DNA of 64,000 bases from Symmachiella macrocystis. GTDB taxonomy: Bacteria > Planctomycetota > Planctomycetia > Planctomycetales > Planctomycetaceae. Both the position numbers and the translations under genes were made by a program. The stretch is from assembly GCF_007860075.1 (NCBI RefSeq), contig NZ_SJPP01000001.1, positions 1,054,001 through 1,118,000 on the forward strand. The letters run 5' to 3'. How positions within the stretch are numbered: position 1 is the first letter of the stretch; each line of letters starts with the position of its first letter. This document shows, in pieces, positions 1-64,000 of the stretch. The notes below the pieces were generated by a model. It was not told the origin of the DNA. It was given only the letters and a program-made list of their open reading frames with translations, and searched no databases.

Positions 1-413
1 TCCCACCACGCGTTTTCGGCGATTTCTCGGATCTTCGACAAGAGGACTTCGGGCTGTACCGGCTTAACGAGATAACCATCGGCGCCGACTCGGGAAGCAA
101 GCTTCTTCGCTTGATCCAGTTCGATCTCAGAGACGACCAAGACAGGTACCGTTTTATCCGTTTGTTTGAAGCGTTCGCAAATCTCGAATCCAGTGTCGCC
201 CTTTAAAATCAACTCGGTGATTACAAAGTCGGGCTTGCGCATGACAAAGATCGATTGCGCTTGGCCGCCGTCTTTGGCTGTCAATACTGTGAATTTTTGG
301 CTTTCAAGCAGCGTCTTCATGGACTGCGCCGTCTCGGCGTCCGCTTCGATAAGCAGAATCCGATTGACGACGACGTCGGTGAGGGCGCGGCCAGAGAAAT
401 CTTCTGCGACCAT
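1..413 (-). CDS. Response regulator receiver protein, incomplete at window edge
   Basis: Reading the minus strand from the ATG at 413 gives a CheY-like receiver domain that runs off the window. The conserved acidic pair is present (E23, D25 in RILLIEAD), the switch Ser is in VLVVSE and the invariant Lys is in GYLVKPV. The phosphoacceptor position reads PDFVITEL, so Glu (E67) replaces the usual Asp. That substitution often mimics phosphorylation or removes phosphotransfer control; this is inference here. No in-frame ATG lies upstream before a stop near 449, which supports this start. Whether an output domain follows cannot be seen because the C-terminus is missing. Confidence 0.82.
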   Translation of the reverse strand, partial: MVAEDFSGRALTDVVVNRILLIEADAETAQSMKTLLESQKFTVLTAKDGGQAQSIFVMRKPDFVITELILKGDTGFEICERFKQTDKTVPVLVVSEIELDQAKKLASRVGADGYLVKPVQPEVLLSKIREIAENAWW

Positions 414-1168
414 GGACTTTTCACTCTCACGATCTGAAATCGATAAAATGCTCAGCTAAGAAATTATGACAAATTATCTAAGTAGTATCACCCAAAAGAA
501 TGACCAGAATGGATGCTTCCGCAATTGATATAACGTTAGCCATAACCGAAAATGGCCTCGCATGCAAATAAATTCCTATAACTTGGCAAGCCAGGAGACA
601 GACAAGAGATCGAAAACCGGAGCGTGGATTGGCCAAAACAGGAGACTGAACGGACAAGATCACCCACGTGCCGAGAAATCCAACTGCCTGTTTGCACACC
701 CCCACAGCTGGCCTCGACGACATTTCGAGCAAGATCGCACGCAGCATCGTATTTGTCTCAACGTTTGCGTCCTGCATAAATTTTAACGGTTCTCTTTTCA
801 AAGAGGGATGCCAATTTTTCGCCGATTTGACATTTCGCATTCTGATGGCTCGGTTCCGCCTACCTAGGAAAATGCACCATAGCATTTTGCAACATGCGGC
901 TATCCCACTCTTCGCTCTACCGGCCAATACCTTAGCAAAATAGCCTCGGCGTCACGAAAGTCATGAATTCGCAATTCGGGGGATGATAGAACACCAGAAG
1001 TCGGCAAAAAGTTTCGTTTTTGTTAGAAAGTCAGGCAGAAAAGAAGTTCGCCTCCCCTTTAACCACAAGATGTTTGACAGAAAGGACTTATGAGACACCT
1101 CCCTTTTTAACAATAAGCAAGCTAAGGATTTGCCCTCTGTCGCCTGCGTCAAGGTCTAGGGTCGCCCC
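414..1168. other. Intergenic region, no supported gene
   Basis: About 750 bases upstream of the csrA promoter. A 149-codon open frame lies on the minus strand (478-927), but it has no ribosome-binding site, unusual composition and no family I recognise, so it is not called. A small regulatory RNA titrating CsrA would be biologically plausible here, but I could not show repeated GGA hairpins. Confidence 0.4.
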
Positions 1169-1197
1169 TTGACCTATTTTTGCTTGACGCTTAGAAT
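1169..1197 (+). promoter_or_regulatory. Predicted sigma-70 promoter of csrA
   Basis: TTGACC at 1169-1174 and TAGAAT at 1192-1197 are separated by exactly 17 bases, close to the sigma-70 consensus. Transcription would start near 1204, leaving a 5' leader of roughly 135 nt before csrA. Confidence 0.6.
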
Positions 1198-1340
1198 AAA
1201 TTGAGATGATTGGTTGGTAGCGGGACACTGAAGTTCCGGTCAACCCATACGCTTGCATGAAGCCGAGCCGTCATCGTAGTGTCGGTCTGGTTCCTTCTTC
1301 ACAGGGAGCAGGCTTCGCAGTACTGGGAGAGTAGCGTCCA

Positions 1341-1547
1341 ATGTTAGTTCTTTCACGTAAAAAGAACGAAAGCATTGTAATTGACGACAACATCGTCATC
1401 ACGGTGGTGGAAGTTCGTGGGGATAAAGTGCGTTTGGGAATCCAAGCGCCCAAGGAAATCCCCGTACACCGCAGTGAAGTTTACGAAGCAATCCACAATC
1501 ATGAACAGAAGACCGGTCACTCCGGGGTTTCCCCCGCTGAGACTTAG
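1341..1547 (+). CDS. csrA: Carbon storage regulator CsrA, translational regulator
   Basis: The 68-residue product begins [20 protein letters not shown] and continues with [15 protein letters not shown] and a [10 protein letters not shown] segment, the full CsrA/RsmA signature including the RNA-contacting N-terminal strand and the R44-equivalent region. CsrA is a homodimer that binds GGA motifs in mRNA leaders, usually blocking ribosome access. Its length matches the family (60-75 aa). A GGAGAG Shine-Dalgarno lies at 1325-1330, about 10 bases before the ATG. It appears monocistronic, read from the promoter at 1169 with a long leader that could itself hold autoregulatory sites. In planctomycetes the targets are unknown. 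Confidence 0.97.
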
Positions 1548-2001
1548 AATTCTGTCGGATCAAATGATTGCATTGTTGGTCTTTACTATGTCTTTTACTC
1601 ACTAATCGTTTGCTACACCGTGATTTCGACGGTGACGTGACTTACGTGATCGATCCAAAACTCGCGTTCCCATAATTCTTTAGGTGTATCTCCACGCATC
1701 TGACCTATCGTTCTCACCACGATCGAACTGCACCCTCACTCTTCCTACGGGAAAATAGGCCAAATGCAGATCGCTGCAAACGAGACACGGCACCGGGAAA
1801 TCTGGATTCCCACCGCGTGCATCCGTGAGTTTCAGTGAATTCGACTCTTTTGTTTGAAGCACAGCAACCGAATGAGCCGAAGCTCTCTAACACGATATCG
1901 AATCCGCGAAAACAAAACATCGTTTTTCCCGCTTTTATGAGGCGGCCATCGTCTTGACAATCGGTGAAGCGGTTCTGTATTGTATGACGCATCAGGCACA
2001 A
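1548..2001. other. Intergenic region between csrA and tRNA-Glu
   Basis: No open frame with start signals or recognisable family was found. A short inverted repeat (CACCGT...ACGGTG around 1616-1635) lacks a T run and is too weak to call as a terminator. Confidence 0.4.
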
Positions 2002-2075
2002 GGCCCCATCGTCTAATCCGGTTAGGACACCGGGTTTTCATCCCGGCAATAGGGGTTCAAATCCCCTTGGGGTCA
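2002..2075 (+). tRNA. tRNA-Glu (anticodon TTC)
   Basis: A complete cloverleaf can be drawn. The acceptor arms GGCCCCA (2002-2008) and TGGGGTC (2068-2074) pair, with discriminator A at 2075. The anticodon stem CCGGG/CCCGG encloses TTTTCAT, giving anticodon TTC. The T arm is AGGGGTTCAAATCCCCT. The CCA end is not encoded. Confidence 0.95.
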
Positions 2076-2116
2076 CTTTCTCGAAATCGTTTAGCTTTCG
2101 AGTGACAATGCCTATA

Positions 2117-2161
2117 GCGACGGCAGTTGGCTAATGACGCCAACCGCCGTCGCTTTTTTTG
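2117..2161 (+). terminator. Rho-independent terminator after tRNA-Glu
   Basis: Arms GCGACGGCAGTTGGC (2117-2131) and GCCAACCGCCGTCGC (2139-2153) form a 15-bp stem with one mismatch and a 7-base loop, followed by eight T residues (2154-2161). Confidence 0.9.
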
Positions 2162-2487
2162 TGCATGTTTCTTGACTCGAGGAAACGGCACAACATCTCC
2201 TGTCGGCCAATTGTCGAATTGCGTCGATTTCCCACGCTCGATTGCCGATTTGAGGCAATCCCACCGCTTTTATGAGTACTGGGGGGGCCCGCGGAATCCT
2301 GCAACTCCTTGCCAGCCAACACACAACTCAAGGCCAGCATAGGGGTTTTCCCTGAACAGTTCGCTTTTTGCAACACTCTGTAAGCTAAAATAGATATGCA
2401 TAGGTGCAAACAGACCTTCATAGACATGAGGTACACAAGCCAACCGCAGAGCGTCCCCTTAAGCGGCATCGGGCAATGGGAGGGACA

Positions 2488-2781
2488 ATGGATAAAGTAA
2501 TTGGATTATTGGCAAGCCACAGGACCGCCGCTGCTGAAGAGGTCGTGCGACACATCGAACAATACTTCAAGAGAAATGATTTTGAAGTCATTACCGACGA
2601 GGTGGTTGAATACCTGTCGATTCAACCAGTCACTTTGCTGATGGAAGGCCAAGTGATCTTCTCAACTGGTTTTCCCAAGTCCGCCTCTTGGAAAGCCCGG
2701 CTAACGCTGGACAATGATAAATTGCGTTTCGCGCGACTCTCCATCTCTGATGGAGAGCAATTCGACTCCCTGTCCGAATGA
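2488..2781 (+). CDS. Small hypothetical protein
   Basis: This gene encodes 97 residues starting MDKVIGLLASHRTAAAEEVV. The ATG at 2488 is preferred over an upstream in-frame codon because GGGAGGG lies at 2478-2484. The sequence looks like a single compact alpha/beta domain: an N-terminal helix, then alternating hydrophobic strands (FEVITDEVVEYLSIQPVTLL, VIFSTGFP). There is no signal peptide and no cysteine or metal motif. I do not recognise the family. It ends 8 bp from the convergent CBM9-like gene, so the two share a terminator region that is not obvious by eye. Confidence 0.6.
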   Translation: MDKVIGLLASHRTAAAEEVVRHIEQYFKRNDFEVITDEVVEYLSIQPVTLLMEGQVIFSTGFPKSASWKARLTLDNDKLRFARLSISDGEQFDSLSE

Positions 2782-2788
2782 CCCCCGT

Positions 2789-3445
2789 TCATTGAGACAA
2801 TTCGACGGTCATCCACAAGCTGGGGTCGTGCGCGATCGGAAAATCGGGGCCAACGCTGGGATATTGCTGACCAAGTTCGCTATCCCGCAACAGGTAGTAA
2901 AACCCCAACTGCCGCGTCGACTCCGGGTCAAACCCATGCAGCGCTGTTGCGGGAATCCAAACCTCAAGTTGATACCCGTCGGCGGGAATGCTGGATCGCA
3001 CTTGAATGTCATTGATATGAGTTTGCGGCGCATCTTCTCGGGCACGGGCAATTGCTAACTGCGAGGCCGACGGCTGATCGCTTTTGGGGCCGTCTCCAGC
3101 GGGTAGAAACGCAAAGTGGTGGCAGAAGCGACTGGCTCGGTGGATGTTCTGCGTATTGCGCGTATCAATCCAGACTTGTAGCCCATCCGTCTCGATCGGA
3201 ATCGCAGCGCGACAGACCGTGGGGCGACTCTTGCCGCTCACTTTAACTGTGATGCCAATCCCCTGCTCGTTCCAAGCAAGTCGAATATCGCCGAATTTGG
3301 CTGCCGAATCCAAATCGCTGAAATCAGGCAACGCATGGGCTGCCGACAATTTCAGCAAGGCCTTTCCCCGCAGCGGTAATTTCGCGGAGTACTTCGCCGG
3401 GAGGGAGTACCGAAACAAAAAGCGATGCGGAAGGAGTTGGTTCAT
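2789..3445 (-). CDS. CBM9/DOMON-like beta-sandwich protein
   Basis: The 218-residue product carries features of the carbohydrate-binding family 9-like (DOMON-type) fold seen in many planctomycete proteins: an opening segment on lean hydrophobic strands, GDIRLAWNEQGIGITVKVSG in the middle, DGLQVWIDTRNTQ, and a C-terminal GYQLEVWIPATALHG followed by GFYYLLRDSELG. These strands match the typical order of the domain, with acidic and aromatic positions that could bind heme or sugar in relatives. No secretion signal is evident. It is divergent from uvrA with about 130 bp between starts. The molecular role is unknown; substrate or cofactor binding is family-based inference. Confidence 0.65.
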   Translation of the reverse strand: MNQLLPHRFLFRYSLPAKYSAKLPLRGKALLKLSAAHALPDFSDLDSAAKFGDIRLAWNEQGIGITVKVSGKSRPTVCRAAIPIETDGLQVWIDTRNTQNIHRASRFCHHFAFLPAGDGPKSDQPSASQLAIARAREDAPQTHINDIQVRSSIPADGYQLEVWIPATALHGFDPESTRQLGFYYLLRDSELGQQYPSVGPDFPIAHDPSLWMTVELSQ

Positions 3446-3574
3446 GGTGAATTACGGTCTCTGGCCCGGCCGAGGAATTATCGTTGGCTTCTATGTTAGT
3501 GAATTTCAGCCGCAGCGCATACAATCGGTAGGACGAATACCGACCAGCCTCCCCTGCAGCAAGCCCCTTTGATT

Positions 3575-6163
3575 ATGCCCGCGAATCCCCCGTTGAACAA
3601 TGCGATCCAGGTTCGCGGTGCGCGGGTCCACAATCTGCAAAACGTTGATGTCGATATTCCCCACGAGAAATTGGTGGTCTTCACCGGTGTCAGCGGCAGC
3701 GGTAAAAGTTCACTCGTGTTCGACACCCTATTCGCCGAGGGACGACGACGGTATCTGGAAAGCTTGTCGACCTACAGCCGGCAATTTTTGAATCAGCTTG
3801 AGCGGCCCGATGTGGATCTACTGGAGGGTTTGCCGCCGACATTGAGCGTCGAACAGAGTGCCGGCTCGGTCCAACCCCGCAGCACCGTGGGGACCACGAC
3901 AGAAATCTATGACTATCTGCGACTGCTGTACGCGCGTGCGGGGCGCGCGCACTGTTACCAATGCGGTAAACCGGTCGAGCAACAATCCCCCCAGGCGATT
4001 GTCGATGCCATCCTAAGTTTCGATGACCGGACCAAAGTCATGTTACTCGCGCCGCTCGTCAAAGGCCGCAAAGGCGCGCACAAAAAGGTCTTTGAGCAGA
4101 TATTCCGCGAAGGATTCGTCCGCGCCCGCGTCGATGGGGAGTTGGTCGATGTGGCGGACCCACCCGATTTGCAGAAAACCCGTACTCACAATATCGATGT
4201 CGTTGTCGACCGCATCGTGATCAAAGAGGGCATTGCTCCACGGCTGAGCGAATCGGTCGACCTGGCGCTGCGGCACGGGGAAGAGACCTGCATTGTTTTG
4301 CGACAAGTCGATGGGGAATGGCAAGAGCATCGCTTCAGCACCCGCTTCGCCTGCGCGAGTTGCGGCATCAGCTTTGACGAATTGGAGCCGCGGACATTCA
4401 GCTTCAATTCCCCATACGGAGCCTGCCCAAAATGCGAAGGGATGGGGCACCTGATTCCCGAGTCTGCCAGCAAGAACGACGAAGAGGCGCCAAAGATTTG
4501 TGATGTTTGTAATGGCAGTCGCTTGGCACCAATCGCGCGTTCAGTGACCGTTGATGGCGTGGCGATTCATGAATTGACTGCCCAACCGATTTCGCAGGTC
4601 CATGATTTCATCTTACGATTGCTGGAATCATTACACAATTCGTCCACAAGCATCTTCAATACCGAAGCGGCCCAACTCGCGGCTGGCGGAGTGTTGGACG
4701 ACGTGGAATCGCGGCTACGTTTTTTAATGCAGGTCGGCTTGGAATACTTGGCACTGGACCGCCCCACCAAAACGCTATCAGGCGGCGAATACCAACGCGC
4801 CCGCTTGGCCGCTTGCCTGGGATCAGGGTTAACGGGAGTCTGTTATATCCTTGATGAACCGACCATCGGCCTGCATCCCCGTGATGTGGGCCGGTTGTTG
4901 GAGTCGTTGGCGGAACTGCAAGCGCAAGGAAATAGTGTCCTAGTAGTCGAACACGATCCGGAGGTGATGGCCCGCGCCGACTACATGGTCGATGTTGGTC
5001 CCGGCGCCGGACAGCATGGGGGTCGAATCATCGCCGTAGGGACGCCGCAACAGGTCGCCGAAGCTGACACGCCCACCGGAGAATACCTCAGCGGGCGCCG
5101 CGATACGGAGCCAACGCCGCAACGGCGCGCCGCTCATCCAGAAACTGGAATTGTGCTACGCGAAGTCGCCACACATAACTTGAAGCAAGTGACATTGGAA
5201 CTTCCACTACAGGTCCTAACCTGTATCACCGGTGTCAGCGGCGCGGGTAAAAGTTCGTTGGTAATCGATGCGCTCATTCCGGCGGTACGGCGAAAATTGG
5301 GGCAGGAGCGCACTCGCAAGCAAACAACAACCAGCGTCGACGGAGTCATTACGGGAGTCGAGCAGATCGTGCGGTTGGTTCAAGTCGATCAATCCCCCAT
5401 CGGCAAAACGGGCCGCAGCAATCCAGCCACGTACTCCGGCGTTTGGAATGAAGTTCGCAAAGTCTTTGCTAAAACCCGCGAAGCCCGCATCCGGGGTTAC
5501 AAGGCGGGCCGCTTCAGCTTCAACAGCAAGTCGGGGTGCTGTGAGACGTGCCGTGGACAAGGCGTAACGCGCATCGCCATGAATTTTTTGCCGGACATGT
5601 ATGTGACCTGCAGTGACTGCAACGGCGCGCGTTTTAATCCGCAAACGCTGGAGATTCATTTTCGCGACCGCAGTGTGGCCGACGTGTTAGCGATGAGCAT
5701 TGCCGAGGCGGCTGTGTTTTTTGAAAACGTCCCCAAGCTGCAAAAACAATTAACAACATTTGTCGACGTCGGATTGGGCTACCTGGGACTGGGCCAATCG
5801 GCGCTCACACTTTCCGGGGGCGAAGCACAACGGGTTAAATTGGCCAGCGAACTCTCGCCGACATCCCATGGTGAATCCACGCTGTTCGTATTGGACGAAC
5901 CGACCACAGGTCTCCACCCGGCCGATGTCGAGCAACTGCTGAGCGTCTTGCACCGCTTAGTCGATTCAGGACACACCGTTGTCGTCGTCGAACATGACCT
6001 CGACATGATCCGCGCGGCCGACTGGGTGATCGACATGGGCCCCGACGGCGGCGAACAGGGAGGCGCGATCGTGGCAACCGGAACGCCGGAGGAAATCCTC
6101 AAACACCCCGACAGCCACACCGCCGCCGCCTTGCGCAATTCCACTGCCCCAGCCGTGAACTAA
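3575..6163 (+). CDS. uvrA: Excinuclease ABC subunit A (UvrA-like ATPase)
   Basis: UvrA is the damage-sensing dimeric ATPase of nucleotide excision repair and loads UvrB. This 862-residue protein has both ABC modules: Walker A GVSGSGKSS near residue 38 and GVSGAGKSS near 552, signatures LSGGEYQRARLA near 399 and LSGGEAQRVKLA near 746, each followed by ILDEPTIGLHP or VLDEPTTGLHP. Two zinc modules are present: CASCG...CPKC near 260-290 and CETCRGQG...CSDC near 655-685. It is shorter than classical UvrA (about 940 aa), so it may be the accessory UvrA2-type paralogue. The ATG at 3575 follows an in-frame TTG at 3569; no strong Shine-Dalgarno discriminates them. It converges on an alkyltransferase-like gene, a functionally telling neighbour. 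Confidence 0.92.
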   Translation: MPANPPLNNAIQVRGARVHNLQNVDVDIPHEKLVVFTGVSGSGKSSLVFDTLFAEGRRRYLESLSTYSRQFLNQLERPDVDLLEGLPPTLSVEQSAGSVQPRSTVGTTTEIYDYLRLLYARAGRAHCYQCGKPVEQQSPQAIVDAILSFDDRTKVMLLAPLVKGRKGAHKKVFEQIFREGFVRARVDGELVDVADPPDLQKTRTHNIDVVVDRIVIKEGIAPRLSESVDLALRHGEETCIVLRQVDGEWQEHRFSTRFACASCGISFDELEPRTFSFNSPYGACPKCEGMGHLIPESASKNDEEAPKICDVCNGSRLAPIARSVTVDGVAIHELTAQPISQVHDFILRLLESLHNSSTSIFNTEAAQLAAGGVLDDVESRLRFLMQVGLEYLALDRPTKTLSGGEYQRARLAACLGSGLTGVCYILDEPTIGLHPRDVGRLLESLAELQAQGNSVLVVEHDPEVMARADYMVDVGPGAGQHGGRIIAVGTPQQVAEADTPTGEYLSGRRDTEPTPQRRAAHPETGIVLREVATHNLKQVTLELPLQVLTCITGVSGAGKSSLVIDALIPAVRRKLGQERTRKQTTTSVDGVITGVEQIVRLVQVDQSPIGKTGRSNPATYSGVWNEVRKVFAKTREARIRGYKAGRFSFNSKSGCCETCRGQGVTRIAMNFLPDMYVTCSDCNGARFNPQTLEIHFRDRSVADVLAMSIAEAAVFFENVPKLQKQLTTFVDVGLGYLGLGQSALTLSGGEAQRVKLASELSPTSHGESTLFVLDEPTTGLHPADVEQLLSVLHRLVDSGHTVVVVEHDLDMIRAADWVIDMGPDGGEQGGAIVATGTPEEILKHPDSHTAAALRNSTAPAVN

Positions 6164-6352
6164 AATGGGAATCGCTGGAGCAGTTGTCCGCAGGCGAAAG
6201 TTGAGGACAGCATTTCCCAACAGCACTCCGCGCGCACCGGTAGCCTGACAGAATTGGTGTCCTGATCGGAGAGCCTCGCTGACTGCGCTCAACGCCTAAG
6301 AATCCGCCGAGTATTTTCCTGAATTCTAATGAGTTCAGGGCAGGTGGAAGAA

Positions 6353-6814
6353 CTACTCTTCTCCTTCCACTTCCTGCTTTTCGGCGCGGCTGTCATCGCT
6401 GTCCGCGTTGTCTTCGCTCTCATCGTCATCGTCGTCGAGCGATTCATCGATCGGCGAACCGACCGGAGCATCCACCGGTGCTTCCCAAGACATGGTGTGC
6501 GTTTCGATTTCGCTAACCACCACGTGTTCCTGGCTGCCTTCGGCGTCTTCGACGGCATAACCGCACTCTTGCAGTTTGACGACTTGCTCGGAATCTTTTT
6601 CCAGCAGACCGTCATCGCGGATGGGAATTGCCCGCCACCACTGCAAATGCGGCCAATCGCGGCGAATTGTTTTCAAGCAGGTTTCCATGGCCCGTCCGTT
6701 AGCCCCGGCGCTAAAGCCGGCCCGTTCTGCAACGAGTCTGAAATTTGCCACCTTGTCCGCTCGCTTCAACTCCCATAGGATTTCCGCGACCAATTGTGCA
6801 CGAGACGAAGCCAT
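6353..6814 (-). CDS. Alkyltransferase-like protein (ATL), catalytic Cys replaced by Trp
   Basis: The first 90 residues resemble the DNA-binding domain of O6-alkylguanine DNA methyltransferase (MGMT): ILWELKRADKVANFRLVAER, then GANGRAMETCLKTIRR, then LQWWRAIPIRDDGLL and a late KLQECGY. The active-site PCHR box of MGMT aligns with Q58-W59-W60-R61, so the acceptor Cys is Trp, as in ATL proteins, which bind O6-alkylguanine without repairing it and hand the lesion to nucleotide excision repair. The C-terminal third (about residues 105-153) is a highly acidic tail (DDDDDESEDNADSDD) unlike ordinary ATLs. The ATG at 6814 has AAGG just upstream. The neighbouring convergent uvrA fits an ATL-to-NER pathway. 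The alignment is by eye. Confidence 0.68.
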   Translation of the reverse strand: MASSRAQLVAEILWELKRADKVANFRLVAERAGFSAGANGRAMETCLKTIRRDWPHLQWWRAIPIRDDGLLEKDSEQVVKLQECGYAVEDAEGSQEHVVVSEIETHTMSWEAPVDAPVGSPIDESLDDDDDESEDNADSDDSRAEKQEVEGEE

Positions 6815-7320
<506 letters not shown>

Positions 7321-7340
<20 letters not shown>

Positions 7341-8820
7341 TATTCTTCAAATCCGGCCTTTCGGCGAGTTCGTCGAAGGGCTTTCTCTTTTCCAGTACTA
7401 GGTTTACGTCGCTCAATACCCGGTTCAAACAAACCGCGTCGAGTATATCGCGCCTGACGGTATTGTTTGAACCGCGCCAGATTTCCGCCGCCTTTTGCGT
7501 CCAATCGAAGAGCGTGACCGCTAGTTCACCACGGGCCGGATCGACGTCGCCTAGTTTGTCCAACGACTCGTCCGCGCTGGCTGCTTCGGCCTTCAGCTCG
7601 TTGGATTTGGCCTTATATACGTCATCATCGATCGTCCCCGCCAGGTACGCGTTGAGGAGGCGGTCCTGCATGTTCGCCAATTCCGTCTTCCGCTTGGCAA
7701 ATGATGTGGCTTGTTGGCGTCGGTAGCCCGTCAAGTCGTGCACAGCGGCACCAAGTTCCTTGCGGAACCATTCGGCGACCTCGAGCGTGGGCATCCGCAT
7801 CTTCTCCAGGTCCTCAGCGATCGCCTCCTCCAAATCCTGCGCTTTCCAACGAACCTTGGGGTGATCGGCGCCACGATTGTTGTTGCAGCACCGGTAATAG
7901 ATGTGTTCGCGGATTCCGCCTCCTTTGAGCTTTCGGCGAATGCGTTCTCCGGTGATCGATTGGCCGCAGTATTCACAGCGGAACAATCCACCGGCTAGCG
8001 GCAGGTGATAGGTTCCCGTTCGCCGCTTTCGACCACACAAGATGTCCTGACACGCATCGAACGTTGCGCGATGGATGACTCGCTGATAGCGTCCCTCGAA
8101 GACATGGCCGTTCCGGTGTAACTCACCGATATAGAAACGGTTATTGAGAATGTGGGACAGGGCCGTCCGGTTAAAACGAGATTGGCTGTCGCGGAAAACA
8201 TGACCTTCGCTGGCGAGTCGGTCGGCAAGACTTTTGAAGGTATGGCTGCCTGACGAATAGAGGTCGAAAATACGAATCAGCGACTTGGCCTTCTCCGGAT
8301 GTGGTACGACTGGCTCTTCGCGGTCATCAACATTGAGGTACCCGTAAGGGGCCAATCCCGTGGGCCAGCCCTGGCGCACTTTTTCATCGAGCCCCTTAAT
8401 CACCTCCTCGCGCAGATTATCGCTGTAATACTGCGCAACGGCCGCCATCACGTTAAACGAAAACGTTCCAGCAGCGCCTGGACCGAATTCGTTTTCCACA
8501 AAGGAAAGTTGTACGCCGCATGCGTCCTCCAGTTCCTGCAGGCGGACCGCGTCGCGCATATTGCGACAAGCTCGATCTAACTTGTGGCAGAGGATCGCTT
8601 TGATCTTTTCCCGCTTGGCGTTCTTTGCCAGCCACCGCAGCATCTCATTGAAGATCTTTCGTTCTGCACCGCGCTTGGCTGACTCGTCGAGTTCAAATTC
8701 CCGGACGACATTCCACCCCAACCGCTGTGCCTTCTCTCGCGTCACTCTCAACTGGGCGTCGATCGAGTATCCCTCTTTTTGTTCGCGGGACGAGACCCGC
8801 GTCCAAATCACCACATTCAT
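7321..8820 (-). CDS. Large serine recombinase (site-specific integrase)
   Basis: This 499-residue enzyme cuts and rejoins DNA through a phosphoserine link to integrate and excise the island. The N-terminal resolvase fold starts [19 protein letters not shown], with nucleophile S10; the catalytic Arg region is [11 protein letters not shown] recombinase domain follows ([24 protein letters not shown]), then a zinc ribbon ([10 protein letters not shown]...YRCC) and a coiled coil near residues 370-430, the usual large serine integrase order. The ATG at 8820 is supported by homology to the family start and near-abutment with the upstream small gene. The stop codon lies at 7321-7323 inside tRNA-Pro, so the last six or so residues are encoded by tRNA sequence. 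Confidence 0.93.
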
Positions 8821-8822
8821 GA

Positions 8823-9065
8823 TTACGGCTCCTCTTCGGCACTCAAAAACACTTCTGCCAGCCGTCGGACGCTCATCAGAATTTTCACCGCTTCGTCTTG
8901 ACTGATCACTCGGCCATAGGCCTTGGACCAGACGCGACGGGCCTCGGCGATCCGTTCGTCCGACAACCACTGCGTCGACAACGGGCGCACGCCGCCCGAG
9001 TCGGACTCGGGTCCAGTGTGCCGGTTTGGCGGTGGAAATCCAGGCATGTGAGGCGAAGAGGGCAC
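8823..9065 (-). CDS. Small recombinase-associated protein
   Basis: The 80-residue product has a low-complexity, proline-rich N-terminus followed by a conserved-looking helical half (LSDERIAEARRVWSKAYGRV, then SQDEAVKILMSVRRLAEVFL). Its stop lies 2 bp before the recombinase ATG, so the two are translationally coupled. I recall similar short proteins with a W-x3-YGR...EAxxIL pattern directly upstream of integrases in mobile islands; a recombination directionality or accessory role is only inference. No DNA-binding motif is obvious. Confidence 0.7.
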   Translation of the reverse strand: MPSSPHMPGFPPPNRHTGPESDSGGVRPLSTQWLSDERIAEARRVWSKAYGRVISQDEAVKILMSVRRLAEVFLSAEEEP

Positions 9066-9176
9066 GAAATCTATTCTTGGAAAGCCATCATGTGGTGCCG
9101 GCCCACAGACTCGGCATCTGCACCTATTCTTCGCTTCATTTCGTCTGAAGACCGCCCCCTAAAGGCAAAAACGGCG

Positions 9177-9256
9177 AAACTCATATGTGGCGCATGTCCC
9201 CGTAAATTCGCGCATGTGTGGCGCATGTCCCGCGCATATGCGGCGCATATGAGTTT
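9177..9256. promoter_or_regulatory. Operator-like region with inverted and iterated GCGCATRT motifs
   Basis: AAACTCATATG (9177-9187) and its exact inverse CATATGAGTTT (9246-9256) bracket an 80-bp segment containing repeated GGCGCATGTCC (about 9189 and 9220) and GCGCATATG/GCGCATGTG words. It lies between the leftward recombinase operon and the rightward replication operon, where a repressor or initiator would be expected to bind. Confidence 0.6.
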
Positions 9257-9363
9257 GCAATAGCGACTTATCCAAATGCACCTTTCTGCGTAGCATTCGG
9301 GCGAACGGAAACAGACCCGAATGAATCGGGGGTGGCAATTGCAATCTTGGAGAGAGGTACGAC

Positions 9364-10449
9364 GTGGTAAGTCCCGCCGACAACTGGATGCGCGTATCGC
9401 ACGGTGACCCCTGCCCCGTTTGCGGCAAACCGGATAACTGTTCGGTTTCCAACGACCGTAAGGTGCTCTGGTGCGGGCGCGTCTCCGACGGTGCGCTGCG
9501 CATGAATGCCGGTGGGCAATATCTACACCGCTTGGATGACGATCCGTATGACCGGAATCCGCCACCTCCGGTGCGTATACGGCCATCGACTCGTTCGACT
9601 TCGCCAACACAAGACTGGCCCGCGCTGGCGGAGCGGTTTGCCAATGGTGCTGAAGAACATCGTCAACGGTTGGCCAATCAATTGGGCGTTACCGCTACGG
9701 CACTTGCTTCCCTCAGCGTCGGTTGGAACGTGGAACGTTTCTGTTGGACTTTCCCTGAACGGGATGCGAGCGGTCAAATTATTGGGATCGCTACGCGGCG
9801 ACGGGACGGCTCGAAAATCCGCATGAAGGGCGGACGTTCGGGGCTGACGTACGCCACCGATTGGAATGCCGGTGCAGGCCCGATTTTACTCGTGGAGGGC
9901 GGCTCCGATACCGCGGCGCTCTTGACTATCGGTCTCAACACCGTGGGGCGGCCGTCCAATTGTGGCGGCGTGGATCATCTCGTTGGACTGTTGTCGGGGA
10001 TCGACCAAAAACGTGAAATCATCGTCATCGGAGAACGGGACGAGAAACTCGATGGCAAATGGCCGGGCCGTGATGGAGCCGTACGCACTGCCAAACGTCT
10101 CGCCGATGAACTCGAACGGCCAATCGCCTGGGCACTGCCGCCTGACAACGCCAAGGATGCGCGCGGTTGGCTGAATGTGATGCCCGAACTGCCGGTCGAC
10201 CGTTTGGCCGATTTATTCGTTTCCGGTTTGGAGACGACTGTCATCAGTCCACCAATCGTCATCCGGCCCCCGAAACCGACCGGACCGGCGGTGGCGGTCG
10301 ACGATTGGCGTGATCAGATGCTGCAAGTCCGACTCCGCTCGCTCGGTTGTCCGGGCGTGTACATCGACGCCAGTACAACCGGAGCGGGAAAGTCTCACGT
10401 CGACTTGGCCGTCATACTCTGGGCGTTGCGACGGAGGAACGCCGTATGA
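9364..10449 (+). CDS. Zn-ribbon/TOPRIM primase-like protein with C-terminal Walker A
   Basis: The 361-residue protein starts at GTG 9364 behind GGAGAGAGG. An N-terminal zinc ribbon (C17-P-V-C20...C37) precedes a TOPRIM-like domain: LLVEGGSDTAAL carries the catalytic-type Glu near residue 178 and IIVIGERDEK occupies the acidic motif II position. A conserved PPDNAKDARGWLN stretch follows. These features match the primase-like zinc-ribbon/TOPRIM proteins of phage and plasmid replication modules. The last 25 residues read DASTTGAGKSHVDLA, a helicase Walker A motif, and then stop. The remaining helicase motifs are in the next gene, overlapped by ATGA. First gene of the replication operon. Confidence 0.8.
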   Translation: MVSPADNWMRVSHGDPCPVCGKPDNCSVSNDRKVLWCGRVSDGALRMNAGGQYLHRLDDDPYDRNPPPPVRIRPSTRSTSPTQDWPALAERFANGAEEHRQRLANQLGVTATALASLSVGWNVERFCWTFPERDASGQIIGIATRRRDGSKIRMKGGRSGLTYATDWNAGAGPILLVEGGSDTAALLTIGLNTVGRPSNCGGVDHLVGLLSGIDQKREIIVIGERDEKLDGKWPGRDGAVRTAKRLADELERPIAWALPPDNAKDARGWLNVMPELPVDRLADLFVSGLETTVISPPIVIRPPKPTGPAVAVDDWRDQMLQVRLRSLGCPGVYIDASTTGAGKSHVDLAVILWALRRRNAV

Positions 10450-12233
10450 GGTCGCTACTTATTTATCCAACCCACGAAAATTGTGACGAGGTGCGTGAGC
10501 AATACGAGGGAAACGGTATCATTGCCGCCTGCTATCCATCACGTATTACTGAGGACACGGGCGAGCGCCCACAGAATTGCTGGAACGACAACGCCAACAT
10601 TGCCGAGGGGATGGGCCTATCGGTCGTCAAGGCCGTCTGCCCGGCTTGCGAGTTTCGCAAAAAATGCCGCGAAACGGGTTATTTGAGCCAGTTATCTACG
10701 GTGGCAGATGCCCACGTGGCAATTGCGACGCACAAGCGAGCCGAATACACCGGCCTCGCGGAATTATCGCAAAGCCGTGAGTACCTATCGATTCATGAAG
10801 ATGCAATCAGCTTGCTGAGGCCGCCGGCCGAGATCAGTCTCGGTGACATCGTTCAGGCTCGGCTGTTGGTTCAAGACTACATTCTCAATGATCCAGCATC
10901 CCTCAATTGGTTTGGCGATGCGACCCGTGTCGACGACGAGGGCAATCGGTACCAGGATGAGGAACTGGCCATCCGCCGTGAACGCCAATACGTGTATTTC
11001 CGGCTGATGTCAGGGCTTTTAGAGCATTTATTCCAGGCGATTGAAACTGCCGACCAGACTGTTGGATGGTCGCCTCCGGAGACAGCCAGAGTTCCCGCCG
11101 GTTTCGAACGCACGCTGTTCTTTAGCATCCGCCGCGCGAACATCGATTTCCGGGATCAGCCATGGCGGTTCTTGCTGACGGCCGCTGCGGGCAAACTCCA
11201 TTTGGCGGCAATCATTGTTGAGCGGCGATTTCACAAGGGAGGCGGACAGGGGAATGCGTATCTGAAGAAGTCGGTCGTCGGCGTGATCGATAATCCGCCG
11301 CCGATGAATTGCGTGGTATGGATCAATGACGCTACGGCCGACACCGAACATGTCGAAGCGATCGTTGGCCACACGGTTCACCAAGCCACACCGGACGGAC
11401 GCATCGAGCTCCGCAAGAAGGCGGTGCAAATCCCGCGCGACATTACCCGGCGGACCTCCGCCAAGACCGTTCGCGGCCTGATTCGCGGAGTGATGGCCGA
11501 CCGACCGCAGTTCCGCCGCCTCGGAATCATCGCCCACAGTACGCACATGTCGGTCCTGAAGAAGTTGGGGGCCGGTTTCGATGAGCGGATTGTCAAAACC
11601 AGTTATTTCGGCAGCGGCGAGGAAAGATCCTCAAACGACTGGCACCAAAAATGCGATCTGATCATCGTGGCTGGAACGCCACGGATTCCGCCTGCAGCGA
11701 TTGCCAAACATCTCGTGCAAATCGGCGAAATGAGCGCCGCTACCTGCGAACCGGAATGGGGTGTTATCTACTGGCACGGCGAGACCGAGTCGCATGAACC
11801 CACGAAAGTGAATTCGCGCGGCTACAAGAATGAGGCGTGGCGACGCGCCCACCAAGATCTCGTCCGCGCTCAGATCGTGCAGGCCACAGGTCGGGGCCGC
11901 GGCATCCTGGAGACCGGGTGTGAAGTCCTCGTCCTCTCCGATGAGGAGTGTGGTCTGCCGCTTTCCGATACCGGGGTCGAAATCCTCAATGATGCCAGTG
12001 TTGCGATATTGAACGCGCTCCAGAAATTAACGGCGGTTTTCCCTAATAATATCTATTTAGGAAAAACCGCCGTTAGCACGTCACAGATTGCCACGGCGGT
12101 CAATATGAAGCCGCGCCGGGTTCGCGAGTACCTCAACGGTCTCGAACACCGTGGTCTAGTGCAAAAGGTGGGTGAACGATCGGGTTGGAGCCTGGTTGCT
12201 ACTTTCGCTGAGGAGGTCGCGCCATGCCCGTGA
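10446..12233 (+). CDS. DinG/XPD-like helicase lacking its own Walker A
   Basis: The 595-residue protein starts at ATG 10446 with GGAGG at 10432-10436 and overlaps the previous stop by ATGA. It opens directly with a motif-Ia-like LLIYPTHENCDEV. A cysteine cluster CPACEFRKKC (near 65-74) resembles the Fe-S or zinc insertion of DinG/XPD helicases, THKRAEYTG follows, SIHEDA near 116 fits a DEAH box, and QATGRGRGI near 479 is a motif VI. The C-terminus (about 525-590) is a winged HTH (TSQIATAVNMKPRRVREYLN). No P-loop exists in this chain; the nearest one ends the preceding ORF, so the two products may form one enzyme. Confidence 0.78.
   Translation: MRSLLIYPTHENCDEVREQYEGNGIIAACYPSRITEDTGERPQNCWNDNANIAEGMGLSVVKAVCPACEFRKKCRETGYLSQLSTVADAHVAIATHKRAEYTGLAELSQSREYLSIHEDAISLLRPPAEISLGDIVQARLLVQDYILNDPASLNWFGDATRVDDEGNRYQDEELAIRRERQYVYFRLMSGLLEHLFQAIETADQTVGWSPPETARVPAGFERTLFFSIRRANIDFRDQPWRFLLTAAAGKLHLAAIIVERRFHKGGGQGNAYLKKSVVGVIDNPPPMNCVVWINDATADTEHVEAIVGHTVHQATPDGRIELRKKAVQIPRDITRRTSAKTVRGLIRGVMADRPQFRRLGIIAHSTHMSVLKKLGAGFDERIVKTSYFGSGEERSSNDWHQKCDLIIVAGTPRIPPAAIAKHLVQIGEMSAATCEPEWGVIYWHGETESHEPTKVNSRGYKNEAWRRAHQDLVRAQIVQATGRGRGILETGCEVLVLSDEECGLPLSDTGVEILNDASVAILNALQKLTAVFPNNIYLGKTAVSTSQIATAVNMKPRRVREYLNGLEHRGLVQKVGERSGWSLVATFAEEVAPCP
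12028..12075. repeat. Long inverted repeat (stem-loop) inside the helicase gene
   Basis: TAACGGCGGTTTTCCCTAA (12028-12046) and TTAGGAAAAACCGCCGTTA (12057-12075) pair over 19 bp with one mismatch around a 10-base AT-rich loop (TAATATCTAT region). It lies in the linker between the helicase core and the C-terminal winged helix. Such a perfect stem in coding DNA suggests a DNA or RNA function, perhaps an origin or regulatory site. Confidence 0.75.
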
Positions 12234-13801
12234 GGAGTTCCTCCACCAGTTGGCAACGAAAGTCAGACCGTGTCCGGGATGCGATCGTCGAGCACTGGCG
12301 CTTATTGAGCGATCGCGAAATCGCCCTCGCGGTCGGCGTCAGCAACCGGACCGTCTCGAATCACCGCAAGCGGCTTGAAGAAGAGGGTCGCATTCTCCCT
12401 CGTCCTCAAAGTACACAGCCCGTCGAGGCATGCCTGCACGTGGTGTGTACTTTGGCGATCTCGCCTGCTCCACTTAACGACCAACTCTATGATCCGGTTG
12501 ACGAAGGGGAGCCATCCTTTCTGGCGTTGGTCGAGGACGTACGCAAAAACGGCATTCTGGAGCCCATTGTCGTCAGTGGTGATGGTTACATTCTTTCGGG
12601 TCATCGTCGTCATGCGGCGGCTCAGTGGCTAGGGCTCGAACGTTTCCCAGTTCGTATTCGACACGACGTCTCCTATAGCGGAAACCAAGACGAATTCTTG
12701 CGGCTGCTGGCAAGTTTCAATCGGCAACGCATCAAAACCACCGCTGAGCAACTCCGCGAAGAGGTGGCGTTGATGTCGGATGTGTCCTGTACACAGGTTC
12801 GACAGTTCCGACGTGACGCTGCTGCTATTGATGGAAACGGGGTGGTGCAACTCCGCAATCGCAAACGCCGCTCAGCGATTCGGGACAAACTGGAACTGCG
12901 GGATGCGATCGTTTCCGTTGTAAACGCCGAGAGACACAACTGGCCGTTGAGTGATCGATCTGTATTCTACCGCCTACTCAATATCCCTGGATTGGTCCGT
13001 AACGACCGCACACGCGTGCCCTTTGCCAATACGCCAACCGCTTACGACGATGTGACCAATATGCTCACGCGATTGCGATTGGACGGTTCAGTGCCATTTG
13101 ACGCCATTTCTGATGAGACACGCCCCGTTGTCGTCTGGGACACGCATCGCGGTGTGGCGGATTTCGTCCGCCGCGAGTGCGATCAGTTCTTGACCGGTTA
13201 TTGGCGTGACCTACTGCAGAGTCAGCCGAATTGGATCGAGTTGCTCGTTGAGAAAAACACGGTCGCCAGCCAACTCCGTAGCGTCGCCGGAAAATACACG
13301 CTCCCCATGACCAGCGGCCGCGGTTATTCCTCATTGCCACCCCGCAAAGAGATGGTCGAACGCTTCAACAAGAGCGGCCGCGAAAAACTGGTGGTGATCG
13401 TGGTCAGTGATTTCGATCCAGAAGGCGAAGACATCCCAGCTAGCTTCGGCATTTCGTTACGGGACGACTTTGACGTGCCTGCCGACAGGCTCCGGATCGT
13501 CAAGGCCGCGCTCACCGCCGAACAAGTCCGGATGATGGATTTGCATGAGGGGCAACTTTCTAAGGAGACCTCGTCGCGCTATCGCCGATTTGTCGAGGCT
13601 CACGGCGACCGGGCCTGGGAACTGGAATCTCTCACCGCTGAGCAACTGCGGGAAATCACCGAAGTGGCAATTCGTGGAGTGCTCGACCTGGACGCCTTCG
13701 AGACGGAGGTGAACCGCGAGCAACGAGAACAGCACGAACTGACTGAGAAACGACGGCAACTGCGGGAAACGCTGATCGATGACATAGACGACCTCGATTG
13801 A
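12224..13801 (+). CDS. HTH-ParB-TopoVI-A-like (Spo11/mini-A) fusion protein
   Basis: The 525-residue protein has three parts. Residues about 15-60 are an HTH (LSDREIALAVGVSNRTVSNH). Residues about 75-190 are a ParB N-terminal-like domain (LVEDVRKNGILEPIVVSGDG, SGHRRHAAAQWLGL). Residues about 225-440 resemble the type IIB topoisomerase A subunit: LSDRSVFYRLLN with candidate catalytic Tyr249, then a TOPRIM with E343 in LLVEKN and D396/D398 in VVSDFDPEGEDI. Type IIB A subunits make Tyr-linked double-strand breaks with a B-subunit ATPase; none is encoded nearby, as in the mini-A proteins of mobile elements. The start overlaps the helicase stop by 10 bp behind GAGGAGG. The C-terminus is a charged coiled coil. 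Confidence 0.78.
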   Translation: MPVRSSSTSWQRKSDRVRDAIVEHWRLLSDREIALAVGVSNRTVSNHRKRLEEEGRILPRPQSTQPVEACLHVVCTLAISPAPLNDQLYDPVDEGEPSFLALVEDVRKNGILEPIVVSGDGYILSGHRRHAAAQWLGLERFPVRIRHDVSYSGNQDEFLRLLASFNRQRIKTTAEQLREEVALMSDVSCTQVRQFRRDAAAIDGNGVVQLRNRKRRSAIRDKLELRDAIVSVVNAERHNWPLSDRSVFYRLLNIPGLVRNDRTRVPFANTPTAYDDVTNMLTRLRLDGSVPFDAISDETRPVVVWDTHRGVADFVRRECDQFLTGYWRDLLQSQPNWIELLVEKNTVASQLRSVAGKYTLPMTSGRGYSSLPPRKEMVERFNKSGREKLVVIVVSDFDPEGEDIPASFGISLRDDFDVPADRLRIVKAALTAEQVRMMDLHEGQLSKETSSRYRRFVEAHGDRAWELESLTAEQLREITEVAIRGVLDLDAFETEVNREQREQHELTEKRRQLRETLIDDIDDLD

Positions 13802-13838
13802 GGTTATGGGAACTATACAATCCAAGGAGACCTTCGTA

Positions 13839-15065
13839 ATGAGAATCTCGCAACGGAAATTGACCGACATCAAACCGTACCAGCAAAACCCGCGCATCAA
13901 CGATGGCGCGGTGGATGCTGTGGCAAGGTCGATTGAGGAGTATGGATTCCAACAACCGCTGGTGCTGGATGAGACTGGCGAGATCGTTGTCGGTCACACG
14001 AGATACAAAGCCGCCGTCAAACTGGGACTGGAGAAAGTGCCCGTCCATGTTGCCAAAGGCCTGTCGCCGGCGCAGGTGCGCGCGTACCGGATTGCCGATA
14101 ACCAGACAGCCACATTGGCTGAATGGGATGCAGATCTTCTTTCCCTGGAATTGGCCGACCTGCAAGCGATGGGGTTCGACCTTGAACTGACCGGTTTTAG
14201 TGAGGACGAGTTGGCGAAGTGGTCCGGCGACAAGATGAAAGAAGGCCTTACCGATCCGGATGAAGTACCAGATGCGCCGGACGAGCCAATTACAAAAAAT
14301 GGCGACCTTTGGCTTTTGGGCAGTCACCGACTTCTCTGCGGTGACTCCACATCGATCGAAGATACTTTGCGCGTGATGAACGGCGAGAAAGCCGCGATTG
14401 TCACGACTGATCCTCCGTATCTCGTCGATTACACCGGCGATCGGCCGAATGAGTCCGGTAAAGATTGGTCAGACACCTATCGGGAGATCGACATCTCCGA
14501 CGCAGATGCTTTCTTTACGCAGTTGTTCACTTGCGTTCTTAAAGTGGTCGCACCCAAGGCGGCGATCTATTGTTGGCACGCACACAAACGGTGCGGTGTG
14601 ATTCAACGTATCTGGGATCAACTAGGCATCCTAGACCACCAGCAAATTATTTGGGTTAAGCCGACACCGGTCTTTGGCCGCGTCTATTGGCACTTCCGGC
14701 ACGAGCCCTGCATGCTGGGTTGGGTCCGTGGCAGCCAGCCGGAGCACGACGGTCGGCACGAGGTCGATTCTGTCTGGAATGTCGACTGGGAAGGAAAGGC
14801 CCGCGTCGTGGGGAATAAACACCCGACCCAGAAACCGGTCGAGCTTTTCGCACGCCCGATGCGGAAGCACACACGCGCCGGCGATGTCTGTTTCGAGCCG
14901 TTCAGTGGCTCCGGATCACAAATATTGGCAGCGGAACAACTGGGCCGCCGCTGTTTCGCCATGGAGATCGCACCGACATTCGTGGATGTTGCCGTCGATC
15001 GCTGGGAGCAATTTACGGGCCAGAAAGCGGAGCGGATTCCTGCCACCGAAGAGGTGAAGGCATGA
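13839..15065 (+). CDS. ParB-like domain fused to DNA methyltransferase
   Basis: The 408-residue protein joins an N-terminal ParB-like domain (KPYQQNPRINDGAVDAVARS, EIVVGHTRYKAAVKLGL) to an amino-methyltransferase. Motif IV DPPY lies at D191 and motif I CFEPFSGSGS near 351-360, with a target region between, so the order is the class beta arrangement. DPPY suggests N6-adenine methylation (DPPY can also occur in N4-cytosine enzymes). The ATG at 13839 is preferred over an upstream in-frame ATG because AAGGAGA sits at 13824-13830. No restriction enzyme is adjacent, so it is probably an orphan phage-type methyltransferase that protects or marks the island DNA. Confidence 0.93.
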   Translation: MRISQRKLTDIKPYQQNPRINDGAVDAVARSIEEYGFQQPLVLDETGEIVVGHTRYKAAVKLGLEKVPVHVAKGLSPAQVRAYRIADNQTATLAEWDADLLSLELADLQAMGFDLELTGFSEDELAKWSGDKMKEGLTDPDEVPDAPDEPITKNGDLWLLGSHRLLCGDSTSIEDTLRVMNGEKAAIVTTDPPYLVDYTGDRPNESGKDWSDTYREIDISDADAFFTQLFTCVLKVVAPKAAIYCWHAHKRCGVIQRIWDQLGILDHQQIIWVKPTPVFGRVYWHFRHEPCMLGWVRGSQPEHDGRHEVDSVWNVDWEGKARVVGNKHPTQKPVELFARPMRKHTRAGDVCFEPFSGSGSQILAAEQLGRRCFAMEIAPTFVDVAVDRWEQFTGQKAERIPATEEVKA

Positions 15066-15466
15066 TCTATTTGGCATCTCCTTATTCCCATCCGGACGCC
15101 ATCGTCCGCGAGCGGAGGTTCCGTGCGGCCTGCCGGATGGCGGCGCGATTGATTCGCGCTGGTGAGGTCGTATTTTCGCCGGTGGCTCACGGTCATGCGA
15201 TTTCGTTGTACGGCGTACCGACGGATTGGTCGTTTTGGGAGGCCCACAACCGACGGTTCTTGGAACAGTGTGACGAGGTGGTCGTGCTCATGCTGGACGG
15301 TTGGCAGGAAAGCCGCGGTGTGCAGGCGGAATTGGTTTTGGCGAATGATCTGGGCAAATCGGTGCGGTATGTCAATGTCGGGCGCCACGTCGTCGAGGGC
15401 CGGATCAGCCGGAGAGACTGGATGGGTCAGATTCATCAACATGGCGATGGAGAACGAGCAGGATGA
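15062..15466 (+). CDS. DUF1937 family protein (nucleoside deoxyribosyltransferase-like)
   Basis: This 134-residue protein starts MIYLASPYSHPD, the diagnostic DUF1937 opening, and continues with FSPVAHGHAIS, DWSFWEAHNRRFLEQCDEVV and LMLDGWQESRGVQAEL. The fold is related to nucleoside 2-deoxyribosyltransferases, in which the SPY and GWxxSxG segments line the nucleotide pocket. Its reaction in phages is not established. The start overlaps the methyltransferase stop by ATGA and its own stop overlaps the next gene, so it is translated in a coupled operon. Confidence 0.88.
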   Translation: MIYLASPYSHPDAIVRERRFRAACRMAARLIRAGEVVFSPVAHGHAISLYGVPTDWSFWEAHNRRFLEQCDEVVVLMLDGWQESRGVQAELVLANDLGKSVRYVNVGRHVVEGRISRRDWMGQIHQHGDGERAG

Positions 15467-15660
15467 AAAAGCGAGAAGATAAAGTTGCGACATCGGATCG
15501 GCAGCGTGGCCTGCAGTGCAGTGCCTGCGGCCATCGGCGTTTACGCGTGGTGTATACGCGGGCTGCCAAAGGCGGGAAATTGGTGCGTCGTCGGGAGTGT
15601 CGGGAATGTGGTGAGCGGATTTCGACTTGGGAGCAGGTGGTTGGTGACTCGACATGTTGA
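15463..15660 (+). CDS. NrdR-like small zinc ribbon protein
   Basis: The 65-residue protein has CSACGHRRLRVVYTR, then a basic KLVRRRECRECGERISTWE, the same layout as the zinc ribbon of NrdR (CPFCG...RRRECPECG..FTTFE), without the ATP-cone domain. A single four-Cys zinc site is predicted. It overlaps the DUF1937 gene by ATGA and ends the rightward operon segment. A related but Cys-poor copy lies at 20729. It probably binds nucleic acid, but the target is unknown. Confidence 0.8.
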   Translation: MKKREDKVATSDRQRGLQCSACGHRRLRVVYTRAAKGGKLVRRRECRECGERISTWEQVVGDSTC

Positions 15661-15734
15661 ATGCTAAACACTACCTGTTCGCATGAATTGCGAGATGGGA
15701 TTATGAGGTTTGTCAGTGGAAAGTGTTGGCATTC
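15659..15734. repeat. Distant inverted repeat downstream of the zinc ribbon gene
   Basis: GAATGCTAAACACT (15659-15672) and AGTGTTGGCATTC (15722-15734) are inverted copies differing by one base and one indel, separated by about 50 bp, at the junction between the phage-type operon and the sigma-factor cargo. Confidence 0.4.
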
Positions 15735-15879
15735 ATGATGTCGCAACGACAGCACACTTTAAAACGAACGATTAACGGATTTTCGATTGATGGGGCAACC
15801 ACGATCAAATGCCATCGTTTACTCCTTTGTCACATATCTTGCTGACTGTACTCGATTGGAGAAAAGAACTGTGCCCGTT

Positions 15880-18192
15880 CTATGGAGTCCGTACCGGAAT
15901 TGGTCGACTCGTGCTGTCCAAGGCGAGCGGAATTTGCTGGATGTGTTTGAACAGCGATGGAATGGGTGCCTGATCGGTGAGACTTGGAGCCCGCAGCCCC
16001 TTCCGGCCGAAAACGAAAATCACCAAACGATCCTTCAAGTGCCCTCGGTGATCCCATGCGATGTTGAGCCGTCGTGCTTCGTCTGCGTTGCCACAGCAGA
16101 ATGCATACACAGCGCATACAGCATTTACTTCTCCCAGCGCGAATGGGTTCATGTAAAGTCGACAGAGCGCCGCGTCAACAGATTCCATTTCTGGGACATC
16201 AGACAGTCCTACCTTGATCGCGATGTCACGAAAAAAATCTTCGTTTGGCATAGGTGCCTCGAAGCCGTTGTCGTACCGGTGGATGTACCAACCGTCTGGG
16301 AGTTGTTCATCGGGAACCGTAATGACAGCGGCTTCGTTTGCGTATTCCCGAATTTGTTTTAATTCTGACGGACTTGGCTTGAACACCGGTTCAACGTGTT
16401 GAGAGATTCTCAATGAATCGGTAGTCATGGATTCTCTAGGTCCGGTTTTAGCCGTCCAGACTTTCTGTGCTGTAAGCCCTAAGCCCAACGAGACTGACAG
16501 AACACCGAGCGCCAGGAGCGGCAACCAAACGGGGCGCGGAAACTGATCTCGTACCTTGACAACGCGACGCAGAAAAAGAAGGCTGAAGACAAACCCGATG
16601 CTGGCCGCCATGACAAGTTGCGAAGGAAGGCCCTTCACGGGCGTTGGAGGCTTGAAGGCATTGGGCACGTCGACGCGAATGCGTGTGCCGTCCTTCGTAA
16701 AACGGTAGACGTCCGGTTCTCGCCGTGCTGAACGCGGTAACCCGGTCTGTGGCAGCACGATCAATGGCAACAGAATGACGACAACAGCTAGTATCAAACA
16801 GCCGATCAGCACGACGTGGTATCGCGGTGCGACCGGCTTTGTATCGACAACGTCCTCTCTAAAAACAGAGTTGTTGAATGAAATCTCTTTCCTGTTCCAC
16901 TTTTGCCAGTGATCATAAACTGTCCAAACAACCATGACTGCGCTGGAAACGAACCATAACCAGACTAGGATATTCCCAGTAGAGAGAGAAAATATCTCCT
17001 CACGCCGAATACTCAATAGCCACGTTGTAAAAAGTACTGAGAAAAATGAGGCTCCGACAATACTCTCCCACGAGGACCACCGATGCACCCGTCCGTGCAC
17101 GTGCTCTACGTCAGTTGGCGAGTGCTTGCGCAGCGTCCAGACGCGCCAGGCAAGCCGAATGGCGTGTACTAGAAATACCGTGGCCAATAAGCCAAATGCC
17201 AAAACAAAACCAGGGGACGTCGATACATTCCTCAGGTTTCCGAAAGCCACCAAACCGAATGAAATCGCGACACACGACCAAGCAAACAGTTGTTTTCTCC
17301 AGTCAGGCGGAGGAATCGACCAAGTCCAACGTCGGAATGGATACATCGGATGGGCTACAACATCGCGTCCGAAGGCTTGTGCACGAAGGAGTTCACGGAC
17401 CCAACTCGGCGGTCGCATCAAAAATGCGAACACGATAACGACGAATAAAAGTAGAATCCAGCCTCTCAGTAAAAGAAGCAACAGCAGGTTGCCGGCGATC
17501 GCTCCAAGTGTTATGGAAAATGGGAGCAAGCCACTCGGTGTGGACTTTGCGATGGTCACACCAGCCCCGCAAACCCCAATCTTTGCCAGCGATCCTGTGA
17601 GTGAGGTCGATGCGGCCTGTGCGGAACTCTGCCCCAATAACGACGTCAAAGCCGCAACGGTCGTCATCAGACCGATGTAACCCAGTCGCTTTCGAAGTTG
17701 CTCGACACCCCGCTGCAGCCGCCGCGACACTGTCGCCTGGTCAATGCCGAGTTGTTCCGCCACCTGCTGCTGAGATTCGCCCTGCAGGTAGTGCAAGATA
17801 ATGGGCAGACGCAGATTGTCGCTCAACCTATTGAGCGCCCGATCAATATGCGGCTGCAATTCAGTCCACTCAGTCGAATCAGTATGGATGATGGAGTCAC
17901 CTGCCACAGCCTGTTCGCGACGTGTTCTCCGCTCGCGTGACCGAATAATGTTCAACGACCGGCTTATCGCGAAAGCGTGCAACCATCCTGCAATGTTCTC
18001 TCGTACCGTGCGCGCTTTGCATGCCAGTTCCAGAAAGCACTCCTGGCACAAATCTTCCGCAGCATGCTGATCGCCAGTCGTTCGCAAGCCGATACTGTAA
18101 ACCATCCCCGCATACCGATCGACGAGTTCACGGAACGCGGCTGGATCGCCTGCTTGACTGTATCGGTGAAGAAGGACTTCATCGGTAGCCAT
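15880..18192 (-). CDS. ECF sigma factor fused to multi-pass membrane protein
   Basis: Residues 1-180 are an ECF sigma factor: region 2 (YAGMVYSIGLRTTGDQHAAE, LCQECFLELACK) and region 4 (LRLPIILHYLQGESQQQVAE, GIDQATVSRRLQRGVEQLRK). The remaining 590 residues hold about eight or nine hydrophobic segments (for example LLLLLLLRGWILLLFVVIVF near 240, and others near 310, 335, 375, 405, 460, 520, 555), then a soluble tail. Planctomycetes are known for ECF factors with long C-terminal extensions; a membrane-tethered sigma would need release or a signal through the tail. The ATG follows GGAGC. It is transcribed against its phage-like neighbours, like cargo. Confidence 0.85.
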   Translation of the reverse strand: MATDEVLLHRYSQAGDPAAFRELVDRYAGMVYSIGLRTTGDQHAAEDLCQECFLELACKARTVRENIAGWLHAFAISRSLNIIRSRERRTRREQAVAGDSIIHTDSTEWTELQPHIDRALNRLSDNLRLPIILHYLQGESQQQVAEQLGIDQATVSRRLQRGVEQLRKRLGYIGLMTTVAALTSLLGQSSAQAASTSLTGSLAKIGVCGAGVTIAKSTPSGLLPFSITLGAIAGNLLLLLLLRGWILLLFVVIVFAFLMRPPSWVRELLRAQAFGRDVVAHPMYPFRRWTWSIPPPDWRKQLFAWSCVAISFGLVAFGNLRNVSTSPGFVLAFGLLATVFLVHAIRLAWRVWTLRKHSPTDVEHVHGRVHRWSSWESIVGASFFSVLFTTWLLSIRREEIFSLSTGNILVWLWFVSSAVMVVWTVYDHWQKWNRKEISFNNSVFREDVVDTKPVAPRYHVVLIGCLILAVVVILLPLIVLPQTGLPRSARREPDVYRFTKDGTRIRVDVPNAFKPPTPVKGLPSQLVMAASIGFVFSLLFLRRVVKVRDQFPRPVWLPLLALGVLSVSLGLGLTAQKVWTAKTGPRESMTTDSLRISQHVEPVFKPSPSELKQIREYANEAAVITVPDEQLPDGWYIHRYDNGFEAPMPNEDFFRDIAIKVGLSDVPEMESVDAALCRLYMNPFALGEVNAVCAVYAFCCGNADEARRLNIAWDHRGHLKDRLVIFVFGRKGLRAPSLTDQAPIPSLFKHIQQIPLALDSTSRPIPVRTP

Positions 18193-18796
18193 TCGCAGTT
18201 GCTCCTATTTCGGGATTGTTTCAGGTCTCATTCAACATATATGACACCGCAGACACAGTAACTATGCGTTGATGCCGTTAAAATGACAGAAGGAGGGGGC
18301 GGATTCCGCACAATCCCACAACGTTGGGCACCATCCTGCCCTAATCTCAGAAACTCAACCGTTTCTTGCGTGTGCCAAATTATAACTGTATCCTGACCCG
18401 CTCATTCGGTCGGTGATCAGTCCCATTTTCCTATAGGATTTCCGGTGCTCGCTGGGCACACCGAAAAACGGTCGTACTGAGCAATCTGGCATAGCTCGTC
18501 AGGTCGCGGCCTATTCATGCAGATTGCCGACGCATCGTTTCGTGGATTTGGTAATCGGTTTTGGTTCCTCATTGACCTCGATTCAGTTGCGGCTGAGAGT
18601 TTAAACTTCAGGCCCAGTGTCTCGGAATGGTTCCTTTTCAGAAAGTCCTTTTTCTTGCGTTATATTGAGTTGGGGAAAACGTCTTGGAAATGGATTGCAC
18701 GTCCAAGCAATTGCGGTTTGATGTGTTCAAGGACAACTTGAACCAAACCATAACCATGCGAGGCGTGCTAAGTCGCTTCGGCGAAAGGTTTTATCG
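18193..18796. other. Divergent promoter region between sigma fusion and secreted protein
   Basis: About 600 bases separate the leftward sigma gene and the rightward secreted protein. A 74-codon frame at 18517-18741 lacks a Shine-Dalgarno and family resemblance. The region should hold two promoters, possibly sigma-dependent, but none is clear by eye. Confidence 0.4.
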
Positions 18797-19999
18797 ATGA
18801 CGAGATTCGTCTCCGGCTGCAATCTGATGTTTTTTTTGATTGTTTCATGCACTGGCATCGCCTGCTTGTCAAAACAAGTCAATGCAGAGACTCCATCCGC
18901 CTCTCAACCTTCCGCCGATGCCAAGGATACGATGGAAAAGACATTAGCACGGATACGGTTTGCTCCCCTGTGGATGCATGTCCCTAAGTTTCCCCGAGAA
19001 CACGGCTACGCAATGCCGTCGTCTGCTTACGACATGATTTGGGAGCCGGGATGGCAAGAGGAGCTTGAATTATCAGTCAAACAAAAGGCCGAGCTAGATT
19101 CCATCTACAAAAAAGCGGTTGCCGATGACCGTCGCCCTGCCGAGGCAGTAAATATTCTATCTTCTGCAGAGAACAAAAAGTGGCGACGGTCTACACAGAA
19201 CAAACCCACCGGGTTGCGTGATAATGGGGTTGGCAAGAAGATTGAGGCGGTGCTTACGTCGAGACAATTGCAGACGCTCAAAGACTTTACATTCGCCAGA
19301 TGGGCGGTGAACCTATTATACGATGCCGACATTCGCCGCGATGTTGGCTTCAGTAAGCAACAGGAAAATCGTCTGCGCCAGCTTGCGAAAGAACGAATCG
19401 CACGGTTTCAACAGGAGTCGCTCGCTCATGGTGAAAAGGTGTGGGGACTCCTTACAAAAAAGCAAAAAGCGGAGATTCCCTCAGTAGTAAAACGTCAAGG
19501 ACCTACTTCTGCGATCATCTCACTTTCTTGGGAGTTGGGATTCAGCTACGAAAACTTCATCGCGTATTACCCGATGCTTGGTGAATCGCCCGTACGTGAG
19601 CGCTTACAGCTCAGTAAGGAGCAAGACTTGCAATTGCAAGGCGTTATGGATGCCGCCAACGCTCGAATGCATAATCTCCGTGCGGGAGAGCAACCTGATG
19701 TTGAAGCGAGTAAGGACGATAAGATTCGGGTAGAAGCCATTCTCACTCCTCCGCAGTTAATAATGCTAAACGAGATAAACTTTCGTCGACAGGTCGTCTT
19801 GGCGCTAAGTTCTCCTGACAAGAGAGGATTGCTTGGCGTGACCGCCAAACAGACTGCCGCCCTTCGACGATTTGACAAGGAACTCTACGAGAAAAAATAT
19901 CGTATCGACCGCAAAATGCTCGGAAAGGCGATAGAAATTATTACGCCGTCACAGCGTGCGCAACTCAACGCTGAGATCGACCGGCGCAAAAAAAGTTAG
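18797..19999 (+). CDS. Secreted helical protein with duplicated LTxxQ-type modules
   Basis: The 400-residue product has a signal peptide (MTRFVSGCNLMFFLIVSCTG...VNA, cut near residue 31). The mature part is helical and internally duplicated: EAVLTSRQLQTLKDFTFAR...GFSKQQENRLRQL (about 150-200) and EAILTPPQLIMLNEINFRR...GVTAKQTAALRRF (about 315-365). Each unit has an LTxxQ signature, like the Spy/CpxP-type periplasmic helical proteins, though no close homology is claimed. It is divergent from the sigma-membrane fusion and may be its periplasmic partner or target; that is inference. ATG 18797 follows AAAGG. Confidence 0.7.
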   Translation: MTRFVSGCNLMFFLIVSCTGIACLSKQVNAETPSASQPSADAKDTMEKTLARIRFAPLWMHVPKFPREHGYAMPSSAYDMIWEPGWQEELELSVKQKAELDSIYKKAVADDRRPAEAVNILSSAENKKWRRSTQNKPTGLRDNGVGKKIEAVLTSRQLQTLKDFTFARWAVNLLYDADIRRDVGFSKQQENRLRQLAKERIARFQQESLAHGEKVWGLLTKKQKAEIPSVVKRQGPTSAIISLSWELGFSYENFIAYYPMLGESPVRERLQLSKEQDLQLQGVMDAANARMHNLRAGEQPDVEASKDDKIRVEAILTPPQLIMLNEINFRRQVVLALSSPDKRGLLGVTAKQTAALRRFDKELYEKKYRIDRKMLGKAIEIITPSQRAQLNAEIDRRKKS

Positions 20000-20111
20000 G
20001 CAAGAGAATTCGATCGCGAGTTGTCAAAAAACGTCGAGAAGTCTAAGTGCGCCAGCCATTGTTCCGAATGCCGTCGTTTAAGGGAGTTGCTAAATCGTAC
20101 TCCCAACAAGA

Positions 20112-20143
20112 AAACGCCCCGACTTAGCAAACGTGGGGCGTTT
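20112..20143. terminator. Bidirectional terminator between convergent genes
   Basis: AAACGCCCC (20112-20120) and GGGGCGTTT (20135-20143) are a perfect 9-bp stem with A- and T-rich flanks. It sits between the secreted protein gene (+) and the HARE-HTH gene (-). Confidence 0.7.
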
Positions 20144-20166
20144 GTCGCGGCCTGGACAGGGATCGG

Positions 20167-20538
20167 CTATTTGTTGAGCGCGAAGTGCCCTCGGTCCGTC
20201 TTGGAGAATCGGGCCTCTTTCCCTTTGGTTTGGATCTCGCGGAGGATAGCGGCGTAAATCGTGGCGTGCGGTGTCCGACCGCCGGGGCTGGTCCAATAGC
20301 CTTTAGTGGCCATGCGTTCGATCATCGTCTTGGCGTTGAGCGGCTCCTTCGCTTCGCCGAGGACCTTTACCGCCGCGTCGAGGGCGCTCATTTTCTTGTC
20401 GGTCGTTTTGGCAGCGACCTTCTTGGCGGCGGGTTTCTTCGTCGCTGCCTTGGCGGGAGCCTTCTTCGCCGCTGCCGGTTTCCGCGTTGCGGGTTTCTTG
20501 GTCGTTGCCTTCTTCGCCGTGGTTTTCTTCGTAGCCAT
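20167..20538 (-). CDS. Histone-H1-like Lys/Ala tail fused to HARE-HTH domain
   Basis: The 123-residue protein starts with about 48 residues of Lys/Ala/Thr/Pro repeats (KKATTKKPATRKPAAAKK), typical of histone H1-like or DNA-condensing tails. The C-terminal half is a HARE-HTH winged helix (MSALDAAVKVLGEAKEPLNA, YWTSPGGRTPHATIYAAILR, FSKTDRGHFALN), a domain found in RNA polymerase delta and in restriction and chromatin proteins. It probably binds and compacts DNA in the island or host. AAGGGA lies before the ATG. It is common for planctomycetes to carry such proteins, so this may be host-derived cargo. Confidence 0.88.
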   Translation of the reverse strand: MATKKTTAKKATTKKPATRKPAAAKKAPAKAATKKPAAKKVAAKTTDKKMSALDAAVKVLGEAKEPLNAKTMIERMATKGYWTSPGGRTPHATIYAAILREIQTKGKEARFSKTDRGHFALNK

Positions 20539-20728
20539 CGCGTGGTCCCTTTTGAGTTACGGGGTTCGTGTCTGTCCGGCAGCCAACACGGCCACCGACA
20601 GGACAGTCAGTTACCTCGATCCGGAACGGACATCCAGCGACATCTGGTAGAATTCCACAGGATTCCACAGAAAAGAATTCGGGGCGAACACGGGCCCCAC
20701 AGCGCTACCAACCACGCAGCATTGAGCA

Positions 20729-20914
20729 ATGGCCAACGTTACCAACGACAACGCCCTACATGGCCTCACGTGCCCCCGGTGCGGTAGAGGGCATTTCTTT
20801 ACCGAACCGCTGCTCAACGGGCGGATACGTCGCCGCAAGCGCGGCCGTGGTTGCGGGTGGAAAATCATCACGTTCGAAGCGGCGGTGGAAAGTTTTTCTG
20901 TGGCCGAACGCTAG
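20729..20914 (+). CDS. Degenerate NrdR-like zinc ribbon paralogue
   Basis: The 61-residue product has LTCPRCGRGHFF, RIRRRKRGRGCGWKI and ITFEAAVES, aligning with the 65-residue ribbon at 15463 and with NrdR ribbons. The second Cys pair is reduced to a single Cys (GCG in place of CxxC), so zinc binding is doubtful. There is no strong ribosome-binding site. It could be a decaying paralogue or a real small protein. Gene order beside HNH and terminase genes fits a phage late-region small protein. Confidence 0.5.
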   Translation: MANVTNDNALHGLTCPRCGRGHFFTEPLLNGRIRRRKRGRGCGWKIITFEAAVESFSVAER

Positions 20915-21036
20915 ATGCGGAATGATTTTCGGCGTTAGTTGTGATTGGCATTGATTCGGCCTTTAACCGCATAGCTCGCCGCGTAGAATGCCTACAACGG
21001 ATTCACCACCCGCGCTCTACCACGGAGGACGTTGGC

Positions 21037-21474
21037 ATGCCCGCCAAGCTCAAGACCCGCTGCCGGCACCCCGGTTGTCCCAACACGACGCGGGACCGGT
21101 TCTGCGATGATCACAACCGCGAGGCATCGCACCGTTGGTCGGACGAGCGACGTGGCACCCCGGCACAGCGCGGGTACGACGAACGTTGGCGGAAGGTGCG
21201 GCGCATCCACATCAAACGGCATCCCTATTGCGAGGACTGCCTCGACGAGGGCGTGGTCAATACGCGGAACTTGGAAGTCGATCACGTTGTTCCCATTGAT
21301 GTTCGCCCGGACCTGCGGCTCGACCTCGACAATCTGCGGACGCGCTGCCGTCGGCATCACAAGTTGAAAACGGATGAGGACAAACGGAAGTATGCGGTCG
21401 GAGCCACCGCGCCGAATGCTGACCGGGTCGCTGCCGGTGGAAAGATGACCGGGTCCCTAAGGGGGGTACCTTAG
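21037..21474 (+). CDS. Phage-type HNH endonuclease
   Basis: The 145-residue protein has a zinc-coordinating N-terminus (CRHPGCPN, FCDDHNREAS), then YDERWRKVRRIHIKRHPYCE and LEVDHVVPIDVRP followed by LRTRCRRHHKLKTDED: an HNH motif with DH, N and H positions and Cys zinc ligands. HNH enzymes next to terS/terL are required for DNA packaging in HK97-like phages, where they form part of the terminase machine. The ATG at 21037 is chosen for GGAGG at 21025-21029; an upstream in-frame start at 20941 lacks one. Confidence 0.93.
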   Translation: MPAKLKTRCRHPGCPNTTRDRFCDDHNREASHRWSDERRGTPAQRGYDERWRKVRRIHIKRHPYCEDCLDEGVVNTRNLEVDHVVPIDVRPDLRLDLDNLRTRCRRHHKLKTDEDKRKYAVGATAPNADRVAAGGKMTGSLRGVP

Positions 21475-21602
21475 ATCCCTAAGGACTCATCCCCCCATAC
21501 CACATCGCCAACGATGCGTGTTTTTCCGCGAAATTAGAGACCGGGGGGTGTGAAGCTGGGTAAAGCATCATTTCGCATCAATTTGATGCTGGAAAGCATG
21601 TC

Positions 21603-22067
21603 ATGCGAGGCCGCAAACCAAAGCCAACAGCATTGAAAACATTGGAGGGGAATCCGGGCAAACGACCGCTCAATGCTCGCGAACCGCATGCTGCCCCTGA
21701 GGTGCCCGACTGCCCGGAGCATCTCGACGATGTGGCTCGCGCTGAATGGTTCCGTACGGCCAAAGTGCTGCTAGACATGGGGCTGTTGACATTGGCGGAT
21801 CGCTCGGCGCTGGCCGCTTACTGCGTGGCGTATTCCCGATGGGTGCATGCCGAAGAGCAAGTCAAAAAGTACGGCACGATCGTAAAATCACCCGCCAAGG
21901 GCTTCCCGATGAAAAGCCCTTACCTGACCGTTGCCGATCAGGCGATGGAGGCGATGCGGAAGCTGATGGTCGAGTTCGGCCTCACCCCCAGTAGCCGCAG
22001 CCGGATTAAACTCCCCGAAGGAGCCGGCGCCGTGGATGAGTTCGACCTGTTCCTGGAGGCGGGCTGA
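21603..22067 (+). CDS. Terminase small subunit, P27 family
   Basis: The 154-residue protein begins MRGRKPKPTALKTLEGNPGK, the hallmark of the P27 terminase small subunit family, followed by LDDVARAEWFRTAKVLLDMG and ADRSALAAYCVAYSRWV. Small terminases recognise viral DNA and regulate the large subunit. The TGA stop overlaps the large subunit ATG by one base (TGATG), so translation is coupled. Confidence 0.95.
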   Translation: MRGRKPKPTALKTLEGNPGKRPLNAREPHAAPEVPDCPEHLDDVARAEWFRTAKVLLDMGLLTLADRSALAAYCVAYSRWVHAEEQVKKYGTIVKSPAKGFPMKSPYLTVADQAMEAMRKLMVEFGLTPSSRSRIKLPEGAGAVDEFDLFLEAG

Positions 22068-23683
22068 TGTCGCGCGAAGTCGAATCGCTGACTTCGGATT
22101 GGATACGCACGTCCGCCGACGAGCGGGCGGTTGCTGATGGGTGCTGGTTCGATCTCAAATCCGCCGAGCGCGTTCGCACATTCTTCCGCAAGTTCCTCAG
22201 GCATTCTAAAGGGCAATGGGCGGGTCAACCGTTCGACTTGTTAGATTGGCAATGGCAAGAGGTGGTGGCCCCGCTCTTTGGCTGGAAACGTCCCGATGGC
22301 ACGCGGAGGTTCCGGCGAGGCTACATCGAAGTCCCTAAGAAGAATGGCAAGAGCACGCTGTTCTCCGGGCTGAGCCTGTACCTGCTCGTGGGCGACAACG
22401 AACCGGGCGCGGAGATCTATTCCGCCGCCGTCGACCGTGACCAAGCTTCAATTGTCTATGGCGAGGCAGCGCATATGGTCGACGAATCACCGGACCTCTC
22501 CCGGCGATTAAAAGTCGTCCGTTCAACGAAACGAATCGTTTATCATCGTACGCGGTCATTCTACAAAGCGCTCTCGGCCGATGTGCCGGCCAAAGAAGGG
22601 CTCAATGCGCATGCAGTGCTAATCGACGAACTTCACGCCCAACGGACGCGGGATCTGTGGGACACTCTGCGCTACGCCGGTGCTTCCCGCCGGCAATCGC
22701 TGCAACTGGCGATCACCACCGCTGGTTACGACCGGCATTCAATCTGCTGGGAACAACACGACTACGCACTCAAGGTGCTCGACGGCACGATTGAAGACAC
22801 GTCCTTCTTCCCGTTCGTCGCTGCGGCCAATGACGAGGCAGATTGGACCGATCCGGCTGTCTGGAAAACCGCCAACCCCAGTTTCGGGATCACGATCAAC
22901 GCGGACCAGTTCGCCGAGGACTGTACCGAAGCCCAAGAATCCCCCGCCAAGGAGAATTCATTCCGCCGCTACCGGCTCAACCAATGGACAGAGCAAGACG
23001 TACGTTGGCTGAGCATGGACAAATGGGATGCCTGTAACACACCGCTGGAGAATCTGCGCGGGCGAGTTTGCTTCGGTGGGTTGGATTTATCTTCAACCAC
23101 AGATGTCTCTGCACTAGTGCTGGTCTTTCCCGACGAGGACGAGGGGCGATTCGACGTGCTACCCTTGTTCTGGGTTCCCGAAGAAGGCGCCCGCAAACGG
23201 GAACGTCGCGACCGTGTGCCGTACGTGCAATGGATTCGGGACGACCACATGGAGGCGACGTCCGGTGAGGTGGTCGACTACGACGTGATTCGCCGGCGGA
23301 TCAATGAACTCAACGAACAGTTTGAGATCCGCGAAATCGCCATCGACCGCTGGAATGCCACGCAGTTGGCGACGCAATTGGAAGGCGACGGCTTCGAGAT
23401 GGTCGCCTTCGGCCAGGGCTACGCTAGCATGAGCGCGCCGACGAAGAAGCTCGAAGAAGTGGTATTGAGCCGCAAACTGGCCCACGCCGGGCATCCGGTG
23501 CTGCGCTGGATGGCCAGTAACGTCTCGATCGAGACCGACGCCGCCGACAACTGGAAGCCGTCCAAGAAAAAGAGCGTGGAACGTATCGACGGCATCGTGG
23601 CGTTGATCATGGGGCTGGACCGGGCCAGTACGCAGGAACAATTTACGAGCGTTTATGAGAAGCACGGGTTGCGGTCGCTTTAG
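22067..23683 (+). CDS. Terminase large subunit (packaging ATPase-nuclease)
   Basis: TerL pumps DNA into the prohead and cuts it. This 538-residue protein has the variant Walker A VPKKNGKSTLFSG near 89-101, LIDELHAQR as Walker B near 187, and an RNaseH-type nuclease with GGLDLSSTTDVSAL near 337 and AIDRWNA near 425. The layout fits HK97-like TerL. It appears full-length and intact, yet the next genes of a phage (portal, protease, capsid) are absent: only 0.3 kb of unrecognised DNA separates it from a resolvase remnant. Confidence 0.95.
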   Translation: MSREVESLTSDWIRTSADERAVADGCWFDLKSAERVRTFFRKFLRHSKGQWAGQPFDLLDWQWQEVVAPLFGWKRPDGTRRFRRGYIEVPKKNGKSTLFSGLSLYLLVGDNEPGAEIYSAAVDRDQASIVYGEAAHMVDESPDLSRRLKVVRSTKRIVYHRTRSFYKALSADVPAKEGLNAHAVLIDELHAQRTRDLWDTLRYAGASRRQSLQLAITTAGYDRHSICWEQHDYALKVLDGTIEDTSFFPFVAAANDEADWTDPAVWKTANPSFGITINADQFAEDCTEAQESPAKENSFRRYRLNQWTEQDVRWLSMDKWDACNTPLENLRGRVCFGGLDLSSTTDVSALVLVFPDEDEGRFDVLPLFWVPEEGARKRERRDRVPYVQWIRDDHMEATSGEVVDYDVIRRRINELNEQFEIREIAIDRWNATQLATQLEGDGFEMVAFGQGYASMSAPTKKLEEVVLSRKLAHAGHPVLRWMASNVSIETDAADNWKPSKKKSVERIDGIVALIMGLDRASTQEQFTSVYEKHGLRSL

Positions 23684-23999
23684 CGCGGGCATCTGCGTGC
23701 AACCGTCAATGCGGGGGGATTGAGATCAGACGTTTTAGCAGCGGCTGGCGGGCGTTGCCACCACTGCCAATCCATGTCGCATCCTCCCACCATCGTACGT
23801 CTTCCGCTGGGGTTCGACCCGTTCTTACCACGGTCAGGGGCTGATGCAGAGCCCGAACGATAAGAAATGGTATGCGACGCTCGCACAAACGGACTCTGGT
23901 CCCTCATCGCCCTATGCATTGATTCCGCGATTCGATTTGGAAAGTAAGTCCGTAATGCGAGCGACATGCGTCAACTGAGCAGGGCCTGCAATAAAGTGG

Positions 24000-24112
24000 T
24001 TCTCAGAAGGACTGGCCGATGCACGCGGACAAGAGCATGGAAATTGACGACATTTGCAAGACACTGAGGATTTCGCGATCAACATTCTATCGGTACGTGC
24101 GGCTTGAGTGAG
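24000..24112 (+). pseudogene. Resolvase/invertase C-terminal remnant
   Basis: One frame (from about 24007) reads EGLADARGQEHG, like the end of the resolvase catalytic domain (ERTxxGLxxARxxG), then stops. Another frame (24020-24112) reads MEIDDICKTLRISRSTFYRY and ends VRLE, the Hin/Tn3-resolvase HTH. The two halves are out of frame with material missing, so this is a deleted and frameshifted small serine recombinase. It is a different protein from the intact large recombinase at 7321. Confidence 0.7.
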
Positions 24113-24219
24113 TGTCATTTCCCGGTCGTTTGCTCGGACTCCCGACCTGCCGCCCGTCGCGGGACACCGAAGGCGATCCGTACAACGGACCTTGCGGCCA
24201 TGTTGTATTAAGGACCACT

Positions 24220-24594
24220 TCACCAAGTCTTCGGGTGCATTGCGTCAAACACAGCTTCGACCGGGATGCCTATCAGCTTGGCCAATTCAATCGCGTTAGG
24301 AACGACCCAGTACGGCGACACGGAATCAAACGGATCATCTGGTTCGGATTCGTTGTAAAGTGCCTCTAGGCATGACTCCTCGAAGTCGTACTGGGCGCAT
24401 TTGATCTGGTCCTTTATGCCAAGTGAGCGATCCCGAACTACATCGCGGAGCGCGTGACCGGCAGACCAACTATCGTGAGTCACTGCAAGTTCCAGGGCAC
24501 GCGAGTTGGTATCACTGTCCGGGACCTCGCCCTGAAAAAGGCGAAGCAACGCAGCAATGCTTGCACCCATTTGGCGTGAGTATGGGGAAGACAT
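24220..24594 (-). CDS. Hypothetical protein
   Basis: The 124-residue acidic protein starts at ATG 24594 behind GAGG with good spacing, which supports a real gene. It contains YSRQMGASIAALLRLFQGEV and a C-terminal PNAIELAKLIGIPVEAVFDA. No signal peptide or catalytic motif is visible and I do not recognise the family. It lies in the otherwise degenerate DNA to the right of the terminase, possibly the last gene of the island or an immunity-type small protein; nothing decides this. Confidence 0.5.
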   Translation of the reverse strand: MSSPYSRQMGASIAALLRLFQGEVPDSDTNSRALELAVTHDSWSAGHALRDVVRDRSLGIKDQIKCAQYDFEESCLEALYNESEPDDPFDSVSPYWVVPNAIELAKLIGIPVEAVFDAMHPKTW

Positions 24595-25130
24595 ATTTTT
24601 CCTCGGGAATCTGTTTGCTGTGTTCGCTTAACAGGATGTCTTGACGTCGCCGCCGTGAACGAAGGGGATGACTTTGACCTGCGAAGAACTGTACTAACGC
24701 CGGCAACCATTGGCAAACAGCGAAGGTCATCGCCAAGCAATTCTGCGCCAAAACTATGTTAACGGATGCTATGGGGCGATACGATCTCCGACCGGATTGA
24801 CTCCCGGCCGTGCAAACCAATCATCTAGGGGGCACGTCTGCATTCGACACCCAACGGCAAGCCGGTCAAGCCGATGTCCAATTGAAGCAAGCGAGAGCCA
24901 GAATAGGTTCGATTCTCGCCACAGCCCATTATCCGGTCGATGCGTGCGTGAATCTACAGATGACTTTGTCTCAAGAACTCGTGTCAGGAATTAAACGCCG
25001 GATCTCCGTTTATTTGACCGCGATTGACACATTCGGAGACCCATGATCTCAAACAAAATGACGGCCCCGGCCTTGTTATTGGTCGCGGGACCATCGGGGT
25101 AGGTTTCAAAGATCGCTGCCGTTGGAGCGG
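24595..25130. other. Intergenic region, possible island edge
   Basis: About 540 bases with no supported gene or clear repeat. It separates the mobile island from the BlaR-like operon. No copy of the tRNA-Pro end was found here, so the right boundary remains undefined. Confidence 0.4.
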
Positions 25131-28100
25131 CTAAAACGTCAGCGTTGGGGATGTCGACAACCACACTGCGGACAGGGGATGCCCTGCGGCCGTGGTGGCT
25201 TTGGCCACAGCTTCGGTTTGGTTGCCCAGGGTGTTCAACTGCGAAGCAGAATCGTCCCCAATCTGCGTCTTAGATTGATCAAGCCCCTGCTTAGCAGCGT
25301 CTCCGTTCGTGTTTCGTTTAGAGTCATCGCTGAGGATATGGACCGGAAAGGTTTTGGATGTAAGCGAGCCGGACCATTCGCCTTTGCCACGCACGACACG
25401 ACGGGAATTAATGGGTGTGGTCAATGTGGCATGGTAGCGGCCCGGCACGGCCCTCAGACGGGTTGTGGACATACGCATTCCGCGGACGTCTGTCGTCTTG
25501 ACGTTGGCATCCGGCAGCGCCCATGCTAAGCGAATCTGGCACAACTCTATCTTCTCTCCGGGTTCCAATCGCCATGACGTCGGAAAGCCGGGGATAGAGG
25601 TGGGGATGTCTCCGAATTCGGTACGGATTCGTTTTCCGTTCGGATCTGTCACTTCGACCCGCACCTGCTCAGCCGGGTGACCTGCGAGGTGAAAGCGAAC
25701 GGTGTGATCACTAACGTTCCGCAGATACAGTTTTGTACGATGCGGTTCAGAAGCAGGAGTGAGAACGACTGGCTCGGACATAGATATTCCAAGCTGCATG
25801 CCGTCACGTTTTCGTCCCCACTGTATCGAGTCATTTCGTGGCAGACCCTGCTGTAGGTACCCAGCTTCGTTGTATTGCTCATCGGACATGACCGGCATCG
25901 CTTTGGTAAAGCGCGACGCCATCGCTTTTACGGCTGCCTCAAGCTTGGTCAAACCGTCAATCCGGTTTTTTCTTAAATCACCACCTGACTTGTTCAGAAA
26001 CTCGATCACCGAATCGAGATTGAGGTCTGCCTGATGGAAGGGACGCGCACGTTCGTCGATGCTTTCCAAAGTTGCTTCATCGGTTAACACCTGTCGCATC
26101 AGCCGCAAACCGGTCGCGGCCAGTTGTGCATTACTCGATCGAGCCATACGCACCAGCGTAATTCGTGCATTACCCGCTGTGCCGAACCCCCGCATGCTTT
26201 CCAGCAACAGCGGTTCCAATTCAAGTTTTTCGAGCGGATTCCCGGCAACAGGACCATACCAACTGTACGAATCACCGGCTTCCCGACGAACAAAAAACAA
26301 CTCGGCTTCGGGGCGATAGTAAATTGCAATCGTACCACCGGGCATCGGCATAAAACACGTATCCAAATGCTCTTCATAGACCCCCGATCCTGCCGGATTC
26401 TCTTGATACAATTCAACCAGCGAATGTGGATCGCCGGTTGCAGGAAGCTCGCTCAGTTTCAAGCCGCGATAGATGACATCTTCCGGTACAGCCTGGTTTG
26501 TCGTCTGCTTCTTCGGCCGGATACGCTGGTCGTTGACGAACATGTTGCCCAGTCTCGGTTCACCGCCGTCGGGGACGATCACTTCGACGCGGACTTTTTC
26601 ACGCTCGTTGTTGACGGTTTTCTCCCGCCAAAAGGTAACGCGCCGGTAGCCAGCGAGAAAATTCTCACCCCAGCTGAAGTTGTCCGTTGTCAGCGGGCGT
26701 ATTGTGGGGAAGTGCTGCTTCAGTCCCTGATTGGCAATGGGCAGTAGCTTCTCAACGGCCTCGTGTCCGCCGGCAAGAATGAGACTTTGCGTTTCGCGCA
26801 GCACGTTCAGCAGCTTTGTGAACTTCAGGATATTTGCATCGGTTCGGTCTTTCGCTGACGGCCAGCCATATTCACACGTCAGACGGATCGTGCGCCTACC
26901 GCTGCGGATAAAAACGCGGTCCTGACTGCCAGTCCACAGGTTCGGTTTGCCGTTGAACCACGGACCTTGAATGGCCGCTACGTCACAGTCATCCACAAGT
27001 CGCTTCAAAACCGCGGCAAGTTCTTGCGGGTTGAGTTTCACGCGTGATTCACGCTGGCGATGATCCTTCGACACGATCGCCGTACCGTCTTTGCGAATCT
27101 GCAACCTCACAATAGGTTCGATGCCGCCCATCCGAACGGACCCGCGATGTATCCACGAGACAAAGGTATCCTCGGACTCTGCCTCAGCTACCACCCCCCC
27201 GCCGATTGTGACAACGGTCGTTGAATTACCATTTTCGTTGTTGATGCGATTTTGGACATCTCGCTCATTTTCCTTTTTCGGGTCATTTTCACGTTCTTTC
27301 ACTCGGGTGTACACAATCTGTGCACGCTCTGTCTCGATGGGGATTGGACTCAAGCCTGCTCCTTCATCGATGATCCATTCAATCGTCAGTTTGTCATCTG
27401 CTTGACGAGCTTCGAGCGAAAGATTGATCCCTGTTCTGCCGCCAACCACGGGGCCTAAAAACATGACAAAGCGACCATTTGCTCGCCGCAAGATCATGAA
27501 GTAGGCCGGAGGGGTGCGAGAAGACCAAGCTGGTCCCGGTGGCCCGATATTTCCAGTGATAATTGGCGTTAACTTCGGGTCGGACTCGGTTTTTCGTGCC
27601 CATTCAATGAAATCTTCCATGAATTTCTTTGTGCTGCGCATCGAATTACCGAAAACTTCATCAATTTCAAACCGCAAGTCAGCTTCGTTGCCTTGCTTCA
27701 CAAAACTTGAATCCAGAAGCTTGCGCGACTTAGTGGTCGGAATCCAAGTGCCAGACAGACGCTGGAATTTCTTGCGTAGTGAATTGATATCGACTTTGGA
27801 CAGCAAATTATCAGCGTCATTGCTGCTATTGCTGCTGATGATAGGCTCTGTGTCTTTAGTAGGTAAAATCTCAAACTCAATCTTGCTGCTGATCAATTGT
27901 TCGCGTTTTGCTTGATCGCCTTCTTCCAATCCAGTGACATCGATCGAAAGTGTGTGTGTCAGTTTGTATTTTCCTGCCTCGGCCGCCTTATAGTACGGAT
28001 GCCAGTTTTGTTTGGCACGCGGGTTGTCGCCCAGGCCCACGCCAAGGGATAAAAGGCCAAACGTTTCACCCGGTTTTAGCGTTTCCCTGAATCGAGCGAT

Positions 28101-30770
28101 GCCCCCAAACGCGGCGATTCTCTTAATTTCGACCGCATTGCCTTTTTCATCGACAACCTTCGGCACGTTCCACAGGAAATCGGGACTCACGTCAATCTGC
28201 AGCGGCTTGTTGCTCACGTTACGAATGAACACGGCCATGGGGACACGCTCGCCCGCACGGAATTGACGCCGCGGTTTGGTCAGCGCGACTCCGTATTGAA
28301 TCCCAAGCCGCGCATCGCCCCAAGCGGGCTTCAGCTTGTCGATGAGCTCCGCGGCTTTCTTGCCGCGATAGTGGGTGTTTTGTGCGGCCTTTTCATCGAC
28401 GGGTTCGGCGGCCTTCCCAATGTCTCCTGCGGTGCCCGTCAACGGCCAGACAGCAACGATCGCACCGTCTCCATCCAAGGCGACCGCCACGCTGCTGCCG
28501 TCGGGTGTAATACAGAGTCGCATCGGGCGGTAGTGGGGAATGGCAGCTTGATGCAGCAGTTTGCCTGTTTCAACGCTCCAGGCATGAAGCCGATGGGGAA
28601 TCGTCAACCTCGTCTCGTCGACCATCACGCTGTTGCCGGCAATCAAGGTTTTGCCGTCGCTTGAAAACGACATGGCGCTGATGAGAAGGGGCGAGCCAGC
28701 TTCATCGCGGAGAGAGCGGGCAACCTTCAGCGACTGCATGTCGCGGATCTGGATGTCCACGCGTGAATCGGGGCCTTCCGCCAAGTATTGGCTATCGGGA
28801 GAGAAGGCCAATGAGATAATCCGCCGACCGACGTGAATCTTGCGGGGCTCGCGATCAGTTTGCCATTCCCAATATGTGAGGTCGTTTCCATCCGATATCA
28901 CCAGCCAACGACCATCCGGGGAAAATGCCAAGGCATCGAGACCTCGCGCCTCGATCAGAGCCGTCTTAAGCATCTTGCCCGTGGCAACGTTCCACAGACG
29001 AATTCCTTCGCTATTGCCGACTGCCACGATCTTTCCGTCAGGCGAAATATCGGCAGGGCCGACGTCCGATTTTGCCGCAAACCGATTGACGATGAACGGC
29101 TTTCCGATCTGTTTCGCGTTCTTGATGTCCCAGACTTGAATCTCATCGGCCGGAATCACGAAGGTCCCCGGCGCTAAAGTCGATCCACGGACGAGCAAGA
29201 ACTTGTGGCTGGCCGAGAGTCGTTCAAAGCTGCGAACGAACTTGTCACCGCCCAACGAAAAACGTCCCAGGAGCGTTCCGTTTCGGATATCGATGAGTTC
29301 GTCGCCGATGAGCAGTCGTCGATCGTCAAGCACGAGCGGCGCCGTGCCACCAAAGAGAGATTTTGGCGTCACCTCCCAACGTCGCGCCCACGAGGGCGGA
29401 TGGGTTGGCGACACCTGTTCTGCCAACGATGGTTTCCTCAGCTTCGCGTTGCGCGGGGTTCGTGCCAACTTGTTTCCGTCTGAATCCGGCGACGCTTTGT
29501 CTCCTTTAACCGTGTCCACAGCATCGATCGGTTGTGATTGGCCGTCGGGTACCGCGTCACTCGCCGGTGCCTGAGCCTGCGCCCACGTGTGGGCGATGCC
29601 GGGCACGACGATGAGCGAAACCAAGGTCATCAGCAAGCCCACCATGCCGCCGCGGGTTAACTGCAACCGCGGCGTGTCGCCCCAATTCATCAAGCGCTTG
29701 ATCCGTCGTTCCAGCAATGTCTTCGAATCACCGGTGGCGGCCAATACCGTTACATCGGATTGCCGGGAGACGACACACAATTCCGCGACCCGCAGCAATG
29801 CACCGGCATAGTGCAGCGGCTCGCAGCCGGACGAGACGACCAACTCATCGCAACAGACTTCACGCTCGGCACTTAATCGGCGACTGATGAACCACACGAT
29901 CGGATGAAAAAACAGAAGTGACTCGATGATTCGCTGCAGCAGATTCATCCATAAGTCGTAGCGGCGAATATGAGCCAGTTCATGCCGGATGATCGCCGCG
30001 AAGTCATCGGGACTCAAGCCGGTCATCAATGACATGGGCAGCAGAACCATAGGGCGTAGCACACCTACCACCGTCGGCACGGCGACTCGTTCGCAATAAG
30101 CCACCACCGGCACGCACTTCAACCGTACGCGATCCGCCTGATCGGCAATCAGTTCCAGCAGTTTTGGATCGGTTATGTTTGTTGTTCCAATACGCAGACG
30201 ACGGCCGGCCCATAGAGCAGTGCACAACCGCAACAGAAAGCAAACGACACCGACGACGTAAGCCACCACGAACCATTCAGCGGCACGCGAAAGCATCGGC
30301 GGTGAAGGCCACAGTGACAATATTGAATCGTTGTTGGCAGCTGTCTTGTCATCGGCAACGACTTTAATCGTCTCTGAGTTGCTGACAACGCGGTTGCTGA
30401 GCAAAGATGCGCCAGTCGCTTCTGTGGTCTCCAGCTGAACGGAGGGAGATGACGCTGGCACTGGCTGTAGTGAGGGAGAGGACATTGCCGGTGTGTTGGC
30501 CGGACTTACGATGTGCGAACGCGATTGCCAACTTGCCGGGACGTCGACAACGAAGAACGTGAACACCACACAAACCGGCAAACTAAGGAGTGCTGTGGAG
30601 TAGGAAGCGTATCTCAGTCGAGCGGACGCGCCCCGCAAATGAGTTCCAGCAATGACGATGAGACCACCTATGGCGGCGCCCTGCCACAGGAAATTCAAGA
30701 GCGTAATGAGCCAGCGAACAGCGAGGGCGTTGTCCAAAAGAGTCAGGAGGTGCTGAAATGGTTCAGGCAT
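25131..30770 (-). CDS. Giant BlaR1-like M56 peptidase with WD40 and repeated C-terminal domains
   Basis: BlaR1/MecR1 proteins are membrane metalloproteases that sense a signal and trigger cleavage of BlaI. Residues about 1-330 here contain several membrane helices and the zinc site IIRHELAHIRRYD with downstream REVCCDE. After another hydrophobic segment near 380-400, residues about 500-785 are WD40-type repeats (DISPDGKIVAVGNSEGIRLW, ALAFSPDGRWLVIS, SLAFSPDSQYL). Beyond lie a NVSNKPL-type beta domain (about 815-940), a TIGR03067-like segment (SGTWIP) and, at the C-terminus, a second copy of the beta domain (NVSDHTV). No penicillin-binding sensor is present, so the ligand differs from beta-lactams. 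Overlaps blaI by 8 bp; 1879 aa is exceptionally long. Confidence 0.88.
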   Translation of the reverse strand: MPEPFQHLLTLLDNALAVRWLITLLNFLWQGAAIGGLIVIAGTHLRGASARLRYASYSTALLSLPVCVVFTFFVVDVPASWQSRSHIVSPANTPAMSSPSLQPVPASSPSVQLETTEATGASLLSNRVVSNSETIKVVADDKTAANNDSILSLWPSPPMLSRAAEWFVVAYVVGVVCFLLRLCTALWAGRRLRIGTTNITDPKLLELIADQADRVRLKCVPVVAYCERVAVPTVVGVLRPMVLLPMSLMTGLSPDDFAAIIRHELAHIRRYDLWMNLLQRIIESLLFFHPIVWFISRRLSAEREVCCDELVVSSGCEPLHYAGALLRVAELCVVSRQSDVTVLAATGDSKTLLERRIKRLMNWGDTPRLQLTRGGMVGLLMTLVSLIVVPGIAHTWAQAQAPASDAVPDGQSQPIDAVDTVKGDKASPDSDGNKLARTPRNAKLRKPSLAEQVSPTHPPSWARRWEVTPKSLFGGTAPLVLDDRRLLIGDELIDIRNGTLLGRFSLGGDKFVRSFERLSASHKFLLVRGSTLAPGTFVIPADEIQVWDIKNAKQIGKPFIVNRFAAKSDVGPADISPDGKIVAVGNSEGIRLWNVATGKMLKTALIEARGLDALAFSPDGRWLVISDGNDLTYWEWQTDREPRKIHVGRRIISLAFSPDSQYLAEGPDSRVDIQIRDMQSLKVARSLRDEAGSPLLISAMSFSSDGKTLIAGNSVMVDETRLTIPHRLHAWSVETGKLLHQAAIPHYRPMRLCITPDGSSVAVALDGDGAIVAVWPLTGTAGDIGKAAEPVDEKAAQNTHYRGKKAAELIDKLKPAWGDARLGIQYGVALTKPRRQFRAGERVPMAVFIRNVSNKPLQIDVSPDFLWNVPKVVDEKGNAVEIKRIAAFGGIARFRETLKPGETFGLLSLGVGLGDNPRAKQNWHPYYKAAEAGKYKLTHTLSIDVTGLEEGDQAKREQLISSKIEFEILPTKDTEPIISSNSSNDADNLLSKVDINSLRKKFQRLSGTWIPTTKSRKLLDSSFVKQGNEADLRFEIDEVFGNSMRSTKKFMEDFIEWARKTESDPKLTPIITGNIGPPGPAWSSRTPPAYFMILRRANGRFVMFLGPVVGGRTGINLSLEARQADDKLTIEWIIDEGAGLSPIPIETERAQIVYTRVKERENDPKKENERDVQNRINNENGNSTTVVTIGGGVVAEAESEDTFVSWIHRGSVRMGGIEPIVRLQIRKDGTAIVSKDHRQRESRVKLNPQELAAVLKRLVDDCDVAAIQGPWFNGKPNLWTGSQDRVFIRSGRRTIRLTCEYGWPSAKDRTDANILKFTKLLNVLRETQSLILAGGHEAVEKLLPIANQGLKQHFPTIRPLTTDNFSWGENFLAGYRRVTFWREKTVNNEREKVRVEVIVPDGGEPRLGNMFVNDQRIRPKKQTTNQAVPEDVIYRGLKLSELPATGDPHSLVELYQENPAGSGVYEEHLDTCFMPMPGGTIAIYYRPEAELFFVRREAGDSYSWYGPVAGNPLEKLELEPLLLESMRGFGTAGNARITLVRMARSSNAQLAATGLRLMRQVLTDEATLESIDERARPFHQADLNLDSVIEFLNKSGGDLRKNRIDGLTKLEAAVKAMASRFTKAMPVMSDEQYNEAGYLQQGLPRNDSIQWGRKRDGMQLGISMSEPVVLTPASEPHRTKLYLRNVSDHTVRFHLAGHPAEQVRVEVTDPNGKRIRTEFGDIPTSIPGFPTSWRLEPGEKIELCQIRLAWALPDANVKTTDVRGMRMSTTRLRAVPGRYHATLTTPINSRRVVRGKGEWSGSLTSKTFPVHILSDDSKRNTNGDAAKQGLDQSKTQIGDDSASQLNTLGNQTEAVAKATTAAGHPLSAVWLSTSPTLTF

Positions 30771-31158
30771 TCTTTTTCTCCTTCATCTTTTGATTGAACG
30801 CGCGTCTCAGACGCTTCAGCGATTCGTCGTCCAAATCGGACACATCAAACAGACTCTGCATCACCGCCTCGGCGGACCCGTCGAAAACTCGTTCGATCAA
30901 ATCGCCGAGCATTTTCCCTGAGACATCTGCTTCGCCCAGAACCGGTGTAAAGCGATAAGCTTTACCGACATCCGGATCAAGCTGGTCGAGTTGCCCCTTG
31001 TCCACCATTCGTTGCAACATGGTGATCACCGACGTATGCGCCAGTTTCCGCCCACGCCCGGCCAACACCTCCCGGATCTGCCGGGCCGTCAAAGGCGACT
31101 GCTCCCACAGCACCTTCAGGATCAGCAACTCCAATTCCGTCGGATTTTCCGCAGCCAT
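30763..31158 (-). CDS. BlaI/MecI/CopY-type transcriptional repressor
   Basis: The 131-residue winged-helix protein has ELELLILKVLWEQSPLTARQ, LAHTSVITMLQRMVDKGQLD and a C-terminal helical dimerisation region, all typical of BlaI. Such repressors bind TACA-N2-TGTA palindromes as dimers and are inactivated when the cognate M56 peptidase acts. Two palindromes flank its own promoter (31191-31206 and 31243-31258), so autorepression is expected. Its 3' end overlaps the M56 gene, forming one operon. Confidence 0.95.
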   Translation of the reverse strand: MAAENPTELELLILKVLWEQSPLTARQIREVLAGRGRKLAHTSVITMLQRMVDKGQLDQLDPDVGKAYRFTPVLGEADVSGKMLGDLIERVFDGSAEAVMQSLFDVSDLDDESLKRLRRAFNQKMKEKKNA

Positions 31159-31190
31159 GAATCATCCGCCCAAAAAAAGAGGCATTCGTA

Positions 31191-31206
31191 TTCTACATCT
31201 GTAGAA
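31191..31206. promoter_or_regulatory. BlaI-type operator 1
   Basis: TTCTACATCTGTAGAA is an almost perfect palindrome containing TACA-TC-TGTA, the known BlaI/MecI operator core. It begins at the -10 element and covers the predicted transcription start. Confidence 0.82.
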
Positions 31207-31234
31207 ATATATGAGGCGGCAATATTCGTGTCAA
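31206..31234 (-). promoter_or_regulatory. Consensus sigma-70 promoter of blaI-M56 operon
   Basis: On the minus strand TTGACA (31234-31229) and TATATT (31211-31206) are 17 bases apart, a perfect -35 and near-perfect -10. Operators sit directly on both sides. Confidence 0.82.
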
Positions 31235-31242
31235 CCCGCATT

Positions 31243-31258
31243 TTCTAGCATTGTAGAA
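31243..31258. promoter_or_regulatory. BlaI-type operator 2
   Basis: TTCTAGCATTGTAGAA shares the TTCTA...TAGAA arms of operator 1 and its TGTA half. Its centre is 52 bp, about five helical turns, from operator 1, placing both on the same DNA face upstream of the -35. Confidence 0.7.
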
Positions 31259-31572
31259 ATTGATGTCTGGTCAAAAGGGCGTACAGCTGGACGCGAAACA
31301 ACAAGTGACGGTCAGTCTCAGAAATCGTTTGGAATTCGGCACACCTAATCTCCGGCTGGACCAGCGCCCGCTTCGACGGTCACGACCATGCATTCTGCCG
31401 TCTGCGAATTCAAAATGCCAGCAGTCCGTCGCGGTGGTAGTAGATGATATTGCTCGTGCGCCATATTGTTTAGTATTGATCGACAAGCCGCAGACTGGCG
31501 TCAAATACCAATTCCAACGTGAGTCGGCGAGGAGGATGATCGGAGGGTCAGCACCTGAACGGCTTCTTGCCG
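31259..31572. other. Intergenic region between blaI promoter and kinase gene end
   Basis: About 310 bases with no supported gene; it lies upstream of the leftward blaI promoter and downstream of the leftward kinase gene. No strong terminator was seen. Confidence 0.35.
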
Positions 31573-34500
31573 TTATTTCTTGGTCGTCGGTTGAATCAGC
31601 ACATCTGTGTTATCTTGAAAGCCCGGTAGTTCGATAGTTGATTCCACGTCCTTGGAGCCGACCTTTTCGTAGTAGCGGAGCAGTGCTTCCAGCTTTTGAA
31701 CTTGCACGGCAACCTCGGCCTCTGCCTGTTTAGCCATCAGAACGTCATGAATGTCTAAATCGCCTAGTTCGAAGCGGCGTCTGGTTAGCTTGCTTTGATC
31801 AGCTTTGAAACGAAGGCTTGCCCTTGCTGCTTCGAGCCGAACTTTCAAGACTTCTATCGCAATATTTCTATCGTCTTCGGGAGTGCCGAGGGTATTACTT
31901 ACGAGATTTGTGTAGTATTCATACAGTAGTTGGAGCTCGCGGATTTCCGATTTGGTTTTCACAACTGCTTGCTCAGCTGGCGGGAGGGTGTAAGGATTCA
32001 AATCGCCATTCTCAACTTGACTTTTGACCATGTCGCTTAGGGTTATTTGCGAATTGTTTAGCTTTTTGGCAGCGTCTATTTGTGCCTTGAGAATCGCCAC
32101 AGTCGTTTCTCTTTCAAACTCCAAAACAGCCAATTCATGCTTGAGTTTGGCGACTGAAGCCTGAGACGCACCGCCTTCTTGAGCCGCACGCAGTTTGGTT
32201 CGTAGCTCGCGGAATCGTCGGCCGAAAGCGGAAACTGCGCCGAGGGTTTCTGTGATCCAACGTGCAGATGTTTCCGCAAATCCCCCAACTGCAACACTTG
32301 TAGGCGCTGAGATAGCGCTGACGGAGCCATCCGAATCCGTTCCATCCGAATCCGGCCAAATCAGGCAGATTGTCTGCCCTTCCATCAACACCTTGTTTTT
32401 GGTGAGCTTGGTGATGAAACCGGAAAACGGCGCAAGAATGAGTTGACTGCTTTCTCTGGAGATCTTCGTCTGTAATTCGAGGGAATCTTTCTCGGCCTTG
32501 TTCAATTCAAGATTGGCTTTTGCCAAACCACTTTCGGACTTGGCGACATCTCCCATTGCCTTCTTCACCTGAGCAGTGGCGTGGTCGATTTCAATTTCCG
32601 CTTTCGACTCCTTTGTTTTCTCATCATTTTTTCGCACAATCAAGTCGTTTAAAGCTGCCTGAACCAGTGCCTCAGCTTTGTTGACCTTAGCCTCGGCCTC
32701 CTTGACCTTTCGCTCCGCCTCCTGAAACTTCAATTCCGAAATAACTCTCTGATCGAACAGTTTCTTCTGCCGATCGTAGTCAGCTTTTGCTCCATCTCGC
32801 GCAGCCATGAATTCAGCGAGCTCAGCTTTTTCCGCTTCGACCTTGTTTTCCGCAGATTCAATGGAAGCTTTGGCCGCTGCAACTACCTGACTCTTCACTT
32901 GCTGAAAAGCTTTGAGCTGAGCTTCTAATGCGGCGACGACGGTCGTCGCAGCCGCAAGATTATTTTGGCTTGCCTGTACCTGGAGGCGTGCGGCTTCAGT
33001 CCGGCGTTGTGCAACGGTCTCCTGCTCCTTGAGTCGATTACGATAATTGGGGTCAAGGTCCGCAACTTCAGCAAGTAAGTCACCCTTCTTGACGAGAGCG
33101 TTCTCCCGGATTCCTTCACCCCAACGAATGATGCGCCCTTTGATGGGCATGTCAATGGGGGTTGGAGGACCCTTGCCCATTTCTGGCTGAGTCGTGTTTT
33201 GGGTATTCACCGATCCGATAGGAGCACGCTGCCACGAGAACTCTCGCAGCCGGGGCATATCAAAAGAGACCATCGAGTCCGGATCGACGGAAACGGCTCC
33301 TTGTACTTTGCTGCCTCTGACCCGTAGCGTCAATGAACCAGATTGTTCATTGCCGACCTTCCACCGACCGTTGTACCGTCTTTGCATGCGAGACCATTCA
33401 AGTTGTAATGCGCCGCGACGGCCTTCCGTGTCCGTAAATGCTCCGTTGTACCAGCCGCTGGCTTGTTCCACCGTGGATAAAGAAACGGTTTTCCACCTCT
33501 CACCGGTCCAATCTCCTACGATGTTGGCTGGCTCCGTCAGCTGCCAAGCCGCAAAACCCACTCCGGCAACTAGAACTGACAAAATTAATACCCAAACTCT
33601 AGTGCGTTGAATTCGTGGCGGACTCGATTTGGCCTCGTCACGAGTTGCGGAGGGTTCGCTTATGCTTGCTTCCGACATAGCTTTGACGGAATGCTGTGTG
33701 AGGCGTAGGCACTGTGGCAGCCTCACACGAGTCGGTTGCTGCAAATGGGCCAAGCATCGTTCGAGCAATTCGGCGACCTCTCCAGCACTCTGGTAGCGAT
33801 CGGAAGCATGCTTCGCCATAAGTCGTTCGATGATCAGGCACAACCAATTCGGAATATCTGGGTTAATCTCGCGAATTGGACGAGGATTGGTGTCCGTGAT
33901 TCGACGGAGAATTCCATAAGCCGTTTCCGATCGGAACGGTGGGCGCCCGGTACACGCCGTGTATAACACGCTCCCGATGCTGAACAAATCACTACGTTGA
34001 TCAACGAAATCACCACGCGCCTGTTCAGGCGACATAAATTGTGGTGTCCCGGCGATCACGCCCGTCTGCGTCATTGATGCATCATCCATCGCGCGCGCCA
34101 CGCCGAAATCAGTTATCCATAACCGTTCGATTCCCGAATTTAGCAAAATGTTCGCTGGCTTGATGTCTCGATGAACAAGTCCCTGTTCATGAGCCGCCGC
34201 AAGCCCGGATGCAAGTTGACGCCCAATCCTGACAACCTCAAGTGCCGTCAGCGGCCCACTCTCGTCTATTCGCTTTTGTAGCGATGGACCACGTGCAAAA
34301 GGCATCACCAGATATGGCAGGCCATTAGATTCTGACACTCCATAGATATCAACCACATTATCATGAGTGATCCCTGCTGCGGCCCTCGCTTCTCGTTCAA
34401 ATCGAATTCGAGCCGAACCGCTGTCAGCCAGATGCGGAGCCATAATTTTGATCGCCACCACTCGGCGTAACGAACTGTCGAATCCCTTTAGGACGGCTCC

Positions 34501-34851
34501 CATTCCACCGAAGCCAACCACGCCGCTGACTTCATAGTCGCCGATGCGCCCAAGCATTTCCGGATCGTCAGTAGGCATGAGCGACTCGAGAATGCTTAGA
34601 ACGCGTCGCTTCCGCTGATCTTCACTTTGCTCTCCATTCCATTGAAAGGATGATTCGCAATCGTGGTCACCAAGAAGCTTGACGGCGTCACGCCATATTT
34701 CCGGTTCTGCAGCGCGCTGTTGGATCTCTAGCTGACAACTGGGGCAATTAGTGAGATGGTCTTCGAAGTCGATCATCGCCGAATCGCTCAGGCTTTCATC
34801 AAGATAATCATCAATGAGGTTCATATCGCAGGTATTCTCAGTTGATTTCAT
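31573..34851 (-). CDS. ZAS zinc motif-Ser/Thr kinase-HlyD/TolC-like fusion protein
   Basis: The 1092-residue protein starts behind GAGGAG. Residues 1-42 have C8...H32-x3-C36-x2-C39, the anti-sigma (ZAS) zinc motif. Residues about 105-375 are a Hanks kinase: glycine loop VGFGGMGAVL, AIKIMAPHL, catalytic HRDIKPANILL, DFGVARA and SPEQARG. A transmembrane helix lies near 417-438 and a beta domain (VGDWTGERWK, YNGAFTDTEGRRG) near 445-540. Then PIKGRIIRWGEGI and VKKGDLLAEV start a HlyD-type adaptor, with long coiled coils (about 590-800) and the returning LILAPFSGFI lipoyl half. The end (about 1000-1060) has RRRFELGDLDIHDVLMAKQA, as in TolC-type helices. Overlaps the upstream ECF gene by 14 bp. Confidence 0.85.
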   Translation of the reverse strand: MKSTENTCDMNLIDDYLDESLSDSAMIDFEDHLTNCPSCQLEIQQRAAEPEIWRDAVKLLGDHDCESSFQWNGEQSEDQRKRRVLSILESLMPTDDPEMLGRIGDYEVSGVVGFGGMGAVLKGFDSSLRRVVAIKIMAPHLADSGSARIRFEREARAAAGITHDNVVDIYGVSESNGLPYLVMPFARGPSLQKRIDESGPLTALEVVRIGRQLASGLAAAHEQGLVHRDIKPANILLNSGIERLWITDFGVARAMDDASMTQTGVIAGTPQFMSPEQARGDFVDQRSDLFSIGSVLYTACTGRPPFRSETAYGILRRITDTNPRPIREINPDIPNWLCLIIERLMAKHASDRYQSAGEVAELLERCLAHLQQPTRVRLPQCLRLTQHSVKAMSEASISEPSATRDEAKSSPPRIQRTRVWVLILSVLVAGVGFAAWQLTEPANIVGDWTGERWKTVSLSTVEQASGWYNGAFTDTEGRRGALQLEWSRMQRRYNGRWKVGNEQSGSLTLRVRGSKVQGAVSVDPDSMVSFDMPRLREFSWQRAPIGSVNTQNTTQPEMGKGPPTPIDMPIKGRIIRWGEGIRENALVKKGDLLAEVADLDPNYRNRLKEQETVAQRRTEAARLQVQASQNNLAAATTVVAALEAQLKAFQQVKSQVVAAAKASIESAENKVEAEKAELAEFMAARDGAKADYDRQKKLFDQRVISELKFQEAERKVKEAEAKVNKAEALVQAALNDLIVRKNDEKTKESKAEIEIDHATAQVKKAMGDVAKSESGLAKANLELNKAEKDSLELQTKISRESSQLILAPFSGFITKLTKNKVLMEGQTICLIWPDSDGTDSDGSVSAISAPTSVAVGGFAETSARWITETLGAVSAFGRRFRELRTKLRAAQEGGASQASVAKLKHELAVLEFERETTVAILKAQIDAAKKLNNSQITLSDMVKSQVENGDLNPYTLPPAEQAVVKTKSEIRELQLLYEYYTNLVSNTLGTPEDDRNIAIEVLKVRLEAARASLRFKADQSKLTRRRFELGDLDIHDVLMAKQAEAEVAVQVQKLEALLRYYEKVGSKDVESTIELPGFQDNTDVLIQPTTKK

Positions 34852-35464
34852 GGAGTGACTCCTCGCTAAGGTCCAATCCTTCTAGTCGCAGTGCTGCGTT
34901 TCGAATTCGGCGCATGACGCGACTGCGGGCCGCGTAGATGCTACCTGTCGAGACAGCAAGAACCTCTGCTGCCTGATCAATGGGCATTTGCTGTAACGCA
35001 GTCAACTCGAAAGCGAGCCAGGTTGGCTCCTGTACCTCAGAGCGCACCTTCTCGGCTGCCCGCTGTAATTGTTCGCGACGATACTCAAAATTGATCAGTG
35101 CATCGGTTTCAGGATCAGCCGCCGGCAGGTTTGACAAGATGTCAAGAATCACAGAGCCACCTGCCGCTTGGTCACGTGGTTGCCGGGAGAGAGCCTTAAT
35201 GATCGCATTTCGCGTAATTCGGCTCAACCAGTTGCGAAACCGGATTTGGCTGGACTGCTTCTCATATCTGTCGATCGCCGAGGCGACTGACATAAGAACT
35301 TGCTGAACGAGATCAAGTGCATCAGCATGTTGAAGCCCTTTCGCACGGGCAATTCGGAAGATCACTGGACGATATAGCCGTTCAAATTCGCACCACGCCG
35401 CTCGATTAGACGGATCTCGAACCCGAACAATCAAGCTCTCGATGGTTTCAGGAAATTCAGGCAC
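34838..35464 (-). CDS. ECF sigma factor paired with the HlyD-fused kinase
   Basis: Starting at GTG 35464 behind GGAGG the protein has 208 residues; the longer frame upstream is not needed, because the paralogous sigma at 40589 begins at the same point of the alignment (ETIESLIVRVRDPSN versus ETRASLLIRVRDPSN). Region 2 is YRPVIFRIARAKGLQHADAL, DLVQQVLMSV, FRNWLSRITRNAI; region 4 is AFELTALQQMPIDQAAEVLA and STGSIYAARSRVMRRIRNA. The kinase start lies within its 3' end, so co-translation is likely and the kinase N-terminal zinc motif may hold this sigma factor inactive. Confidence 0.92.
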   Translation of the reverse strand: MPEFPETIESLIVRVRDPSNRAAWCEFERLYRPVIFRIARAKGLQHADALDLVQQVLMSVASAIDRYEKQSSQIRFRNWLSRITRNAIIKALSRQPRDQAAGGSVILDILSNLPAADPETDALINFEYRREQLQRAAEKVRSEVQEPTWLAFELTALQQMPIDQAAEVLAVSTGSIYAARSRVMRRIRNAALRLEGLDLSEESLHEIN

Positions 35465-35866
35465 AAAGATCCTCCATATGTGGTTATTGTACCTAATCCA
35501 TCTGATCGTGGATTCTGACAACCCTTTTTGGAAAATCACATATTTCCTGCGAAATTGGTCTCCGGACTAGGGGGGTGATGTACGGCGGGGTGAGATTGCC
35601 CGAAGCATGAGAATTCAAGAGATTGGAGCGTTGAGACGCTCGCCGCAAACGCGGTATTAAAGACTCGAAGTCAGTCCTCTGGTTGCTTTGACTACAACCA
35701 GCCATCACTGCCTGCGCTAACTGCCTCCGCAAATTGCGCGCGGGCTGTTAACCAACTTCAAAAAGTTCGAAGAGGGTTGGTTACGTTTCGAGCCACCTCG
35801 ACGGACTCAAGCTACTGTAACTCCTTGCTAGTACTGGGTTTCTGGAAACAGGCCCAAAGGGAATGG
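35465..35866. other. Intergenic region between two sigma-kinase modules
   Basis: About 400 bases. An imperfect inverted repeat (GTTAACCAAC near 35747 and GTTGGTTAC near 35775) could end the kinase-2 transcript but has no T run. It should also contain the promoter of the downstream sigma gene. Confidence 0.35.
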
Positions 35867-38800
35867 TTATGAAGAGGGTTTGGCACGGGGAGGAGTCTGT
35901 GATTTTTGAGCGGGGTTTGGTTTCTTTTCAGCCTTGGATTGGCCCATCGAGAACACGATGTCACCGGTCTGCAACGGTTTTGAGTCATGAGTTGCGTAGT
36001 TGGTTAGCACAAAACGTACCCGAACGGACTGGCCTGGCATTGCACGAATGACCGTTTTCGCATCGCCTCGCTCCACATCGCCCAGAACAATCGGTAGTCC
36101 TCGAATATCGTACTGAGACCCTAATTTGAAAGGGATTCTCTGCCAACCTACCGGTCCGCCGGGTTTCTTTTCTTGATCAAGGGGGATGGATTCGTGAGTT
36201 GAGTAATCCAAGATGATTTCACCGTAGTAACTCCGTGTCATTAATCGCGGAAATGCAACTTTAATCTCCTGGTCACCTGAGTATCGATAGAAGAAACGCG
36301 GAGTCACCTGCTGACCGACCTTATATTTTTTCTGATGTGGTTCAAATTTCACTCCCGCCTGCAAACCGTTTGCGGCAACTGGTCCCCAGGAGACTTTTCC
36401 GCCATCGATTTCTTCAGACCGAATGAACTGTTTTCGAATGGTGATCCCATAACGGGGATACGGAACGGCATTCACCAATTTGGGCAGGCTGAGCCTTACT
36501 GACCAAATGAAATAATCGAAGCCATCTCCGGGCTGGAAGTGCGTGGTGATTTCGAATTTTGCGTCTGTGGGAAACAGGCGTTTATCGGCAATGTCCTGCA
36601 ATGCCGCGAATTCTCCATTCGTCGCGTCGACTTCATTTCGTAGTATCTTCCACCAGCGAATCGCAGCGATCACTTCGCGTTCCGTCAACGGCGGTTGGTC
36701 AATCCCATTGAGTTTAGTGTGAGCCTGATTGAAGCCGTGGATCGCGGCAGTTAATGGCTTGGCATCGATGTTCAGCGATGACGCGTCGGGTTCGGGGAGA
36801 TTCAACTTTCCGCCATCCAAGTCCAGCTGCCACAGATGCTGAGTGCGAACGTTATGTGAGTACATCTTTCCATTCTGCCGATTCAAGACGAGACGGATCG
36901 ACCACACCTCAAACCGCTCTCGTCCAACGCCGTCCAACTCCGTGACGAATTCAAACCGCCAATCACTGGGCAAGGAACGTTTCTTGGCGATTTCGCGGAA
37001 CTGCTGAAGGTGTTTGCCGGAAAGATCCGAAGGTTTTTTCACCATGCCAGCCCAGCGGATGGAAGCAACGACCTCGTCCTCGGTGAGAGGAGGTTGGCCT
37101 TTACCATTTGGGTGTTGTTTTTGCCGTTGATTGAACTCGCCGATTGCATCGGAGAGCGGTTTTGTTTCTCCAGATGCCGGGCCGAGATCGGGGTCGTAGC
37201 CGTAGGGGACACCGACTCCGTCGCCACGATCTCTGAAGTAGCGAGACTGATCGTTTCTTCTGAAGTAACCAGAACCATCACCTTCTGAGTTGACGATTCG
37301 AATCTGGTCCAAGGATTTCACAACAATATGATAGAACCAAATTGTGTCTGGATTAGCAAACAGATTGAGACCGGTCGCACTCACGGTCCCTGTCACTTCA
37401 ATTTCTTTTCCCAGATAAGCCTTGGGAATATCTACGATACCGAACCGCTTGAGGGCACGTTCAGCTTCAGTTGAAAGTTGGACTGAAAAATCATCGAAAT
37501 TGCTGATCTGATCCGACGACCGAGCCGAACTCAGTTTCCAAATTTTTAGATGTTTGTCGTTTGGATAAGTTACCTTAACGGTTTTGGCAGAAGCAACACG
37601 AAAACGGACAGTCACTTTCTTCTGATTGTTTCTGAGAGTTTGACCATTTTTGATCACCTGCGTTTCGCTGAGAACCTTGCCATCAGTCCATTGTGAGGAC
37701 TCCTGGTTTACTGGGTCGGTGAGATCATTCTTTTTGGGCTCCAGAGCAGATGAGGGCGATTGGGATGGTTGATTCTCCTGAGCAGAGCCCGAACCGGATT
37801 TTTTAAACAGTTCGAATTGCGCAACAGACGCCTCAACCCCTTCCTCTAAAATAGCCACTTGTTTCTCAAGCGATTCGAGATGCTCCTTCGTCACGAATCC
37901 ACGGCTGTGCAGCTCCTTGGCTTTTTGCAGTTTAGATTTCGCATTGTGCAAAGCTGCTTTTGCCTGACGAACATGGAAAGGCATCGAAAACTCTAATCCT
38001 GAGTTCCAACCGTTGCTTTCTGTCGCTTTCGAACCCGACGTTTGTGGCTTTGTTGTCGACTGTGGTTTCTGTTGAGATTTAGCACTTTTCTGTTCCTTAT
38101 CAACGCGAACAAGTGGTAGGTATAACGCTTTATCTTCTTTAGGATTTGGCTCTGCGCTGAGAGGGGGTTTCTCCTCACCTTTTGGTGCGATCGCCAGCCA
38201 CAGATTGTTGTGATCAATGAACTTAAACCGCCCACCGCGTGTTCCTTCGTCGGATGAGGATTTGACGGGAGTCAGCTGAATAGTTTGTCTTGGTTCAATA
38301 TTATATAAAAAGTATTCCGTATCTTCTTCGTGTTCATACTCACAAGTCATTTTCCAGTTATCAAAAGTGACAGAAAACTTCTGTTTGGATGGTTCTAAAC
38401 TCCCATCTTTTTGCGGCTCTGCCAATTGCCAGACTCCGATTAACGGATTTTCCAGCTCTGCTGTAATGGAATTGCCATCAATCTTGTTTGTTTCTCCTGA
38501 TCCCTCCATTCGATCGAATTTGACTGACATGCTCCGTAGCATACCGTTGCTGTCTGGTGCTTTAGAATGCGTCCCCTCCTGTTTCCTCTGTACTCGGACA
38601 AACCGTAGATAGGTGACATGGGCATGCTGAGGATTTGGCTCCGTACTGGGAGGTTTCATCTCACCCTTGGGTGAAAGAGCAAGCAATAGATTGTTTTGAT
38701 CGATTAGTTTGTACCGAGCTCCGCGTGTTTCTTCGAGGGATAGGGAATTGACAGGGATAAACTGGAAAGAATTGTCTGACTGCAACTTGTATAAAAACTG

Positions 38801-40531
38801 TTCAGCATCTTCTTCGTGTTCATACTCAAAAGTCATTTTCCAGTTGTCAAATGTGACCCAAGCCTTGTCCGAGTGTGGCTCTAGCCCACCATCCTGTTTG
38901 AGCACCATCAATTTCCATGTTCCGATCAATGGGTTTTTCGTCTCAGCTTTTTCAGTATTCGCTTTACGTGTCCACAACAAATCTGCCAGTTCGGGTGTCC
39001 CCGGGTTGATGCCGGACTTTCTGTTGGTCGTCCAAGCACCACGTACCTCTTTATCGACAAGTCGAACTGAGATCTTTCCAAATCGATCTTTGCCTTCCTG
39101 CCAAGTGCCGTTCAAGCGACGTTCAATACGCGACCATTTCAGCTGTATGTGGCCCTCTTCATCGCCGAACGTATCCGTGTATGTTCCTTGGTACTTCCCT
39201 GGCTCTATTTTCTTCAGCGAAACCTGTCCCCAGCCTTCGCCATGCCATCGTCCTGAGATTTCAGGTGGTTCCGTCGCTTGCAAGAAGGCCATCCCGAGCA
39301 CGCCAATTGCTAAAACGGTGAGCATTGCAATGATTCCTTTTCGGCGAACTATCAACTTCTTACGCTTCGCAAACGGCACACTTTCTTTTTGAGGAGATAA
39401 TTGACTGACAGGAAGCGTTACGACCGTTGGCTGTTGGACATGTGCAAGACATTCTTCCAACAATTTGGCAACCTCACTCGCAGATTTAAAACGGTCGTCA
39501 GGTTGCTTCGACATCAGCTTAGCAATAATGCCGCAGAGCCAATCAGGGACATTGGGATTAATTTCACGAATCGGCCTTGGCTCTTCATCAGTGATTCGTC
39601 GGAGCACGCCATAGCTCGTTTCAGCTCGGAACGGTGCGCGACCGGTGCACATCGTGTACAGCACACTGCCCAGGCTGAACAAATCGCTTCGTAGCTCGAA
39701 TGATTCACCGCGAGCCTGTTCGGGAGACATGTACTGCGGTGTACCGGCGATGATTCCGGTCCTGGTCAAACTGGCATCATCTGCAGCACGGGCCAATCCA
39801 AAGTCGGTTAACTTAACACGTTCGATCCCATCAGCTAGAAGAATGTTGGCCGGTTTCACATCACGGTGCACAAGCCCTTGCGCATGGGCTGCTGCCAAAC
39901 CGGACGCAGCTTGCATCCCGATGCGAAGGACCTCCGCGAGCGCGAGAGGCCCTTCGCCATCAAGACGACGCTGCAGTGAGGGACCTTTAACATAAGGCAT
40001 CACGAGATACGGCAGTCCCTCCGCATCAGCCACACCATGGACTTCAATGACATTATCGTGGACGACTGCGGCTGCTGCTTGGGCCTCTCGCGAGAATCGT
40101 TTGCGAGCAGAACCGCTGTTGCCGAGATGTGGCGCAAGAACCTTGATCGCCACATACCGATTCAGCGAAGCATCAAACGCTTTGAGAACGACGCCCATGC
40201 CTCCTGATCCGATGACACCCAGAACTTCATACGTCCCCAAACGGCCGATCATGCGGTCGTCATCCGTCGGTGCCAATAAATTCAGCACGGTGTTGTGATC
40301 AAACGTGTCGTCTTCGCTTGAAATAGGATCGAGCGAAGTCTGTGATTCAGAGTTGAGTGATTCTTGGACTCCTGACCAGACATCTTCGCTGGCGGCAGAT
40401 GATTCCAACTGCAGCTGGCAGGCGTGGCAGTTATCAAGGTGCAACTCAAAGGCAGCCTGTTCCTCATCACTCAATTGTTGTTGCAAGAATTGCTCAATCC
40501 GATTTGGATCGCAGGTCAGATGATTATTCAT
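35867..40531 (-). CDS. Giant ZAS-Ser/Thr kinase with duplicated extracytoplasmic domains
   Basis: The 1554-residue protein starts at ATG 40531 behind AGGGG (a longer TTG start is less likely). Residues 1-40 contain H4/C7 and H31-x3-C35-x2-C38, an anti-sigma-like zinc motif. The kinase (about 95-365) has IGSGGMGVVLKAFD, AIKVLAPHL, HRDVKPANILL, DFGLARA and SPEQARG. A transmembrane helix (IIAMLTVLAIGVLGMAFLQ) lies near 405-425. Outside are a GRWHGEGWGQ beta domain, two tandem TIGR03067-like copies (NPLIGTWKL and NPLIGVWQL), a coiled coil, an OB-like segment (YLGKEIEVTGTVSATG) and two copies of an EFNQRQKQ...RFEFVT domain. It is paralogous to the kinase at 31573. It follows its ECF gene by 57 bp. 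Confidence 0.87.
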   Translation of the reverse strand: MNNHLTCDPNRIEQFLQQQLSDEEQAAFELHLDNCHACQLQLESSAASEDVWSGVQESLNSESQTSLDPISSEDDTFDHNTVLNLLAPTDDDRMIGRLGTYEVLGVIGSGGMGVVLKAFDASLNRYVAIKVLAPHLGNSGSARKRFSREAQAAAAVVHDNVIEVHGVADAEGLPYLVMPYVKGPSLQRRLDGEGPLALAEVLRIGMQAASGLAAAHAQGLVHRDVKPANILLADGIERVKLTDFGLARAADDASLTRTGIIAGTPQYMSPEQARGESFELRSDLFSLGSVLYTMCTGRAPFRAETSYGVLRRITDEEPRPIREINPNVPDWLCGIIAKLMSKQPDDRFKSASEVAKLLEECLAHVQQPTVVTLPVSQLSPQKESVPFAKRKKLIVRRKGIIAMLTVLAIGVLGMAFLQATEPPEISGRWHGEGWGQVSLKKIEPGKYQGTYTDTFGDEEGHIQLKWSRIERRLNGTWQEGKDRFGKISVRLVDKEVRGAWTTNRKSGINPGTPELADLLWTRKANTEKAETKNPLIGTWKLMVLKQDGGLEPHSDKAWVTFDNWKMTFEYEHEEDAEQFLYKLQSDNSFQFIPVNSLSLEETRGARYKLIDQNNLLLALSPKGEMKPPSTEPNPQHAHVTYLRFVRVQRKQEGTHSKAPDSNGMLRSMSVKFDRMEGSGETNKIDGNSITAELENPLIGVWQLAEPQKDGSLEPSKQKFSVTFDNWKMTCEYEHEEDTEYFLYNIEPRQTIQLTPVKSSSDEGTRGGRFKFIDHNNLWLAIAPKGEEKPPLSAEPNPKEDKALYLPLVRVDKEQKSAKSQQKPQSTTKPQTSGSKATESNGWNSGLEFSMPFHVRQAKAALHNAKSKLQKAKELHSRGFVTKEHLESLEKQVAILEEGVEASVAQFELFKKSGSGSAQENQPSQSPSSALEPKKNDLTDPVNQESSQWTDGKVLSETQVIKNGQTLRNNQKKVTVRFRVASAKTVKVTYPNDKHLKIWKLSSARSSDQISNFDDFSVQLSTEAERALKRFGIVDIPKAYLGKEIEVTGTVSATGLNLFANPDTIWFYHIVVKSLDQIRIVNSEGDGSGYFRRNDQSRYFRDRGDGVGVPYGYDPDLGPASGETKPLSDAIGEFNQRQKQHPNGKGQPPLTEDEVVASIRWAGMVKKPSDLSGKHLQQFREIAKKRSLPSDWRFEFVTELDGVGRERFEVWSIRLVLNRQNGKMYSHNVRTQHLWQLDLDGGKLNLPEPDASSLNIDAKPLTAAIHGFNQAHTKLNGIDQPPLTEREVIAAIRWWKILRNEVDATNGEFAALQDIADKRLFPTDAKFEITTHFQPGDGFDYFIWSVRLSLPKLVNAVPYPRYGITIRKQFIRSEEIDGGKVSWGPVAANGLQAGVKFEPHQKKYKVGQQVTPRFFYRYSGDQEIKVAFPRLMTRSYYGEIILDYSTHESIPLDQEKKPGGPVGWQRIPFKLGSQYDIRGLPIVLGDVERGDAKTVIRAMPGQSVRVRFVLTNYATHDSKPLQTGDIVFSMGQSKAEKKPNPAQKSQTPPRAKPSS
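36418..37163 (-). repeat. Tandem duplicated domain in kinase 2 (C-terminal)
   Basis: Two units encode related segments: KPLSDAIGEFNQ...IRWAGMV...RFEFVTELDG (about 37163-36830) and KPLTAAIHGFNQ...IRWWKIL...KFEITTHFQP (about 36761-36418). The resemblance is at protein level; nucleotide similarity is moderate. Confidence 0.7.
38103..38937 (-). repeat. Tandem TIGR03067-like repeat in kinase 2
   Basis: Unit 1 (about 38937-38594) and unit 2 (about 38453-38103) share NPLIG.W, TFDNWKMT.EYEHEED and a closing R.V. The identical FDNWKMT core and conserved EYEHEED suggest recent internal duplication. Confidence 0.8.
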
Positions 40532-40588
40532 GACGTTATCCCCTGATGATTTATACACGTCGACTGACAATATCTGACAAACGATGCA

Positions 40589-41185
40589 TTACAATTCTCC
40601 GTCATATTCGCTGATGATTTCTTGAATTCGGCGCATGATGCGGCTGCGGGCGGCATAGATCGCCCCTGGGTTTTTGACGAGTTTTCCTGCGACAGCTTCA
40701 ACTGAGCCCCCCTCGACCGCAGTCAGCCAAAACGCGTCCCACGTTGCCTGTTGGAATTCAGGACGAACTTGCCTAGCGGCCCGGCGAAAGACTTCCCGGC
40801 GGTACTCCAATCGCAACAGGTCCGAATCGGGGCCAGTACAGGATTCGTGTTGATTCAAGGCCGCCTGTATGGCCGAGTCACCCGACCCTCGATCAGGTTT
40901 CCCACGTGTCAACGCATTGAGAATCGCATTGTGTGCGACCCGATGAAGCCATGTGCGAAACTTGGCTCGCTGCGGATCGTATTTACATTGCTCAACTGTT
41001 TTGGCGACCGAGACCAAAACTCGTTGAGCGACATCCTCCGCATCGGCATCTTGCATCCCTTTTTGACGCGCCATACGTAAAATCACCGGTCGGTATATTT
41101 CGACAAACTCATGCCAGGCGGCCTGATTCGACGGATCGCGAACACGGATCAGCAAGCTGGCTCGTGTTTCCGGTGTCAAGTTCAT
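40589..41185 (-). CDS. ECF sigma factor paired with giant kinase 2
   Basis: The 198-residue protein starts MNLTPETRASLLIRVRDPSN at ATG 41185. It has region 2 (YRPVILRMARQKGMQDADAE, DVAQRVLVSVAKTV, FRTWLHRVAHNAILNA) and region 4 (AFWLTAVEGGSVEAVAGKLV, NPGAIYAARSRIMRRIQEI). It is a clear paralogue of the sigma factor at 34838. These belong to the planctomycete ECF type linked with membrane Ser/Thr kinases. The kinase gene follows on the same strand, 57 bp downstream. Confidence 0.93.
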   Translation of the reverse strand: MNLTPETRASLLIRVRDPSNQAAWHEFVEIYRPVILRMARQKGMQDADAEDVAQRVLVSVAKTVEQCKYDPQRAKFRTWLHRVAHNAILNALTRGKPDRGSGDSAIQAALNQHESCTGPDSDLLRLEYRREVFRRAARQVRPEFQQATWDAFWLTAVEGGSVEAVAGKLVKNPGAIYAARSRIMRRIQEIISEYDGEL

Positions 41186-41529
41186 CAATGATAAGCCAAT
41201 GATTGAATTCTCTGGGTTGCTGCTATTCTATTGGACTCTGAGAGTTCAAAACATCGACCTGAACCAATCGGTCCCGTGAACACTTCCCTAATCCCTTATA
41301 CACGAGCGAGACCAATTTCTAACATTCGCGTCGATCTTCAAACTTAAGTTTTGTGGATTGACTACAGATCGAACAAGCGATTGCGAGAATGTTCAACCAT
41401 ATTGAAACCGAATCCGATTCGGTTTCCCGGTGACAAGCCAGCCACACCGTCGAGATGTCTTAGGAATAGTTCGAAAGTCGGCGAGATTCAAAAAATTAGA
41501 AAGCAACCTTTTCTGACAATACGGTCGTT
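41186..41529. other. Intergenic region upstream of ECF sigma gene
   Basis: About 340 bases with no supported gene. It marks the boundary between the signalling block and the accessory region and must contain the sigma-kinase promoter; no sigma-70 consensus is evident. Confidence 0.35.
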
Positions 41530-42450
41530 TTAGAGGCTGGCAGAATCAGGATGCTCACAATCACTTGCAGCAGTTTTTTGAGTAGCATCCCGCCCAATGG
41601 TCGTCCATATTCCGATTTCGGATCGCCCTACGATCACGCTACGATTCGAAGTTACGTCTTGGAGCAAACGGTCGCGGAAAGTCCAGATATTGACTTCCTC
41701 TACCGTTGCTACGCCTAGCCTTACCATGGCCGGGAGAAGACTCTCAACGATATCGCCCACTGCAATCAGCCACTCTCGCGTATTGAAGTCTCCCGCTATG
41801 AAAGTGTGCATGCGCATCGTGGGAGCGGGGAGGTCCGCTCCTACGAAAATGGTGTGAGCCTTTTCCAAAAAATTCCAGGACTGACCGCTCAATTGTGTTG
41901 TGTCTGAGATCCAACGACATGCTCGGTCATACAGCGGTGCCGGAGGGAACGAACGAACGCAAGTCCAATCAGGTTCATGGAAGATGAGCAGACCAGAGTG
42001 GTCCAAATGCTTGGCAAGCCCACGCAACATCGCCGAAGGCTCATCCTGAAACGGAAGCACATAGCGTCCAATCACTGCATCGAAACGCGTCTCGAACGTC
42101 ATCTCCGCAGGATTGCCTTCCAGGAATTGAATGTTACTGAATCCGCGGTTTTGAGCCGCCTGGGTCGCTGCTGCAACCGCAGCGGGAGCCTTATCCGTGC
42201 CGAGTACGATCCCGGCTTCACCAACCAGTTCAGCAGCAAGGAACGCGACTTCTCCGGCACCGCTTCCGACGTCAAGAATGCGCATGCCTCGTTTGACACC
42301 AGCATCAAGTAGGAACTGCCTCGTATCCGGCTCAAGGAATCGCGCTTGGGCGCGAAGGCGATTGAGTTCATGATCGGAGTGTCCTAGGATGTAAGGTTGA
42401 TTCGAATTTCCTTTGTCATTGCTCATAGTTTGCTTCAAGGCGCTGCCCAT
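41530..42450 (-). CDS. Class I SAM-dependent methyltransferase
   Basis: The 306-residue protein has the SAM-binding glycine loop RILDVGSGAGEVAFLAAELV near 58-77, the acidic GTDKAPAAV near 85 and GNPAEMTFETRFDAVIGRYV near 112, so the Rossmann methyltransferase fold is complete. The substrate-binding C-terminal part contains TEFFI-free, W-rich segments of no recognised type; UbiE-like small-molecule methylation is plausible. It sits 300 bp from an AMP-dependent ligase on the same strand. The preferred ATG is 42450, with an alternative at 42426; neither has a clear Shine-Dalgarno. Confidence 0.85.
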   Translation of the reverse strand: MGSALKQTMSNDKGNSNQPYILGHSDHELNRLRAQARFLEPDTRQFLLDAGVKRGMRILDVGSGAGEVAFLAAELVGEAGIVLGTDKAPAAVAAATQAAQNRGFSNIQFLEGNPAEMTFETRFDAVIGRYVLPFQDEPSAMLRGLAKHLDHSGLLIFHEPDWTCVRSFPPAPLYDRACRWISDTTQLSGQSWNFLEKAHTIFVGADLPAPTMRMHTFIAGDFNTREWLIAVGDIVESLLPAMVRLGVATVEEVNIWTFRDRLLQDVTSNRSVIVGRSEIGIWTTIGRDATQKTAASDCEHPDSASL

Positions 42451-42749
42451 CGATAGGTTTAAGCGGCTCTCGTTAGAGGGCTATAAATCCTGGATTCATG
42501 ATGCCCGCAAGTCCTCTTTGACGTAATAAAGAGGACGTCCGAGTTCGACTGACTGCAATGGAGATAGACTCCAAGTGAAATAGCCGTAACGATTTGTTTC
42601 ACACCTTCATGCCTGAAGGGTCGTGTCAACTCGATAATCATCATGGCCTAATTACAATAGTGACACCGTTCGGAATCAATACCGATTGCGAACTGGCGAA
42701 TGCTGAACTTGAATTTGTAATAAGCCCTTCGTGCGGCGCGGAATTTACA
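42451..42749. other. Intergenic region, nothing recognised
   Basis: About 300 bases between the ligase and methyltransferase genes. Only short open frames without start signals are present. Confidence 0.35.
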
Positions 42750-44312
42750 CTACCTAAGCGCCGTATCAGCGTGCTGTTCCTCGGCCATTCTCTTCAGGGT
42801 GACACGGTCCACTTTGCCTGCGGGATTCACAGGCATCTCCCTAAGAACCACGATCTCCTCAGGCGCTTTGTACCCGACCCGCTCGCGAGCGAAGCGAATG
42901 AGCGCCTGGCTGGTCGGTCGTGCTGCGTCGTCTCGCAAGGTAATATAGGCCCGCACATTCTCCCCGTGCACGAGATTGTATACGCCCACGACACCTACGG
43001 TCTCCACAGCAGGATGTTCGAGTAGCGCCTCCTCCACCTCCTGAGGGGCGATGTTGGAGCCATCGTGCACAATAATCTGCTTCTTGCGACCGCGAAACCA
43101 AAGATAACCGTCATCATCAATCCTCATCTGATCGCCGGTATCAAGCCAGCCGTCCTGGAATGTGACTTCCGTCGCCTCTGGCTGATTCCAGTACCGCACC
43201 ATATCGGACGGTGACTTGATCCATAGGCGACCGTCTTCACCAGCAGCCAGCTCCTTACCGTTCTCATTCCGAATCGAGGCTGCATAGCCGGGATTGAGCG
43301 TTCCGATCGAACCGAGCTTGTTGAGGCCCGAGGGAGGATTGAGCGTGGCCCAACCGATCTCGCTCATGCCGTAGCCCTCGTCAATCCGGAAACCCGCTAG
43401 CTCCGTAAATTCCCGCTCCAGTTCGGCTGAGACCTTGTCCCCACCGGAGACGCAGAGCCGTAGCGAGGTGAAATCCTCTCTCGTTGCGCCGTTGTCCCGT
43501 GCCAAGCTGAACAGTGCAGCGGGCAACATCATAAGCACCGTCGGCCCGTCCTTGCGGAGAACCGACAACAGCTCGTCACCGTCGAAGGTCCGCGCGATAC
43601 TGATACGCGCCCCTGCGGCAACGGCTGCCAACGATAGGCTGAGGCCAGCGATATGGGAGAGCGATGAGCCCGGGAGCACTATGTCATTCTGCGTAAGCTC
43701 GAAGCTTTCTATAATACTTGCGACGAGCCAGCCAAACGTCTCAAAGGAATGCGTCACCCCTTTTGCTGGGCCGGTGCTGCCCGATGTGAAGAAAATAATT
43801 GCCGGCGCTGCCGGATCGGGCGCGCGAAGCTCAATAGCGGGAGGATCTTGTTTGATGAATGCCTCGTAGGTCCGGCTGCGCCCGTCGCTGGCCCCATAGC
43901 CTATTACTCCCAGCGGTAGTTTGGCCGCGAGCTTCGTCTTGGCGATGTCGGCGTCACGTTCCGCGTGGGCCAGCAGGATCGAGGCTTCACTGACCTCAAG
44001 CGCATGGTCAATCTCAGGCGCTTGATAGCGGTAGTTAAGCGGCGTGGCCACGAGCCCCGCCTTCACGCACGCGATGTAATGCACCAGAAGCGCATCGCAG
44101 TTTGGCATTAGCGAAGCAACTCGATCCCCGGCCTGCAGTCCCAGTCCAAGCAGGTTGGCCGCCAGACGGTCGCTCGCGCGGGACAGATCGCGCCACGTGT
44201 CCTGCTTATCCAGCGAGGCAATCGCAACACCGTCTGCATTTGACTCCAGGCCTCGGCGAAGCAGATCGAAAAGTTGGAACGGCTTGTCCAGCGGTGATCC
44301 TGACAGCGGCAT
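42750..44312 (-). CDS. AMP-forming acyl-CoA synthetase/ligase
   Basis: The 520-residue enzyme activates a carboxylic acid with ATP to an acyl-AMP and then a CoA thioester. Motif A3 is IIFFTSGSTGPAKGVTHSFE near 180, A5 is GYGMSEIGWATLNPP near 315, the aspartate motif is GWLDTGDQMRIDDDGYLWF near 405, and the hinge and lysine parts are GRKKQIIVHDGSNIAPQEVE and PVNPAGKVDRVTLK. The ATG at 44312 follows AGGAGG. The acyl substrate cannot be inferred. Higher GC use and proteobacteria-like sequence, with mobile remnants on the right, suggest transfer. Confidence 0.9.
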   Translation of the reverse strand: MPLSGSPLDKPFQLFDLLRRGLESNADGVAIASLDKQDTWRDLSRASDRLAANLLGLGLQAGDRVASLMPNCDALLVHYIACVKAGLVATPLNYRYQAPEIDHALEVSEASILLAHAERDADIAKTKLAAKLPLGVIGYGASDGRSRTYEAFIKQDPPAIELRAPDPAAPAIIFFTSGSTGPAKGVTHSFETFGWLVASIIESFELTQNDIVLPGSSLSHIAGLSLSLAAVAAGARISIARTFDGDELLSVLRKDGPTVLMMLPAALFSLARDNGATREDFTSLRLCVSGGDKVSAELEREFTELAGFRIDEGYGMSEIGWATLNPPSGLNKLGSIGTLNPGYAASIRNENGKELAAGEDGRLWIKSPSDMVRYWNQPEATEVTFQDGWLDTGDQMRIDDDGYLWFRGRKKQIIVHDGSNIAPQEVEEALLEHPAVETVGVVGVYNLVHGENVRAYITLRDDAARPTSQALIRFARERVGYKAPEEIVVLREMPVNPAGKVDRVTLKRMAEEQHADTALR

Positions 44313-44750
44313 CACTTCCTCCTAATTGGTTCGATAGTTTTGACTGCCTTCCCGACACGAAGGCCATCCTATTGTCTCCGAAAAGCAGGGCATTGCCCAT
44401 GACCGCGTAGTTCAGGCATACCTACCGTAGATTAGTGAAGGCCAACGATTCCGGCTTTAGCGTATTGTACGATGCTTTCGAGTCGCCTCGCTCAATTGCG
44501 ATCAGCATGTCAGTAAGGCGACCGCCATCATTCATAGCCTCCTACGATACGCTGATAGCGCCTCATCATCAACGGCTGGATATTCTGGGCGCCGCGAAGA
44601 CGGATGGCCGTATGTGCTTGAATCCAATGATTCACAAAAGGAAGTTATTTGAGCCGTACAGCGCGAGGACGATCGATATGTCAGTTTCAGGGCTGCACGA
44701 ATGCGATAAATTCATCTCGTCAATCAACAAGCCATCATCCCGTTTAATAT
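44313..44750. other. Intergenic region beside ligase gene
   Basis: About 440 bases. A 105-codon plus-strand frame (44435-44752) has no recognisable domain or ribosome-binding site and overlaps the mobile remnant, so it is not called. Confidence 0.35.
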
Positions 44751-45025
44751 GATGGAGATGGGACACCTGCATTGGCGGCGAAATCCTTCCACAACCGCCG
44801 CTGTTTGCGCCAATCGGTAACGGCAACGATCACCCGCAGATCTCGCTCGGTCAGCGTATCCTTCCCTTGCTCCATCGGGGGCAAGAACAAAAGCGCCTCC
44901 TGAATATCCGGCGCCAGATTGAGCAGGTTCATGATCTGCGTGACCCGCGCTCGGCTGACGTGCCCATGCGCCGCCAGTTCGGCTGGTTGGCCAAAACGAC
45001 ATTGCGATCAGAGGAATTCCTATCT
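44751..45025 (-). pseudogene. Remnant of a recombinase-associated MGE protein
   Basis: The minus frame ending near 44751 reads GQPAELAAHGHVSRARVTQI, MNLLNLAPDIQEALLFLPPM, then RDLRVIVAVTDWRKQRRLWK. This is the C-terminal part of a small DNA-binding protein (ParB/HTH-like) that I recall directly beside recombinases in many bacterial islands. It begins after an in-frame stop near 45025 with no start codon, so the N-terminal half is lost. Adjacent frames do not restore it. Confidence 0.6.
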
Positions 45026-45330
45026 TGCAAAACTGCTGCCAACGAGCGAAAATTGCCGCATCCTAAATAACGAGCCGCGACGATGGATTCAACACCGCGG
45101 CGGCTCTCATCACGGAACCCTATGTGGGAGGGCATCGACGTGACTGATCACGATGCTAACACAGCCGCCGCCATCGTGCTAGATCGCACTCACCACCGTC
45201 GCACTTTTGCTACAACCAAGGCGTGGGGTTGCGCAGCTACCACGTGCTTGTTGAAGACAACCATATTGCTTAGGCCGAATAATGGACATTTCGACGCCCC
45301 AACTTGGACGTAATTTTTCGAAGCTTGGCT
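45026..45330. other. Degenerate intergenic DNA
   Basis: About 300 bases between the MGE remnant and the regulator gene. No gene or clear site is visible. Confidence 0.3.
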
Positions 45331-46725
45331 ATGCTTACAGATCTACAACGCATCACGATGGAAACGAGTCTCCAACGATTTGAGCGCGCCGCTGTCGAGC
45401 TGCCCGTATTGGATTGTTGGCTAATTTTCGGTGACAAGGAAAATTCGGATCTGGTCGAGAACGCGTGCCAGCATACTGACCGGTATGAATACGACCGGTC
45501 CTCGATCATCGGCGATTTCTCAATCAGCGCAGGTTTCACGACGACCGGGCAATGGAATCGCGATGGCTTTAGAACTCTGATCGGCGTGGTGCGGAGTGCC
45601 GGCGATGCGGTGAGGGCTGTTGGGTGGGGCGATGAAAAGTGGCCGCTTCAGCGCCGCTGGGGCGACGGGTTCTACGACTGGCTGACGTTCTTGGCGGATC
45701 GGCAGTTCCAAGATGGGCAGTTAAATCTATGGATTCCGATTCGTGGGCCGCAGAAAAACGTTGTCATGAACTGGGATTTGATGCGACTTGGAACCTACCC
45801 ATCAGACCAATTGGAAGAGTACGGCGTTGATGCAGATCGATTCAAATCGTGGATTGGGAATCCTCCTAACTTTTTGGAATTCAATCTTTGCGACGTTGTG
45901 ACATTGTCAATCGCTGTATGCAGCATGTTGCTGAACGAGGTAACCGCTCGACCAACCCGGATGACCACCGAGCCAACAGGTGATGCCCAGTCGACCCCGA
46001 ACGAAGACGAAACAGACGCTACCCGAACTGTCGTTGATCCAGAGCCATTCGAGAGTGGTCGGATAGTGTTCTTTGAGGATCGAGTGGAACTGTGCGGCGT
46101 CGATATTTGTAGCGGCCGTCGTTCTACAAGGAAACGACAGGTCCTTGATCTGCTGAAACTGCAAACCGGGCATCAATTCATCGCTTACAGCGGTAGTAAG
46201 CTTGCGGCGGAGATGAGTCTCGATTCATCAAACAGCGCTGCTGCGGTAATCCGAGACCTGCGGAAAAATATAAAAGAATTGCTGTTCAAACAGGCAAACC
46301 TTGTATGCGAAACCAACGACGTAATTTTAAGCGGCGGGCCGGGGTATCGTTTTTCAATGAAACTAAGTGTCCACGACGGTGATGAGGAGACCGGTTACGG
46401 ACATGACAGTCGAACGACTGACGACAGTGTCGGAAGTGTCGGTGAATCGCTTGTCGTTAGTGTCGGTGATGTCGGAAATTCGGATGTCGGAAATGTCGGT
46501 GGTCAATCCGAGGGCACAACTGCTAGGCGCCGACGGCAGATTCTCGCTTTATTTGTCAACGGGCGCGAGGTTACGTCGGCAGACGTAGCACAGCATTTCA
46601 AATGCTCGACGAGGACCGCTGAGAGGGATTTGAGAGCAATGACGCATGCGGGCAAGGTTGAACCCGCGGGATCGACTCGAACCGGACGTTATCGATTGAA
46701 TCCGGCAATACGAAACGACGAGTAA
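45331..46725 (+). CDS. Two-HTH regulator with a GTCGG-rich linker
   Basis: The product (464 residues from ATG 45331; starts at 45304 TTG or 45358 ATG are possible) has an N-terminal domain of unknown type (about 1-210, with WNRDGFRTLIG and YDWLTFLADRQF). A winged-helix-like part is near 257-345 (RRSTRKRQVLDLLKLQ, KLAAEMSLDSSNSAAAVIRD). A Gly/Val/Ser linker, about 363-390, is encoded by GTCGG repeats. The C-terminal HTH is near 396-460 (RRRRQILALFVNGREVTSAD, TRTAERDLRAMTHAGK), of the DeoR/HTH_11 kind. Surrounded by integrase remnants, it is probably an island regulator. No family name can be assigned. Confidence 0.7.
   Translation: MLTDLQRITMETSLQRFERAAVELPVLDCWLIFGDKENSDLVENACQHTDRYEYDRSSIIGDFSISAGFTTTGQWNRDGFRTLIGVVRSAGDAVRAVGWGDEKWPLQRRWGDGFYDWLTFLADRQFQDGQLNLWIPIRGPQKNVVMNWDLMRLGTYPSDQLEEYGVDADRFKSWIGNPPNFLEFNLCDVVTLSIAVCSMLLNEVTARPTRMTTEPTGDAQSTPNEDETDATRTVVDPEPFESGRIVFFEDRVELCGVDICSGRRSTRKRQVLDLLKLQTGHQFIAYSGSKLAAEMSLDSSNSAAAVIRDLRKNIKELLFKQANLVCETNDVILSGGPGYRFSMKLSVHDGDEETGYGHDSRTTDDSVGSVGESLVVSVGDVGNSDVGNVGGQSEGTTARRRRQILALFVNGREVTSADVAQHFKCSTRTAERDLRAMTHAGKVEPAGSTRTGRYRLNPAIRNDE
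46429..46499 (+). repeat. GTCGG-rich repeat segment
   Basis: Six GTCGG words occur in 71 bp, several inside the longer form (A/T)GTCGG(A/T)RA, interspersed with GTCGT and TTCGG variants. It encodes the V-G-x linker of the regulator and could be a DNA binding site. Confidence 0.7.
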
Positions 46726-46827
46726 TCACGCTCCTATCTTCAGAACTTTCGTGGCCACAACCATTTCAGCATTCGAAAACAGAACAGAATCGACACATGC
46801 CGCAATTAAAGGTTCAAACGAACGCCA

Positions 46828-46839
46828 GTCGTCCCGACT
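46828..46839. other. Candidate attachment-site copy matching tRNA-Pro 3' end
   Basis: GTCGTCCCGACT is identical to 7331-7342 in the tRNA-Pro tail; GGTTCAA precedes both, but with different spacing (5 versus 10 bases). It lies next to the 3' end of a tyrosine integrase remnant. It could be an old att site, or chance. Confidence 0.3.
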
Positions 46840-46852
46840 GAGTAAAGCCCTT

Positions 46853-46890
46853 GCCCGTCAAGATGTTACAGCATCTGGCGGGCATTCTTT
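46853..46890 (+). terminator. Possible terminator after the regulator
   Basis: GCCCGTCAAGATG (46853-46865) and GCATCTGGCGGGC (46871-46883) form an imperfect stem with a 5-base loop, followed by ATTCTTTTT. It lies about 130 bp downstream of the regulator stop and overlaps the integrase tail on the other strand. Confidence 0.45.
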
Positions 46891-47109
46891 TTCCTGTGAA
46901 TTAGGGGTAGTGGCACCTAATTCACCCTTCGCCTCCTTGTGCGAACGCTTGTGGTCGCTCCACAGCTCGCTAGCGACATCATCCACATCCTGGGCGACGT
47001 AGTAATCCATCGTCGTCTTGATGTCGGCAGGCCGCATCAGCAATTGCAGCGTCGCTCGCGGTCCAAAAACAATGATGAACGGAAGTTGAACGACGAAATG
47101 GGCTTCCAC
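46858..47109 (-). pseudogene. Tyrosine integrase, C-terminal remnant
   Basis: The minus frame contains RATLQLLMRPADIKTTMDYY and VAQDVDDVASELW, matching the last part of tyrosine recombinases, where LMRHxxxxTTMxYY carries the catalytic Tyr region. Here the usual His of MRHA is Pro (MRPAD). Only about 80 residues survive; sequence upstream of R-A-T-L-Q no longer resembles an integrase. The remnant ends beside the candidate attachment site. Confidence 0.72.
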
Positions 47110-47703
47110 TTAAAATTGCTTGGCAGAAATGTCGGCGGAAATCATGGTTTCCTGCCACACTTGCTACTGCAAATTTGGAGTTTGTCACGGTAAGTGCGCA
47201 TGGCGAGCGCAGCTGCGAAGACGTGGGCGATGATGAAATCACGTGGCGCGTTCGTACCACTGAATCAGCCCGCCGAGTCGTTCGTGGCGAACGACCTGAT
47301 CGAGTACAGTCGTTTTGTTCTCGGGTGGTAGATCGAAAAAAGACAGAACTACGATCGAAACCTCTACGAATCGATAGCTTTGAACACATCGTCGAACTGT
47401 GCTGTGAATTTCAAATCGCGGCCTCAGATGAGGCAGGCCGGATTGTTGTCGCGATCAGCAGCAACAGCAGGTGAAATAGCAGGGACTTCCTGTGCCTGTC
47501 TGTGTTTTCGATAACGTGCTGTCGTTTTTGTGGGATAGCATTGTTTTTGCACCCCTCTGGAATGGTGATCGCAACGATTGGGCGCCGAAACTCGCGCAGT
47601 GTTAACCGCCGACAACGTCTCTTTACAAAAAGAGCAATTGGTTTGTTGAGGGTTTTGAATCGGGGTGACTCTTGTTTCAAGACGACTATTTACCCGGCGT
47701 CGA
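47110..47703. other. Degenerate intergenic region
   Basis: Nearly 600 bases between the integrase remnant and the DUF1501 gene. Several short frames exist on both strands, one with a hydrophobic LLFHLLLLLIATT stretch (minus, near 47420-47470), but none has a convincing start, so no gene is called. Confidence 0.4.
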
Positions 47704-49098
47704 TCAGGAGAACACTTCTTGCACGACCCCGCCCCCAGTGACGCCCAGTGGGGTTTCTTTCAGGCCGTGGTGATCGAAAATCAACCGGTCGGAATCCAGC
47801 CCGGTTGCCGATAAGATGGTTGCGTGCAAATCGGTCGGTTTGACTGGACGTTGCGTCACGACGTAGCCGATCGGATCGGTTTCGCCAATGATTTTCCCTC
47901 CCGTCACGCCGCCGCCGGCAAGCCAAACAGAATAGGCGGCTGGCGAATGATCGCGACCTTTGCCCCGCCCTTCCATGGTCGGTGTGCGGCCAAATTCGCC
48001 GCCCCACACCACGAGTGTGGAGTCGAGCAAACCCCGGCGTTTGAGGTCTTGCAATAACCCGCCAATTGGCTGATCCGTTCGTTTGGCCATTCGCTTGTGA
48101 TTTCCGGCGATGTTTCCATGCGCATCCCATCCGCCCACACGAATCTGCACAAAGCGAACTCCCCGTTCCACCATGCGTCGCGCTAGCAGACAGCCACGAC
48201 CGACGGTGCTTGTGGCGTCGTCCCCTAGCCCGTACAACTGCATCGTCTCCATTGTTTCGGAATCGATGTCAAACAACTCCGGGGCGGAGGTTTGCATCAG
48301 AAACGCCGTTTCGTAACTTCGAATGCGGGCCTCTAATTCGCTGTGCTGGCCGATAGAATCCATAAACCGGCGGTTCAACTTGCGGATCACTGATAATTCT
48401 TGTCGTCGCCGTTCGTTCCCGACCCCTTCGGGCATTTCGATATTTTGGATTCCCTGGTTCGGATCGACGACGGTGGCTTGAAAGCGTGCTGGAAGAAATC
48501 CACTTGACCACCCGGCCGCTTGCGGATGTTGCATGCCGTCGGTGTGTAGATTCATCGTGATGTATGCGGGCAATTGCCGGTTGGCGGTTCCCAGGCCGTA
48601 CAATGACCAGGCGCCCAAACTTGGCCTGTGCCCCGTTGCGTCCCCGGTCAGTGCAACGCACTCGCCTGGACCGTGAATCGGATTGCGATGGGTCATGGAG
48701 CGAATCACGCACAAGTCATCCGCGTGCTTGGCGATGTTTGGGAACAATTCCGAAATCGGCAGTCCGCTTTGTCCATGACGATGAAATGCCCAGGGAGAGG
48801 CCATCAAGTTTTTCAAACCGGCGCGTTTGATTTTCGGAACGGTCTTAGCGATCGACTCTGGCACATCCTTGCCTGCCAGTGCGGCCAGTTCTGGTTTGGG
48901 GTCGAAGGTATCGACTTGGCTAGGTCCCCCCGACATGAATAATGAAATCACGCTGCGCGCTCGCGGCGGGCGATGCGGTGCCTGTACCGGCATCGTGGGA
49001 GGAGTTTCGTCGGCCATCAATGCACGTAATGCCAAGGTCATGGCTGAGCAGCCGGTGGCCGTTAACACATTTCGACGTGTAATCATTGGGTTACTCAT
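47704..49098 (-). CDS. DUF1501 Tat-exported protein (locus 1)
   Basis: The 464-residue product has a Tat signal (MITRRNVLTATGCSAMTLAL) and the DUF1501 body: SLFMSGGPSQVDTFDPKPEL near 45, RSMTHRNPIHGPGECVALTG near 120, then WDAHGNIAGNHKRMAKRTDQ and VVWGGEFGRTPTMEG with late GGGVTGG. DUF1501 is placed in the alkaline phosphatase-like clan and may be a metal-dependent hydrolase of sulfate or phosphate esters, but no function is proven. The ATG at 49098 forms an ATGA overlap with the DUF1553 gene upstream, the standard planctomycete pair. Confidence 0.93.
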   Translation of the reverse strand: MSNPMITRRNVLTATGCSAMTLALRALMADETPPTMPVQAPHRPPRARSVISLFMSGGPSQVDTFDPKPELAALAGKDVPESIAKTVPKIKRAGLKNLMASPWAFHRHGQSGLPISELFPNIAKHADDLCVIRSMTHRNPIHGPGECVALTGDATGHRPSLGAWSLYGLGTANRQLPAYITMNLHTDGMQHPQAAGWSSGFLPARFQATVVDPNQGIQNIEMPEGVGNERRRQELSVIRKLNRRFMDSIGQHSELEARIRSYETAFLMQTSAPELFDIDSETMETMQLYGLGDDATSTVGRGCLLARRMVERGVRFVQIRVGGWDAHGNIAGNHKRMAKRTDQPIGGLLQDLKRRGLLDSTLVVWGGEFGRTPTMEGRGKGRDHSPAAYSVWLAGGGVTGGKIIGETDPIGYVVTQRPVKPTDLHATILSATGLDSDRLIFDHHGLKETPLGVTGGGVVQEVFS

Positions 49099-51944
49099 GG
49101 GATATAAAGAAACTCGCTGCAGTTTAATATCGCTAGACACGCGCTGTGCAAATCGGCCTGCTCAGCCAGAGCCTTGAGGTCCGTTAATTCCACAGCAGTT
49201 GGTTTTCGCCCCAATGCCAGATGAAAGGCATTTTCCACTGATTTCGCCCGCTGGGCAAATGCAGTCGCGTTTTCTTGGACGAAGTGACTATTGAGCAACC
49301 ACAAGGGTTGCAACGCGGAAGTGGAGACGCGGCGATGAGAGCAAACGGTAATTCCATCGGCCCCGTCGAAAAGTATCTGTTGGACCGGCAGAGCGCCACG
49401 TTTTTGATGTCTATACAGACTGCGTCGCTTGGATTGTCCGGTATCGCTGGGACCACCCGTTTCAGCGTCCAGACAGCCCGATACGGCCAGGATGGAATCG
49501 CGAATCGCTTCCGCTTCTAACCGCCGAGGCAGCCACCGCCACAGCATGTTGTTGTCAGGATCGGTTTCAGAATTATGTGGTTGGAACTGTGAGGATTGAC
49601 GATACGTTGCCGAATCGACGATCAACCGGTGAATGTGTTTGGTGCTCCAGCCGCTATCAATTAATTCGCTTGCCAAGAAGTCCAGCAATTCCGGATGGGT
49701 CGGTTTGCTTCCTTGTGTCCCGAAATCTGAGCTCGTTTCGACCAATCCACGACCGAAATGCCATTGCCAGAGACGATTCACCCAGACCCTGGCGGTTAAT
49801 GGATTCGCGGGGTCGGTCATCCACGCTGCCAACTGTGATCTGGGTTTCTCTGATTGGTCGGGCATGGGACCGAACAACGCCGGCCAGCCGGGTTGCACAA
49901 TCGGGCCGCGTGACTGCACGTCCCCCCGTAACAAAATGGCCGTCTCTATAACCGGCGAATCTCCGTCGATACGTGGGAGCGGCCAGCGCATGTTGAGTGG
50001 TGCGACCAGTGGGGGGCGCTCCGAGGTGGAGGGCGCATAGTACCCCCATGTTTGGGGAAATTCGGAAAGGGTCTTCCGCAATTCCTGAAAACGGGCCTTT
50101 TCGCTCTTGCGCATTCCATTGATGACACTTGTGGGCGTGACATAGATCGGCTCAGGATGTCCCTGTTTGCGTCGAACATTCACGATGCGGTCGTGGACAC
50201 TATCGAAAATTTGCCAATACTCGTCGATCAACGCGCGGACCGTTTCATCTTCAGCGATGATGACGTTTTCAGGTTGACCTTGTGCAAAAAACGCTTGGAA
50301 ACGGTAGTAATCCCGAATTGAAACTGGATCGAACTTGTGACTGTGACATTGTGCGCATTCCATAGTTAGTCCCAGGAACACTTGCGCTGTCGTATTGGCT
50401 ACGTCGACTAAAATGTCGTTGCGTTGAATCGACTTGTCCAATTCATTGCCGCTGTAGCGTGCCGCCGCCAAAAAGCCGGTGGCGATCACACTTTCGTCGG
50501 ACGTCGGTTCCAATTCGTCACCGGCAATCTGTTCGAGTACAAAGCGGTCAAAGGGTTTGTCATCATTAAACGCGTCGACGACCCAATCGCGATATCGCCA
50601 AGCATGTGGCCGATTGCGGTTGTGTTGATGCCCATTGCTTTCTGCCCAGCGCACGATGTCCAACCAATGTCGCCCCCAACGGGCTCCGTATGCGGGACTG
50701 GCGAGGTAATAATCCACCGTTTGTTTGTTGCCAGACGGTGGTAGACCCGTTAGGTCGAGCGAAAGTCGACGCTTCAATGTTTGCGCGTCCGCCTCCGGCG
50801 CCGGTGTCAGCCCCAATTCTTCATGCCGATGGGCGATAAAGGCGTCGACTGGCGTCCGGACCCATTGCTGGTTCTTAACATCCGGCACGTTGGGCCGGTG
50901 GATCTTTTGAAACGCCCAATGATCGGTCACTGGGGGCGGCGTGGGCAGCAGCTTTTCATTCCAATCCAAACCCTCGTCAATCCATGCCTTCAGAATCGCT
51001 TTTTCATCGGCATCGAGCGGTTCGTCCTCCGGCGGCATCTCGCCATGTTCCACGACTTCAAACAGACGACTCTTCGCAGCGTTGCCGACTACAGTTTGGT
51101 TCAACACTTCATCAACCAGATCGAGACGCACACCCGATTCCGGCTCGTCACCAGAGTGACAGTCGAAACAGCGGGATTTGAGCAATGGCAGTACGTGGGT
51201 ATCAAAATTGACAGTCCGTTGAACAACCGCTGGTGGTGTCGGGACCGATTTCTTTTTCGGCGGAAGGTTGAGAATCGATTCCCATGTTGCAGCGAGATCG
51301 ACGTCCCACACTTCGATCTGATCGCCCGCTTCTGTTTTTGCGCCGGTCGAGAAACCAATCCAATTCACAGTCGTGATTGACTTCTGGCTGTTTGTTGATG
51401 CACTGGGTTTGAATTCTTCGTCGCCATTAGGATCCACCCAGAGATCAAAGCGGTCAAATGGTTCATCGTCCCCGGACACCGATTTCCAAAGCCGCCCGAC
51501 AATCAGAAATTCGCGATTGCCTTCTAGCGCAGGCCCAAATTTTTCCCGCCCCGACGAATACCGGACCATGAACCGGTTCTCGCCTTTTGAGACATGAAGC
51601 CCCAAGTTCGGCACGTCACCACTATGTGTCGTCGTGTCACTCCCTTCCGCACTGTCCAACCACAACACGAAGAATTCGCCGTTGTCCTGCTCCGGAGTGT
51701 CGATGGAATCAGCGTCATAACGAATACGAAATCGAACGAATAGTTCATCGCCCGCAAACGGGGCGCTTAATTTCCGCCGCAGCGGATTGTTCCTGCTTCC
51801 CGTGCCGCTAATTTCGTATCGAGCGACGGCAAAGCCATCACGCTTCCAGTGGGAGCCGTCCAGTAAATCATCGGCGGCGCATAAGGGGCGCTGAAATAAA
51901 ATGAATAACGTGATTACGATGAGCAACCGGAGTGTACTAAGCAT
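49095..51944 (-). CDS. Secreted PSCyt1-DUF1549-DUF1553 protein (locus 1)
   Basis: The 949-residue protein starts at ATG 51944 with a signal peptide (MLSTLRLLIVITLFILFQRP). Residues about 20-210 are a beta-sandwich (YEISGTGSRNNPLRRKLSAP). Near 255 LKSRCFDCHSGDEPESGVRL is a PSCyt1 c-type cytochrome heme site (CFDCH), followed by GEMPPEDEPLDADE. DUF1549 (AFIAHRHEELGLTPAPEAD, LSLDLTGLPPS) spans about 370-540 and DUF1553 (LAAWMTDPANPLTARVWVNR, GRGLVETSSDFGTQGSKPTH) about 680-940. It is translationally coupled to DUF1501. Electron transfer or polysaccharide breakdown is inferred from the family, not proven. Confidence 0.9.
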   Translation of the reverse strand: MLSTLRLLIVITLFILFQRPLCAADDLLDGSHWKRDGFAVARYEISGTGSRNNPLRRKLSAPFAGDELFVRFRIRYDADSIDTPEQDNGEFFVLWLDSAEGSDTTTHSGDVPNLGLHVSKGENRFMVRYSSGREKFGPALEGNREFLIVGRLWKSVSGDDEPFDRFDLWVDPNGDEEFKPSASTNSQKSITTVNWIGFSTGAKTEAGDQIEVWDVDLAATWESILNLPPKKKSVPTPPAVVQRTVNFDTHVLPLLKSRCFDCHSGDEPESGVRLDLVDEVLNQTVVGNAAKSRLFEVVEHGEMPPEDEPLDADEKAILKAWIDEGLDWNEKLLPTPPPVTDHWAFQKIHRPNVPDVKNQQWVRTPVDAFIAHRHEELGLTPAPEADAQTLKRRLSLDLTGLPPSGNKQTVDYYLASPAYGARWGRHWLDIVRWAESNGHQHNRNRPHAWRYRDWVVDAFNDDKPFDRFVLEQIAGDELEPTSDESVIATGFLAAARYSGNELDKSIQRNDILVDVANTTAQVFLGLTMECAQCHSHKFDPVSIRDYYRFQAFFAQGQPENVIIAEDETVRALIDEYWQIFDSVHDRIVNVRRKQGHPEPIYVTPTSVINGMRKSEKARFQELRKTLSEFPQTWGYYAPSTSERPPLVAPLNMRWPLPRIDGDSPVIETAILLRGDVQSRGPIVQPGWPALFGPMPDQSEKPRSQLAAWMTDPANPLTARVWVNRLWQWHFGRGLVETSSDFGTQGSKPTHPELLDFLASELIDSGWSTKHIHRLIVDSATYRQSSQFQPHNSETDPDNNMLWRWLPRRLEAEAIRDSILAVSGCLDAETGGPSDTGQSKRRSLYRHQKRGALPVQQILFDGADGITVCSHRRVSTSALQPLWLLNSHFVQENATAFAQRAKSVENAFHLALGRKPTAVELTDLKALAEQADLHSACLAILNCSEFLYIP

Positions 51945-52412
51945 ATGCGATGTTCCATTGAGTGCGGCGATCAACGGTTTCTGGGGCAATCTTCTACTCT
52001 AACCGTGATATTGAGATATTGCACGCTCTGAATGTGGATGGAGAGTCAGTATGGATTCGAAAACAAATCTGCTTTCGGGTAATCCTGATCACTTTTCCCA
52101 CTGAGGAAAACGGTCACGACAAGTTCTTTGCGTTTGAAAATAAAGGGAAACACGCAACCGCTGGTATTGCCGGTGATTGAGAACAGCACAATTTCCATGG
52201 CCTCATTCGTGCCATTGATTACGAACTTGGCCAATCATCAGATCCGTCCCGGATTAATTGGTCAAACCGAATGGCCAACGCTATTGGCTTGGTAGGATGG
52301 TGCATCGGCTCCCACCGCGACCCTATGATCGCGATTGTGGCCCTCGACTCGTCGGGCGTAGTCGGCCGTCAGCGATCGGCCGCCTTATTGGGCGAGTCTG
52401 TGAACGCATCAG
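51945..52412. other. Intergenic region, nothing recognised
   Basis: About 470 bases between the DUF1553 gene start and the hydrolase stop. No supported gene; it likely holds the promoter for the 51944 operon. Confidence 0.35.
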
Positions 52413-54587
52413 CTATTTGCCCGGAGGCTCTGCACCCCACGAATCGATGCGGCGTAGATTCTTTGAGTTCAGTTCCGAGTAACAGTCCGGAAGATCGACT
52501 TGTGCCAGTACGTTGGGCAGCAATGCCGACAGCGGCCAGTTGTAATGTTCACTTTCGGCAATGTCTGCATACGAGGTCAGTGCGTTTTTAAGCGTCACTT
52601 GCTTGACTTGATCGGATATGACGGCAGCGAACGTTGCCGCGAGCGCTCCCCAGCCCCGACCGACTAGATGAATGTCGGTGTGACCTAAGGATGCCAGCCA
52701 ATCGAGAACTCGCAGGACGTCAAAAGTTTTCTGGCCGAGGTACGGCCGATCCAGCATCAGGCTGTGAATCGCATAGAAGTAATCGTTGCCGTACGCGGTG
52801 TGGAAAGAACCCGGATTGCACGTGTCCGGAATCGACTCACCAATCCCGCGAACATCGCAGGTGAAGACGGGTGAATTGGGTTCTGCCTGCATCACTTCGC
52901 GAATCAATGGTTCGTCGCGCAACTCGTTGTCGCTGGAAAGATGCGGCACATATAGAATCGCACGTTTGCCGGCACGAGGCGGTCGCGAATGCCAACTTTT
53001 ATTGGTCAGACGATAGACAATGGTGTGGATGCCCGGCTCGGTGTCGACGGTGTAAGCCATCGCGAACTTTGTGGGATAGCCGCGTGAGCCGAGGTACCGC
53101 CAGTTGCGGTAGTCTGGCACATCCTCGTGTTTAGCAGGCAGCTTCAACACGTCCACCACCGCCCGACGCAGTGCCGCGCCGCTGAGTGACTTGCGGTCAG
53201 ACGCCAACTGTTTTGATTTCTCGCGGGTAAATTCAAACACGGTTCGAGTACCGTCAATTAGGCCAACCTGTCCTTTCTCGGTACACCACAGTGTTTCATC
53301 TTTCTCAATCGTGAGCTTTGGTTCTGCGGAGAATGCGAGGTCAAGTTGTGCCGTAAGAACTCCCTCGAATTCCTGATTCGCGTCATCGGAGGCGAGCCCA
53401 CTTGCTCGGTTGAACCACGAATACATCGCTTCGCGATTCTCTTGCGAGTAACCATGGCCAGTCGGGCCCACAAACAAGGCCACGTTGTCTTCGGCATCCA
53501 GCAGACTATACAGCCGCCGCAACTGTTGGTAGGTCTCTTCCGAACCGCGCACGTCGAAATAGTCGCGTTCCTTGGCGAGAATTATGATCGGACTGGGAGC
53601 CATGGCCGCGAGAAAGTCGGCATGATCTAAACCGAGAGCAAGAGCGCGAGGCGGACATTGTTCCGTGTCCTGCGGTAATTCGTTTTCCATATTGCGACGA
53701 AACGTCGTCACAAAACAACTCGGAGCGGCCATCGTCCACCGCGGTTCCACACCGCATAGCCAGGTCGTCATCGTGCCACCGCCCGAATTGCCAGTCACGC
53801 CAACGCGCTGCTTATCGACCTCGGGTCGAGTCAGCAGATAATCCAGCGCCCGTATGCCGTCCCATGCTCGCCACATGCCAAAGAATTCGCCGACCAAGAA
53901 CTGCTGATTGCCAGCGTGCAAGTGCTCGCGTACACCCACGCCGATTTGCGAAGACAGATCGTCCTTAACGTATTGCAGCCGTTCACCCTGGCCAATTGGA
54001 TCGTAAATCAAACAAACATAACCCAGCCGAGCTAGTCCCTGGGCAAACGACTGATAGGCTTGCGCGGCCTTTCCGTTTTTGGAGTGTCCACAGGTGCCGA
54101 CGACAGCCGGTAGTGGTCCCGTTCGTCCCACAGGAATGTACACATTGGCAGTCACGGGAAATCCAGGACGACTGTCAAAAATGACGTTTTCGATCCGATA
54201 TCCGTCACGGTCAATCGTTTTTGTAACTCGCGGATTCAATGGAGTACGCTCCGGCTCCGGACCGAATGACTGGCGAATGCGAGCCTGGGTATCACGAACG
54301 TACTGTTCCGCGTCGGCTTTCGTTTTGAGTCGATTTAGCTGTTCGATGTGACGAAGGCCCGACTCCCGCACCTGCTTCACGAACCATTCATGGACCATTC
54401 GCGGAAAGCGATTCAATGGCTCATAATCGTCAGCAGCAAGCGCTGAAGTAGGATGCAGCCAATTGAGCGCAGTCAGCGCTGCCGCGTTCGAACCGATCGA
54501 CAGCAAAACGTGTCGGCGAGAAATCGCCTGAACTTGCTGCTGCAGTGTCGGCGATCGATCAGTTTTCATAGGAAGTCTACTTTTCAT
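52413..54587 (-). CDS. Tandem alpha/beta-hydrolase, Tat-exported, second nucleophile lost
   Basis: The 724-residue protein has a Tat-like leader (ISRRHVLLSIGSNAAALTAL). The first hydrolase domain (about 80-420) is acetyl xylan esterase-like: VIFDSRPGFPVTANVYIPVG, GTCGHSKNGKAAQAYQSFAQ, RVGVTGNSGGGTMTTWL with nucleophile near S267, and GPTGHGYSQEN supplying the His near 378. A second, C-terminal alpha/beta-fold (about 500-724) has VGRGWGALAATFAAVI near 644, where the nucleophile elbow Ser is Trp. It probably acts on exported esters, with the second half structural. The start overlaps the sialidase gene by 11 bp; an ATG at 54569 is possible. Confidence 0.85.
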   Translation of the reverse strand: MKSRLPMKTDRSPTLQQQVQAISRRHVLLSIGSNAAALTALNWLHPTSALAADDYEPLNRFPRMVHEWFVKQVRESGLRHIEQLNRLKTKADAEQYVRDTQARIRQSFGPEPERTPLNPRVTKTIDRDGYRIENVIFDSRPGFPVTANVYIPVGRTGPLPAVVGTCGHSKNGKAAQAYQSFAQGLARLGYVCLIYDPIGQGERLQYVKDDLSSQIGVGVREHLHAGNQQFLVGEFFGMWRAWDGIRALDYLLTRPEVDKQRVGVTGNSGGGTMTTWLCGVEPRWTMAAPSCFVTTFRRNMENELPQDTEQCPPRALALGLDHADFLAAMAPSPIIILAKERDYFDVRGSEETYQQLRRLYSLLDAEDNVALFVGPTGHGYSQENREAMYSWFNRASGLASDDANQEFEGVLTAQLDLAFSAEPKLTIEKDETLWCTEKGQVGLIDGTRTVFEFTREKSKQLASDRKSLSGAALRRAVVDVLKLPAKHEDVPDYRNWRYLGSRGYPTKFAMAYTVDTEPGIHTIVYRLTNKSWHSRPPRAGKRAILYVPHLSSDNELRDEPLIREVMQAEPNSPVFTCDVRGIGESIPDTCNPGSFHTAYGNDYFYAIHSLMLDRPYLGQKTFDVLRVLDWLASLGHTDIHLVGRGWGALAATFAAVISDQVKQVTLKNALTSYADIAESEHYNWPLSALLPNVLAQVDLPDCYSELNSKNLRRIDSWGAEPPGK

Positions 54588-55758
54588 TGAGGACTTTGGT
54601 TGACTTGTAAAGCCAACTGATAGACACGCGCGTGATCTGAAGCGAATTCAGCCCAGGGTATTCGCAGTGGGCCAAGAGAACATGGTCGTCGACAAACTCG
54701 ATGGCGGTGTAGCAGTACCAGCCTTGTGGATCGGTTCCAAGATTCCGGATGTGTTCCCACGTGGCTCCTTCGTCTTTGGAAACAGCGGCGGTGAACGGGC
54801 GGCGACCGACCGGCTTAACAGCTGCCAGCGGATCATTGCCATTGTTCCATACCAGCAGCAGATGACCTGTCGTCGGGATCCGTTCAATGGATGCCGGGGA
54901 TGTGGTGGGTTGAGTTAAGTCAGAACGTTTTAGAGGCGACCAGGTCTGGCCGCCGTCCTTTGAATGCGAGAGTAGCTGACAGTCGCGGCTGCGGCAGAAC
55001 ATCAGCAGACTGCCGTCCGTCAGTTCTACGACACCTGGTTCCTGAGCCAACAGTTCCGATTTCAGCGTACTCTTGCTTGCCCGCCACGACTTGCCTTGAT
55101 CATCGGACAAATAGCAGACGATGTCCGCGGAATTCTGAAATCCAGGCCAACCCGGCAGGTAGTGGACGGCCAGCGGCACGACCAAACGACCGCTCTTCAG
55201 TTGAATCACGCGATCGTTGTTCAACACGCGATAACCCGGCTGATCTTTTGGCACGACGTGCGTCGGTTCGGACCAAGTCTCGCCTTCGTCGGTGCTAGTC
55301 CGCATCAGGATGTTATCCAGATATGGGTATTTCGATCCCGATGGACTGTTGTACTTTTGAACGTAGAACAGGGCGATTCGGCCATCGGCCAACCGCAGCA
55401 GCGAGACGGACATCAGGTTCGCATCACTGTCCTTTCGAGCAATGATCGGAAAGTCGGCGGCGTCCCAGGTCTTTCCGCCGTCAGACGAATAGCGCCCCAC
55501 AAGTTCAGCTGGCGCATGATCTCCTTTGCCAATAAATTTGGAGTATACCAACAGCAGGCTACCATCCTTCAGTTGGATAAAATCTCCTTCACTGTTGCGC
55601 CCATTTCCCGGCCGTGGAGCAATCCGCAACGGTTTCTCAACTCCCGAAGTGACGCCTTGGGGCGAGTCCGCGTTAGACCGACTGGCAGTTAGGACAACTA
55701 TCAGCAGCGTGGCGAATCCAACGGTGCATGGAAACGAGTAGTGCAATCGATTTTTCAT
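54577..55758 (-). CDS. Secreted Asp-box sialidase-like glycoside hydrolase
   Basis: The 393-residue protein has a signal peptide (MKNRLHYSFPCTVGFATLLI...SNA). Five Asp boxes of the S-x-D-x-G-x-T/S-W type are seen (SSDGGKTW, STDEGETW, SDDQGKSW, SKDGGQTW, SKDEGATW), the mark of six-bladed beta-propeller sialidase/BNR enzymes. A possible Arg-binding site lies in RIAPRPGNGR; RSRDCQLL and GRRPFTAAV offer further arginines. The nearest family is BNR/exo-alpha-sialidase, but catalytic residues were not verified, so the substrate may be another acidic sugar. It is translationally coupled to the downstream hydrolase. Confidence 0.88.
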   Translation of the reverse strand: MKNRLHYSFPCTVGFATLLIVVLTASRSNADSPQGVTSGVEKPLRIAPRPGNGRNSEGDFIQLKDGSLLLVYSKFIGKGDHAPAELVGRYSSDGGKTWDAADFPIIARKDSDANLMSVSLLRLADGRIALFYVQKYNSPSGSKYPYLDNILMRTSTDEGETWSEPTHVVPKDQPGYRVLNNDRVIQLKSGRLVVPLAVHYLPGWPGFQNSADIVCYLSDDQGKSWRASKSTLKSELLAQEPGVVELTDGSLLMFCRSRDCQLLSHSKDGGQTWSPLKRSDLTQPTTSPASIERIPTTGHLLLVWNNGNDPLAAVKPVGRRPFTAAVSKDEGATWEHIRNLGTDPQGWYCYTAIEFVDDHVLLAHCEYPGLNSLQITRVSISWLYKSTKVLNEK

Positions 55759-56238
55759 TGTGTGGCTTCAGTCGTAAGTTCGTTGTCAGTGATTCAAGAC
55801 CGCGAGTTACTCGCATAAGTCCATCATTGGAGCTTCTCGGCAGCTAGACTTCAACTGTGCACTTGGCTCTTTTGGGTAATGGCTACGTGTTATCAATCGT
55901 TGGCAGAACAGCGAGTCTCAATAATCTGGTCGGTATCGGATTAGACAATTCAGTCGTGTTTTGGCATATGTGATGGTTGACAACTTCTTTAGCCAGAGTT
56001 CTGCCAGTCGATCAGCTAAGAGAGAGTACAGAGTCACAATCCGAAAACCGTCACCGCGTCTTTACTTGGCGAGTTGGCCGATTCAAACGCTCCTTCTGAC
56101 AATCTATCCGGTGCTTGGATTGCACACGAAACACAGTTTCTGAGCAAATGCACCATTGCCAGATGGGACTGAAATTCTCGACTACACCGATTCTCCGTCA
56201 AGATTCGTCAGCACAAAAGTTAAACCTAACGAAACACA
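55759..56238. other. Intergenic region, nothing recognised
   Basis: About 480 bases with no supported gene. It presumably carries the sialidase-hydrolase promoter and the end of the DUF1501 operon transcript; no strong hairpin was found. Confidence 0.35.
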
Positions 56239-57534
56239 TCACGCGAGTAGATCGGCAATCGGCTGGCCCATATCGGTGATGGGAACCGGGCGGTCGCCGG
56301 CGTATAGGTTCTTCCGATAGTCCACACCGACAGCGGCACAGATCGTGGCGAATAGGTCAGGAACGCTAATGGGATTAGAAACGATCTTCTTGGCGATTTC
56401 GTCAGTTTCGCCCCAGGCTCCGTAATGCGATAGGCCACCGCCAGCGAGAACGCAGCTAAAGGCGCTGCCTTGATGACCACGCCCGCCACCGCTGTCGAAT
56501 TCGGGCGGGCGCCCGAATTCGGTAGTAATGACAATCAAGGTCTTGTCGAGCAGTCGCTTCGCTTCGAGATCATTGATCAATGCGGTGACCGCTGTATCCA
56601 TTTCTTGAATCAGTTTGTGCTGGTTCACAATGCCTTCGTTATGGACGTCCCAGCCGATGCCGTTTAGGAAGTTGAGATTGTGCGATACTTCAATATAGCG
56701 GACGCCGTGTTCGACAAGTCGGCGGCTGAGCAGACAGCGTTGTCCAAACTCGCCGCCATAGCGGTTTCGCAGATCGGCCGGTTCGCGGTCGAGTTGAAAA
56801 ACGCGCATGAACTCTGGGCCGCTCAATTTAAGGCTTTGTGCAATTGCCGCTTCGTAATCCAGCAATCGCTGGTCGGTCGTCGGATCGGCATTGCGACGGA
56901 GAACGGATAGGAATTCCTCCCGGCGCAACTGCCGCTGCGATGTGATGCCGTCGGGGCGAGACAGTCCGGCCGGCCCTTGACTGGTGTCGATCAGATAAAG
57001 GTAGCTGTCGCGTGTGCCGAGAAACCCTGGACCCCGTGTAACGTTGGGATAGCCTATCAATACATAAGGGGGAGTTCCGTCGTGGGCAGCGCCTCGTTCA
57101 TGCGCGATGATTGATCCGATTGATGGATACGTGATTGTTCCGCTGACTGGTCGTCCAGTATGCATGCGATTCGTGGCGGCGGCGTGTTCGTCGATCACTT
57201 CGTGATGTACGCTGCGTACGGCCGTGACGCGATCCATCAGCCTGGCAAGTTGTGGCAAGTGCTCGCAGACTCGCACACCCGGGACGGCTGTTTCGATGGA
57301 ATCGTAGTAGGAGCCTGCCAGCTTCTTTTTCGGGTCACCTTTTCTCTTTGGATCAAACGTGTCGATTTGCCCCATGCCGCCGCCCAGCCAGATCGAGATC
57401 ACATGTTCGGCTTTTCCTTTAAGGAGTTCGTCGGATGGACCGGCGACGGTAGCTTGCCCTAAAGCGAGGCTACAACTAGCCGCCGCACCAGCACCAAGAA
57501 ATCTACGACGATTGAGCGAGGTTAACGATTGCAT
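56239..57534 (-). CDS. DUF1501 Tat-exported protein (locus 2)
   Basis: The 431-residue protein starts at ATG 57534 behind GGAGA. A Tat signal ([20 protein letters not shown]) precedes the DUF1501 body: [20 protein letters not shown] near 43, [20 protein letters not shown] near 108, [20 protein letters not shown] near 290, [20 protein letters not shown] near 340. It differs from the other two copies by retaining HxxxDEH instead of the N-PxHGPGE type. Only 13 bp separate it from the DUF1553 gene upstream, so it is the last gene of an operon. Confidence 0.93.
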
Positions 57535-57547
57535 GATTTTATCTCCA

Positions 57548-60500
57548 TTACGGCATCCAGACGAACTCGCGGTGATTGATCAGGCTCCAGACGACATCTT
57601 CATAGACAACACGCCAACTCGGCGTAAGACGAGGGTCCGGCGGCGGACCGGCGAGGACGCGACGTTCGATTTCTAGTTGAATCGCATTTGCTTTTGGACG
57701 TCCATGGTTGAACCACGTAACCTGTGGTAGCGGTGGGTGTTCTTCAAGTTGAACGATCTTGTCGTGCAGAACGAGACGCGTGTTAAAATCCTTTGTCAGT
57801 GCACGGGCAAACACCTTTCGTTCGTCCGGTTTCGGCAAACGGCTGAGGATGCGCAGGAACAACGTGTCAACGAGAGACTCTGCCGATTCGGCCGCAATGG
57901 CCAATTCCGCTAATTCGCTTTGATGCGAGACTCTCGCCAGTGTGGCCGACAACGTGCTATTGGCAAGGACGCCCGGTTGCAGAACATTGGGGTCGGTTTC
58001 GCGCTCGGCAATCGGCATTTGCCGTGCGCCTGTCCAGCCGAATGCTTCGAGAACATCAACTACCGCGCGAGCCTTGGGTAGCGATAAACTAGGACGATCC
58101 CGTTCATTTTTCAGATCGCCGAACATCCACGCGCGGGTCGGGTGTCCCAAGGTTTGGCGACTGCCGAGCGGACGGCGTCCGTCGTGTACGAAGGTGAGTT
58201 CTTCAACATCGATGGGACGGCCTGTGCAATGGTGCAACGAGTCGACGATCTGCTCGGCTGTTAGACGACGACGCTCGGGGGCATTAAAGAAACGCTGCCC
58301 TGGCGAAGCATTACGGTTTTTTCCAACCGCCGCGCGTTGATATGTCCGGGATGATACGATCAGCCGCACAATGTGACGAAAGTCGTAATCGTGGCTGATC
58401 AATTCGTGCGCCAACCAATCGAGCAATTCCGGATGACTGGCGGCGTGACCTTCCCAGTCATGGACCGGTTCCACTATTCCTGCTCCGATCAACTGTTTCC
58501 AGGTTCGATTAATGATAACGCGTGAGAAGCGTGCGTTCTGCGGAGCGGTGATCAGGGCGGCAAGTCGTTCGCGTGTGTCGGTTGGTTTTTGCATGAGCTG
58601 GTCGATGTTTTCGCCGTCGACTGCCCCTGTGACCGAGGCAAACGGCCAATGCGGACGGACCGGTTGATCAGGATTGAGCGTCGCCTGAATCAGCGATTCT
58701 CGCGTCTTCTGGCCTTCAAAAAACGCCACCGGGACGCGACTGGTTTTCGGAACGGTGACCGGCTTGCGGCTGAGCATGGCGGCCAGCGCGTAGAGGTCGC
58801 TTTGCGTCGTGCTGTGATAAGGCGAGTCATGACAGCGGGCACATTCCAACTCGATACCCAGAAACGCGGAAGCGATGATATGGCCTTTGGCGGCAAACGG
58901 AGCGTCGTTCTCTCCCGCGAGCCCAAATCCCGCACTGCCGCCTTCGGCAGCTCCACCGCGCAGCATGATCAGTTCTGTGACCATGCGATCCAGCCGCTTG
59001 TTGTCACGCAATGAGTCATATAGGAACCAGCGGAACGGTCCGGTGCTGTTCAGCGATGCATTCAGCAGCGACGGATTCTCCGCAAGCAGATCCAGCCAAA
59101 AGCTCATCCAGCGGTCAGCGAAACGAACATCGCTGAGTAGTTGGTCGACTAGGCTGCTCCGTTTGTTGGGATTCGTGTCGGCGAGAAACGCGCGTGCTTC
59201 ATCGGCTGTGGGCGGAATACCGATTGTGTCCAGATAGATGCGGCGGAGGAAAGCCTCGTCATCAATAACCGCCGAAAAGGCAACATCAGCTGCAGCCAAC
59301 GGAGGGGCAGGCCACGGAGCACCCTCCTTCACCCATTGTTCCAACAGTTTGATTTGTTCCCCAGACAAACCGTCATCCGACGGAGGCATATCACCGTCAC
59401 GAATTCGTACGATCAATTCGCTCGCTTCCAAGTCTCCGGGGACGATCGCCGGTATCTCCGAATCACCAGCTTTGAGCGCCGCCTCGCGCGAATCCAACTT
59501 CAGACCTCCTTTGTCCTTCTCGCCGTGGCAACGAATACAGTGTTCTCTCAAAATCGGCAGGACTTTGCCGTGGAAGTGTTCAGCTTGCCGGGCGTCGCTG
59601 TCTGCCGCAGCGGCAACAGCGCGTTTGATCTTCGCTCCAACAAATGCGTCAATCGGATGAAGGACATCACCGTCGTCGGTTCGCGGGACTACCGGCGGGG
59701 GACTTTTCTTCAACCACGTATCGGCCATGCGATGTCGTTTTTTCCAGAAATCGTCCTGCGATGCAGCCGCATTGCGGCGGCGCTCGTCGTCTAATTGTGC
59801 GAGCAATTTCTCAACTCGTAACAAAGCCGGCTCGATGGCTGCGTCGGTCAGAGGTACTCGTTTCGAATTGCCGCCAAGCAGTTCAAAACTCTTACCATCC
59901 CTCGAAAGGATCGCCACACAGATTTCACCGGTCTCCGTGCGGTGTCCGCTGCCGCCGACGACGAGTTCCAAAACGATCCGTGTCTTGCGGCTCGTCTTCA
60001 ATTCGATCGTTGCCTCGCCAAACGCCTCTTGCTGGTGATATCCGTGAGCCCGCAATCCGGGCAACGGTGGTTCGGCGACGGGCGTGACGCGTTCTTCACC
60101 GTCTGGCGGGCGTGATGTGATTGGTTTGGTTCGCGCAACGACCTTGCCGTCGATCCACAACCGTCCCAATGCGCGGGTGCGCATGAGGAAACGATGCTTT
60201 CCGGCTGGGAGTTCGACATCGCCCGCCATTCGCAACAGTACCGGAGCATTCCAGCTCGAACGAATGCCCCATGAGTCGTACCATAACGGAATTCGCGGCA
60301 GCAAAAAGGTATCCCCGATCCAGCGAACAGATTCACTGGGCCATTGTTCGCCTTCATTGAGCCATCGGTCACGTGTCGGCAAACCCGCGCAGAGTTGCAC
60401 CAGCACGCCACCATCGGGGATGTCGGCCAGTTCGGGCATGACTTCCTTTTGGGGTATCGCCACGCGCGGCTTTCCAACGCGACGAAACCTCGCCGCCATC

Positions 60501-61216
60501 GTCTTGTTATCCAGCGCCGCGCGATAGATCGCGATTCCGTCGAGCAGGCCCACAAAGCCATTCCCGATCCGGACGACGTCATCATCGACGACTGGTGGAT
60601 CCTTGGTTTTACCGCCATAACTCCATGTGCCGTCGGTCGGTTTGCCGTTGACCCAACCGCGAATCGATTTCGGATCGCCAAAGCGATACGACACAGCGAT
60701 GTGGTGCCAACCTGTGGCGACGGGAAAGCCATTTTTCGAATCCCAGCGATGCCAGTGTTTGTCTTCGCTGGACAGCTTCGTAGCGAACAGGAAACTCAGT
60801 CGCGCTTCGCCCTGGGCGCCCACCAAGCGCAGCGACCAGTTCTGATTGTCTCGCGCGAACTTCGGTGAACCGGTTCGGCCCTTACTGACTACGTACCGGA
60901 TCTGTCCTTCACGAATGTTGGACGGATTGACCCATGCTTCCATTGTGATTGCGTCGCCATTGGTGAAGTCGAATTTGCTGTTCGGTCCCGTGTCGGCAAC
61001 GACAAAATATCCGCCACGATCGATGCGCACAGCCGTGTTGTTCGCGGCCATGTCGGGAAACTCCGGCGGCCTCGGTCCGGCTTGATCGCGTTGCACGTTT
61101 CCCTTGGCTGTCAGAGGCGTTGATTCCTCGGTGCCAAAGTCCCATTGCGCGACGGGCGATGTATCCTCTGCCGCGAAGAGTGTGGAGACGAGCAGGATCG
61201 AGTAAATCATAGACAT
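57548..61216 (-). CDS. LamG-PA14-PSCyt1-DUF1549-DUF1553 protein (locus 2)
   Basis: The 1222-residue secreted protein has a short signal peptide ([16 protein letters not shown]). Residues about 20-245 are a LamG/concanavalin-like domain ([41 protein letters not shown]). A PA14-like part ([30 protein letters not shown]) spans about 260-440. A c-type heme site [20 protein letters not shown] lies near 562, then [17 protein letters not shown]1549 ([20 protein letters not shown]) is near 655-830 and DUF1553 ([20 protein letters not shown]) from about 900 to the end. The LamG and PA14 domains suggest sugar binding. It is in an operon with DUF1501 genes on both sides. Confidence 0.9.
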
Positions 61217-61282
61217 GTGTCGGTCTCGTTGGGCATCTAACGGTTTGGCAACGGCACAGTGGTTCGAAGCAGTGGGGTCGCC

Positions 61283-62707
61283 CTACGTAGAGCGAATCCT
61301 CTTGAAGAAATGCCCTTCGTTCAAATCGACACGTTCGGGGCGTCCCTTGTGCATGTAAACGACCTTTGTGTGATCCATGCCGAGCAAGCCCATGATTGTG
61401 GCATGGATGTCGTGGACGTGAAGCTTGTCTTCGACAGCGTACAGTCCGAGGTCGTCGGTTGCGCCGATTGTCTGCCCTGCTTTCACCCCTCCGCCCGCCA
61501 TCCACATCGTAAAGCCGGTCGGGTTGTGGTCCCGACCTGTGCCTTTCTCGCTCATCGGAGTCCGGCCGAATTCGCCACCCCAAACGACCAGTGTCTCGTC
61601 GAGCAATCCGCGCTGTTTGAGATCGGCAATCAGTCCCGCAATCGGCTGGTCGACGCCGCGGCACAGGCGGGCATGGTTGGTTTCGATATTGCTGTGGCTG
61701 TCCCATTTGCTGCCGGCGCCGGAGTAGAGTTGCACGAAACGCACACCGCGCTCGACCAGTCGGCGAGCCAAGAGGCACTGGCGACCGTAGACGGCGGTTT
61801 CTTTTTGGTCGATGCCGTACAGTTCCTGGATGTGCTTTGGTTCCTGATCCAAGTCGATCGCACTCGGCGCATCAGCTTGCATTCTCGCGGCGAGTTCGTA
61901 ACTGCGGATGCGCGCCTCCAGTTCGGAGTTCGACTCGCGGTTGGTGTAATGACGACGGTTCAAACGGTTGATAAATTCGAGCTTACGTTGCTGCTGTGTG
62001 TTGGAAATGCCCTTGGGATTGTTCAGATTACGAAGCGGTTCGGCCCCAGTCTCGAACAATACACCTTGGTGACTGGACGGCATGAAGCCGGAGCCCCAGG
62101 CGCGGGCTCCATTAACGACCATCGAGTTGCTGTCCTTCATCACGACAAACGTCGGCAAGCTCTCAGTCGGTGTACCGAGCCCATATGATACCCACGCCCC
62201 AAGTGACGGCCGGCCTCCGAAAACCGCGCCAGTGTTCATCTGGCAAACCCCTCCCGCATGATTGATGCCGTCGGAAACGCACGAATGAATCACGCACAGT
62301 TCGTCGGCGATGCCGTGGTGGTGTGGCAGCCAATCGGAAATCCACAGCCCGCTTTCGCCGCACTGTTCCCACTTTCGCTTGCTTTCCAAGATGGGTGAAT
62401 TGACCTCACCCATGGCCGTGACCGGACGTTCGAAGCTTTCCGGCAAGGTTTGTCCGGCCAACTTATTGACCGCTGGTTTGCGGTCGAACAAGTCGAGGTG
62501 GCTTGGTCCGCCTTCCATGAACAGCCAAATGATGTTCTTGGCGTTGCCAATTTGGCTTGGGATCTTCTTGGCAACAGGATTTTCCGGTGCGGCGGCGAAA
62601 AGTGACTTTCCGTTCAGCGCAGCAAACGCCAATGCACCGAAACCCCCGCCGGCGCTGCACAGGAACTCACGTCGTGAACCGGGGTGATCGACTTGATGAC
62701 AACTCAT
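61283..62707 (-). CDS. DUF1501 Tat-exported protein (locus 3)
   Basis: The 474-residue product has a Tat-like signal (GSRREFLCSAGGGFGALAFA). The body includes IIWLFMEGGPSHLDLFDRKP near 60, IHSCVSDGINHAGGVCQMNT near 140, RQCLLARRLVERGVRFVQLY near 290, KWDSHSNIETNHARLCRGVD and VVWGGEFGRTPMSEKGTGRD. It is closest in motif spelling to locus 1. The gap to the upstream DUF1553 gene is 73 bp and to the downstream LamG gene 66 bp, all on one strand, so the four genes 56239-64000 form one likely operon. Confidence 0.93.
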   Translation of the reverse strand: MSCHQVDHPGSRREFLCSAGGGFGALAFAALNGKSLFAAAPENPVAKKIPSQIGNAKNIIWLFMEGGPSHLDLFDRKPAVNKLAGQTLPESFERPVTAMGEVNSPILESKRKWEQCGESGLWISDWLPHHHGIADELCVIHSCVSDGINHAGGVCQMNTGAVFGGRPSLGAWVSYGLGTPTESLPTFVVMKDSNSMVVNGARAWGSGFMPSSHQGVLFETGAEPLRNLNNPKGISNTQQQRKLEFINRLNRRHYTNRESNSELEARIRSYELAARMQADAPSAIDLDQEPKHIQELYGIDQKETAVYGRQCLLARRLVERGVRFVQLYSGAGSKWDSHSNIETNHARLCRGVDQPIAGLIADLKQRGLLDETLVVWGGEFGRTPMSEKGTGRDHNPTGFTMWMAGGGVKAGQTIGATDDLGLYAVEDKLHVHDIHATIMGLLGMDHTKVVYMHKGRPERVDLNEGHFFKRIRST

Positions 62708-62780
62708 GAAACCCTTTCGGTGGTCGGAATGTTAAGTCGACTCGCTATAAATTTGGCGGAACGGCAATCCATCCTGCACC

Positions 62781-64000
62781 TTAGTGCAAGTAAAGGAACT
62801 CGTTGGAATTAAACAGTGCGTGGCAGAAGTCGGTCACAGCGTTGAGCTCCCTCATTGAGGCAAGTGATCCGGCATCCAGCGGAGTTTGCCGCAGCCAACC
62901 GGTGTCCGGCGCGGGTTGTTCGCCGTTATCGCCTTCGAACGTCCAGTCCAGAATACGACTGGCCTTTACGTCGTCGCCGCCGACCAGTAGTTGTTCACGG
63001 GGCAGCGCACTGCGACTAACCGTCAGCCGAGCAAGCTGGCCATCCCATTGATGACCGCGCCCGTCACGACCACCGGTGACCATCTTCATTTGGGGATTTT
63101 GAATTCGGCTGACGACGGATGTTTCGACGGTTGCCGTTTCTAATCGCGCCTGCGGATCGGACAGATCCTTCATATAGAATGTGACCGTTCCACTAGTCGG
63201 ATTGTCGGGCGACGTGGTCGCCGAAATCGACACGGCAAAATAGACGGGTTTGCCCAGTGGAAATCGCAAACCTGAAGCAACCACTTCATAAGCGGGTTCA
63301 TCCTGAAACGTCCGGCCGACCAACTGCACGATGAGATTGCGCGGTTGATAAGCCGACTTCTTGCTTGTAACGCCGATACTCCAGCCGTTGGTCTTTGTGC
63401 TGCCGTTCCAGCGAGAAATCAGCGTGTTGACGCTGGCATTTGAATAGAGCCGATCGAGAATCGCGATTACTTCAACCGTGAACCGGCCATCTAGGCCTTC
63501 CGCCTTCTCCACGTACAGCCGTTCGAAGCGGCTGCCAGGCTGGATCCAAAGTGTTTTTCCGCCGAGACCAAAATCGTTCACCGAGCCAAACTGTTGCCGA
63601 ACCGGACGCAGGCCGGTTTCGTTTGGAAACTTGTCGACGACCACCGGAGCCGGGATCACCTTTTCCTGATCGTGAACAAATGCCAACGTTTCGCTGAGTT
63701 CGCTCTCCGATACTTCACGGCCAAACACCAATTGATACGCAGTGCGCACGTCGTCCAATTCAAGCTGTTTTTTGCCATTTAGCAATCGTCGGGCAAAGGC
63801 GCGCGATCGCTCAAGGCTCCATTCTCCGTTCACCAGCAGCAGTGACTGAATAGGCGTGGTGGTGGCAACGCGATCGGCCGCGGATTCGAAGCCCAAAGGG
63901 GCGTCAAAACCGGCGAGCATTTCATCTGGTTTGTTTCGCATTCTCTTGACATATACGCTGCGATATGGTGACGTGCCGTTGACCGAAGCGCCTCCCACGC
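62781..64000 (-). CDS. DUF1553 protein with inserted LamG domain, incomplete at window edge
   Basis: Only the last 405 residues are in the window. They start in the DUF1553 core (NGTSPYRSVYVKRMRN, ESAADRVATTTPIQSLLLVN) and continue to YQLVFGREVSESELSETLAF. A LamG-like domain of about 240 residues follows (DGRFTVEVIAILDRLYSNAS, RLTVSRSALPREQLLVGG, ASRILDWTFEGDNGEQ). The DUF1553 end then resumes: AVTDFCHALFNSNEFLYLH. In ordinary DUF1553 proteins the two flanks are adjacent, so the LamG domain is inserted within the C-terminal domain. Upstream PSCyt1 and DUF1549 parts are presumably beyond 64000. Confidence 0.88.
   Translation of the reverse strand, partial: VGGASVNGTSPYRSVYVKRMRNKPDEMLAGFDAPLGFESAADRVATTTPIQSLLLVNGEWSLERSRAFARRLLNGKKQLELDDVRTAYQLVFGREVSESELSETLAFVHDQEKVIPAPVVVDKFPNETGLRPVRQQFGSVNDFGLGGKTLWIQPGSRFERLYVEKAEGLDGRFTVEVIAILDRLYSNASVNTLISRWNGSTKTNGWSIGVTSKKSAYQPRNLIVQLVGRTFQDEPAYEVVASGLRFPLGKPVYFAVSISATTSPDNPTSGTVTFYMKDLSDPQARLETATVETSVVSRIQNPQMKMVTGGRDGRGHQWDGQLARLTVSRSALPREQLLVGGDDVKASRILDWTFEGDNGEQPAPDTGWLRQTPLDAGSLASMRELNAVTDFCHALFNSNEFLYLH

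Follow-up and report, generated by a model that had tools for sequence, protein, structure and literature searches.

A sigma factor gene and its kinase partner

The window analysed here, a 64,000-nucleotide stretch of the Symmachiella macrocystis genome, encodes on its minus strand an ECF sigma factor and, immediately 3' of it, a protein in which an anti-sigma motif, a Ser/Thr kinase and a membrane helix are joined to a tail resembling parts of an export machine (Table 1). The second gene begins with an ATG and overlaps the 3' end of the sigma gene by 14 bases, in line with the overlap reported in the initial annotation, which had named no strand. The longest open reading frame for the sigma factor spans 34838-35539; judging from its orthologs and from a Shine-Dalgarno-like sequence, however, translation probably starts at a GTG at 35464 rather than at 35539.

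Table 1. Features of the sigma factor-kinase locus, in positions of the window
Feature	Coordinates	Strand	Basis or remark
Fusion gene: ZAS anti-sigma, Ser/Thr kinase, transmembrane helix, beta domain, HlyD-like module, TolC-like hairpins	31573..34851	-	1092 aa
Zinc anti-sigma motif C8 ... H32-x3-C36-x2-C39, residues 8-39	34735..34830	-	Pfam zf-HC2
Hanks-type Ser/Thr kinase, residues 106-354	33790..34536	-	Pfam Pkinase, E 2.5e-43
Single transmembrane helix, about residues 416-437	33541..33606	-	Hydropathy
Small all-beta domain, about residues 450-520	33292..33504	-	AF2 strands and paralog alignment
HlyD-type module with two lipoyl halves flanking a long antiparallel hairpin, residues about 564-836	32344..33162	-	
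Hairpin tip RxxxLxxxxxxS (R694, L698, S705), TolC-docking motif of adaptors	32737..32772	-	
Tandem pair of TolC-like helical hairpins, residues about 897-1065	31657..32163	-	AF2 helices, repeat test, hhalign
RFExG...V element with tip glycine G1030, resembling the TolC closing hairpin	31741..31776	-	
Cognate ECF sigma factor, about 208 aa	34838..35464	-	Sigma70_r2, TIGR02937; keeps D-A-L-D
Shine-Dalgarno-like GGAGG of the sigma gene	35471..35475	-	Sequence
Probable autoregulatory promoter TGTCARA-N14-GGATTAG	35493..35520	-	28 nt 5' of the revised sigma start

The cytoplasmic half of the fusion protein proved to be as the initial annotation had described it. Its N-terminal H-x3-C-x2-C motif falls within a zf-HC2 match that covers residues 12-40 (E 9.7e-6) and scores 26.0 bits, above the Pfam cutoff of 22.2. 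C8 lies 24 positions ahead of H32, and the motif was kept in 30/30 relatives inspected, in each of which a Cys precedes the His by 24 or 25 positions. The kinase is complete, with VAIK at 132, HRDIKPAN at 227 and DFG at 248 providing the catalytic Lys, HRD and DFG. Only one hydrophobic segment was found (19-residue windows starting at 416-421 score 1.64-2.01), and this membrane helix occupies the position of the N-terminal anchor of HlyD. The sigma factor itself matches Sigma70_r2 (E 2e-11) and, above cutoff, TIGR02937 (6.6e-17), with a match to r4_2 (3.8e-4) that stays below cutoff.

The complete kinase adjoining a sigma gene would fit positive control of the kind described for ECF43, in which the kinase would phosphorylate the sigma factor, the phosphate would be needed for RNA polymerase binding and the ZAS motif would be vestigial. 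The ECF43 members EcfP and EcfK are activated in this way (PMC8103513, PMC13147305), and several Ser/Thr residues, including T32 and S35, are invariant in the sigma factors considered here. In ECF43, however, the DAED motif of the sigma factor is replaced by uncharged residues and a phosphorylated Thr (PMC8103513, PMC13147305), whereas the sigma factors of the fusion clade keep both Asp residues at this position (DALD in four, DASD in one). With the DAED replacement test thus negative, and the zinc motif kept in all relatives, we consider such control unlikely. The initial annotation had proposed that phosphorylation releases the sigma factor; the ECF43-type route to this, which is the one readable from sequence, was not seen.

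The neighbours of the fusion gene are this sigma gene, an adjoining paralogous pair and a gene for an M56 protein, with no inner-membrane transporter gene beside it. The paralogous pair consists of a sigma gene (40589-41188) and a gene for a 1567-aa kinase (35867-40570), which is 53% identical to the fusion protein over residues 7-542 and has a different tail.

An adaptor-like module and a TolC-like end

The initial annotation had staked its reading of the tail on HlyD and TolC similarity in profile searches, and such similarity was found. Residues 566-840 are 48% identical to a stand-alone HlyD of this genome, encoded at a distance of 100 kb (287 columns, E 4e-73), and NCBIfam TIGR01843 matches residues 582-838 at E 1.5e-4, under its cutoff. 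An AF2 prediction of residues 440-1092, run on an alignment of 21 sequences drawn from the window and from related loci, with two fused orthologs left out, gave a pLDDT of 76 and HlyD-like architecture: two beta halves enclose an antiparallel hairpin with helices at 603-700 and 706-800, each about 97 residues long. The best Foldseek matches of this model in the PDB were EmrA (4tko, 1.3e-7) and HlyD (5c21, 1.6e-7). VIA-align returned mostly unrelated coiled-coils, among them EmrA (Z 12.5) and HlyD (Z 12.0) at large rmsd; because this output was swamped by coiled-coils, the HlyD assignment is carried by Foldseek and by sequence. A sequence search of the PDB gave weak RND adaptor matches (best 0.0069), and a full-length AlphaFold model, built with five sequences, was poor (pLDDT 54) and was not used. 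Two hallmarks of adaptors are present in the tail, namely lipoyl halves flanking a long alpha-hairpin and an RxxxLxxxxxxS/T tip (here R694, L698 and S705). Alignment with the stand-alone HlyD showed that the beta-barrel domain that follows the second lipoyl half is absent from all five fusions, so that the HlyD segments of the initial annotation hold as lipoyl and hairpin similarity and not as a complete adaptor.

For the C-terminal end, residues 1005-1076 match the TolC encoded in one operon with that stand-alone HlyD (BLAST E 6e-5), hhalign gave E 3.9e-5 over 65 columns, and a family HMM scored E 7e-4, whereas 200 shuffles gave 1.1 at best. The two hairpins behave as tandem repeats (z 12.7 in this protein, 28 in the ortholog of G098), and the second repeat matches TolC (z 10.6). 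By Pfam there is no OEP match in this protein and one below cutoff (E 8e-4) in the ortholog of G141; AF2 predicts helices only, with no outer-membrane strands. By several of these tests the resemblance to TolC is above chance, though the matching stretch, at only about 65 residues, is shorter than the HlyD match. Thus the TolC-like closing helix of the initial annotation stands as a helical similarity, weaker and shorter than that to HlyD, and not as a complete channel. An RFExG element with its tip glycine is invariant in the three tails that have this end (3/3); tip glycines of outer-membrane factors have been proposed to touch an adaptor leucine (PMC4069162).

Across the five tails, the lipoyl halves and the tip of the hairpin are the conserved parts, and the arms of the hairpin are freer. 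Within the tip motif, L and S are kept in 5/5 fusions and R in 4/5, and invariant positions make up 4/24 of the tip versus 7/171 of the rest of the hairpin, a marginal enrichment (Fisher p 0.033) that is uncorrected for shared ancestry; the tip conservation could be inherited rather than selected. HlyD requires the corresponding tip residues to bind TolC, and the same holds for MacA and AcrA (PMC3391258); a review describes exceptions to, and competing assembly models for, the docking of adaptors on TolC (PMC4446572).

These data bear on another reading of the tail, in which its adaptor and channel ancestry would be incidental and it would serve as a long coiled-coil that oligomerises or tethers the kinase, with the signal passing through the beta domain or the oligomer state. 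Such a role would suit a tail that evolves fast (identity between the present genome, G000, and G098 is 48% or less, versus about 75% for the core), differs in length among the five fusions and has lost the beta-barrel domain, and it would also suit the small beta domain that the fusion and the neighbouring paralog have in common. That domain is, however, missing from the G070 fusion, and the conserved points of the tail, its lipoyl halves and hairpin tip, are needless in a mere spacer. We regard a coiled-coil role of this kind as possible but doubtful.

Relatives of the fusion and the origin of its tail

Within the family, the HlyD segment was searched against 150 genomes and the sigma factor against 170. 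The fusion was identified in five genomes representing four genera of one planctomycete family, in each case 3' of an orthologous sigma gene. The other carriers are G098 and G172, which belong to one genus, G141 (a Planctomycetaceae MAG, JANSXP010000064) and G070 (a Fuerstiella MAG, JALHMY010000049), and the presence of the same fusion in these four genomes rules out a chimera or artefact unique to the present sequence. Their sigma factors are 68-79% identical to the one described here, the next-nearest sigma factors are 51-58% identical and, where examined, lie 5' of the same core with other tails, and no further sigma factor of the fusion clade was detected in 397 genomes of the class. A plasmid search returned kinase matches, none spanning 80% of the protein.

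In the tree of kinase cores, all five fusions group together in a single clade (support 100/100). A single origin of the HlyD parts was not rejected (p-AU 0.324); in a tree of HlyD alone, G070 and G141 sit on long branches and monophyly is neither demonstrated nor rejected. In nearly all relatives examined, a sigma gene lies directly 5' of the ZAS-kinase gene, and other clades of the core bear other tails, which by eye are short, propeller/WD40-like or PEGA-like. Since the nearest relatives thus keep the sigma/anti-sigma/kinase core with different tails, the tail appears to be a swapped sensor or input module.

This module also varies among its carriers. The G070 and G172 fusions end just past the lipoyl part, the G141 fusion is split by a frameshift in the assembly (181 + 907 aa), and the sister species G001 retains just the final 53 codons, with an internal stop, together with downstream DNA that is 89% identical. 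The two short fusions, the frameshift and the remnant indicate that the sensor is labile. Taken further, the stop-bearing remnant, the frameshifted copy and a decayed duplicate of the locus in G070 would fit a tail that arose by accidental recombination with a pump operon, does little and is decaying. Against this, long open frames with conserved lipoyl halves and tip persist in four genera at tail identities of only 29-48%, and the decayed G070 duplicate has, by eye, lost the tip R and L that the intact fusions largely keep. We therefore think a decaying chimera very improbable. The suggestion in the initial annotation that an efflux scaffold was turned into a sensor is well founded as anatomy and evolution, given a fusion conserved in five genomes, an HlyD-like fold, a docking tip and a variable tail.

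Among stand-alone HlyD proteins, the one nearest to the tail is encoded between the other two genes of an ABC-HlyD-TolC operon that is widespread in planctomycetes, and the ABC-HlyD pair also occurs in two Myxococcota MAGs. Searching with a profile built from the TolC-like end brought up the TolC of this same operon family in several genomes, and its HlyD as well; in the fusion, as in the operon, HlyD comes ahead of TolC. In-frame capture from such an operon, with deletion, is the simplest inference from these sequences, though not a proven history. The pump operon lies elsewhere in the genome and not beside the fusion locus. The stand-alone HlyD is also found in 5/5 fusion genomes, at 56-64% identity to the copy of the present genome; given how common it is in the family, this co-occurrence alone says little.

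The five loci also have a putative control element in common. TGTCARA-N14-GGATTAG lies 5' of the sigma gene in 5/5 fusion genomes, with zero mismatches and the same spacing; in four of these genomes it ends 25-28 nt ahead of the start codon, and in G070 the distance is greater. It is probably the sigma factor's own ECF-type promoter, and its resemblance to such promoters makes autoregulation likely. No other zero-mismatch site exists in 4/5 of the genomes. The second perfect site of G070 lies 5' of an HlyD-like ORF, which might have suggested a regulon link; this site, however, belongs to the decayed duplicate of the sigma/kinase locus, which has the same flanking prepilin-like ORF, and does not count as independent evidence. 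Most one-mismatch sites are inside ORFs or 5' of nothing recognisable, and a reversed-pattern control gave 0 to 4 sites per genome. The element was absent from the pump operons with up to 3 mismatches allowed, and by this motif the pump operon is thus outside the regulon.

A proposed mechanism and its relation to known systems

Sequence comparison and structure prediction establish a sigma/anti-sigma/kinase unit, a conserved fusion, an HlyD-like fold, kept docking tips and a fixed promoter-like element. From these we infer docking, sigma binding and phosphorylation, and tentatively prefer, at somewhat under an even chance, a membrane-anchored class I (ZAS) anti-sigma/kinase whose captured HlyD-TolC tail senses the pump or the envelope, the kinase converting this signal into sigma release. 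Weighing against this reading are the lability of the tail, the location of the pump operon away from the fusion locus, the lack of the promoter-like element there, the short TolC match and the poor full-length model. At rest, the ZAS domain would hold the ECF sigma factor at the membrane, the N-terminus being a likely sigma-binding site by analogy with its family. The tail, placed topologically like an HlyD adaptor, would dock by its hairpin tip on an outer-membrane channel or beside HlyD, and would thereby report pump assembly, load or envelope spacing; the idea that it could span the envelope comes only from the length of its helices. Altered docking or oligomer state would switch the kinase, which would phosphorylate its own anti-sigma/linker region, or the sigma factor, and the sigma factor so freed would transcribe its own operon from the conserved element.

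It is also conceivable, if rather doubtful, that the protein is a 'reporter adaptor', which would dock through its HlyD-like tip on the TolC-like channel of the cell's tripartite pump and relay the assembly or blockage of the pump through the membrane to the kinase, which would release the autoregulated ECF sigma factor; here the TolC-like tip may act towards free HlyD as a mimic of the channel. If this were true, the sensor would read export machinery as a modified part of it. How bacteria monitor assembled versus blocked envelope-spanning export machines is poorly understood, and a conserved switch with a sensor made from pieces of such machines would make this monitoring testable by mutating single residues of a docking motif that is already known.

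Several known systems resemble the fusion in part. Like class I anti-sigmas (ASDI/ZAS, zf-HC2), it has an N-terminal zinc motif, a gene 3' of and overlapping that of its ECF sigma factor, one transmembrane helix and a variable extracytoplasmic sensor; unlike them, it carries a full Ser/Thr kinase between the ZAS domain and the membrane, and its sensor is adaptor/channel-derived. The STPK-linked ECFs (EcfP-PknT and EcfK-PknS of ECF43; ECF59/60) likewise combine an ECF sigma factor with a transmembrane Hanks kinase and a variable extracytoplasmic domain, whereas here a ZAS motif is present and the sigma factor keeps two Asp residues, with no phosphorylatable replacement in 4/5. With HlyD/EmrA adaptors the fusion has in common the lipoyl-hairpin-lipoyl order, the RxxxLxxxxxxS tip and the topology of an N-terminal membrane anchor, but it lacks the beta-barrel domain, has a kinase where the adaptors have a short cytoplasmic N-terminus, and has no transporter encoded alongside. 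Three of the five fusions resemble TolC/OEP factors in a closing helical hairpin with an RFExG tip; about 65 matching residues, in tandem copies and with no predicted beta-barrel strands, could not form a channel alone.

In the literature searched, which excluded many subscription papers, we found no ZAS-kinase with an adaptor/channel-derived sensor, and the main text of a survey of planctomycete kinases mentions neither HlyD nor TolC (PMC11032199). Planctomycete Ser/Thr kinases with WD40, TPR and other tails form, like the fusion and its relatives, an expanded family with many C-terminal accessory domains (PMC11032199). Planctomycetes, rich in kinases and ECF sigma factors, would on this evidence gain new sensors by tail swaps on one sigma/anti-sigma/kinase core. 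Pairs of an ECF sigma factor and a kinase are already a known kind, as are membrane anti-sigmas whose sensors can be swapped; what appears to be new is an adaptor/channel-derived sensor on a ZAS-kinase sigma switch.

Genes adjoining the fusion gene

The gene for the anti-sigma, kinase, HlyD-like and TolC-like fusion protein is adjoined by a paralogous pair encoding an ECF sigma factor and a 1567-aa ZAS-kinase. In the tree of kinase cores, this kinase groups with a kinase from another compared genome (G014), outside the clade of the five fusion genomes. In the tail of the 1567-aa kinase, residues 867-921 make up a short stretch that resembles an adaptor hairpin (RND_mfp E 0.0035), and repeated lipocalin-like segments were also noted there by eye. 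Also adjoining the fusion gene is an M56 (BlaR1-type) gene, encoding a protein of 1879 aa with WD40-like repeats, the start of which overlaps a small ORF that, judged by eye, looks like a BlaI/MecI repressor.

Features described in this section (window positions unless a locus is named)
Feature	Position	Strand
M56 gene and small ORF	25131-31158	minus
Small ORF	30763-31158	minus
Repeat 3' of fusion gene	about 31315-31457	
Sigma/ZAS-kinase pair	35867-41188	minus
Probable repeat	about 47057-47327	
Decayed duplicate	L170:5683-6501 (G070 C34)	

A dispersed repeat, a probable second one and a decayed duplicate

The dispersed repeat downstream of the fusion gene has several further copies in the same genome (79-94% identical). 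A second stretch, matching several separate places within one 19-kb region of the sister species, is probably another such repeat. The fusion genome G070 carries a decayed duplicate of the sigma/kinase locus. Sigma and kinase are gone from this copy, but it still has the promoter-like element together with some of the HlyD hairpin.

Relatives beyond the planctomycetes

The ABC-HlyD pair of the stand-alone operon family is present in two Myxococcota MAGs (38-44% identity), which suggests either transfer between phyla or an old origin.
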